From an uncultured SAR86 cluster bacterium (lineage in GTDB: Bacteria > Pseudomonadota > Gammaproteobacteria > Magnimaribacterales > AG-339-G14), in NCBI GenBank assembly GCA_902578495.1, contig CACHCY010000008.1:1-36111 (forward strand): a DNA stretch of 36,111 bases, in the 5' to 3' direction. Shown here piece by piece: positions 1 to 36,111 of the stretch (position 1 is the first letter of the stretch; each line of letters begins with the position of its first letter). The translations under genes and the position numbers were made by a program. The notes under the pieces were generated by a model, which was not told where the DNA came from, ran no database searches, and worked only from the letters and a program-made list of their open reading frames with translations.

Positions 1-27
1 TTTTTTTTACTATGACATATTAAATAA

Positions 28-540
28 ATGTCACAGGATTGCTTGTTGCTCAATGGAAACGGAAAGCCTATAAGCTACTTTCCTTTATCCGTTGTAGATT
101 GGAAAACTGCCATCAAGTTAGTTGTTACCAGAAACGTGATAATAGTTAGAGAGTATCCAGATTGGTTCGTTCATTCACCTAGCATGAAACTCAAAGTTCC
201 AAGCATTATTATGTTGAGGAAATATTACAAGTATACAAATCACGTAAAATTTTCAAGATCCAACGTCTTTCTTAGGGATATGTTCACATGCCAATATTGC
301 AAAGAAGTCTTTCAAAGAAAGGAATTAACCATCGATCATATAATTCCAAAATCAAAAGGAGGGGGATCGAGCTGGGAGAATGTCGTTACAGCATGCAAAG
401 ATTGCAATATTGCTAAAGCTGATAAATCTTTAGATTCTTCGCCTGTGGCAATAAAACCAAGTTATAGAGCACTATTAAGGGGCCAAAACTCTCAAATCGA
501 ATACAAAGACGATATGTGGAGAGAGTATATAGTTGCCTAA
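28..540 (+). CDS. HNH endonuclease family protein
   Basis: A 170-residue protein with an HNH (beta-beta-alpha-metal) nuclease module in its second half. Visible elements are a zinc-knuckle pair C88-x2-C91, the catalytic D103-H104 followed by IIPKSKGG, N118, the second knuckle C123-x2-C126 and N127/K130. The first 80 residues resemble the N-terminal part of the stand-alone HNH proteins common in bacterial chromosomes, next to no restriction or phage gene here. DNA cleavage is expected from the family, but the cellular role (repair or housekeeping) is unknown. The ATG at 28 is preceded by AT-rich sequence without a clear ribosome site. The gene ends one base before the convergent peroxiredoxin-like gene. 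Nothing suggests truncation. Confidence 0.85.
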   Translation: MSQDCLLLNGNGKPISYFPLSVVDWKTAIKLVVTRNVIIVREYPDWFVHSPSMKLKVPSIIMLRKYYKYTNHVKFSRSNVFLRDMFTCQYCKEVFQRKELTIDHIIPKSKGGGSSWENVVTACKDCNIAKADKSLDSSPVAIKPSYRALLRGQNSQIEYKDDMWREYIVA

Positions 541-541
541 A

Positions 542-1123
542 TTATCCGTATTTGACTGAACAACCGTAAGGTCTTGTTTTTGAAACAGACAGAGGTTTGT
601 TTGACTTAATATCATTAACAACTTTTTTTACAAAATTAGTAGATTGATTTAAGTCTGTTGTCCAAAACTTTGTACCTCCAGCATCATCAATCGCACCTTG
701 ATAAATAATATCTTTATTTTTATCAGCAATAAAAATATGAGGTGTGGTTTTTGCATTAAATTTTTTACCTAAGTCACCATTCTTATCAACCAAAATATGA
801 TCAGGAAAACTTCCAAAAGATGCAAAAGTATTCACAGCATCGTTTGGTTGAATATATCCCTGTTTACCTTCAGCAGACGAAATCACTGTAATCCAAATTA
901 CATTTTTACTTTTGGCAAACTTTTGAGTAGTTTGCATATTATTTGATCCGTAATGTCTTTTAACGTAGGGACATTCTAGATTTGACCATTCAAAAATGAT
1001 TTCAGAGTCAATTTGAGAAAGATCAACCTCTTTTCCCTCTGAATTTATAAAATTAATATCCTTGATATTAAAAGCTGAAGCATTAAAAGATACGAGTAAG
1101 AGTAGGATGATTAGTTTTTTCAT
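542..1123 (-). CDS. Secreted peroxiredoxin-like thioredoxin-fold protein
   Basis: A 193-residue thioredoxin-fold protein with a Sec signal peptide (hydrophobic residues 4-17, AxA-type site near 17). It lacks CxxC. A single cysteine lies in the context ECPYVKRHY (C51), the pattern of AhpC/TSA-like redoxins, and a second lies near the C-terminus (C188, in PYGCSVKY). These could act as peroxidatic and resolving cysteines. It is the last gene of the yqgE > dsbD-like operon and shares an ATGA stop/start overlap with the reductase gene. The established precedent is the ScsB-type DsbD reductases that keep a cell-envelope peroxiredoxin reduced, so I infer that it receives electrons from its neighbour. 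A non-peroxidase redoxin is the alternative. Confidence 0.8.
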   Translation of the reverse strand: MKKLIILLLLVSFNASAFNIKDINFINSEGKEVDLSQIDSEIIFEWSNLECPYVKRHYGSNNMQTTQKFAKSKNVIWITVISSAEGKQGYIQPNDAVNTFASFGSFPDHILVDKNGDLGKKFNAKTTPHIFIADKNKDIIYQGAIDDAGGTKFWTTDLNQSTNFVKKVVNDIKSNKPLSVSKTRPYGCSVKYG

Positions 1124-3123
1124 AATTTTCTTAAAGCATTTAAAACCATAGTTTCTGTAAGAATTTCTGGAAGTATTATGGCATCAGTTCCATCGCCTTT
1201 AAATAATAAATACAAAGGAACACCGCTTCTTCCATAACTTTCAAGAACAGCTGAAATATTTTCATTCCTTTCAGTCCAATCGTAGACAATATAATCAATT
1301 TTATTTGTATCTAAATATTCTAAAACAGTCGAAGATTTTAATACTCGGGCTTCATTCACCTTGCAAGTAATACACCAGTCAGCTGTAAAATTTACAAAAG
1401 TAGGATTCTGAAATTCAAAATCATTCGTATCAATTATTTTTTCAACTTTTGAGCTTTCCTCAGAATTTGAACTCATAGGAACAAAAAAAGTTAATGAAAT
1501 GATCGATAGAATAATTAGTAAAGTTTTTGCTTTATTGACTACCTGACTTTCTGATTCTTTAAGGTTAGATAGCCAAATTATGAAGATTGTAACTAGGGAT
1601 CCAACTAAAACTAGAGATAAGTCAAATCTATTCAGTTGAGCTGACAATATCCAGAATAACCAAATAGCCGTCAATCCCATTGGAAAAGCCATAAATTGTT
1701 TCAGATTTTCCATCCAAGGCCCTGGTTTTGGTAAAAAAGAAATTAATCTAGGATTGAAACTAAGAACAAGATAGGGGAGACAAAAACCTAATGCTAAAGA
1801 CAAAAAAATTGGATAAGTTTGATAGCTAGGTTGAAGCAGCGCTAAACCAAGTGCCGAACCCATGAAGGGAGCCGTACAAGGAGTTGCTACTATTACAGCA
1901 AGGAACCCTGTAAAGAAACTGCTTGAGTATCCAGATGAACCTGAAACTGCATTACCAGTAAAAGCTAAATTAAGATTTAGAGACGAAATGAAAAAACCAG
2001 ATAAAAAAATAAATAAGAAAATTAACAATGTGAGAAAAATAGGTGATTGAAGTTGAAATCCCCAGCCAACCTGAATTCCAAAATATTTGAATAATAAAAT
2101 TACGCTACAGATTAATAAGAATGTGAGCATTGCTCCAGCAGCAAAGATTAATCCATGAGCTTTAACTTCTTTCGGAGAATCAGACTTTTCAATAAAGTTA
2201 AATATTTTTAAAGATAAAACAGGAAAGACACAAGGCATCAAATTCAAAATTAGCCCACCGATCAATGCAAACAACAGAGCTGTGAAAAAAGAGATTTCAT
2301 TAAAGTTGCTTTCTTGAACGAGGCCTCTGCTATCACCTTTGATTTCATAATTAAAAATACCATCTTGGGTCTTGATGCTTAAAACTCCGGATAATAAATT
2401 AAGATTTTTACTATCAGCAGTTTTCTTAATTTCCAAATTATAAGAACTATTAATTTTTGATAAGTTTTGTGGTTCAGCATAATTTATGAATCCGTACTCA
2501 TAAGGAAAAAAATAAGACTCATAAATATTTGATGGATAATCAAAAGATAAATTGAATGTCTCAAAGTTCTTATAGGAAATCACCTTAAAGTTTTTAAGGT
2601 TTATCTTTTGGACGGTTCGCGTTTTAATTTCTTTTAATTGATCGTTGCTCAGAGAATTTACATTTTGATAGGGGAATTTGATTTTCCCTGACCCGGATTG
2701 AGGTATGCATATTTCTTTACAAACAAGCCAATTTGCTTTTAAACCAATTTCGAATTGTTTGGGAATGATTTTTGGACTTTTAAGAATAAAAGGTAATGTT
2801 ACTTGATCATCAAAGCCATAGGTCATTAAAGGCGGGAAAGGAATTTTGTCCGGACTTGGCCAGATCGGTCCACTCATTTGAAATCCCTCAGGAAGTTCCC
2901 ATTCGAACTCAGCAGGATCACCTGAGTCCCCTGGATTGATCCAATAAGTATGCCAACCTTTATCCATACTAATTTCTATAGTTAAAATATTTTCCGAATT
3001 GGCGTTAATTTCGTTACTCTCAGGGTAGAAATTTAGTTTTGAATGGCTGTCATTTATGATTAACGTTGCCTGAGTAAGCAAACTGAAGAAAAGTGAAATT
3101 ACAATGAAAAATTTTAATTTCAT
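1120..3123 (-). CDS. dsbD: DsbD/ScsB-like thiol:disulfide interchange protein
   Basis: A 667-residue inner-membrane electron transporter that should carry reducing equivalents from cytoplasmic thioredoxin to the periplasm. Order of parts: signal peptide (1-19); a periplasmic DsbD-alpha-type domain with WHTYWINPGDSG near 57-67 and a C135-x3-C139 pair; a membrane domain from about 277 with C298 (LMPCVFPVLS) and C416 (ATPCTAPFMG), the two transmembrane redox cysteines; and a C-terminal periplasmic thioredoxin domain with W-C584-I-T-C587-K. All three redox modules are intact. The N-terminal domain looks more like the ScsB class than E. coli DsbD. The gene overlaps yqgE by ATGA and the peroxiredoxin-like gene by ATGA, so translation is probably coupled and that downstream protein is a likely client. 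Confidence 0.92.
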   Translation of the reverse strand: MKLKFFIVISLFFSLLTQATLIINDSHSKLNFYPESNEINANSENILTIEISMDKGWHTYWINPGDSGDPAEFEWELPEGFQMSGPIWPSPDKIPFPPLMTYGFDDQVTLPFILKSPKIIPKQFEIGLKANWLVCKEICIPQSGSGKIKFPYQNVNSLSNDQLKEIKTRTVQKINLKNFKVISYKNFETFNLSFDYPSNIYESYFFPYEYGFINYAEPQNLSKINSSYNLEIKKTADSKNLNLLSGVLSIKTQDGIFNYEIKGDSRGLVQESNFNEISFFTALLFALIGGLILNLMPCVFPVLSLKIFNFIEKSDSPKEVKAHGLIFAAGAMLTFLLICSVILLFKYFGIQVGWGFQLQSPIFLTLLIFLFIFLSGFFISSLNLNLAFTGNAVSGSSGYSSSFFTGFLAVIVATPCTAPFMGSALGLALLQPSYQTYPIFLSLALGFCLPYLVLSFNPRLISFLPKPGPWMENLKQFMAFPMGLTAIWLFWILSAQLNRFDLSLVLVGSLVTIFIIWLSNLKESESQVVNKAKTLLIILSIISLTFFVPMSSNSEESSKVEKIIDTNDFEFQNPTFVNFTADWCITCKVNEARVLKSSTVLEYLDTNKIDYIVYDWTERNENISAVLESYGRSGVPLYLLFKGDGTDAIILPEILTETMVLNALRKL

Positions 3124-3671
3124 GAACTGCCTTGAGTTTGATTAATTATTCTAGGGTCAAAACCACTAACTTCTGATAATTTATTAATTTTTAAATTATT
3201 AGGCGTATCAAAAAGAATTTCTTGATGGGCATCAGTTATTTCCCATGCATTCTGTGCTATTTCATTTTCCAACTGATTTGGACCCCATCCAGTGTATCCA
3301 AAAGAAATAATAAATTTATCCGGAAACTTTCCCTTCAGGATATTTTCTATCACCTGTTTATTTGATGAAAAACCTATCTCATTTGTTACCCGAACATCAG
3401 GCTTATTAACTTTATCTATTGTGTGAAGAACAAAGATAGAAGTAGACTCAACTGGCCCACCTAGAGCTATTTTCTGATTAAGATGTTTCTTTTCTTTGAC
3501 ATCTAAAAAATTATCAACCATTTGAACATCTATTGACCTGTTGACGATTAAACCTAAGGATCCTTCCTTGTTGTTTTCACATACATATATTAATGAATCA
3601 GCAAAATAGTCTTTTTCTTCATATTCCGCAGGAGAATAATATAGGAATTTATTTCTCAAAAAATCAGTCAT
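3120..3671 (-). CDS. yqgE: YqgE/AlgH family protein (UPF0301, DUF179)
   Basis: A 183-residue cytoplasmic protein of the DUF179 family. It has the family signatures: an early IYVCENN..GSLGLIVNR block, GGPVESTSIFVLHT in the middle, and FGYTGWGPNQLENEI with AWEI after it. The length is typical. The biochemical function is not established; the family is often reported as a putative transcriptional regulator. In many gammaproteobacteria yqgE is followed by yqgF/ruvX; here it heads an operon with the periplasmic thiol reductase instead. It is divergent from nadA, and a TATAAT on the minus strand (3686-3681) ends nine bases before its ATG, which predicts a nearly leaderless mRNA. Confidence 0.9.
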   Translation of the reverse strand: MTDFLRNKFLYYSPAEYEEKDYFADSLIYVCENNKEGSLGLIVNRSIDVQMVDNFLDVKEKKHLNQKIALGGPVESTSIFVLHTIDKVNKPDVRVTNEIGFSSNKQVIENILKGKFPDKFIISFGYTGWGPNQLENEIAQNAWEITDAHQEILFDTPNNLKINKLSEVSGFDPRIINQTQGSS

Positions 3672-3680
3672 TTATCAAAA

Positions 3681-3701
3681 ATTATATTATCCACTTATAA
3701 T
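3681..3701. promoter_or_regulatory. Divergent -10 elements of yqgE and nadA
   Basis: There is a perfect TATAAT on the minus strand at 3686-3681, ahead of yqgE, and another on the plus strand at 3696-3701, ahead of nadA. The plus-strand box contains the first possible nadA ATG (3700), which favours the next ATG at 3733. The -35 elements are poor. The assignment rests on sequence match and position only. Confidence 0.5.
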
Positions 3702-3732
3702 GGGGGCACACGCAGTAAAAACAATTAATTAC

Positions 3733-4764
3733 ATGGATAGTAAGAATTTTATTTCCAAGTCCCTAAGGCAGGAGCATCTTAAAAAAATTTCTGGATTAAG
3801 ATATGAAGACGAGGAGAAGTATGAGTTGCAGTCAGAAATTAGAAATCTTTTGAAGAAGAATAATGCTTCATTGATAGCTCATTACTACACAGATCCAGCC
3901 ATACAAGATTTAGCTTTAGATACTGATGGATGCGTTGGTGATTCTTTAGATATGGCTAAATTTGGCGCCATTGTAGATTCAGATACATTAGTTGTTTGCG
4001 GGGTAAAATTCATGGGAGAGACTGCGAAAATTTTATCACCAAAAAAAACTGTTCTCATGCCGACCCTAGAAGCAACATGCTCACTTGATTTAGGCTGTAA
4101 AGCAGAGGATTTACAACTGCTTAAGGATCAGTATCCTGATAGAGAAGTTATTGTTTACGCTAATACTTCCGCAGAAGTTAAATCTATTGCAGATTGGGTT
4201 GTTACTTCAAGCATCGCCTTGGATGTTATGGAAAGGCTTATGTCTGAAGGCAAAAAATTTATTTGGGCTCCGGATAAGCATTTAGGAAACTACATACAAA
4301 AAGAAATAGGTGCAGACATGATCATATGGGATGGATCCTGTGTAGTTCATGAAGAATTTAAATTAGAGGGCATCATGAACCTTAAGCATTTACATTCAGA
4401 TGCGTTAATTCTGGCTCATCCAGAATGTCCAGATAAAGTTTTGAATATTTCAGATTTTGTAGGATCTACTTCACAAATTTTAAAATTTGCAAAAAAAACA
4501 GACAACCTAGAATTCATTGTAGCAACTGATGCAGGGATTTTTCATCAATTGACATTGCAAAATCCAAACAAAGAATTTTTTCAAGCTCCTTCATCTGGGA
4601 AAGGAGCTACGTGTATTTCCTGTGCATATTGTCCTTGGATGGGTATGAATGATTTACTCAAGTTAAGAGATGTCTTGGTAAATAAAGATAACGAAATATC
4701 ATTAGAGGAAAACATTGCAGATAAAGCTCAAAAATCAGTTAAAAGGATGATTGATTTTGTTTAA
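3733..4764 (+). CDS. nadA: Quinolinate synthase A
   Basis: NadA condenses iminoaspartate with dihydroxyacetone phosphate to quinolinate, the second step of de novo NAD synthesis, using a [4Fe-4S] cluster. The sequence follows E. coli NadA throughout: AHYYTDPAIQDLA, GVKFMGETAKILSP, EATCSLDLGC, YANTSAEVK, DWVVTSSIA, WAPDKHLG, GSCVVHEEF and GATCISCAYCPWM. The three cluster cysteines are those in EATC, GSC and GATC. The ATG at 3733 gives 343 residues, close to the usual length. An in-frame ATG at 3700 would add 11 residues but lies inside a TATAAT box, so I prefer 3733. nadC overlaps the 3' end by 14 nt. nadB is not in the window. Confidence 0.96.
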   Translation: MDSKNFISKSLRQEHLKKISGLRYEDEEKYELQSEIRNLLKKNNASLIAHYYTDPAIQDLALDTDGCVGDSLDMAKFGAIVDSDTLVVCGVKFMGETAKILSPKKTVLMPTLEATCSLDLGCKAEDLQLLKDQYPDREVIVYANTSAEVKSIADWVVTSSIALDVMERLMSEGKKFIWAPDKHLGNYIQKEIGADMIIWDGSCVVHEEFKLEGIMNLKHLHSDALILAHPECPDKVLNISDFVGSTSQILKFAKKTDNLEFIVATDAGIFHQLTLQNPNKEFFQAPSSGKGATCISCAYCPWMGMNDLLKLRDVLVNKDNEISLEENIADKAQKSVKRMIDFV

Positions 4765-5584
4765 TCACAAAAAGATTTATAAAAGCGATGTTCAACTTGC
4801 TCTATCAGAAGACTTAGGAGATAAAGATCTTTCTGATGGAATTATTAGAGATCAAATAGTTACAGCTTTTCTGAAAGCAAAAGATGATGGTCTCTTTTGT
4901 GGTCGAGACTGGTTTGAAGAGTCTTTTATCCAAATAGATAAAAAAATTGAATTTAAGTGGAAATTCAACGACGGTGATTTTTTTAAGAATGGCGACGAAA
5001 TTGTTGAAATTAAAGGGAATATAAATTCAATTCTAAAATCAGAAAGGACTGCTATCAATTTTGTTCAATTTTTATCTGGAATTTCAACCAACACTCAAAA
5101 AAAAGTTAATCTTTTGAAAAATAAAAAGATTGATTTATTAGACACAAGAAAAACAATACCTGGTCTTCGATATTCTCAGAAATATGCAACTAGAATAGGA
5201 GGAGCTCGCAACCATAGGTTTGGATTATATGATGCAGTAATGATTAAAGAAAATCACATATCAATGTTTAATAGCTTGGATGAATTAGTGTTGGATGACA
5301 TAGATAGAGGTAAATTTTTGGAAATCGAAGTTGATACGCTGAATAAGATCGAGCCAGCTTTAAATCACTCTCCAGATGTTATTATGTTTGATAACTTTTC
5401 AATTGAAGACATAAAAAAGGGTATAGATATAGTTGGAAATAGATCAAAGATAGAGGTATCTGGTATTTTGGACGTGCAACAGTTCAAAGAAGTATCTAAA
5501 TTAAATATTCACTTTATTTCACTTGGAGAATTAACTAAAAACATCAAGTCTATCGATTTTTCTTTGTTACTTAAGAAACTATGA
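4751..5584 (+). CDS. nadC: Nicotinate-nucleotide pyrophosphorylase (quinolinate phosphoribosyltransferase)
   Basis: NadC converts quinolinate and PRPP to nicotinate mononucleotide, the step after NadA. The 277-residue protein shows the type II phosphoribosyltransferase signatures: LDTRKTIPGLR, the YATRIGGARNHRFGLYDAVMIKENHI block that builds the substrate and PRPP site, the acidic EIEVDTL strand, and a C-terminal EVSGILDV...FISLGELTK barrel end. The start lies within the last 14 nt of nadA, so the two are translationally coupled. The stop forms an ATGA overlap with the lipoprotein gene that follows, placing that unknown protein in the same transcript. Confidence 0.95.
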   Translation: MILFNHKKIYKSDVQLALSEDLGDKDLSDGIIRDQIVTAFLKAKDDGLFCGRDWFEESFIQIDKKIEFKWKFNDGDFFKNGDEIVEIKGNINSILKSERTAINFVQFLSGISTNTQKKVNLLKNKKIDLLDTRKTIPGLRYSQKYATRIGGARNHRFGLYDAVMIKENHISMFNSLDELVLDDIDRGKFLEIEVDTLNKIEPALNHSPDVIMFDNFSIEDIKKGIDIVGNRSKIEVSGILDVQQFKEVSKLNIHFISLGELTKNIKSIDFSLLLKKL

Positions 5585-6228
5585 AAAAGTATTTAATTAT
5601 CTTCTTTTTTATTTTTGGTTATTCCTGTTCTTACAAAAACAATCTAGATATTGATTCATCTCATTACAAATATTCGTGGTGCAATTTAAATGATGAAATG
5701 GATACTTTGGATTTATTTAACTTTATAAAGGATTTCGAACTAATTTTTAATCAAAGAAAAAATAAGCAAAAAATTACCATAAATTATCTTAAGCCTGAGT
5801 TTGATGTTGGAAGTTATGATTTTTTAATTGAAACAACTATTGAGGCCAATGACAAAACTGACATTGATTTCAATTTACATGATCTTTTTATTTTTGAAGG
5901 ATCTAATACTTTTGATTGTTTTGATTATCTTGAATATGGTTCTGAGAAAGAAAGAGACCAAAGTAAATTAACCAATCCTTTTTTTACATATTTTATTTTC
6001 TGTAAAAATACTTCAATACCTTCAACAAGAACTGACATAAGTTTACTTAAACCTAAAATTACTTCCGATGAGTATGACTTTCTGCTTAAAACAGAATTAA
6101 AAGAAAATCATTCTTATGATTTTTTCGATGAAAAATTTGAGCTAAATTCAATCTGTAATTTATTTGAACTGGATAATTTTAAAGAATATTATTCATATGA
6201 AACATTTAATCTTTTTAATAATTGGTAA
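5581..6228 (+). CDS. Putative lipoprotein with an internal duplication
   Basis: A 215-residue protein that I do not recognise with confidence. Residues 1-15 are a short hydrophobic signal ending in G-Y-S-C16, an imperfect lipobox, so it is probably a lipoprotein. The mature part seems to be two related halves. Each has a Cys in an aromatic context (YSWC34N and YFIFC141K), then LKP (70-72 and 156-158), then YDFL (79-82 and 165-168) and an acidic/Asn-rich tail. It is rich in Asp, Asn, Phe and Tyr. It recalls small 'WCN'-type secreted proteins seen in marine gammaproteobacteria, but only by memory. It overlaps nadC by ATGA and lies 4 nt ahead of the serine hydrolase, so it is an operon member with no evident link to NAD synthesis. 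Confidence 0.75.
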   Translation: MKKYLIIFFFIFGYSCSYKNNLDIDSSHYKYSWCNLNDEMDTLDLFNFIKDFELIFNQRKNKQKITINYLKPEFDVGSYDFLIETTIEANDKTDIDFNLHDLFIFEGSNTFDCFDYLEYGSEKERDQSKLTNPFFTYFIFCKNTSIPSTRTDISLLKPKITSDEYDFLLKTELKENHSYDFFDEKFELNSICNLFELDNFKEYYSYETFNLFNNW

Positions 6229-6232
6229 TTTC

Positions 6233-7552
6233 ATGAATTTTCAGCGCCTATACATTTTTCTTTTCTTAATCTTTTCTATTAATTTTTTATCCGCCTCTAG
6301 TTTCAGTGACGAGCGTTTGCAAAGGATCACAGCGATGTTGGATGATCTTGTGGAGGAGAAACAATTTCCTGGGTTTGTGACAATCATCACTAAAGATGGA
6401 AAACCTATATTAAAAGTTGTAAATGGATACAAAGACATCGATAAAAAAATCCCCATGAAGGAAGATGCGTTATTCAGAATTTATTCGATGTCTAAACCAA
6501 TCACAGGAGTAGCTTTGATGATTTTGGTTGATAGAGGCCTTATTAAATTAAGCGATCCTATTTCTAAATTTATTCCTGAGTTTAAAAATACAAAAGTAGT
6601 TAACGAGGCTGGTGACTTTTTTGATCTTGACAGGCCAGTCACAGTCTTGGATGCAGCCACTCATACTTCAGGGCTAATTTATGCATGGCTTCCTACCGAA
6701 ACTATTGCCAATGATATCTACGAAGAAAAGAATCTGCATCCTTACTATTATTTAGATCTTGAAGTGACTGCTGATCAAACAGATTTTTCTATTCCAGCAG
6801 GAAAACCATTTTCAAATATATGTGAATTTGCACAAGAACTTGCTTCAGCTCCTTTAGTCCATCAGCCCGGAGAAAAATGGACCTATGGTGTTGGTATGGA
6901 TTTGCTTGGATGCATCATAGAAAAAGTATCAGGCATGACTTTTGGAAACTTTATGAAAGAGAACATATTTGATCCTTTAGGCATGAAAGATACTTCATTT
7001 GCTGTGCCTGAATCAGAAATCAACAGATTCACGAGTATGTACACACACAAGGGTGCTAGTGTTGGTGATATTCAAAGAGAATTCAACGATGAAATTTTCC
7101 CTGACGATTTAATCATAATGGACTCATACGAAGAAAGTCCTTATTTGAAAATGAACAAAGTTGAAGATGGTGGTTCCGGTCTTATCTCAACAGCAGAAGA
7201 TTATTTAAAATTCGGCCAGATGCTAAATGATAGAGGTTCTTTTGGAGAAAAGACTATTCTGAGCGAAGAAGCTTTTACAATGTTATCAAAAAGCTATATG
7301 GAAAATTTTGGTTTATTGGGTATTGTTAGTCTTGGAATGGGCCAGGCTATATGTATGGCAAAAATAACCAACCCTGCTTTTAGTCAATTTTATCAATCTG
7401 AAGGAAGTTTAAGCTGGGGTGGAGCTGCTTCTACAATTTTTTGGGCCGACCCAGTAGAAGATATTGTTTTAGTTCACATGACGCAAGTTCTCGGGCATCC
7501 AGTAGATTTAAGAGTAGATCTTGATAGGCTTACATACTCCTCTAGAAATTGA
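6233..7552 (+). CDS. Secreted serine hydrolase, beta-lactamase class C/EstB family
   Basis: A 439-residue protein of the penicillin-binding/class C beta-lactamase fold, most like the EstB-type esterases. The signal peptide is residues 1-22. Motifs: S85-M-S-K88 (catalytic Ser and Lys), W-T-Y218-G-V-G (the catalytic Tyr motif, in the EstB form rather than YxN), GGSGLIS, and a C-terminal SWGGAAS in place of the KTG box. An ester or peptide-like substrate is more likely than a beta-lactam, but the substrate cannot be read from sequence. The start at 6233 lies 4 nt after the lipoprotein stop and gives a clean signal peptide; in-frame starts at 6164 and 6197 lie inside the upstream gene. Confidence 0.87.
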   Translation: MNFQRLYIFLFLIFSINFLSASSFSDERLQRITAMLDDLVEEKQFPGFVTIITKDGKPILKVVNGYKDIDKKIPMKEDALFRIYSMSKPITGVALMILVDRGLIKLSDPISKFIPEFKNTKVVNEAGDFFDLDRPVTVLDAATHTSGLIYAWLPTETIANDIYEEKNLHPYYYLDLEVTADQTDFSIPAGKPFSNICEFAQELASAPLVHQPGEKWTYGVGMDLLGCIIEKVSGMTFGNFMKENIFDPLGMKDTSFAVPESEINRFTSMYTHKGASVGDIQREFNDEIFPDDLIIMDSYEESPYLKMNKVEDGGSGLISTAEDYLKFGQMLNDRGSFGEKTILSEEAFTMLSKSYMENFGLLGIVSLGMGQAICMAKITNPAFSQFYQSEGSLSWGGAASTIFWADPVEDIVLVHMTQVLGHPVDLRVDLDRLTYSSRN

Positions 7553-8004
7553 ATAATATTGAAGACAATTTAATCAGAAAAAAATTAATGGATTTTTTAT
7601 CTCGAAGAGATCATTCAAAAAAAGAACTTTTTAATAAGCTTTTCAAAAGAGTTAATGATTTGGAACTACTTAATCAAGAAATTGATAGATTAGCCAACGA
7701 AGGACTCCAATCAGATGAAAGGTTTTCAGAGGCATACATAAGAAGTAAAACTCAAGCTGGTTATGGGCCCATAAAAATTAAAATGGAGCTAGCTCAAAAA
7801 GGAATTTCAAATAATTTTCTAGATAAAAAATTTTCTGAACTTGAAATTAACTGGGAAAAAGAAATTAACGACCTGCTTCTTAAAAAATTTCCCAAGACAA
7901 AATATAACTTTGAAGAAGAAAAAACAAAGGCAAAGGCAATAAACTTTTTGCAGAGAAGAGGTTTTGATTTTGATCTTTCTTACAGACAAGTGACAGGTTA
8001 TTAA
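7549..8004 (+). CDS. recX: Regulatory protein RecX
   Basis: RecX binds RecA and restrains its filament and recombinase activity. The 151-residue protein is mostly charged and helical, with the RecX repeats: LLSRRDHSKKEL-like first helix pair (here FLSRRDHSKKELFNKL), a middle ERFSEAYIRSK..GYGPIKIKMEL block and a final AINFLQRRGFDFDLS block. It begins with TTG, which overlaps the hydrolase stop as TTGA, and ends with TAATG overlapping dnaX. recA is not adjacent, whereas recX often follows recA in gammaproteobacteria, so here it is tied to a replication/repair run (recX-dnaX-recR). Confidence 0.9.
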   Translation: MNNIEDNLIRKKLMDFLSRRDHSKKELFNKLFKRVNDLELLNQEIDRLANEGLQSDERFSEAYIRSKTQAGYGPIKIKMELAQKGISNNFLDKKFSELEINWEKEINDLLLKKFPKTKYNFEEEKTKAKAINFLQRRGFDFDLSYRQVTGY

Positions 8005-9464
8005 TGACCTATCAGGTTCTTGCAAGAAAATGGCGTCCCAACACTTTTGATGAGGTAGTAGGTCAAGATTACGTAGTGAAAGCCTTGAAAGGGGCATTGG
8101 ATTTAGAAAAACTTCCTCATGCTTTTATATTCTCCGGAACTAGAGGAACTGGCAAAACAACTCTTGCAAGAATTCTGGCAAAAGCTATAAATTGCTCTAA
8201 TTCAAAAAAGAAGTCTGAGCCATGCAGGAAGTGCGATTCATGCTTATCCATTGAAAATGGCAGTGCTATAGATTTTCAAGAAGTTGATGCAGCATCTAGA
8301 AGAGGAGTCGAAGAAACTAAAGAATTATTGGATTCTGTTCCTTACCTACCAACATCTTCCCCTTTTAAAATTTACTTGCTTGATGAAATACATATGCTTT
8401 CTAAGGAAAGTTTTAATTCACTTTTAAAAACACTAGAGGAGCCTCCTGAGCATGTAGTTTTTCTTTTTGCTACCACAGAAATAGATAAAGTTCCGCCTAC
8501 TGTTCTTTCAAGATGTGTTCAATTTAATCTTTCCGCTATGAAAGTAGACAATATCAAGAATCAACTCAAATTAATCTTTGATGAAGAGAAAATAAAATAT
8601 GATGAAAATTCATTGATAAAACTCTCCAGTCTCGCTAGGGGAAGCATGAGAGATGCATTAACTCTTTCTGAAAAAGTCATCACATTCTCTGAGGGAAAAA
8701 TTACAGAAAAAAAAGTTGAAGAATTAATGGGTTTGCCTTCATCAGAGCTTGTTCAATCCATTCTTAAATCAATAATAGCTAGAGATTCAAAAAAACTCAT
8801 TGAAAATATCGAGGAGGTTAAGATAAATTTTTATGATCCCGAACAAATATTGATTGATCTTTTATCGCTTATTCAAGAAGTTGCAATGTCTCAATTTGAC
8901 GAAAAAGCAGATCTATCTGATTTATCTATTGAACCCCAGAACCTTCAATTGATTTATGATCTTGGCATCTCAAATTTAGAGTATTTTAAGTTATCACCCA
9001 AACCAGAAAGTCTACTCACGATGACTTTTTTGAAAATGATTGCTTTCCTTCCAGGAAGCTCAAAAAAAAAAGCTTTAAACACTAATAAAGACGAGACTGA
9101 TTTTAGTTGGCCCGAAGATTTCTCAAATCTCGATTTGACTAAATTAACTGCCCAATTTATGTCCCATGCATCGATGATTGAGTATCATGATTCGGAGATG
9201 CACTTTGGCATTAACCAAGAGAGGTTGAACATAATTACTGAAAATCAGATAAAAGAAGTTGAGGATGCTTTATCAATTCTGCTTAAAAAGAAATTGAAAG
9301 TTAGCTTCAAATCATCTGATTTAACAGAAACTCCTTTTGAATTTGAAAAGATAAGATCTCAAAAAGAATCAAAGCAAGCAGAAGACGACCTTAAAAAGGA
9401 CTCTTCGCTGAACGAAATGCTTGAAAAATTTGATGGAAAAATTAAAAAAGTTTCAAAGATATAG
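8004..9464 (+). CDS. dnaX: DNA polymerase III subunit gamma/tau
   Basis: DnaX is the ATPase of the clamp loader that places the beta clamp on DNA. The 486-residue protein has Walker A GTRGTGKTT (45-53), the zinc ligands C64, C74, C77 and C80, Walker B LLDEIH (125-130), sensor motifs and the arginine finger SRC (169-171). Domain III ends near residue 350. It is followed by a short tau-specific region, so the whole is shorter than E. coli tau (643). At the domain III/tail junction there is a run of ten A (9062-9071), and both other frames stop within 15 nt. This would yield a gamma-like product of about 357-360 residues if slippage occurs. The gene is coupled to recX by TAATG and abuts recR. 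Confidence 0.96.
   Translation: MTYQVLARKWRPNTFDEVVGQDYVVKALKGALDLEKLPHAFIFSGTRGTGKTTLARILAKAINCSNSKKKSEPCRKCDSCLSIENGSAIDFQEVDAASRRGVEETKELLDSVPYLPTSSPFKIYLLDEIHMLSKESFNSLLKTLEEPPEHVVFLFATTEIDKVPPTVLSRCVQFNLSAMKVDNIKNQLKLIFDEEKIKYDENSLIKLSSLARGSMRDALTLSEKVITFSEGKITEKKVEELMGLPSSELVQSILKSIIARDSKKLIENIEEVKINFYDPEQILIDLLSLIQEVAMSQFDEKADLSDLSIEPQNLQLIYDLGISNLEYFKLSPKPESLLTMTFLKMIAFLPGSSKKKALNTNKDETDFSWPEDFSNLDLTKLTAQFMSHASMIEYHDSEMHFGINQERLNIITENQIKEVEDALSILLKKKLKVSFKSSDLTETPFEFEKIRSQKESKQAEDDLKKDSSLNEMLEKFDGKIKKVSKI
9062..9085 (+). promoter_or_regulatory. Candidate slippage/frameshift site in dnaX
   Basis: Ten consecutive A bases (9062-9071) follow codon TCA. In frame the codons are AAA AAA AAA GCT. 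If one A is gained the reading becomes AGC TTT AAA CAC TAA, stopping at 9083-9085. If one A is lost it becomes AAG CTT TAA, stopping at 9076-9078. Both stops fall just after clamp-loader domain III. The resemblance is to the Thermus dnaX transcriptional-slippage site and the E. coli -1 frameshift. I see no convincing downstream stem-loop. Confidence 0.5.
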
Positions 9465-10064
9465 ATGAAATTTAGTCCATTACTCTCAGATCTGATTAAA
9501 TCTTTGCAAGTTCTGCCTGGTGTTGGACCAAAAACTGCAAAACGAATGGCTATGAGTTTATTAGGAGGTGATGAAGCCGATGCTAAAAATCTTGCTATCA
9601 ATCTATCCAGAGCAATAGATTTAATCGGCACATGTCAAAACTGCAGGGTTTTGTCAGAAGATCAGATATGTTCAATTTGTAATGATTCAAGCAGAGATAA
9701 CACACAAGTATGCGTTGTAGAAAATACCTCTCAAGTTGTTCAAATAGAGGAACTGGGTGGATTTAAAGGAATCTATTTTGTATTGGGTGGATATCTTTCT
9801 CCAATTGAAGGCAGGGGTCCAAACGAAATAGGTCTATCTGAGCTGAATTCAAAAGCTCTGAGTGGTGAAATTAAAGAACTTATTTTAGCTTTTAATTCTT
9901 CCTTAGAAGGTGAGGCAACAGCTCAATACATACTTGAGAAATGTTCATCAGATTCTCTAAACATTACTAAACTTGCTCAAGGTGTGCCTCTTGGAGGAGA
10001 TCTGAACTATGTGGATTCTAATACCCTTAGGCATGCGTTTGATAGCAGGCAAAAATTACTTTAG
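9465..10064 (+). CDS. recR: Recombination protein RecR
   Basis: RecR works with RecO/RecF to load RecA at gapped DNA. The 199-residue protein has an N-terminal helix-hairpin-helix (LPGVGPKTAKRMA, about 17-29), a four-cysteine zinc finger (CQNC...CSIC, about 57-72), a Toprim domain opening with VCVVENTSQV, and the C-terminal LAQGVPLGGDLNYVDSNTLRHAF block. It starts on the base after the dnaX stop. In most proteobacteria ybaB/ebfC lies between these two genes; here there is no room for it. Its last 9 nt overlap the end of the convergent amidohydrolase gene. Confidence 0.95.
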   Translation: MKFSPLLSDLIKSLQVLPGVGPKTAKRMAMSLLGGDEADAKNLAINLSRAIDLIGTCQNCRVLSEDQICSICNDSSRDNTQVCVVENTSQVVQIEELGGFKGIYFVLGGYLSPIEGRGPNEIGLSELNSKALSGEIKELILAFNSSLEGEATAQYILEKCSSDSLNITKLAQGVPLGGDLNYVDSNTLRHAFDSRQKLL

Positions 10065-11354
10065 GTGGGCTTTTATTAAGGCAATTGAACTTGAAATACC
10101 AGTATCAATTGTTTTTTCATAGTCAGGTAAAAACTTACTCGAATGAAGGGATGGTAATTTTTTTGAATTATTTAAAAATTCTTTGTAATCCTTCTGTGAT
10201 ACAGCGCCAATCCAAAAAAGCAGGGAAGGTATTTTTGGCTCAACTCTTCCAAATTGGCCAAAGTCTTCTCCACCCATGACTTGAGGACCATCAAATACTT
10301 TATCCTTTCCTAACTCTTTTGAAAGAATTTCTTTAGCGCGCATAGCTAAGTCTGGATTATTAAATACTGCAGGAGTGTATTCGTCTCTGAGTTTAACGAT
10401 TGGATAGAGATTTTTTGGCAAATCATTTTGAATTGCAATGGATTCAGCGATTTTTTTAATTCTAGAGATTATTAGATCTCTGTCCTCGTCACTATAAGAT
10501 CTTACAGTGATCTGAAGATCAACATGATTTGGGATTATGTTATGTTTGGTTCCTCCATGAATGGAACCAACAGTCACTACTCCTGCATTAATGGGACTTA
10601 AATTTCTGCTAATGATTGTTTGAATAGTCGTGATAAATTGAGAGCTCATTACGATGGGATCTTTAGTTAGATGAGGATAAGCTCCGTGCCCGCCTTCTCC
10701 ATAAAAAGTAACATCGACTGAATCTACATTCGCCATTGCGAAGCCTGGAGTTATATGAACCGTCCCGGATTGAGTTTGAGCTGAAACATGAAGGGCTAAA
10801 TTTATATCTGGGTAAGGTATCTGTTTAAACAATCCTGCATTTATCATTTGTCGTGCACCAAAACCAATTTCCTCTGCAGGTTGCAAAATAAAAACAATAG
10901 TTCCTTTCCATGAATCTTTATTTTTTGAAAAGTATTTTGCAGTTCCAATTAAAGACGTCATGTGAATATCATGACCACAAGCATGCATTATTGGCACGTC
11001 CATTCCATTCTGTTTAGTAGTTTTGAAGCTCTCGAAAGAAATTCCAGTTTCTTCTTTTATTGGAAGAGCATCCATATCTGCTCGAAATAAGACTGTTTTA
11101 TTTCCTCCATTGTTAAGGATAGCTGCAAAACCATTTCCTCCAATATTAGTGATGATCTCATATCCGTATTCTTCTAATAAATCTTCGAGGTATTTAGTCG
11201 TCTCAAATTCTTGGAGAGATAATTCAGGATTTTGATGAAGATATTTATAAATTTCATAAAAATCTTCATTTGATTTTAAAGGCAGTGAAACCGCATAAAT
11301 TATTAAAAATAAAAAGTAAACGTTGCTATTTAAATACCTTTTGAAAGTGATCAT
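10056..11354 (-). CDS. Secreted M20 family amidohydrolase (HipO/IAA-amino acid hydrolase-like)
   Basis: A 432-residue metallopeptidase of the M20D (carboxypeptidase/aminoacylase) type, which removes acyl or amino-acyl groups from amides. Metal and catalytic residues are visible: RADMDALPI (91-99), H124-A-C126-G-H128-D with the catalytic-water site, E161-E162 in PAEEIGFGA, H in NLALHVSA, and GGEDFG near the end. The dimerisation-domain motif GGHGAYPH is present. Residues 11-27 are hydrophobic after two Lys/Arg, so it is probably exported or membrane-anchored, which is uncommon for this mostly cytosolic family. It stands alone on the minus strand, divergent from dcd and with its 3' end overlapping recR. 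The substrate is unknown. Confidence 0.9.
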   Translation of the reverse strand: MITFKRYLNSNVYFLFLIIYAVSLPLKSNEDFYEIYKYLHQNPELSLQEFETTKYLEDLLEEYGYEIITNIGGNGFAAILNNGGNKTVLFRADMDALPIKEETGISFESFKTTKQNGMDVPIMHACGHDIHMTSLIGTAKYFSKNKDSWKGTIVFILQPAEEIGFGARQMINAGLFKQIPYPDINLALHVSAQTQSGTVHITPGFAMANVDSVDVTFYGEGGHGAYPHLTKDPIVMSSQFITTIQTIISRNLSPINAGVVTVGSIHGGTKHNIIPNHVDLQITVRSYSDEDRDLIISRIKKIAESIAIQNDLPKNLYPIVKLRDEYTPAVFNNPDLAMRAKEILSKELGKDKVFDGPQVMGGEDFGQFGRVEPKIPSLLFWIGAVSQKDYKEFLNNSKKLPSLHSSKFLPDYEKTIDTGISSSIALIKAHLK

Positions 11355-11359
11355 TAATA

Positions 11360-11366
11360 TATAATA
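11360..11366. promoter_or_regulatory. Overlapping -10 elements of the amidohydrolase gene and dcd
   Basis: Plus-strand TATAAT at 11360-11365 sits 14 nt before the dcd ATG. Minus-strand TATTAT at 11366-11361 sits 6 nt before the amidohydrolase ATG. The whole intergenic gap is only 25 nt, so the two promoters must overlap. No good -35 is visible. Confidence 0.4.
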
Positions 11367-11379
11367 ACAGCTTATTTTT

Positions 11380-11949
11380 ATGAGTATAAAATCAGATAAA
11401 TGGATAAAAAGAATGGCTATAGAAAGTCATCTAATAGACCCCTTCATTGATAAACAAGTTAAACATACAGAAGAGGCTGGAAGTACAGTTTCATACGGAC
11501 TATCAAGTTATGGTTATGATGTGAGATGCGCTGATGAATTTAAGATTTTTACAAATATAAATTCTGCCACAGTGGACCCAAAAAATTTTGATGAGGATAG
11601 CTTCATTGATATTAAATCTGAGGTGTGTGTAATTCCTCCAAATTCCTTTGCCCTAGCAAGGACTGTGGAATATTTTAAAATTCCTAGGAACGTACTAACA
11701 ATTTGTTTAGGAAAATCTACGTATGCTAGATGCGGCATAATTGTAAACGTAACTCCTCTCGAACCTGAATGGGAAGGCCATGTAACTCTTGAATTTTCAA
11801 ATACAACAAGTTTACCAGCAAAGATCTATGCAAACGAAGGTGTAGCACAAATGCTATTTTTTGAATCAGATGAATTATGCGAAACAAGTTATGCGGATAG
11901 GAAAGGCAAATATCAAGGTCAATTGGGTGTTACACCCCCCAAAGTTTAA
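11380..11949 (+). CDS. dcd: dCTP deaminase
   Basis: Dcd deaminates dCTP to dUTP, the main route to dTTP precursors in proteobacteria. The 189-residue protein matches the E. coli trimeric enzyme: [13 protein letters not shown] start, [26 protein letters not shown]113TYAR117CG with the active-site Ser and Arg, and [14 protein letters not shown]138FSNTT with the catalytic Glu. The C-terminus ends [10 protein letters not shown]. It is a single gene under its own promoter, convergent with the DUF3108 gene (4 nt shared). It is not the bifunctional dCTP deaminase/dUTPase form. Confidence 0.95.
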
Positions 11950-12557
11950 AGATTCTCCCAGATAAACTCTCTACCATTAACATTCTGAATAACTTTTAAT
12001 ATTTCTTTTGAGTTATCCTTAAAAAAAAGTTCGAATTTATCCTTTTCTTTTTTTTCCTTGATTTTAATAGTGTCAGGACTAGAAATTGTTTTTATAAACT
12101 TTTTCTGTCTTATTTTTCCTCTCTCCAATACATTAAGAGTAATTTCTTCGTCAATCTGAATATTTAACAATCTTAAGTAAAGATGAGCAGTTAAATCATC
12201 GTAAATAGCTCCATCATATTGAAGAGTTTCGGTTAGCTGACCTTTTATGTATTTAATTTTTTTTGTTACATGATCTATTTTGTAACTTTCTTCTATCTTC
12301 CTTAATCCTCCCATGACGATTAAATTTCTTTTTATCTCAGATATCTGAATTAAATTTGTATAACTAAATTGAGTATCTTGACTTAACCTAAAGAAAGGAT
12401 GTGAGATTTCGTAAGTAATATTCCACTCATCGTTCAGATTGGTGAGATTTACTTTAAACTCTGATTCCTTATATTTAAATGTATAGCTTTCTTCATTAAT
12501 AGGAAAAAGGTTGCTAGCTATCACAAAAAGAAAGCTTAAGCTGATTTTATAAATCAA
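11946..12557 (-). CDS. DUF3108-like exported protein
   Basis: A protein of about 203 residues with an N-terminal signal ([16 protein letters not shown]) and a beta-rich body: [12 protein letters not shown]...[22 protein letters not shown] early, [17 protein letters not shown] in the middle, and paired basic/acidic strands at the end. This pattern resembles the DUF3108 family, which often lies next to purN in gammaproteobacteria; the function is unknown. The start is uncertain. A TTG at 12557 has GAGGG about 5 nt upstream and overlaps purN by 11 nt, so I use it. A GTG at 12563, ATG at 12599 or TTG at 12620 are also in frame but reach further into purN. Confidence 0.75.
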
Positions 12558-13185
12558 ATTCACCCTCGTAACATTTAAAATTTTTTCCATTAAGTTCATT
12601 AAGGTTAATTTCTCCTTCAACTATCATTTTGATAATCAATGGATAAAGTTTATGTTCTATTGAGTGAACTTTTGTAATCAAACTATCAATATCTTTATAT
12701 TTGGTAGCTTTAAATCTAGCTTGAGCAATTATTGGACCGCTATCCAAGCCTTCGTCTACAAGATGAATTGTCACTCCGTGAAACTTATCCTTGTTGCTTA
12801 TAACTTTTTCATGGGTGTTGAGACCAGGATATTTAGGCAGTAGAGAAGGATGGATATTGATAATTTTTCTATTAAATTTTTCTATAAAACTATTAGATAG
12901 TATCCGCATGAAACCTGCTAAAACAATCAAATCTACTTCATGCTTAATCAGTAGTTCACTCAGTGCTTGATCAAAACTCTCTCTTGAAGAAAAATTTTTA
13001 TGATTCAAGAAAGCACTATTCAAATTTTCTTGTTTAGCTCTTGTTAATGCAAAAGCAGTTTCAATATTAGATATAACAAGTGAAATGTTTGCATTAATTT
13101 CACCAATATTTATCGAATCAATGATTGATTGAAGATTACTACCGTTTCCAGATACTAAAACAGCGAGTTTTTTGATATCACCCAA
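12547..13185 (-). CDS. purN: Phosphoribosylglycinamide formyltransferase (GART)
   Basis: PurN transfers a formyl group from 10-formyl-THF to GAR, the third step of purine synthesis. The 212-residue protein has the nucleotide-site motif VLVSGNGSNLQSII (9-22), FMRILS, the catalytic N110-I-H112-PSLLP, GVTIHLVDEG and D148-SGPIIAQ. These match E. coli N106, H108 and D144 with an offset of four. It begins with TTG overlapping the purM stop by 8 nt, the classic purM-purN arrangement, so the two are co-translated. The downstream DUF3108 gene is in the same operon. Confidence 0.95.
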   Translation of the reverse strand: MGDIKKLAVLVSGNGSNLQSIIDSINIGEINANISLVISNIETAFALTRAKQENLNSAFLNHKNFSSRESFDQALSELLIKHEVDLIVLAGFMRILSNSFIEKFNRKIINIHPSLLPKYPGLNTHEKVISNKDKFHGVTIHLVDEGLDSGPIIAQARFKATKYKDIDSLITKVHSIEHKLYPLIIKMIVEGEINLNELNGKNFKCYEGEFDL

Positions 13186-14221
13186 ATTGTATCTCTAATT
13201 TCTTCGTTTTATCGTTTACTACCTTTCCTAGTCTGACAAACGGCTGTCTAAATTTTTTCAGTTTGTGTTCTAAATTAGCTTTGTCAGCGGGATGAATAAT
13301 TACTATCAACCCAACTCCACAATTAAAGACCTCAGTCATTTCCTTAATTGTTAGGTTAGCTTTTGAGGAAATTAGATCAAAAAGATCTTTATGAAAAGGG
13401 TATCCCCTGGAAAAATCTATATTAGCACATTTACCATTTGGAATAACTCTTGGTAAATTTTCTACGATGCCGCCTCCGGTAATATGACAAATTTGTTTGA
13501 GAGAAATAGATTTGGATAACTCACGGATAACATTTACATAAATTTTCGTTGGTTTAAGAAGTACTTTGCCTAAAGTTGTTTTCCCCATTCGAGCTTTCAA
13601 ATTTATCTTTTTCGATTGTATGAGCTTTCTTATTAATGAGAATCCATTTGAATGTAACCCAGTAGATGAGAGGCCGTAAATAAGATCATTATTTTTTACA
13701 TTGCTAATTTTTAGTATTTTATTTTTTTCTGCTACTCCAACTGAAAAACCTGCTAAATCATATTTTCCTTTTGGAAATTCATCTGGATGTTCAGCTGTTT
13801 CCCCTCCGATAAGAGAGCATCCAGCTGCCAGACAGCCTTTTGATATTCCTTTAAAAATTTGTTTCTTTTTTCTTAAATTAATTTTATCTGTCACAAGATA
13901 ATCTAAAAAGAAAAGAGGCTCAGCACCTACAGTTATCAAATCATTCACGCACATGGCAACAAGATCTTCACCAACAGTGCTGTGATCATTAAGTTTTTCT
14001 GCTATTGAAATTTTTGTTCCAACTCCATCAGTACAAGCAACAAGTTTAGGACTTTTATAGTTTTTTGGAATAGAAGCAAGAGCAGCAAATGAACCTATGT
14101 TTGAATCTATTTCTTTTCTAAGCGTCTTTTTTGCAAAGGGTTTAATAATGTCGACAAGCTTGTAACCTAAGTTGACATCAACACCAGACGATTTATAGGT
14201 TATCTTCTTCTGCTTGCTCAA
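13178..14221 (-). CDS. purM: Phosphoribosylaminoimidazole synthetase (AIR synthetase)
   Basis: PurM closes the imidazole ring (FGAM + ATP to AIR), two steps after PurN. Motifs: SGVDVNLG, ACTDGVGTK, the GEDLVAMCVNDLITVGAEPLFF block, GCSLIGGETAEHP, DLAGFSVGVAEK, STGLHSNGFSL, CHITGGGIVENLPR and FNCGVGL. I choose the TTG at 14221, giving 347 residues starting SKQKKITYKSSGVD, which fits E. coli PurM (345). The longer in-frame TTG at 14269 lies upstream of a minus-strand TATAAT (14257-14252) and would add 16 residues with no counterpart in the family. Confidence 0.95.
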   Translation of the reverse strand: MSKQKKITYKSSGVDVNLGYKLVDIIKPFAKKTLRKEIDSNIGSFAALASIPKNYKSPKLVACTDGVGTKISIAEKLNDHSTVGEDLVAMCVNDLITVGAEPLFFLDYLVTDKINLRKKKQIFKGISKGCLAAGCSLIGGETAEHPDEFPKGKYDLAGFSVGVAEKNKILKISNVKNNDLIYGLSSTGLHSNGFSLIRKLIQSKKINLKARMGKTTLGKVLLKPTKIYVNVIRELSKSISLKQICHITGGGIVENLPRVIPNGKCANIDFSRGYPFHKDLFDLISSKANLTIKEMTEVFNCGVGLIVIIHPADKANLEHKLKKFRQPFVRLGKVVNDKTKKLEIQFG

Positions 14222-14247
14222 TATTTCAGTGAATTTTTTTTTGAAAT

Positions 14248-14263
14248 AATCATTATAATGATT
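14248..14263. promoter_or_regulatory. Palindromic divergent -10 element of purM and the DUF2066 gene
   Basis: A perfect 16-bp palindrome, AATCATTATAATGATT, contains TATAAT on both strands (plus 14254-14259; minus 14257-14252). It sits 5 nt before the plus-strand ATG at 14269 and 26 nt before the purM TTG at 14221. It reads best as a two-way -10 element; a dimeric regulator site is an alternative. Confidence 0.5.
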
Positions 14264-14268
14264 TAGCA

Positions 14269-15261
14269 ATGAGGAAGGTAATCTTAATTTTTCTTTTTTT
14301 CCAAGCTATTTTTTTAGCCAGTCAATCTGATCTTCCTGAGGTTTATACAGTAAAAATTGAAGATACTGGAAACGAGATCTCTTTTTACCTAGATCAAGCA
14401 GTTCTAGAAGCAATTGTTCGAGCCACAGGAAATTTTGAGGAGACAAGAAATTCAAAAAAAATCATGGATCTTGACTTGAACTCTTTCGTCAGGGAATACA
14501 AGTTCTTGCAAGAGCAAAATAAAAACTTTATTGAAATTAAAATCGATGCTGTAGAACTGAGATCAAAATTATTTGATTTAAATTTTTCTTTATTTACAGA
14601 AAAAAAATTAAAAGCTGTCGTTTGGATAAATTGTAATTTATCAAGGGAATTAAAATCAAAAACATATCAGACGGCCTCAGACGAATGTAATAATTTAAAA
14701 AACATTATTTCTTCTGAAACAAAAAAAAGGGGAGGGAGAGCTATATATCCAATTTTAGATTCAACAGAAATAACCTTCTATGAAGGGAAAAATATGGCAA
14801 GCTTTGAAAATATCTATTTCAATAATGAGAAATATTCTCCCGATGGCTGGATGTATTGTTACAGAGAAAAAGGATTTCTTTGTTACCTGCCTGAGGAACC
14901 AAATAATGTTTTTTCTAATTTAAATCCCTATAATACCTTTCTACCTTTTGATGCCATCCAAGGTCTTTTAGATAATATATCGGATCCTTACAGAGTGAAA
15001 TCTGGATCAGAGAATAAAAAAATTCTCATTACCGTTGAGGGAAATACATCTTTTGATGCTCTTCAGACATTCAAAGAGCTCCTAAGCCAAAATTTCTTAG
15101 TTAAAAAATCATTTCTTCGCAAACTAGAGGATAATATGTTTAGTTTTATGGTTACTACTGACTCTGATTCTGATGACCTTGTTGAAGTAATGCTGACTGA
15201 TAATTTACTAACTTTGAGCAGCAAATCGTCTGAAGAAATAATTTTTCAGAGTATAAATTAA
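14269..15261 (+). CDS. DUF2066 domain-containing exported protein
   Basis: A 330-residue protein with a signal peptide (1-18). The first half, YTVKIEDTGNEISFYLDQAVLEAIVRATGN followed by FVREYKFL and IEIKIDAVELRSKLFDL, matches the DUF2066 pattern. The family is of unknown function and lies beside purM and hda in many gammaproteobacteria, which is the situation here. The second half has no motif I recognise. The ATG follows a plus-strand TATAAT by nine bases, so the transcript would be almost leaderless. It is the first gene of a plus-strand operon with pgsA, hda and a thioredoxin-like lipoprotein; the next gene starts on the base after its stop. Confidence 0.82.
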   Translation: MRKVILIFLFFQAIFLASQSDLPEVYTVKIEDTGNEISFYLDQAVLEAIVRATGNFEETRNSKKIMDLDLNSFVREYKFLQEQNKNFIEIKIDAVELRSKLFDLNFSLFTEKKLKAVVWINCNLSRELKSKTYQTASDECNNLKNIISSETKKRGGRAIYPILDSTEITFYEGKNMASFENIYFNNEKYSPDGWMYCYREKGFLCYLPEEPNNVFSNLNPYNTFLPFDAIQGLLDNISDPYRVKSGSENKKILITVEGNTSFDALQTFKELLSQNFLVKKSFLRKLEDNMFSFMVTTDSDSDDLVEVMLTDNLLTLSSKSSEEIIFQSIN

Positions 15262-15807
15262 ATGCTTTCAAATATTCCAAATATCCTTACGGTATTGAGA
15301 CTTTTCTCTGTGTATCCCCTCATAATTTTCATATTAGAGGAACAATTTTTTTTGGCCTTAGGAATATTTTTTTTAGCGGGGATATCAGATTTACTAGATG
15401 GATTTTTAGCTAGAAAATTTTCATGGCAATCAAGATTTGGACAAATAGCTGATCCAGTTGCAGATAAAACATTAGTGGTGGCAACAATAATTTCTTTAGG
15501 TTCAATAGACCTCATCGAAAACTGGTTTATGTTTATGGTTCTTGGCAGAGATTTATTAATTATCGTAGGGGTAATATTGGCAAATTACTTGATATCTGAT
15601 TATCAAGTTGCACCAAATTATCTTGGAAAATTAAATACAGCAATTTTACTCTTATTGGTTGGCATCATTTTAATTGATGCCGTCGGTTTCTTAGTTACTG
15701 ATATGGCAATTTACTGGATATCAATACTTTTTATATTCACAAATACTTTAAGCTTGATAGTTTATTTCATTGATCCGGGCATAAAAATCCTTCGCAATAT
15801 AAAGTGA
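15262..15807 (+). CDS. pgsA: CDP-alcohol phosphatidyltransferase, PgsA-like
   Basis: A 181-residue integral membrane enzyme that probably makes phosphatidylglycerol phosphate from CDP-diacylglycerol and glycerol 3-phosphate. The CDP-alcohol phosphotransferase motif D-G-x2-A-R-x8-G-x3-D-x3-D is complete: D46-G47, A50-R51, G60, D64 and D68. The start NIPNILTVLRLF is typical of PgsA, and four to six hydrophobic segments follow. The context DUF2066-pgsA-hda is common in gammaproteobacteria. This class has related members (CdsA-linked, cardiolipin-type), so the exact acceptor is inferred. gpsA, which supplies glycerol 3-phosphate, is elsewhere in the window (31888). Confidence 0.88.
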   Translation: MLSNIPNILTVLRLFSVYPLIIFILEEQFFLALGIFFLAGISDLLDGFLARKFSWQSRFGQIADPVADKTLVVATIISLGSIDLIENWFMFMVLGRDLLIIVGVILANYLISDYQVAPNYLGKLNTAILLLLVGIILIDAVGFLVTDMAIYWISILFIFTNTLSLIVYFIDPGIKILRNIK

Positions 15808-16493
15808 TGGATCAAAAAACTTTCAAGTTCAATTCAGAAATATATCTATCAAAAGAGAATTTGCAGTCCATTGAAACATTTGAGATAAACTTTAAACAGC
15901 TTGAGAATTTCTTTTCTGAAACTAATAAATTTATTTTACTTTACGGAGACGAAAGGTCTGGGAAGAAGTATATTTTAAATTCGTTTATCAATTGTTTTCA
16001 TTTTGATAAAAAGATTTTTTATGCTTCTCTAGAAGATGATTATTTTTCTGAACAAATCCTAGAAGGTATATCTTATTTCGATGTAATAGTATTGGATAGG
16101 TTAGATCTTGCTCCTAATGATTCCAAGTGGGAGTTAGGAATTTTTAACCTTTATAACGAATTAAATGAAGCAGATAAAAGTAAAATTATTTTTCTTTCTG
16201 ATAAACCTATAAATTCAATTGATTTTAATCTGAAGGATCTTCAATCAAGAATCTCATCAATTTCTGCTATGAGTTTTGCTGAATTAAATGATGAGGAAAA
16301 AAGAATATTGATGGAATTAATTTTCAATAAAAGAGGTATATCGATTGATAACTCTGTACTATCGTATGCTTTAGAAAGAAGCTCTAGAAATCTTGAGAAT
16401 ATAATTAATTTAGTTCAAAAAATTGATGAATACTCTCTCTCAAAAAAAAGAAATATTACGGTACCCTTGCTAAAAGAAATCTTAGAGTCATGA
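15807..16493 (+). CDS. hda: DnaA-related regulator Hda
   Basis: Hda, with the DNA-loaded beta clamp, stimulates ATP hydrolysis by DnaA and prevents re-initiation. The 228-residue protein is a DnaA-like AAA+ domain without the DNA-binding domain. Visible parts: a degenerate Walker A (GDERSGKKYIL, about 46-56), a Walker B-like VIVLDRLD, SDKP sensor I, LQSRIS (Box VII arginine) and the C-terminal sensor II region. The N-terminus is MDQKTFKFN, without an obvious clamp-binding QL-x-L/F motif; FKQLENFF near 31 is a possible substitute. Start: ATG at 15807 overlaps the pgsA TGA; a GTG one codon upstream is also possible. Confidence 0.85.
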   Translation: MDQKTFKFNSEIYLSKENLQSIETFEINFKQLENFFSETNKFILLYGDERSGKKYILNSFINCFHFDKKIFYASLEDDYFSEQILEGISYFDVIVLDRLDLAPNDSKWELGIFNLYNELNEADKSKIIFLSDKPINSIDFNLKDLQSRISSISAMSFAELNDEEKRILMELIFNKRGISIDNSVLSYALERSSRNLENIINLVQKIDEYSLSKKRNITVPLLKEILES

Positions 16494-16933
16494 GAATTAT
16501 AAATTTATCCTTTTTTTTACTAATCATTACGGCATGCTCTGAATCAGATCTTATGATTCATAAACAAAATGGTTTGATGCTGGAAGATTTAAAGGAAAAG
16601 AACACAGTGATAAATTTTTGGGCAGACTGGTGCCCACCTTGTATTAAAGAGATTCCTGAATTGAATGCTTTATATGAAGAGAATAAAGATGAACTTAATG
16701 TTTACTTATTTCACTTCGATGAACTTGCTGGAGCAGAATTAGACGAACAACTGTTAAGGTTCAATGCAAGGATTCCCTCTCTCTTAACAAGTCCTTATCA
16801 AATCTTTGGAATTGACATTCCAGAAACCCTTCCCGTGACGGTAATCATTGATAGAGATTTAAATGTGAAAGAAGTTTTGAGAGGTCCACAAACAAAAGAA
16901 TCAATAATCCAAAGATTGGAGCTCATTAATTAG
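16490..16933 (+). CDS. TlpA-like thioredoxin-family lipoprotein
   Basis: A 147-residue protein with a lipoprotein signal (1-15, L-I-I-T-A-C16) and a thioredoxin domain holding the redox pair W47-C48-P-P-C51 in NFWADWCPPCIKEIP. A cis-Pro is seen in ETLPVTVIIDRD. It should work in the periplasm as a membrane-tethered TlpA/ResA-type reductase; the partner is unknown and no cytochrome c maturation gene is near. The DsbD-like protein at 1120-3123 could supply electrons. It overlaps hda by ATGA. The last 33 nt overlap the end of the convergent peptidase gene, the longest 3' overlap in the window. Confidence 0.88.
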   Translation: MRIINLSFFLLIITACSESDLMIHKQNGLMLEDLKEKNTVINFWADWCPPCIKEIPELNALYEENKDELNVYLFHFDELAGAELDEQLLRFNARIPSLLTSPYQIFGIDIPETLPVTVIIDRDLNVKEVLRGPQTKESIIQRLELIN

Positions 16934-17713
16934 ACCTTCGGGATCAATTCTTCTTTCCTTAATGAAGATTTCAAAATGTAAATGAGGGCCGGTCACCCTT
17001 CCTGAAGAACCAACGGTTCCAATTAGTTGACCCTTTTCAAGATATTCATTCTCGTTTACAAATATCTCATTTAAATGAGAATAAGAAGAAAGAAATCCAT
17101 TCCCATGATCAAGAATTATATTGTTCCCTTTGTAAAAAAGGTTTCCTACAAAAATGACTCTTCCATTTAATGGAGCAATTATTTTTGTACCTTCTTTGTT
17201 AGCAATATCAAGACCGAGATGGCGGTTTCTAGGAGAACCATTTATAAATCTACGCAATCCAAATCTACTCGAAATATAACCAGAAACTGGCTGAATCATA
17301 GGCCAATTTAAATTTATTTGATCTGAGTTAACTGCATATTTGGAATTTAATATTTCTTGTTCTTCTCTTATTCTTTTCCTTGATTCAGGAGATATTTTTA
17401 TAAAATTTTGATCCTCTATAGTAATTCTGGATTCCCTAAATTTTTTTTCTTGAATAACAAAAACTCTATCAGAAACATAAATTCTTTGGTTTTTAAGCTC
17501 CAATGGGACTGGGTAAACAAAAGTAAAGGTTTTATCGCTGTTAAAACACTGAATACCTTGAAAATTTTCCTGATAATCATTTGAAGTAACTGTTACGTGT
17601 CCGCCTGGAACAAGATTAGATTTAGGAAAGTTACAGTCGTTTTTAAGACTTATTATTTTATTTGAACAGGAAATAACAATTAAAAATATTATCGGCAATA
17701 ATTTTCTAATCAT
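16901..17713 (-). CDS. M23 family metallopeptidase lipoprotein
   Basis: A 270-residue envelope protein with a lipoprotein signal (V-I-S-C16) and a C-terminal lysostaphin-type M23 domain. Zinc and catalytic residues are present: H165-x3-D169 in RHLGLDIA, then H-x-H (H244, H246) in GPHLHFEIF. The N-terminal 130 residues include a beta-rich segment (VPGGHVTVTSND) like that of LysM-free peptidoglycan hydrolases, with no LysM repeat seen. It should cut peptidoglycan peptides, and since all residues are conserved it is likely active rather than a NlpD/EnvC-type activator. It overlaps xseA by 8 nt and tlpA (convergent) by 33 nt. Confidence 0.9.
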   Translation of the reverse strand: MIRKLLPIIFLIVISCSNKIISLKNDCNFPKSNLVPGGHVTVTSNDYQENFQGIQCFNSDKTFTFVYPVPLELKNQRIYVSDRVFVIQEKKFRESRITIEDQNFIKISPESRKRIREEQEILNSKYAVNSDQINLNWPMIQPVSGYISSRFGLRRFINGSPRNRHLGLDIANKEGTKIIAPLNGRVIFVGNLFYKGNNIILDHGNGFLSSYSHLNEIFVNENEYLEKGQLIGTVGSSGRVTGPHLHFEIFIKERRIDPEGLINELQSLDY

Positions 17714-19064
17714 TATTTATATTTGTAACATCAGCTTCATAGGATATTTTCGCAGAAGTGACAGATATTTTATCTTCCAAAGAAATATCATCTATTGATT
17801 TGACCACAACTCCTTTTTTATTCCTGACAATTGAATAACCTCTTTCTAAAACATTGAAAGGACTTAGTTGCTCAATCTGTGAAGAATACGATGTGATGAG
17901 ATTTTGTTTCTCACTAAGATGCTTTGAATAAAGCGTTTTAATTTTTGATAAATTATCATCTATATTTTCTTTAAATCGAGCCAATTTAGAATTTGGGTTT
18001 AATAAATCTATGGATCTTTTTGAGAAATTTATGATTTCCCTCATTTTATTGAATCCACTCAAAAAAGAATTATGCAATCTAAGAGTGCTCTCATCTAGCT
18101 TAAGAAAATTTTCATTTATTTTATTCAATGGGTTAATAATTCTTTGACTAAGGTTTTTAACTTCTTGATTAAGAAAATTTAAATTATTAAAAAAAACCTT
18201 ATTTAAAAATTTTTCATAATTTTCTATAGAATTAGAAATTTGAAATATTTCTGAAGAAATAATTTCCGCAGCACCGGACGGAGTTGGTGCCCTTAAGTCA
18301 CAAACAAAATCACATATTGTAAAATCTGTCTCATGACCAATTGCACTTATAGTAGGAATATTTAGTTTAGATATTGCTAAAGCAATTTTTTCTGAATTAA
18401 AAACCCAAAGATCTTCAATTGATCCTCCGCCTCTGGCAAATACAAGCAAATCATATTTATATTGTGGTTGAATTTTATTTATCAGATTTAAGTTGTTAAG
18501 GATACTCTGTTCTGCTTCCTCTCCTTGAACAAGAGATGAGAATAAATTGACCTCAATATTCGGGGCTCTTCTATTTAAGACATTCTTAATATCTTGAAGA
18601 ACCGCTCCTTTTTCAGATGTAATCAATGCAATTTTTTGAGGATAGCTAGGTATTTCTAATTTGTTGCTTTCATCAAACAATCCTTGATTGCTCAGTCTAG
18701 TTTTAAGTTTTTCATATTCTTCATAAAGCTTTCCAATCCCATCTTTTTCAAGTGATTCAACTTGAAACTGATAATTTCCTCTTGCCAAATACATTGAAGC
18801 ACTGCCTAAAGCAATGAATTCATCTCCTTCCTTGGGGATAAAATTTAATAATGAATTTTTGAACTTAAACATAACACATTGAATTTGAGATTCCTCATCT
18901 TTAAGAGTGAAATACCAATGCCCAGATGGATAAGATTTAAAATTTGATATCTCTCCTTTTATCCAGATATCTGAAAATGAATTTTCTAAAGTTTTTTTTG
19001 CTGAATTATTTAATTCGCTAACTGTGAAGATGTATCTATTGTCCTTTTGATCATTCCAGTTCAT
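17706..19064 (-). CDS. xseA: Exodeoxyribonuclease VII large subunit
   Basis: XseA is the catalytic subunit of exonuclease VII, which degrades single-stranded DNA from both ends. The 452-residue protein has the N-terminal OB fold (FTVSELNNSAKKTLENSF..IWIKGEISNFK..SGHWYFTLKD), the catalytic core with IALITSEKGAVLQDI, FARGGGSIEDLWVFNSE and AIGHETDFTICDFVCDLRAPTPSGAAE, a long coiled-coil region (about 275-390) and a C-terminal GYSIV strand. The small subunit xseB is not adjacent. Start ATG at 19064 follows a minus-strand TATACT by six bases, predicting a leaderless message. It is coupled to the M23 lipoprotein gene downstream. Confidence 0.95.
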   Translation of the reverse strand: MNWNDQKDNRYIFTVSELNNSAKKTLENSFSDIWIKGEISNFKSYPSGHWYFTLKDEESQIQCVMFKFKNSLLNFIPKEGDEFIALGSASMYLARGNYQFQVESLEKDGIGKLYEEYEKLKTRLSNQGLFDESNKLEIPSYPQKIALITSEKGAVLQDIKNVLNRRAPNIEVNLFSSLVQGEEAEQSILNNLNLINKIQPQYKYDLLVFARGGGSIEDLWVFNSEKIALAISKLNIPTISAIGHETDFTICDFVCDLRAPTPSGAAEIISSEIFQISNSIENYEKFLNKVFFNNLNFLNQEVKNLSQRIINPLNKINENFLKLDESTLRLHNSFLSGFNKMREIINFSKRSIDLLNPNSKLARFKENIDDNLSKIKTLYSKHLSEKQNLITSYSSQIEQLSPFNVLERGYSIVRNKKGVVVKSIDDISLEDKISVTSAKISYEADVTNINND

Positions 19065-19070
19065 TAGTGC

Positions 19071-19078
19071 AGTATAGC
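19071..19078. promoter_or_regulatory. Overlapping -10 elements of xseA and the EamA transporter gene
   Basis: AGTATAGC reads TATACT on the minus strand (19076-19071), six bases before the xseA ATG, and TATAGC on the plus strand (19073-19078), ahead of the transporter gene. The whole gap is about 37 nt. The plus-strand box is weak. Confidence 0.35.
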
Positions 19079-19101
19079 TAATCTTGAATAAATGCTTAAA
19101 G

Positions 19102-19995
19102 ATGAGTGTTCAAAATAAATATCCTTTTTACCTTTCCACGGTAATCGGTGCGATTTTAATTGGATTAGCTCCAATACTTATGCGTTACAGTGAAGTTTCT
19201 CCCTCGATGACAGGGTTTTATCGTTTCTTTTTTGCTTTCTTAATTTTGCTGATTTACGGAGTTATTAAAGGCAAGAAATTTTTTGTAAATACAAATCTTT
19301 TTATTCTTGCATTACCTGGAATTTTTTTTGGTGCAGACATTGCACTGTGGCATACGGCAATCATGATCACTCCTGTAACTAATGCGGCTTTGTTAGTTAA
19401 CACTGCGCCTATATACGTCGGAATCATATCCTTTTTATTTTTTAAGGAAAGAATTAGTAAATTGTTTCTAATCTCCTTAATTCTTTCATTTATAGGCGTT
19501 AGCTTAATTATTTTTAACCTTCAAAATTTTGATGTTTTTTTAGGCAAAAACCTTAGTGGCGATTTACTTTCTTTGCTGGCTGCAGTTTTTTACGCAGGAT
19601 ATTTGGTGTCTGTGAGAAGACTATCCAGCAATTTAGATACATTTCAGCTCATGCTTTACTCAGCTTTGTTTGGGTGCATTCCTCTTTTAGCTCTTGGTTT
19701 TTTTGAGACCGGTATAAAGTTCCCAATTTCTCTTCAGGGATTAGGGAATCTTTTATTACAGTCCACGCTGGTTCAAATCATTGGACAAGGATTAGTCATT
19801 TATGGCTTATCTCAGATAAGCGCGCAATTCACATCTCTCATTTTGCTTTTACAAGTTTTAACGGCAGCAATATTGAGTATGTTTCTCTTTAATGAACTTC
19901 TCTTATTTCAACAGATCTTAGGTGGTATTATTTTGATTATAGGAATTTATATTGCGGGATTAAACGAGAGAAAGAGTAATCATGACAAAAAATGA
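19102..19995 (+). CDS. EamA-family (DMT) transporter
   Basis: A 297-residue inner-membrane protein of the drug/metabolite transporter superfamily, with ten predicted hydrophobic helices in two EamA repeats. Typical signatures are LAPILMRYSEVSPSMTGFYRFFFAF in the first repeat and the duplicated pattern in the second half (GDLLSLLAAVFYAGYLVSVRR, then LLLQVLTAAILSMFLFNE). The substrate is unknown. The start codon of the AtuA-family gene lies 14 nt before its stop, so the two are translationally coupled; import or export of a substrate of that pathway is plausible. I use ATG at 19102; a TTG at 19084 would add six residues. Confidence 0.88.
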   Translation: MSVQNKYPFYLSTVIGAILIGLAPILMRYSEVSPSMTGFYRFFFAFLILLIYGVIKGKKFFVNTNLFILALPGIFFGADIALWHTAIMITPVTNAALLVNTAPIYVGIISFLFFKERISKLFLISLILSFIGVSLIIFNLQNFDVFLGKNLSGDLLSLLAAVFYAGYLVSVRRLSSNLDTFQLMLYSALFGCIPLLALGFFETGIKFPISLQGLGNLLLQSTLVQIIGQGLVIYGLSQISAQFTSLILLLQVLTAAILSMFLFNELLLFQQILGGIILIIGIYIAGLNERKSNHDKK

Positions 19996-21748
19996 AGTAA
20001 TAAAAATTGCAAATTGCAGCGGTTTCTATGGAGATAAACTCTCTGCTGCTAAGGATATGGTTGATGGAGGTCCGATAGATGTTCTAACTGGAGATTACTT
20101 GGCTGAATTAACTATGACCATTCTTTATAACCAAAAGCTTAAAAGAGGTGAAGATCATGGTTATGTGGGAACCTTTTTAAAACAATTTAAGGATGTAGCC
20201 GAAAAATGTCAGCAAGAAGGAATAAAAATTGTTACTAATGCAGGGGGATTAAACCCAAAAGGCATGGCTTCAATGATTGAAGACATGGTTTCAGAACTCA
20301 ACTTAGAGTTAAAAGTAGCTTATATCGATGGTGATGACCTTATGCCTGAATTATCAAAGTTAAATGAATCAGGAGAGGAAATAAAAAATATTGATACGAA
20401 TGTGTCTTTTTTTGATTATGATAAAAAAGCTGTAACTGCAAATGCTTACTTTGGCGCTTGGGGTATTAAAGAAGCGCTAGACTCAGGCGCAGATGTGGTT
20501 ATTTGTCCAAGAGTCACAGATGCTGCGGTAGTAATTGGTCCTGCTGCCTGGAAGTTCAATTGGCAAAGAAATGACTATGATAAATTAGCTGGCGCTCTTG
20601 CAGCTGGCCACCTTATAGAATGTGGGGCACAAGTTACCGGAGGTAATTATTCATTCTTTAGAGAAGTGCCTTCATTCAGTAACGTTGGTTATCCTATTGC
20701 AGAAATAGAAGAGGATGGAAATTTTACAATTACTAAACATCCTAATACCGGAGGATTGGTTTCTGTTGGTACTGTAACGGCTCAACTGCTATATGAAATA
20801 AGCAGTCCCGCTTATATCAATCCTGATGTGATTGCCAATTTTGATACTCTAAAAATCGAACAAGAATCAAACGATAGAGTTTACGTCAGTGGTTGCAAAG
20901 GAAGCAGCCCTCCAGACAAACATAAGGTTTGCATTAATTTAGCTGGAGGTTTCAGAAACGGAATTGAACTTTTATTAACAGGTTTAGATATAGAAGAAAA
21001 AGCAGATTTGATTACTGATTCAATTTTCGAAAATGTAGGCGGAAGAGAACAATTTGACAAGGTAGACGTTCAACTCCACAGAACCGATAAAATTAATCCA
21101 AATAGCAATGAGGAGGCCCAAGCATTCTTAAGAATTGATGTTATGTCTAAGGATGCCGATAAAGTTGGCAGACTATTCAATGCAAAAATTGTAGAACTAG
21201 CTTTAGCAAATTTTCCTGGCTGGACAGGAAGAAGTGGGGTAGTACCTAGCGGACCTTTCATAGAATATTGGCCAGCTTTAGTCGACAGCAAATTTGTTAG
21301 GGAACAAGTTCATTTTCTAGGAGAGACGAAAGAAGTGGTTCCAACCAGCCAGCTTGATTACGAAGAGATTCTCTATCAAAAAGAACCTTATTCTAATCCA
21401 GAAGTTGATAAAACAATTCTGGAGGAAGTTCCATTTGGCAATCTTTACGGAACACGTTCAGGCGACAAGGGTGGATGTGCGAATGTTGGAGTTTGGGCAA
21501 AAAATAAAGACAGTTATGCTTTCCTGTATGATTTTTTAACTGTAGACAAATTTAAGGAATTATTGCCTGATCTAAGTAACTTTGAAATTGAAAGGTATGA
21601 ATTACCAAACATTCTTTCACTTAATTTTTATGTCCGTGGAATTCTACAAGATGGAGTTTCTTCTTCGACTAGAATGGATCCTCAAGCTAAATCACTCGGG
21701 GAATATTTAAGGGCAAAAATAATTCAAGCACCCAAACAACTTTTATAG
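19982..21748 (+). CDS. atuA: AtuA-family protein (DUF1446, acyclic terpene utilisation)
   Basis: A 588-residue protein of the AtuA/DUF1446 family, with the N-terminal block IANCSGFYGDKLSAAKDMV..GPIDVLTGDYLAELTM, then TNAGGLNPKG, DVVICPRVTDAA, ECGAQVTGGNY and the C-terminal AtuA ferredoxin-like part with YGTRSGDKGGCANVGVWAK and a SLNFYVRG strand. The family was named from the Pseudomonas citronellol/geraniol catabolic cluster; its exact reaction is not settled. The neighbours support the assignment: an enoyl-CoA hydratase follows by 8 nt and a biotin-dependent acyl-CoA carboxylase pair converges on it. AtuB, AtuD, AtuG and AtuH counterparts are not in the immediate cluster. Confidence 0.88.
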   Translation: MTKNEVIKIANCSGFYGDKLSAAKDMVDGGPIDVLTGDYLAELTMTILYNQKLKRGEDHGYVGTFLKQFKDVAEKCQQEGIKIVTNAGGLNPKGMASMIEDMVSELNLELKVAYIDGDDLMPELSKLNESGEEIKNIDTNVSFFDYDKKAVTANAYFGAWGIKEALDSGADVVICPRVTDAAVVIGPAAWKFNWQRNDYDKLAGALAAGHLIECGAQVTGGNYSFFREVPSFSNVGYPIAEIEEDGNFTITKHPNTGGLVSVGTVTAQLLYEISSPAYINPDVIANFDTLKIEQESNDRVYVSGCKGSSPPDKHKVCINLAGGFRNGIELLLTGLDIEEKADLITDSIFENVGGREQFDKVDVQLHRTDKINPNSNEEAQAFLRIDVMSKDADKVGRLFNAKIVELALANFPGWTGRSGVVPSGPFIEYWPALVDSKFVREQVHFLGETKEVVPTSQLDYEEILYQKEPYSNPEVDKTILEEVPFGNLYGTRSGDKGGCANVGVWAKNKDSYAFLYDFLTVDKFKELLPDLSNFEIERYELPNILSLNFYVRGILQDGVSSSTRMDPQAKSLGEYLRAKIIQAPKQLL

Positions 21749-21756
21749 GAAAAAAT

Positions 21757-22545
21757 ATGACAGATAAATTATCTTTAGAGGGCTTAAATTTTCAAGCAAC
21801 AAAGTTAAACATTGCCAACAATGTTTTAACTCTTACTCTAAATAGACCAGAGAAAAAGAATGCTTTAAACAACGTCATGATGAATGAAATTAATTATGCT
21901 CTAGCTTACGCAAAACAAGAAAGAAGTATCAGGGTAGTTATCATCGCTGCTGAAGGCGACGTTTTTTGTGCTGGAGCAGATTTAAATAGAAAACAAGAAG
22001 AATCAAATGTTCCCAGAATAGAAGGCTCTGATGACATAAGTATGTCCATAAGACATTTATATAAACCCGTAATTTGCAAAATTCAGGGTTCTGTCCATGC
22101 CGGTGCATTATTGATGGTTACGAATTGCACTCATGCTATTGCAGTGGAAAATGCAAAATTTTCTGCACCAGAAATACTCAGAGGAGTTTGGCCGCATATG
22201 GTAATGGCAGGCCTGTTTAGAGTAATTCCTAAAAGAGCTGGATTAGATTTCTGTATGAGAGGCCAAGCGATTGATGCAAAAAAAGCAGAGGAGTGGGGTT
22301 TAATAAATGAATCTGTACCCAACGATCAGTTAGATGAAAGGGTAGATAGCCTTGCAAGTGACCTTGCTAACCTTGCTCCGGGTACCATGCAATTTGGATT
22401 GGAAGCCTATGTCAATCAGGATGGAATGAATTTTGATGAAGCTTTGCCTTATTTAGGTAAAAAAAGTGCGGAAACCTTTGCGGGTCCAGATGCTCAAGAG
22501 GGCATTTCAGCTTTTTTGGAAAAAAGAGAACCAAAGTGGGATTAA
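21757..22545 (+). CDS. Enoyl-CoA hydratase/isomerase family protein
   Basis: A 262-residue crotonase-fold protein. It has the first oxyanion-hole strand LNRPEKKNALN, the second block VIIAAEGDVFCAGADLNRKQ, and the third region IQGSVHAGALLMVTNCTHAIAVENAKFSAPEILRGVWPHMV. GVWP replaces the more usual G-x-x-P of hydratases, so the chemistry (hydratase, isomerase or lyase) is uncertain. It is encoded 8 nt after the AtuA-family gene with an upstream AGGA, one of the few fair ribosome sites here. By context it is the counterpart of AtuE/LiuC, hydrating a glutaconyl-type acyl-CoA made by the adjacent carboxylase. Its end overlaps the carboxylase alpha gene by 4 nt. Confidence 0.88.
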   Translation: MTDKLSLEGLNFQATKLNIANNVLTLTLNRPEKKNALNNVMMNEINYALAYAKQERSIRVVIIAAEGDVFCAGADLNRKQEESNVPRIEGSDDISMSIRHLYKPVICKIQGSVHAGALLMVTNCTHAIAVENAKFSAPEILRGVWPHMVMAGLFRVIPKRAGLDFCMRGQAIDAKKAEEWGLINESVPNDQLDERVDSLASDLANLAPGTMQFGLEAYVNQDGMNFDEALPYLGKKSAETFAGPDAQEGISAFLEKREPKWD

Positions 22546-24464
22546 TCTTCTAAAATCACTAAAGTTGAGCCGCTCTCAACCTGATCTCCAACAGCAATCA
22601 ATACTTCTTTGACGTTTCCATCACTTGGAGCAGTTACCTTATGCTCCATTTTCATAGCTTCTAGAATAACTAAAGTTTGGCCAGACTTAACAGACTCATT
22701 TTTTTTGACAGGTACATCTACAACTTTTCCAGGCATAGGAGCAGTTAAGCCACCGGCTATTTCGTTTATCGAGCTGGACTCAAACCTTTCTTTCATCTCA
22801 AACAATAAGTCTCCCTTAATGGTTTGAATAAGAAACTTACCTTCATGGTATGTAATTTTTGAAATGATCCTTTTTCCATCAATTTCAATATCTATTGATT
22901 CATCATCAAATTCATAAATTCTTACTGAGGCATCATCTGAAAGACAAAATTCTCCACCTCTTGTTGACTTATATTTGACCTCAATAACATCATCACCAAA
23001 AATTAAATCTACTTTTTGATATGGAAGCCTTGCGTTATGCCAACCAGATTGAATGTTAGAAAGAACACTAGCACTTTCTCTGTTTTTAGCTTGATTCCAC
23101 ATGGCTACCGCAACAGCATGATCAAAAATTTCATTTTCTGATAAATCAATTTCTGTGTTGAGATTTACTCTCTCAACGAAGTCGGTTGTTGTTTTTCCTT
23201 TGAGAAAGTCTTCAGACCTCAAGATTGAAATTAGATAATCTCGGTTTGTCCTCATGCCACCAAAATGACTTCTTTCAAGAGCCAAAGCTAGTTTTTGAGC
23301 AGCTTCCTCTCTAGTTTCAGCATAGGAAATTACCTTTCCAAGCATTGGATCAAAATTTGAGGACACGACAGTTCCTTTTTCAATCCCTACATCCCAGCGC
23401 ACAGAAGGGTTATCGCATGGATCGAAGGCAATTATATCTCCAGTAACTGGGAGAAATTCATTTGCAGGATCTTCAGCATAAAGCCTTACTTCGATTGATG
23501 AACCTATCAACTCAACGTCATCTTGAACAAACTCTAATTCATTGCCTTGAGCAATCTTTATTTGTTCTTTCACAAGATCTAGGCCAGTTACCTCTTCTGT
23601 TACCGGATGTTCTACTTGGAGTCTAGTGTTTACTTCTAAAAAAAAGAATTCTTTGGTTTTATCATCAAATAAAAATTCAACCGTTCCAGCAGATTCATAT
23701 TTAAGTGCAGAAGCAAGCTGAACGGCTGCAGACCCAATTTTGTCTCTGAGCCCTTGATCAATAACTGTAGAAGGAGATTCTTCAACTATTTTTTGATGCC
23801 TTCTTTGAATTGAGCACTCTCTTTCTCCTAAGTGAACAACGTTCCCAAAAGAATCACCTAAAATTTGAATCTCTATGTGACGAGATTTTTTAACATATCT
23901 TTCTAAAAAAACTCTTTTATCACCAAAACCGCTTTCGGCTTCACGTTCTGCCGCTGATATGTTTTCTTTTAATTTTTTGGGATCTTCAACAACTCTCATC
24001 CCTTTACCACCTCCTCCAGCAGAAGCCTTAACAAGAATTGGATATCCAATTTTTTTTGCATCTTTGGCATCAGAGGTCATAGGAAGAGTCGGAACACCAG
24101 CCTTTTCAGCAAGTTTCTTAGAGGTAATTTTATCTCCCATTTTTTTAATGACATTGCCACTTGGTCCTATCCAAATAATCCCTGCTTTTTTGACAGAATT
24201 TGCAAACCCAGCATTTTCAGATAAAAAGCCATATCCTGGATGAATTGCATGAGAACCTGAATTTTTTGCAATAGAAATTATTTCTTTTGCATCCAAATAA
24301 CTGCCTTCCAATTTAAAAGCTTCATCAGCCTCCTTAACATAAGGAGAATTAGCATCATCTTCTGTATAAATAGCAACACAAGAGATTCCCATATCTTGAG
24401 CACTACTGATTACTCTGCTTGCAATTTCTCCTCTATTTGCAATTAGTAATTTTTTAATGATCAT
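22542..24464 (-). CDS. Biotin-dependent acyl-CoA carboxylase alpha subunit (biotin carboxylase + BCCP)
   Basis: A 640-residue fusion of biotin carboxylase, BT linker and biotin carrier domains. Motifs: IANRGEIASRVI start, the ATP-grasp KASAGGGGKGMRVV, the active site ERECSIQRRHQKIVEESPS, FLEVNTRLQVEHPVTE, and the carrier EAMK605MEHK with the biotinyl-lysine 35 residues from the end. It carboxylates biotin with ATP and bicarbonate and passes CO2 to the partner beta subunit, whose stop overlaps its start by ATGA. The architecture equals MCC/GCC/PCC alpha subunits. The AtuA-family gene next door makes geranyl-CoA (AtuF-like) or methylcrotonyl-CoA (LiuD-like) the best substrate guesses; sequence alone does not decide. 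Confidence 0.93.
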   Translation of the reverse strand: MIIKKLLIANRGEIASRVISSAQDMGISCVAIYTEDDANSPYVKEADEAFKLEGSYLDAKEIISIAKNSGSHAIHPGYGFLSENAGFANSVKKAGIIWIGPSGNVIKKMGDKITSKKLAEKAGVPTLPMTSDAKDAKKIGYPILVKASAGGGGKGMRVVEDPKKLKENISAAEREAESGFGDKRVFLERYVKKSRHIEIQILGDSFGNVVHLGERECSIQRRHQKIVEESPSTVIDQGLRDKIGSAAVQLASALKYESAGTVEFLFDDKTKEFFFLEVNTRLQVEHPVTEEVTGLDLVKEQIKIAQGNELEFVQDDVELIGSSIEVRLYAEDPANEFLPVTGDIIAFDPCDNPSVRWDVGIEKGTVVSSNFDPMLGKVISYAETREEAAQKLALALERSHFGGMRTNRDYLISILRSEDFLKGKTTTDFVERVNLNTEIDLSENEIFDHAVAVAMWNQAKNRESASVLSNIQSGWHNARLPYQKVDLIFGDDVIEVKYKSTRGGEFCLSDDASVRIYEFDDESIDIEIDGKRIISKITYHEGKFLIQTIKGDLLFEMKERFESSSINEIAGGLTAPMPGKVVDVPVKKNESVKSGQTLVILEAMKMEHKVTAPSDGNVKEVLIAVGDQVESGSTLVILED

Positions 24465-26092
24465 AGTCTGAAAACTCCAAATCCATCTGACCCCTTAACT
24501 TCTTTATTGTTTACAACAGAAAGGCAAATACCAAGCACTGTCCTGGTATCTCTTGGATCAATAATCCCATCGTCGGAAATTGCACTTGTGGCTATTAAAG
24601 CTTCAGAACCTTTATCATGAGAAATTTTTTGACCTTCTACAATTTTTGCATCCTCTTTTTCATCGAAGGGGAGACCGTCACGCATAGCTTTTGCTCTTCT
24701 TACCATCGACATAACTCCCGCTATTTGTTCTCCTCCCATTACGGCAATCTTTGCTGTTGGCCATAAAAAGGTAAAAGCATTACCAAATTCTCTTCCAGAC
24801 ATAGCATATGTACCAGCACCATAGGAGTTTCCTAGAATAACTGTCAAATGAGGCACTTCAGAATTTGAAACTGCATTAAGCATTTGAGCCCCCTTTTTAA
24901 TCGATCCATTCTGCTCAAATTCTTTTCCAATATTAAAACCTGTAATATTTTGTAAAAAAACAAGAGGGATGCTTATCTGGTTGCATAGTTGAATAAAGTG
25001 GGCTGCCTTTTGAGATGAATCTGGAAATAAGGAACCATTATTTCCCAAAACTCCGACTGTGTGCCCATGAATTTTCATGAAACCGCATATAATTGTAGGA
25101 CCAAAGAGGGGTTTGAATTCTTCAAACCTTGAACCATCTGCTACTCTCGAAATTACTTCGCGAACATCAAATGGTCTTTTCAAGCTTGGATTCACAATAC
25201 CTAATAAGTCTTCTTGATCATTAATAGGCTCTTCATAGATAGAATCAGGAGAATTACCTTCTTTTGACCAATTAAGATGAGACATAACTTCTCTGCCAAT
25301 TCTTATTGCATCCATTTCATCTTTCGCAAAATAGTCCGCTAAACCGGATTTTTCAGCATGCATCTTTGCTCCGCCTAGGCTTTCGGCATCAGATTCTTCA
25401 CCTGTTGCCATTTTAACTAATGGTGGACCACCCAAAAATACTTGAGACTGTTCTTTAACAAAAATATTGTAATCTGACATTCCCGGCTGATAAGCACCTC
25501 CTGCAGTGGAAGATCCAAAAGTAATTGTTACAGTTGGAATACCGAGCTTTGATAGTTCGGTTATCTCATAGAACTGTCTTCCTGACTCAGCAAAATGACC
25601 AACGTTTAAAGCGACTGAAGAACGGTTTCCTCTAGGTCTCAAATCTCCGCCAGCTGATTCAACAAATTGCACAAAAGGAATGCGGCAGTCTCTGGCAATT
25701 TGCATTGCTCTCATCCATTTTTTTACTGAGAACGCTTGCATTGCCCCAGCCAAAACTGTTGGATCATTTGCAAAAATAATACATTCAACACCGGAAGAAA
25801 CACCTATGCCCGCTACGCAACCTCCTCCTACAGGATAGTCAGACATATAACCGGCTAGTGGGCTAATTTCTAAAAATGGACTATCAGGATCTAAAAAATT
25901 AAAAATTCTCTCTCTTACAGGGAGCTTTCCTCTAGCAGCAAGTCTTTCATGATGCCTCGGACCACCGCCAGCTTCAGCTTCATCGAGAAGTTCATCGATC
26001 TCATCAAGCTTTCCGAGCATAGATTTTTTATTTGAAATAAATTCATCATCGTTTAGGTTTAAACGAGTTTTTAATGGTTGTGCTTCTAACAT
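24461..26092 (-). CDS. Acyl-CoA carboxylase carboxyltransferase beta subunit
   Basis: A 543-residue crotonase-superfamily carboxyltransferase. The N-half has RHHERLAARGKLPVRERI, FVESAGGDLRPRGN and the oxyanion GSSTAGGAYQPGMSDY; the C-half has QNITGFNIG, AQMLNAVSNSEVPHLTVI and the second oxyanion GNSYGAGTYAMSGREFG, then FLWPTAKIAVMGGEQIAGVM. It is the partner of the downstream alpha subunit (ATGA coupling). It has the MCC/GCC beta layout. In the family, one active-site position (bulky Phe in MCC, Gly in GCC) separates C5 from C10 substrates, but I cannot align it reliably by eye. The first ATG at 26092 starts MLEAQPLKTRLN, a usual N-terminus. Confidence 0.92.
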   Translation of the reverse strand: MLEAQPLKTRLNLNDDEFISNKKSMLGKLDEIDELLDEAEAGGGPRHHERLAARGKLPVRERIFNFLDPDSPFLEISPLAGYMSDYPVGGGCVAGIGVSSGVECIIFANDPTVLAGAMQAFSVKKWMRAMQIARDCRIPFVQFVESAGGDLRPRGNRSSVALNVGHFAESGRQFYEITELSKLGIPTVTITFGSSTAGGAYQPGMSDYNIFVKEQSQVFLGGPPLVKMATGEESDAESLGGAKMHAEKSGLADYFAKDEMDAIRIGREVMSHLNWSKEGNSPDSIYEEPINDQEDLLGIVNPSLKRPFDVREVISRVADGSRFEEFKPLFGPTIICGFMKIHGHTVGVLGNNGSLFPDSSQKAAHFIQLCNQISIPLVFLQNITGFNIGKEFEQNGSIKKGAQMLNAVSNSEVPHLTVILGNSYGAGTYAMSGREFGNAFTFLWPTAKIAVMGGEQIAGVMSMVRRAKAMRDGLPFDEKEDAKIVEGQKISHDKGSEALIATSAISDDGIIDPRDTRTVLGICLSVVNNKEVKGSDGFGVFRL

Positions 26093-26172
26093 GATATTTT
26101 TAAAGAAATTTTAAATAAAATATGCCTCAATATTTCTAGAAAGTCTATTTTGTTGGTAGCTTGAACAAAGAG

Positions 26173-26201
26173 ATGACTTGAATAAAGTTGAATACTATAA
26201 T
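26173..26201 (+). promoter_or_regulatory. Promoter of tRNA-Val
   Basis: A -35-like ATGACT (26173-26178), a 17-bp spacer and a perfect TATAAT (26196-26201) lie upstream of the tRNA, with predicted initiation near 26208, five bases before the mature 5' end. Four of six bases match the -35 consensus. Confidence 0.6.
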
Positions 26202-26213
26202 TCTGAATTCTCT

Positions 26214-26289
26214 GGGCGATTAACTCAATTGGTAGAGTGCCACCCTTACAAGGTGGAAGTTACAGGTTCAAGTCCTGTATCGCCCACCA
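26214..26289 (+). tRNA. tRNA-Val (anticodon TAC)
   Basis: A complete 76-nt cloverleaf: acceptor GGGCGAT paired with ATCGCCC, D stem ACTC/GAGT with GG in the loop, anticodon stem CCACC/GGTGG with loop CTTACAA (anticodon TAC at 26247-26249), variable loop AAGTT, T stem ACAGG/CCTGT with loop TTCAAGT, discriminator A and an encoded CCA. UAC decodes valine GUA and related codons. It has its own promoter and is a single gene between the carboxylase operon and the PHP phosphodiesterase gene. Confidence 0.97.
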
Positions 26290-26296
26290 GCGATTA

Positions 26297-27544
26297 TTAA
26301 ATCCTTAGTTTAAAACTCAATTGAGCATTCTTTTTAGGTGCAATGAATGCATTTTCTACAGAAAATATAAGCTCAATGTTTTTCAATTCTTCTATAGTCT
26401 TTACTTCAATAATTTTCTTACTGTGAGGATCAATTTCAAAAAAATTGGTATTTTGAGACAAAGTATACTTAGAGAGATTCTTTAACATCATTTTTGCATC
26501 AGATTTATTCTCAATTAAAACTTCTAATATTGTTGTTTCTGCCTGGTATCCCAAGCTTTTCATGGATAGGCTGCTATTTAAAAGAGGTAATAAATTATTT
26601 TCTAAACCAATTAAATTATTCTTAAACCATACAACAGTTCTTCCTTCAAATAATGCTTGCTTAATTGAATTTTCAGATTTTCCTTTTGAAAGGATCAATG
26701 TTACTGGACGATGTTTGCCTTTATAAAATGAATAGTCCCAATCAATTAAATTATGAACATCTGAAGTTCCTATAATTGTTAAATCGTTATCTATAGCTAT
26801 TTGAAAAGCCTCATCTGAATAATTTATTCCGTTTGCAACTTCTATTCCATGCAGCTTATTGTCTTTAATAAGCTTTTTATGAAAATCAGTAAGAACAGAA
26901 ATACCTTGAGGGGACTGTGGCGTCCACCAGGAATGATTCCAAAAAATGAAACCTCCCTGAGCGTGTGCTGCATCCACAGCTTTCTCTACCGGCCAAACAG
27001 AAGTCAAAGCATAATAGTCTCTGATGGTTTTATTTTCTTCCCATGATGCTGCTTCAGGATATTGCTTTAAAAGTTCTTGTGCCAGCGGAATATTAGACTC
27101 ATCATCATTGAATAATAAATTTGCATCTTTGATGAAAATTGCGTTCATATGACCTGCTGGTGGTATTCTTGTAATTTCAGCTCCATTAATTACTAATAAA
27201 TCATCATTATTTTTATTAGCCAACAGAGCCTCCTTGTAAGCATCATTTCTATTTTTATTTGGTAAAAATTCAATGTGAGGTTGATATTCAAGGTGCTCAG
27301 TAATTGCTAAAACATCTAAGCCATCTCTCAAAGCTTCTTCAACTCTAATATTTGGCCACACATGTCCATCAGAAAAGACTGAATGAGTATGCAAATCAGA
27401 GACGATAACAAGATATTCTTTTGTATTTGGAAATGAGATTTTCCTATCTTCATTAATGTCTTTATCCAGAGATAAAGAACCTGCTTCTCCATCAGCAAAA
27501 GAGTAAAAACTTAAAATGAGAAAATTGATGAGTATTTTTTTCAT
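26297..27544 (-). CDS. PHP-domain phosphodiesterase, Sb-PDE-like, secreted
   Basis: A 415-residue protein with a signal peptide (1-17) and a PHP metallo-domain. The opening motif SDLHTHSVFSDGHVWPNIRVEEALRDGLDVLAITEHLEYQPH gives the first metal-binding H-x-H and the Glu/His pair. Later ligands are in NGAEITR, FWNHSWW and GTSDVHN. This pattern is very like the Sb-PDE family named after a Sphingobium phosphodiesterase acting on organophosphate diesters; that link is from memory of the family. With a signal peptide it would act in the periplasm, perhaps scavenging phosphate or polyols from diesters. The last 80 residues form a beta-rich appendix. It is alone between two tRNA genes; AGGAT lies just upstream of the ATG. 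Confidence 0.85.
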   Translation of the reverse strand: MKKILINFLILSFYSFADGEAGSLSLDKDINEDRKISFPNTKEYLVIVSDLHTHSVFSDGHVWPNIRVEEALRDGLDVLAITEHLEYQPHIEFLPNKNRNDAYKEALLANKNNDDLLVINGAEITRIPPAGHMNAIFIKDANLLFNDDESNIPLAQELLKQYPEAASWEENKTIRDYYALTSVWPVEKAVDAAHAQGGFIFWNHSWWTPQSPQGISVLTDFHKKLIKDNKLHGIEVANGINYSDEAFQIAIDNDLTIIGTSDVHNLIDWDYSFYKGKHRPVTLILSKGKSENSIKQALFEGRTVVWFKNNLIGLENNLLPLLNSSLSMKSLGYQAETTILEVLIENKSDAKMMLKNLSKYTLSQNTNFFEIDPHSKKIIEVKTIEELKNIELIFSVENAFIAPKKNAQLSFKLRI

Positions 27545-27610
27545 ATCCTATTTCTTATAGAGCATAATAACTGTTGATTAGTTTATGTGATTTTTTTTCT
27601 TCAAGGTATG

Positions 27611-27616
27611 TATAAT
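27611..27616 (+). promoter_or_regulatory. -10 element of tRNA-Asp
   Basis: TATAAT at 27611-27616 lies 13 nt before the mature 5' end of tRNA-Asp. No good -35 hexamer is visible at the expected distance (27588-27593, TGATTT). Confidence 0.45.
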
Positions 27617-27629
27617 TGCAACCTCAATT

Positions 27630-27708
27630 GGACCGGTAGTTCAGTTCTGGTTAGAACGCCGCCCTGTCACGGCGGAGGTCGCGGGTTCGAGTCCCGTCCG
27701 GTCCGCCA
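27630..27708 (+). tRNA. tRNA-Asp (anticodon GTC)
   Basis: A 79-nt cloverleaf: acceptor GGACCGG/CCGGTCC, D stem GTTC/GAAC, anticodon stem CCGCC/GGCGG with loop CTGTCAC (GTC at 27666-27668), variable loop AGGTC, T stem GCGGG/CCCGT with loop TTCGAGT, discriminator G and an encoded CCA. The D loop AGTTCTGGTTA is 11 nt, two more than the nine of E. coli tRNA-Asp; all stems are intact, so it should be functional. It lies 20 nt upstream of the SDR gene, possibly co-transcribed. Confidence 0.96.
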
Positions 27709-27728
27709 TTTTAAAAAGGTTCTAAATT

Positions 27729-28532
27729 ATGAAAATTGAAGATATTTTTTCGGTGAAAGACAAAGTAGCTCTTGTCACAGGTGGATCAAGAGGAGTTGGG
27801 GAAATGATTGCTTCAGCTTATTTGGCAAACGGAGCGAAAGTTTACATCACCGCCAGAAAAGCAGAAGCTTGTAACGACAAAGCCAATGAACTTAGTGAGA
27901 GATATAACGCAGAATGCATTTCAATTCCTAACAATGCCTCAACGCTTGATGGGATAGAAGAGCTGTATAACGAAATTTCTCACAAAGAATCTAAGCTTGA
28001 TATTTTAGTGAACAATGCTGGTGCAGCATGGGGAGAGCCAATTGAAGAATTCTCAGAATTAGGTTGGGATAAGGTAATGGACTTAAACGTCAAAAGTATG
28101 TTTTTTGTTACACAGAAATTTTTACCATTGTTAAAGGAAGAATCTACCAAAGAAAATCCAGCCAGAGTGATTAATATCGGTTCGATTGATGGTATTAACA
28201 CACCGGCTTTTGAAAACTATGTTTACAGTGCATCTAAAGCGGCAGTTCATCACTTGACTAGACATCTATCCTCAAGATTGGTGCAAGATAATATTTTAGT
28301 AAACGCAATAGCTCCTGGCCCATTTCCAAGCAACATGTTGGGGTCTGCAGTGGCTCATAACTATGATCCTTTAGTCGAAAGAAACCCTATGAAAAGAATA
28401 GGCACTGCTGAGGATGTTGGAGGTCTTGCAATCTTTTTATCTTCACGTGCTGGAAATTTCACTGTTGGTGAGACCATTATTTGCGATGGAGGTTTAACTG
28501 CTTCATCAGGTCACGACCTTACATCTGAATGA
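27729..28532 (+). CDS. Short-chain dehydrogenase/reductase (SDR)
   Basis: A 267-residue classical SDR. It has the NAD(P) motif TGGSRGVG (17-24), NNAG (95-98), catalytic S152, Y166 and K170 (in YSASK) and the PGPFPS loop. The Arg in TGGSRG and R43 after the second strand (YITARK) suggest NADPH preference. The body resembles FabG/RhlG-type 3-ketoacyl reductases. The substrate is unknown; being a few genes from the AtuA/carboxylase block, it could play an AtuG-like role, though a tRNA and an unrelated gene separate them. An AGG about 10 nt upstream of the ATG is a weak ribosome site. A terminator begins right after the stop codon. Confidence 0.9.
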   Translation: MKIEDIFSVKDKVALVTGGSRGVGEMIASAYLANGAKVYITARKAEACNDKANELSERYNAECISIPNNASTLDGIEELYNEISHKESKLDILVNNAGAAWGEPIEEFSELGWDKVMDLNVKSMFFVTQKFLPLLKEESTKENPARVINIGSIDGINTPAFENYVYSASKAAVHHLTRHLSSRLVQDNILVNAIAPGPFPSNMLGSAVAHNYDPLVERNPMKRIGTAEDVGGLAIFLSSRAGNFTVGETIICDGGLTASSGHDLTSE

Positions 28533-28761
28533 AAAAAACCCCGCATATTGCGGGGTTTTTCAAGAGAAAGTATCTCAACTAATCTCTTACTAGAGGCGGG
28601 ACGTACCGGCCTCTAGCCGGAATACGGGTCAACCCGTTGTCAAGAGGCACCCCCTGATATTCCTGCTAAATCGTTAATATTAATTTTGGACCACCTCCTG
28701 TACAGGGTAAATTTGTTGAAAGCAGTTCTAGAGAATCCCTGATATTTTTTCACTAGCTGCG
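28531..28761 (-). ncRNA. Putative structured small RNA with a 16S 3'-end complement
   Basis: An apparent stand-alone RNA of about 230 nt. A promoter ends at 28768 and the terminator lies at 28560-28534. Between them hairpins are packed closely, in transcript order: GCAGCTAG (28760-28753) with CTAG-AA-CTGC (28731-28722); CAGGAGG (28700-28694) with CCTCTTG (28647-28641), extendable by two wobble pairs; ACGGG-TTGA-CCCGT (28637-28624); CTAGAGGC with GCCTCTAG (28616-28590); AAGAGA with TCTCTT (28588-28562). The 5' base of the first stem coincides with the predicted start of transcription. AGGAGGTGGTCC (28699-28688) can pair with the end of 16S rRNA. It does not match tmRNA, RNase P, SRP or 6S signatures I know; a CsrB/Rsm-like sponge (three GGA motifs) is one alternative. 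Confidence 0.65.
28534..28560. terminator. Bidirectional intrinsic terminator
   Basis: A 12-bp stem (28534-28545 with 28549-28560) of A-tract plus CCCCGCA, a TAT loop and the complementary TGCGGGG plus T-tract. It ends the SDR transcript on the plus strand (T5) and the ncRNA on the minus strand (T7). It is the only strong intrinsic terminator I can see in the window. Confidence 0.9.
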
Positions 28762-28767
28762 ACACCT

Positions 28768-28796
28768 AATATAATTTTAATACTTGATTGTGTTGA
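28768..28796 (-). promoter_or_regulatory. Promoter of the putative small RNA
   Basis: On the minus strand, TCAACA (28796-28791), a 17-bp spacer and TATATT (28773-28768) predict initiation at about 28761, exactly at the base of the first predicted hairpin. It lies just outside the 3' end of the DASS transporter gene (28810). Confidence 0.6.
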
Positions 28797-28809
28797 GAAC
28801 AATTAAATA

Positions 28810-30243
28810 CTACACAAATAACTGAAAAGAATTTGGAAATAAATAATTTAAAGCTAGTAGGAGCAAGCCACAGATTATATTTAAGAAAATACCCGCTCTA
28901 ACCATGCGGTTTATAGGAATATAGCCCGATGCGTAAACAATAGAATTTGGAGGAGTTGCTACCGGAAGCATGAATGCACAACTAGCCGCGATCGTAAGAG
29001 GAACTATGAGCAGCATGGGATTGACTCCAATGTTTATACCAATCCCTGCAATGATGGGAATAAATGTAATGGTTGTTGTTAAATTACTGGTCAATTCTGT
29101 TAATACGATGACCATTGCGATTACAATGAACAAGACCAAAATTAGGCTGGCTTCGTTTGGTACTAAGTTAGCAAGCCAAATAGCTAAGCCACTATCATTG
29201 ACCACATAAGCAAGAGTCATTCCGCCACCAAATAAAAAAATTAAACCCCAAGGAAATTTATTTTGGATATCTTCCCAGTCCAGTAATCGTTTTTGATTTG
29301 AAGTCAAAAAGAAAAGACTCAAACCACCCATCATCGATATAACAGCATCCTCTAGTAAAAATAGAAAAGGAATATCATCAATTATTTTTCGAAACACCCA
29401 TCCTAAAGCAGTAAATAAAAATACAAGAGAAACTATCTTTTCCTCTCGGCTCATAACACCTAATTCTTCCTTAATTTCAAAAAGAATTTTTTCAGCACTG
29501 CCGGTATCAGAAAAATTAATTGGAAATAAGAATTTTGTTAGAACCAACCAAATGATTGGCAAAGAAATAATTGAAAATGGCGCTGCAATTGAAAACCAAT
29601 CTACAAAACCTATATCTAAATTATAGTTTTCAAATGCATATTGAATTAAAACTCCGTTGGGTGCTGTTCCAATTGGTGTAGTTATTCCACCTAAAGATGA
29701 AGAATATGCAATTCCCAGAAGTAAGCAGACTTGAAAATTTAGCTTTTGATTCTCGGATAAATTTTTGATGGAATCATTGATTGCTTGAATGATAGAGATG
29801 CCGATTGGAAGAAGCATAATGGTTGTAGAGGTATTCATAATCCACATGCTTAAAATAAAACTCGCTATCATGAAGCCTGCAATTAATCTCTCACTTTTGA
29901 ATCCAGTAATAGATAAAACAATCAAAGCTATTCGCTTATGCAAATTCCATTTTTGCATGGCGATAGCAATCATGAATCCTCCAGCAAACAAAAATTGAAC
30001 TTTGTTCATATACTCTTTTGAAAGCACTCCAATTTCTTCAACACCCAAAAGAGGGAAGGCGATAATGGGGATAAGTGCTGTTGCAGGAAGGGGTAATGCT
30101 TCTGTAGCCCACCAAATACCCATCAGAATAAAAACAGCTGCAGTTATCTGACCTCTTTGAGATAAATCATCTGGATTAAAAAAGATTAATATTGCTGTAA
30201 ATAAAAGAATTCCTGACCAAAATCCTATTTTTTTTGAGTCCAT
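28810..30243 (-). CDS. DASS/SLC13 family sodium-coupled anion symporter
   Basis: A 477-residue inner-membrane symporter of the divalent anion:sodium family (dicarboxylates or sulfate). The two substrate/sodium hairpin signatures are present: WIMNTSTTIMLLP near 135-147 and TSNLTTTITFIP in the second half, together with GGITTPIGTAPNGV and the closing LPVATPPNSIVYASGYI. About eleven hydrophobic segments are seen. Members with this ATPPN motif carry dicarboxylates such as succinate or malate, but the anion cannot be fixed here. The gene begins 4 nt after the sirtuin stop, so the two form an operon read from the cobB promoter. Confidence 0.92.
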   Translation of the reverse strand: MDSKKIGFWSGILLFTAILIFFNPDDLSQRGQITAAVFILMGIWWATEALPLPATALIPIIAFPLLGVEEIGVLSKEYMNKVQFLFAGGFMIAIAMQKWNLHKRIALIVLSITGFKSERLIAGFMIASFILSMWIMNTSTTIMLLPIGISIIQAINDSIKNLSENQKLNFQVCLLLGIAYSSSLGGITTPIGTAPNGVLIQYAFENYNLDIGFVDWFSIAAPFSIISLPIIWLVLTKFLFPINFSDTGSAEKILFEIKEELGVMSREEKIVSLVFLFTALGWVFRKIIDDIPFLFLLEDAVISMMGGLSLFFLTSNQKRLLDWEDIQNKFPWGLIFLFGGGMTLAYVVNDSGLAIWLANLVPNEASLILVLFIVIAMVIVLTELTSNLTTTITFIPIIAGIGINIGVNPMLLIVPLTIAASCAFMLPVATPPNSIVYASGYIPINRMVRAGIFLNIICGLLLLALNYLFPNSFQLFV

Positions 30244-30247
30244 TTAT

Positions 30248-30994
30248 TTAATGAGTAATTTTTAAATTTGAGAAGGTTTTCGAAATATCATCATGAATTA
30301 AAACATCTGCAAAATGATCAAATTGCGTTTCTTCATTGTTAACTATTAAAAGCTTAGCGTCATTTTCTTTTGCGATTAAAGGAAAATTTGCTGCAGGAAA
30401 AACCGATAGGGATGATCCTGCAACAATAAAAACATCAGCTTTTAATGTTTCCTCATGTGCAATAATCATTTTATCTTCAGGCATTGGTTGGCCAAAAGAT
30501 ATCGTTGCTGTTTTTATCCATCCGTTACAAGAATCACATTTAGGTGGCTTATTAGTAGATTTAAATTCTTCATGAATAAAAGAAAGTTCAAATCTTTTTT
30601 TGCAATCTAAGCAAACTGCAAAAGTTGCATTACCATGAAGTTCTGTGACTGAAGTATCACTCAGCCCAGATTTTTGATGAAGATTATCTACATTTTGTGT
30701 AATGCAATGCCCAGCATTTTTTGAATTAATTATCTCAGAGATTATTACATGTCCCTCATTAGGAATTTTTTCTTGAAAATTTGATTTAAATTCTAAGCTT
30801 TGGGTCCAATATTTCATTCTCATTAATTCTTGAGTCATAAAATCCTGAAACATAATGGGAGTATTTGTTTTCCAAAATCCTTTTGGTCCCCGAAAATCTG
30901 GTATTCCTGAATTAGTGCTTATACCTGCACCAGTAAAAAAAACTGGATAATTTGAGTGTAGAATAGATTCAACAAATTGCTCCTTAGTATTCAT
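30248..30994 (-). CDS. cobB: NAD-dependent protein deacylase, sirtuin (CobB/SIR2)
   Basis: A 248-residue sirtuin that removes acyl groups from lysines using NAD. Motifs: the NAD-binding FFTGAGISTNSGIPDFRGPKGFW near 19-41, TQNVDNLHQKSG, the catalytic His in ELHGN, a four-Cys zinc site (CLDC...CDSC), ATISFGQPMPE, and VAGSSLSVFPAANFP. The A-x5-Y-x2-R desuccinylase signature of class III enzymes is not obvious: the region reads FWKTNTPIMF, so general deacetylase activity is the simpler guess. It starts 6 nt after a minus-strand TATAAT (31006-31001), a leaderless arrangement, and is divergent from the patatin gene. Confidence 0.93.
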   Translation of the reverse strand: MNTKEQFVESILHSNYPVFFTGAGISTNSGIPDFRGPKGFWKTNTPIMFQDFMTQELMRMKYWTQSLEFKSNFQEKIPNEGHVIISEIINSKNAGHCITQNVDNLHQKSGLSDTSVTELHGNATFAVCLDCKKRFELSFIHEEFKSTNKPPKCDSCNGWIKTATISFGQPMPEDKMIIAHEETLKADVFIVAGSSLSVFPAANFPLIAKENDAKLLIVNNEETQFDHFADVLIHDDISKTFSNLKITH

Positions 30995-31000
30995 TAAATA

Positions 31001-31008
31001 ATTATAAC
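31001..31008. promoter_or_regulatory. Overlapping -10 elements of cobB and the patatin gene
   Basis: ATTATAAC reads TATAAT on the minus strand (31006-31001), six bases before the cobB ATG, and TATAAC on the plus strand (31003-31008), 17 bases before the patatin ATG. The gap is only 31 nt. The core is the same ATTATAA as between purM and the DUF2066 gene. Confidence 0.45.
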
Positions 31009-31025
31009 TGAGCTAAACAATCTGC

Positions 31026-31898
31026 ATGACAAAATATGTTTTATCTCTTGATGGTGGTGGCGTTAGAGGACTGGCTACTTCAGTTTTTTTATATGAATTA
31101 GAAAAAAAAATCGGTAAGCCTCTTTCCTCAAAATTTGATCTAGTTGTCGGCACTTCAACAGGTGGAATACTAGCTCTCATTATTTCAGTTTTAGAAATTG
31201 AAGGTCCAAGATTATTAGAAATCTATTCTGAAGAAAATTTAAAAAAGATCTTTACCCGATCTTTCTCGAGTCTTTTTCGAACTAAATATAATGGCCACAA
31301 AAAAATGGAAGTTATGTATGATTATTTTGGAAGCTTAAAACTGTCTAGTTCAGATACCCCGTGCTCAATCGTTACTTACAATCTAAATACTCGATTTCCA
31401 GAAATTTTTTCCGAAAGAGATCATCCTGAAGTATCTGTTGCAAAAGTAGCTTCTGCTACTTCTGCAGCACCGACCTATTTTCCTGCAGTACAAATAGGAA
31501 CTGATTGGTACGTGGATGGGGCTGTTTCAACAAATAATCCTGCCCTAATTGCTTTAACAGAAGCAAAAAAACTTTTTCCAGATGAAGAGATTAAAGTTTT
31601 TAGTATTGGGACAGGCTTTAATAACAACTTCATTGATGGATCAATAGCAAAATATTGGGGATCTTTATCTTGGCTGAGAGGAGGAATTATTCCAATGCTT
31701 TTAGAATCAAATCTTGAACATCAATTAGCTCAGGAAATTATTGGTCAAAATTATTTTCGAGTTGACTCTAATCTGAATGAAGTTGCCTCTAAAATTGATA
31801 TCAAAACAATGAGTAATTTGGAATTAATGAGAGAAATGGGTTTTCAATGGTGGGATAAATTTGAAAACTCTTCTCTAAAATTTTTAGATGAAACTTAA
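31026..31898 (+). CDS. Patatin-like phospholipase
   Basis: A 290-residue acyl hydrolase with the patatin catalytic dyad. It has the oxyanion loop LDGGGVRG (8-15), the nucleophile elbow G42-T-S44-T-G46, and D164-G-A in WYVDGAVSTNNPA. No signal peptide or membrane segment is seen, so it is likely cytosolic and acts on phospholipids or acyl esters. The N-terminal layout and overall length match the compact bacterial CapV/patatin class. That class includes nucleotide-activated anti-phage effectors, but there is no cyclase gene beside this one, so a housekeeping lipid role is more probable. gpsA begins 11 nt before its stop. Confidence 0.9.
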   Translation: MTKYVLSLDGGGVRGLATSVFLYELEKKIGKPLSSKFDLVVGTSTGGILALIISVLEIEGPRLLEIYSEENLKKIFTRSFSSLFRTKYNGHKKMEVMYDYFGSLKLSSSDTPCSIVTYNLNTRFPEIFSERDHPEVSVAKVASATSAAPTYFPAVQIGTDWYVDGAVSTNNPALIALTEAKKLFPDEEIKVFSIGTGFNNNFIDGSIAKYWGSLSWLRGGIIPMLLESNLEHQLAQEIIGQNYFRVDSNLNEVASKIDIKTMSNLELMREMGFQWWDKFENSSLKFLDET

Positions 31899-32892
31899 AA
31901 ATAATAAAATTGGAATTTTAGGATCTGGCTCTTGGGGAACAGTTCTAGCTGATATTGCAGCAAATAATGGATACAAAGTGTCAATCTGGTCACGTAACCC
32001 AAGCACCGTTAATGAAATAAATAAAAATCATACAAACAAAAAATATTCTGGTAACAAGAAATTACACATAAATATAAAAGCAACCTCAAACCAAAAAGAT
32101 GTATTAAATCTAAGCCACGTAATAGTTTGCATACCATCATCATCTGTAAGGGGTTTTTTCAGAAAAAATAAAAAACACATAGTGCCAGAGACTTCTTTTC
32201 TCATAGCCTCAAAAGGCCTGGAAAAGAAAACTTTTTACACAATGAGTGAGATTCTCAAAGAAGAGCTCATGATGGAATCAAACATAAGTGTTTTATCTGG
32301 CCCTAATTTAGCGTCTGAAATCATCGAGGGTATGGCAGCGGCTTGTGTGATCGCTGCTAAAAACAAAAAAATAGGTAAAGAATTTTTAAATATTTTTGAT
32401 AGACAAAGTTTTAAAGTTTTTCTTAACAATGATGTAAAAGGTGTTGAACTTGCTGGGGCTCTAAAAAATATTTATGCAATCGTTTCTGGATTATCCGATG
32501 GATTGGGGAACAAAAAAAATACAAAAGCAATGATTTTGACAAGAAGCCTGGTAGAAATGTCTCACCTTTTTGAAGCTTTGAAATTAAAAAAATTAACTTT
32601 ATTAGGTTTAGCTGGAGTTGGCGATCTCATTGCCACCGCCAGTTCAGAAAAAAGTAGAAACTATTCTTTTGGTTATCTTTTGGGCAAAGGAAAAACACGA
32701 GACGAGGCAAAAAAAATAATAGATCAGGTTATTGAGGGAGAAAAAACTTTAAAAATAGTCTATGAAAAAGTTTCCATCCTAAAATTAGATATGCCAATTG
32801 TGGAAAAACTATACAATATCGTCTTTAAAAAAGGCTCAATAAAAGAATCTTTTGATAAAATGGTTCTTGAGACTGACGGAAGAGATTTATAA
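31888..32892 (+). CDS. gpsA: Glycerol-3-phosphate dehydrogenase [NAD(P)+]
   Basis: GpsA reduces dihydroxyacetone phosphate to sn-glycerol 3-phosphate, the backbone of phospholipids. The 334-residue protein has the Rossmann motif GILGSGSWGTVLA (9-21), VCIPSSSVRGF, LIASKGLE, VLSGPNLASE, and the catalytic Lys region VELAGALKNIYAIVSGLSDGLG, then GLAGVGDLIATASSEKSRNY. It overlaps the patatin gene by 11 nt, so a lipase and a glycerolipid-precursor enzyme are co-expressed. DUF4389 follows on the next base. Confidence 0.95.
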   Translation: MKLKNNKIGILGSGSWGTVLADIAANNGYKVSIWSRNPSTVNEINKNHTNKKYSGNKKLHINIKATSNQKDVLNLSHVIVCIPSSSVRGFFRKNKKHIVPETSFLIASKGLEKKTFYTMSEILKEELMMESNISVLSGPNLASEIIEGMAAACVIAAKNKKIGKEFLNIFDRQSFKVFLNNDVKGVELAGALKNIYAIVSGLSDGLGNKKNTKAMILTRSLVEMSHLFEALKLKKLTLLGLAGVGDLIATASSEKSRNYSFGYLLGKGKTRDEAKKIIDQVIEGEKTLKIVYEKVSILKLDMPIVEKLYNIVFKKGSIKESFDKMVLETDGRDL

Positions 32893-33240
32893 ATGAGTGA
32901 AGAAGATAAAAAAATAGAAGAAGAAAACAAGGAAGTAGAAACAACCCATGAATCTGTTTCTGATGAAGCAATGTCAAATATTAAAGACAGTTCTACCTGG
33001 ATAGATGCTCTTCTCGTCGTTGTTTATTTGATAGTCATATCCTATTCAATATTTTTGTTGTGGATAATTGCTTTTGCACAGTTTATTTTTAAACTAATAA
33101 CAAAAAAACCAAATAAAAATTTAGGCGATCTAACGAATGTATTTCAAAAATTCATTAACCAAATTATCGATTTTGTGACTTTTGAAACAGAAGCAAGACC
33201 GTATCCTTTTAATTCTTTAAAAAATTCAGAAGATGATTGA
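32893..33240 (+). CDS. DUF4389 domain membrane protein
   Basis: A 115-residue protein. The first 38 residues are very acidic and probably disordered. One long hydrophobic stretch (about 43-75) follows, then [34 protein letters not shown]. The [12 protein letters not shown]...QIIDFVTF tail is the typical DUF4389 pattern. The function is unknown. It starts directly after the gpsA stop, and the GST gene begins 8 nt before its end, so it is part of the same operon. Confidence 0.85.
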
Positions 33241-33916
33241 TCTTTACACAACTTCCACACCAAACGGACATAAGGTTTCATGCACTCTTGAAGCTTTAAA
33301 TCTTGAATACAACACTCATGCGATAAACCTGCAAAAAGGAGAACAAAAAACTAAAGAATTCTTAGCGATGAATCCAAATGGCAGAATACCTGTTATTGTC
33401 GATAGATCTAATGATGATTTAGCGATTTTTGAATCAGGAGCAATCATGATCTATTTGTCTGAGAAAACAGGAAAATTGCTTCCTCAAGATGCCCATCAAA
33501 AATCGGTAGCCATTCAATGGTTAATGTTCCAGATGGGAGGCATCGGTCCAATGATGGGGCAGGCAAATGTATTTTTTAGATATTTCCCAGAAAAAATACA
33601 ACCTGCAATCGATAGATACCAAAATGAGAGCAGAAGGCTTTTTGAAGTTTTAAACACGCGATTAGATGGTAGAGATTGGTTAGCTGATGAATTCTCTATA
33701 GCTGATATTGCAAATTGGTGCTGGGTTAGGACGCATCGATGGTCAGGAGTTTCAACCGATGATTTAGATCATTTAAAAGGCTGGATTGACAGATGTTACG
33801 AACAACCTGGAATGCTCAAAGGCTTGGAAGTTCCTGAAAAGGTGGAAAACCTATTGAAAGATAAAAAAGCTGCAGAAGAGTTCGCAAAAGGCGGAGGATC
33901 AATAGTTCAGAAATAA
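33233..33916 (+). CDS. Glutathione S-transferase family protein, YfcG-like
   Basis: A 227-residue GST of the Nu class. The N-terminal thioredoxin-like domain opens [23 protein letters not shown] and carries [11 protein letters not shown] and the glutathione-binding [14 protein letters not shown]. The helical domain has [16 protein letters not shown] and [17 protein letters not shown]. These match E. coli YfcG/YghU, which act as glutathione-dependent disulfide reductases rather than classical transferases. The Thr-Pro-Asn of TPNGHK aligns with the YfcG active site. The last gene of the patatin-gpsA-DUF4389 operon; the tail (from about 205) is Lys/Glu-rich with a GGGS end. Confidence 0.9.
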
Positions 33917-33987
33917 CCTTATTCCAGTTATTAACTTTGATATATTGTAAAATTACCTCTAGAGTTAGCATCTCAAATTAATAAGTT

Positions 33988-34593
33988 ATGAAAAAAGTAA
34001 CAAAACTTAAAACACCTGTTCCTTCCATGGAAGAGGCTAAAGACGCCGTAAGAACATTAATTGCCTGGGCAGGAGATGATCCTGATAGAGAAGGCTTAAT
34101 CGAAACTCCAGATCGAGTTGCGAGAGCATATCAAGAGTTCTTTGCCGGTTATCACGACGATCCTGAGGAGATATTATCGAAAACTTTTGAAGAAGTTGAA
34201 GGTTATGATGAAATGGTTATCGTCAGGAACATAAGGCTTGAATCTCACTGCGAACATCACATGGTGCCAATATTGGGCATAGCGCATATAGGTTATATTC
34301 CAAATAATAGAGTCGTAGGAATAAGTAAGTTGGCAAGGATTGTCGATGTTTTTGGCAAAAGATTACAAACACAAGAAACTATGACAGCTCAAATCGCCGA
34401 TACTATAAGCAAAGTTTTAAAACCAAAAGGCGTTGCCGTGGTGGTTGATGCTGCCCATCAATGCATGACTACCAGAGGCATTCATAAGTCAGAAACAAGT
34501 ACCGTTACAAGTAAAATGACTGGAGTTTTTCAAAAAAATATTAATACTCGAAATGAATTTATGGCTTTGATTCATTCCAGTAATAACCAATAA
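33988..34593 (+). CDS. folE: GTP cyclohydrolase I
   Basis: FolE converts GTP to dihydroneopterin triphosphate, the first step of folate synthesis. The 201-residue protein has the zinc ligands C88, H91 (in ESHCEHHMVP) and C159 (in AAHQCMTTRG), with the same spacing as E. coli C110, H113 and C181. It also has the motif GYIPNNRVVGISKLARIVDVF. It is the standard FolE1, not the zinc-independent FolE2. A 71-nt gap precedes it, with a TAAAAT at 33948-33953 as a possible -10, so it probably starts a new transcript. The maf-family gene follows after 2 nt. Confidence 0.96.
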   Translation: MKKVTKLKTPVPSMEEAKDAVRTLIAWAGDDPDREGLIETPDRVARAYQEFFAGYHDDPEEILSKTFEEVEGYDEMVIVRNIRLESHCEHHMVPILGIAHIGYIPNNRVVGISKLARIVDVFGKRLQTQETMTAQIADTISKVLKPKGVAVVVDAAHQCMTTRGIHKSETSTVTSKMTGVFQKNINTRNEFMALIHSSNNQ

Positions 34594-34595
34594 CT

Positions 34596-35162
34596 TTGCC
34601 CGCTGCTTTTATTCTTGCTTCTGAATCTGAAATAAGGAAGAGAATTCTTTTCGAAGCTGGTTTTAAATTTGATACACATAAACCTCTCGTAGACGAAGAA
34701 AACTTAAAATCACAAAACCGCAGTCTTCCACCAATAGATTTATCTGTATTCCTTGCCAAAGAAAAGGCTCTTAGTGTTAGTAAGATATTTCCTGACAAAT
34801 ATGTAATTGGTGGGGATCAAATTTGTTTGCTTGGTTCAAAGATCTTCAGCAAGCCCCTAATTGCAAGCAAAGCGATAGAAAATCTTCGAAAACTCTCCGG
34901 TAGAGAACATTTCCAAATAAGCGGCCTTGCAATTGTAATCAACGGCAAGGTTGTTCATGAAAAACATTACAAGGCTACACTGAAAATGAGAGATCTTTCT
35001 CTGGAAGAAATCCAAGAATATGTTGAAAAGGACGACCCCTTAATGTCCAGTGGATCTTATAAATACGAATCACTTGGGAAAAATTTATTTGAATATATAA
35101 AAGGGGATCCTTATGTGATTCAAGGGCTGCCCTTAGAAGCCATAAAGAATTTTTTTAAATAA
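34596..35162 (+). CDS. maf: Maf-family nucleotide pyrophosphatase, YceF-like
   Basis: A 188-residue Maf protein that hydrolyses nucleoside triphosphates to monophosphates, helping remove modified nucleotides. It has the N-terminal FILASES-x-IRKRIL (P-loop-like Ser/Arg motif), the catalytic VIGGDQICLL and FSKPL, and the closing SSGSYKYESLG with YVIQGLPLEAI. These features match E. coli YceF (m7GTP-preferring) better than YhdE, whose motif would be D-T-V. The gene begins with TTG at 34596, two bases after the folE stop, so the two are co-expressed. No ribosome site is evident. Confidence 0.88.
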   Translation: MPAAFILASESEIRKRILFEAGFKFDTHKPLVDEENLKSQNRSLPPIDLSVFLAKEKALSVSKIFPDKYVIGGDQICLLGSKIFSKPLIASKAIENLRKLSGREHFQISGLAIVINGKVVHEKHYKATLKMRDLSLEEIQEYVEKDDPLMSSGSYKYESLGKNLFEYIKGDPYVIQGLPLEAIKNFFK

Positions 35163-35182
35163 TTTGCTAAGGTTTATTTCAT

Positions 35183-36052
35183 ATGAAAAATTTCAAAGAT
35201 AAGGTCGCCGTTATTACAGGTGCTGGCTCAGGAATGGGGCAGGCACTAGCCCTTCAACTTGCTTCAGAAGGATGCAATATTGCCTTGGTTGAATGGAAAG
35301 AAGAACTTTTGAACGAAACTAGAGAATTGCTTAAAAAACATAATGTTGGCGTATCTTCCCATTTATTGGATGTTAGCGATAAAGAAGCGGTTGATAATCT
35401 TCCTAATGAAGTCATAGAGCATCATGGCCAAGTTGATATAGTTTTTAACAATGCAGGCCTATCAGTTGCAGCCACGGTAGAAGAAAGCACCGATGAAGAT
35501 TGGGATTTTGGACTAGGAATTTTGTTACATGGTGTCATCAATTCAACAAGAGCCTTTTTACCTCACCTGAAAAAAAGGCCTGAGTCTGCCATCGTAAATA
35601 CCTCATCCATATTTGGTCTTTTAAGTGTGCCATCTCAATCTATTTATCACGTAGGAAAATTTGGCGTAAGAGCTTTTACCGAGAGTCTTGCTCTTGAAAT
35701 GCAGTTAAATAAAGAAACAGTAGAAGTTTATTCAGTCCATCCAGGCCATATTGGCACTAATATATTTTCGGCTTCAAGATTTAAGAATTTTGAGCCCGGA
35801 ACAACTATGTTTGGTAAAGCAGATACTCCTGAAGAAGCAGGAAAAATTTTTAAAGAAAACGCCCCAACAAGTGCTAAGAGCGCAGCAAATATAATTTTAA
35901 AAAATATAAGAAAGAAAAATAAGAGAATCTTGGTAGGTATTGATGCCCATGCTTACGATCTTTTACAAAGAATTTTTCCAAAATGGTACATCTATTTTCT
36001 TCCTTTAGTTTCAATCATAAGGAATTTGTTTCCTAAAGATAAAATTAATTAA
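35183..36052 (+). CDS. Short-chain dehydrogenase/reductase (SDR)
   Basis: A 289-residue classical SDR. Motifs: TGAGSGMG (12-19), FNNAG (88-92), catalytic Ser in NTSSIFG (about 141), Y155-x3-K159 (YHVGK) and HPGHIGT. An Asp/Glu at the end of strand 2 (ALVEWKEE) favours NAD. The extra C-terminal 40 residues, with RKKNKRILVGIDAHAYDLLQRIFP and a hydrophobic end, are typical of the large 'SDR family NAD(P)-dependent oxidoreductase' group found in mycobacteria and marine gammaproteobacteria that act on steroid-like or fatty substrates. It lies 20 nt after the maf-family gene. The 3' end overlaps the next, minus-strand reading frame by 8 nt. Confidence 0.9.
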   Translation: MKNFKDKVAVITGAGSGMGQALALQLASEGCNIALVEWKEELLNETRELLKKHNVGVSSHLLDVSDKEAVDNLPNEVIEHHGQVDIVFNNAGLSVAATVEESTDEDWDFGLGILLHGVINSTRAFLPHLKKRPESAIVNTSSIFGLLSVPSQSIYHVGKFGVRAFTESLALEMQLNKETVEVYSVHPGHIGTNIFSASRFKNFEPGTTMFGKADTPEEAGKIFKENAPTSAKSAANIILKNIRKKNKRILVGIDAHAYDLLQRIFPKWYIYFLPLVSIIRNLFPKDKIN

Positions 36053-36111
36053 ATTTGATGGGATGAGGAAAACCTTTTAACTCAATTCCTTTATCAGATA
36101 TTTCGATGTCA
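36045..36111 (-). CDS. C-terminal end of an unidentified minus-strand gene (partial)
   Basis: The right edge has an open minus-strand frame that enters at the window border and stops with TAA at 36047-36045. It encodes the last 21 residues of a protein ending DIEISDKGIELKGFPHPIKFN. The piece is too short to identify. The 8-nt overlap with the SDR 3' end fits the convergent-overlap style of the region, and the residue mix looks coding. It could be a chance open frame. Confidence 0.4.
   Translation of the reverse strand, partial: DIEISDKGIELKGFPHPIKFN

Follow-up and report, generated by a model that had tools for sequence, protein, structure and literature searches.

The largest protein-free gap in the window, by which we mean the whole stretch of 36,111 nucleotides of SAR86 DNA analysed here, is a real stand-alone RNA gene of SAR86, and its product probably represents a micropeptide-coding regulatory RNA family that is absent from Rfam and from the searched literature. 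We are practically certain that the RNA family is real; it is recognised by its helices, by an extended Shine-Dalgarno (SD) sequence, by an open reading frame (ORF) of constant length and frame, and by the conserved position of a -10 element. It matches none of the specific RNA families tested in the features that define each of them.

The gap itself (28533-28809, 277 bases) exceeds every other interval of the window without an ORF of at least 60 amino acids or a tRNA, the next two by size (before 26297 and before 27729) being tRNA-bearing, and it is flanked by an SDR gene on the plus strand (27729-28532) and by a transporter gene of the Na/sulfate-symporter type, according to Pfam, on the minus strand (28810-30243). 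The RNA gene lies at 28533..28766 on the minus strand, as delimited by a match of covariance model R1 (G000:C8:28558-28766) plus a terminator read from the sequence, with its 3' end in the U tract and its 5' end, 28766, placed from the conserved distance to the -10 element. Its G+C content is 0.45 against 0.34 for the window, and its folding energy of -80.2 kcal/mol (237 nt) compares with -61.2 (sd 4.7) for shuffled sequences (z -4.07), none of 200 shuffles being as low. Blastn found a single copy of the RNA in this 1.18-Mb genome, of which the window is contig C8. The original prediction, which had described the longest protein-free stretch, richer in G/C than its surroundings, as a stand-alone minus-strand structured RNA of about 230 nt with its own promoter and terminator, is upheld in all these respects by the gap survey, composition, folding, comparison and terminator.

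The likely promoter, as predicted from the sequence, is TTGTTC-17-TAAAAT on the minus strand, with the -35 element at 28797..28802 (three of six matches to TTGACA) located 17 nt before the -10 element at 28774..28779. Of 75 homologous loci, 54 have a -10-like hexamer at this one fixed distance from the RNA 5' end, while the other offsets gave 0 to 12. The hexamers proposed at first, TCAACA-17-TATATT, were indeed found by a scan, yet shuffled sequences give about as many such promoters (2 found, mean 1.5), and the comparison points to another -10 element, the TAAAAT at 28779-28774. At the other end, the minus-strand unit is closed, as had been proposed, by an intrinsic terminator (28532..28561) whose stem CCCCGC/GCGGGG, with A and T runs on each side and a U tract, was read directly, having gone unreported in a simple scan for terminators. 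A hairpin followed by a U-rich tract at most 170 nt past the stop codon was present in all 76 aligned homologues under a lenient custom test with no shuffled control, and up to this terminator-like element, by the same lenient test, the 76 RNAs would be 144 to 238 nt long (median 205). The RNA would thus possess its own promoter and terminator, as dual-function small RNAs do, by sequence criteria. Since the terminator at 28532-28561 is symmetric, it could serve both strands; the stop codon of the convergent SDR gene overlaps its A run, and the same element may also end the SDR transcript.

Covariance models were used to follow the family through the SAR86 order. The R1 model, built from 24 sequences of families f1 and f2 only, found one copy each in 136 of the 203 order members sampled, many of which are incomplete, in 35 of 40 high-quality genomes and in 21 of 22 genera, and it also recovered families f3 and f4, although neither was in the model. 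SAR86 is among the most abundant bacterial groups of the surface ocean and its genomes are small, yet two thirds of those sampled retain this RNA as a single gene. The R2 model, built from 76 sequences, matched 137 of the 203 genomes, the extra one being G139 (E 0.0086); this match and a second one in G055 were weak, probably due to chance, and were dropped on score alone. The near-complete f4 genome G042 gave no R2 match. We prefer these model counts to the blastn count (63 of 151 genomes), which includes terminator-only and very short matches.

The compensatory changes among the homologues support a set of helices that includes two pseudoknots, and the conservation and covariation called for in the original prediction were found; its plain row of hairpins was incomplete, lacking both pseudoknots. 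All helices are on the minus strand. The 5' strand of P1 (GGUGUC, 28761..28766) pairs with the GACA at the stop codon of the ORF, its 3' strand (GACAA, 28637..28641) overlapping that codon, with a counterpart in the outgroup too. P2 (28722..28760) is a long hairpin (GCAGCUAG...CUAGAACUGC) with two-sided changes at all 11 modelled pairs in an alignment of 76 sequences fitted to P2, and at 9 of 11 in the unfitted alignment A2. P3 (28703..28741) is a pseudoknot in which CAGGG of the P2 loop (28741-28737) pairs with CCCUG (28707-28703) just upstream of the SD; C-G, A-U and G-C exchanges occur at one of its pairs, and a change from G-C to A-U at another in f4. P4 (28619..28663; GGAAU 28663-28659 with AUUCC 28623-28619) is 99% paired, shows two-sided changes at three of five pairs, and encloses P6 (28624-28637) and P5 (28641-28656), the latter weakly supported and with mostly one-sided changes. 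As P1 crosses P4, a second pseudoknot exists besides that of P2 and P3. Two further hairpins follow, P7 (CUAGAGGC/GCCUCUAG, 28590..28616), with two-sided changes at four of five modelled pairs, and P8 (28562..28588), with a loop containing GUUGAGAUAC and two-sided changes at seven of eight pairs in f1 and f2; among the sequences listed for f3 and f4, the P8 position is occupied by the terminator. A former pairing of the 5' GUGUC with GAUAC in the P8 loop was replaced by P1, whose partner GACA at the stop codon occurs in each of the four families.

The statistical evidence for these helices comes from three alignments. In A2 (24 sequences, MAFFT, unfitted), 88.9% of the cells were paired, against 76.8% in shuffles and 37-56% in slid versions of the structure, and two-sided changes, pseudoknots included, appeared in 164 cells versus 57 in shuffles; the structure was drawn from one A2 sequence and the P1 and P3 registers are those with the most paired cells, which favours it over the slid versions. 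In A3 (76 sequences, fitted to the nested helices of R1), two-sided changes were found in 683 cells versus 234 in shuffles; in contrast to the other measures, the number of pairs showing them did not rise above shuffles (31 versus 29.6, with 107 of 500 as high). P1 was assessed on the plain MAFFT alignment A4, composed of 25 SAR86 and 2 outgroup sequences and not fitted to the structure, where 87.4% of its cells were paired compared with 81.7% in shuffles and 18-47% in slid controls. Two-sided changes in P1 (U-A, C-G and A-U exchanges) amounted to 8 cells versus 3.1 in shuffles, none of 500 being as high, and were spread over 3 pairs versus 1.6 (37 of 500 shuffles as high), a count not decisive alone. 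Finally, an unsupervised ranking of pairs placed 17 of its top 18 in the modelled helices, with P1 and P3 not standing out; the alignment ranked was fitted to the helices, and entry to the ranking required at least 75% canonical pairing.

Downstream of P3 lies an extended SD, GGAGGUGGUC (28689..28698, minus strand), which is complementary to the 16S rRNA 3' end ...TGGATCACCTCCT; the 16S of this genome, identified by eye, ends in ...GGCTGGATCACCTCCTAAAA. The motif GGAGGUGRUC covers the anti-SD together with the bases before it, and at its single variable position both A and G can pair with U. GGAGGTG[AG]TC is kept in 76 of 76 aligned homologues, an apparent invariance favoured by the search models, which themselves contain the motif. 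A 14-codon ORF follows (28640..28684, minus strand), with the rare start codon AUU at 28684-28682, a UGA stop at 28642-28640, and the predicted peptide (I/M)NINDLAGISGGAS. Among the 76 homologues, the distance from GGAGG to the start codon is 7-9 nt, the start is AUU in 71 and AUC in 5 under a pattern restricted to these two codons, and 14 codons followed by UGA are found in 75, the exception (L165) having 13 codons in frame. Under patterns permitting AUG, no SAR86 copy showed an AUG start. A set of 100 distinct SAR86 cores (loci L001-L059 and L081-L171) gave AUU in 95, AUC in 5 and 14 codons in 99, codon 2 being required to be AGT, AAT or TTT, which excludes L114 (G500, AUG-UCU) from this set. 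The original prediction was right about a structured RNA and overlooked both the conserved extended SD and the AUU-started frame of fixed length; with these two elements, calling it a "noncoding structured RNA" is probably just half the description.

The frame behaves as one that is kept open. No sequence has an in-frame stop, where column frequencies predict 0.47 per sequence, and the other two frames sit at expectation (0.81 versus 0.82 in +1, 1.74 versus 1.66 in +2); only 14-codon sequences entered this comparison, L165 and L117 (which contains an N) being left out, neither with an early stop. At an effective number of 24 sequences, the depletion corresponds to a rough Poisson P of 1e-5, the expectation presuming independent columns. 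In 31 nearest pairs, there were 37 nonsynonymous and 18 synonymous changes, distributed as 27/23/27 over codon positions 1/2/3; these pairs gave no clear codon signature and no third-position excess, and the synonymous share (18/55) was only somewhat higher than in the other frames (12/48 and 9/58). Taken together, the stop depletion and the many nonsynonymous changes indicate that the frame stays open while the peptide varies over much of its length. In SAR86 copies, helices P4 and P5 overlap the conserved codons 8 and 11, and the stop codon overlaps P1 and P5, so the UGA and the fixed spacing could be partly structural. Overall, translation of the ORF is probable. As a separate observation, in many f3 RNAs (L126, L129, L137 and others) the SD shares bases with an AUG (AUGGAGGUG) that lies in a different frame from the AUU ORF and could act as a competing start.

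Two other readings have to be weighed against this evidence. The RNA could be a noncoding trans-acting small RNA that pairs with its targets through the GGAGGUG segment or the conserved P8 loop, the ORF being a structural by-product; its stand-alone gene with varying neighbours and the many nonsynonymous changes fit such a role, whereas the frame-specific stop depletion does not, nor do the SD-start spacing of 7-9 and the constant ORF length, which hold also in the outgroup, where P4 is not recognised, and we consider this reading rather unlikely. We give a similarly low probability to a 30S trap, in which the extended SD would dock free 30S subunits and a near-cognate P-site codon would hold them as a subunit buffer or store, with little or no peptide made. 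The SD complement is longer than usual in all 76 homologues, canonical starts never occur in the SAR86 copies, and pseudoknotted mRNAs that bind the 30S unproductively are described for the uS4/alpha operon and for uS15 (PMC10931766). Against it, a pure trap needs neither an open 14-codon frame nor the AUG found in the outgroup.

That outgroup emerged when R2 was run over 369 genomes of the class and yielded one convincing match outside SAR86, in G500 (E 7.4e-6; R1 had given 0.08). A third model, R3, detected three strong members in the gammaproteobacterial order of G500 (24 genomes), namely G954, G500 and G952, only the last of which is independent, given that R3 was trained on the other two; a match in G953 (E 0.049) was dropped for having no SD motif. 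All three members carry CAGGG upstream, CCCTG before the SD, and AGGAGGTGATC, and their P1 shows compensatory changes (GCGUC/GACGC and GGCGUU/AACGCC); the P4 helix could not be recognised by eye. In the three, an AUG located 7 nt after GGAGG starts a frame of 14 codons, ending in UGA, UAA and UGA in G954, G500 and G952, respectively. No other single argument speaks as strongly as this outgroup layout for AUU as the SAR86 start codon and for an old ORF. The predicted outgroup peptides, MSNRCIIGAPGGTC (G954), MSNDSMCAASGATC (G500) and MSHRCIIGFSGGAC (G952), have C-termini (GGTC, GGAC, GATC) resembling the GGNC of SAR86 f4. Among the weak R2 matches, four more in the class and three in 398 genomes of the phylum, five lacked GGAGGTG[AG]TC on the matched strand and were dropped, as were L174 (G374) and L179 (G765), which have the SD motif, no AGGG partner upstream, and frames of 26 and 1 codons. 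In L174 (G374:C1:160164-160282, minus strand, from a 1.0-Mb genome), AGGAGGTGGTC is followed by AUU-AGU 7 nt after GGAGG and by the 26-codon open frame; we take it as chance, the other option being a degenerate relative.

On balance, and with modest confidence, we favour a mini-mRNA or dual-function RNA in which the pseudoknot, the extended SD and the non-AUG start would gate the synthesis of a 14-residue peptide. The pseudoknotted 5' domain formed by P2 and P3 sits directly upstream of the 10-nt SD pairing with 16S, and the RNA 5' end folds back onto the stop codon through P1; the extended SD would capture the 30S strongly and force the start onto AUU or AUC. IF3 discriminates against AUU and AUC start codons, and from such a start the peptide may be made slowly and under regulation, each passing ribosome opening P1, P4 and P5. 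A low-rate, IF3-sensitive start is fairly probable. We infer translation from AUU at a rate that would be set by IF3 or by free 30S, and translation, or its absence, would either switch the RNA or make a functional peptide. That translating the ORF, and not the peptide itself, is the output is conceivable, and we rate it as somewhat doubtful. Still more tentative, and on present evidence unlikely, is a gene of a novel type, an RNA with two pseudoknots that senses initiation, which would always recruit ribosomes, would depend on IF3 and free 30S for its AUU start, and would use fixed-frame translation, not the peptide sequence, as the switch signal, SAR86 having derived this non-AUG sensor from an ancestral AUG version that the outgroup order would still retain.

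Several known systems share parts of this arrangement. SgrS and RNAIII are dual-function structured small RNAs that hold a short ORF; the SAR86 ORF differs in being shorter, of fixed length and non-AUG-started, with no Rfam match for its RNA. In the alpha-operon leader, the helices connect segments surrounding the start codon. This uS4-regulated E. coli (rpsM) leader resembles the SAR86 RNA in its pseudoknotted ribosome site able to hold the 30S unproductively (PMC10931766). In contrast, no ribosomal-protein gene comes after the SAR86 RNA, which ends in a terminator of its own, holds a 14-codon ORF and matches no Rfam family; it is flanked by transporter, SDR and other genes, not of the rpsM/rpsD type, and in gene context does not fit an alpha-operon leader. 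In S. aureus, AUU and AUA starts beside an extended SD are described as real start sites that yield about 10% of AUG in poor medium, a process that the authors describe as modulated by IF3 (PMC13009471). The genes infC and S. aureus cvfC1 and ccpN likewise have a conserved non-canonical start beside an extended SD (PMC13009471). These are ordinary protein genes, whereas the SAR86 ORF has 14 codons within a stand-alone structured RNA. To our knowledge, a stand-alone RNA that joins a start at AUU/AUC with a 10-nt SD complement and a frame fixed at 14 codons would be without precedent, and with it non-AUG initiation, IF3 and 30S supply become directly testable in vitro.

Leader and arrest peptides such as TnaC and SpeFL, in which translation of a short ORF remodels downstream structure, bring up the question of a downstream gene, and with it the reading of the RNA as a cis-acting leader, either attenuator or riboswitch. 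For f3 and f4, a related same-strand transporter-like gene does lie downstream in 51 of the 76 loci, about 100 nt or less from the matched end (its EamA label was read from the sequence, with no Pfam call), which would suit a leader. However, in all nine f1 loci, the window included, the RNA has the transporter upstream and a convergent SDR gene downstream, and in f2 (12 loci) the downstream gene is convergent in seven and, in the other five, same-strand and unrelated to the f3/f4 gene; moreover, the terminator-like element closes the RNA throughout. The TnaC/SpeFL type thus lacks its same-strand gene in 9/9 f1 and 7/12 f2 loci, and the f1 arrangement excludes a cis-acting leader as the general function, leaving this reading with a very low probability. 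In loci L115-L171 (f3/f4), the RNA is mostly placed between a small-protein gene, often of about 70-78 amino acids, and the same-strand transporter-like gene; the upstream small proteins comprise 38 related ones and 6 of a second group.

As to known RNAs and mobile elements, Rfam 15 at gathering score reported only two tRNAs in the whole window, leaving the RNA gene unmatched, in line with the original prediction, which had recognised no known RNA family, and between 28450 and 28900, with E up to 10, it gave 27 sub-threshold matches, all but one on the terminator. No description of the SAR86 RNA appeared in searches of the open-licence PMC literature, a comparison that does not extend to the psRNAs of a 2009 ocean study or to the marine "IMES" RNAs. 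The main text of the Pelagibacter structured-RNA paper does not contain the word "SAR86" (PMC2704228). A phage origin was rejected after blastn against phages matched neither the window RNA nor the G954 copy; two exact SAR86-core patterns had no occurrence in viral contigs, and a third hit one (L189), where the site resembles the start of an ordinary gene and has no R3 match. Plasmid sequences aligned to the outgroup query over about 40 nt in two cases, at 93-133 nt past the first base of its stop codon, which is outside the ORF and past the terminator; both were likewise discarded.

The similar size and the unannotated gap would agree with a diverged version of a universal RNA (6S, tmRNA, SRP or RNase P). 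Nevertheless, this genome has its own 6S RNA (RF00013) at G000:C11:14163-14333 and its own tmRNA (RF00023) at G000:C1:263917-264265, which refutes both, and neither SRP nor RNase P families are among the 27 Rfam matches mentioned above; this origin has a negligible probability. The 6S model matched in 30 of 31 genomes, 20 of them over the cut-off; in G010, G011, G013, G014, G016, G017, G042, G045, G048 and G051, the match fell below the gathering cut-off and still spanned the full model, and the Rfam 6S model seems to fit SAR86 poorly. In G017:C10, there are two equal-scoring 6S sites in opposite orientation (5876-6047 and 24185-24356), which represent either a duplication or an assembly error.
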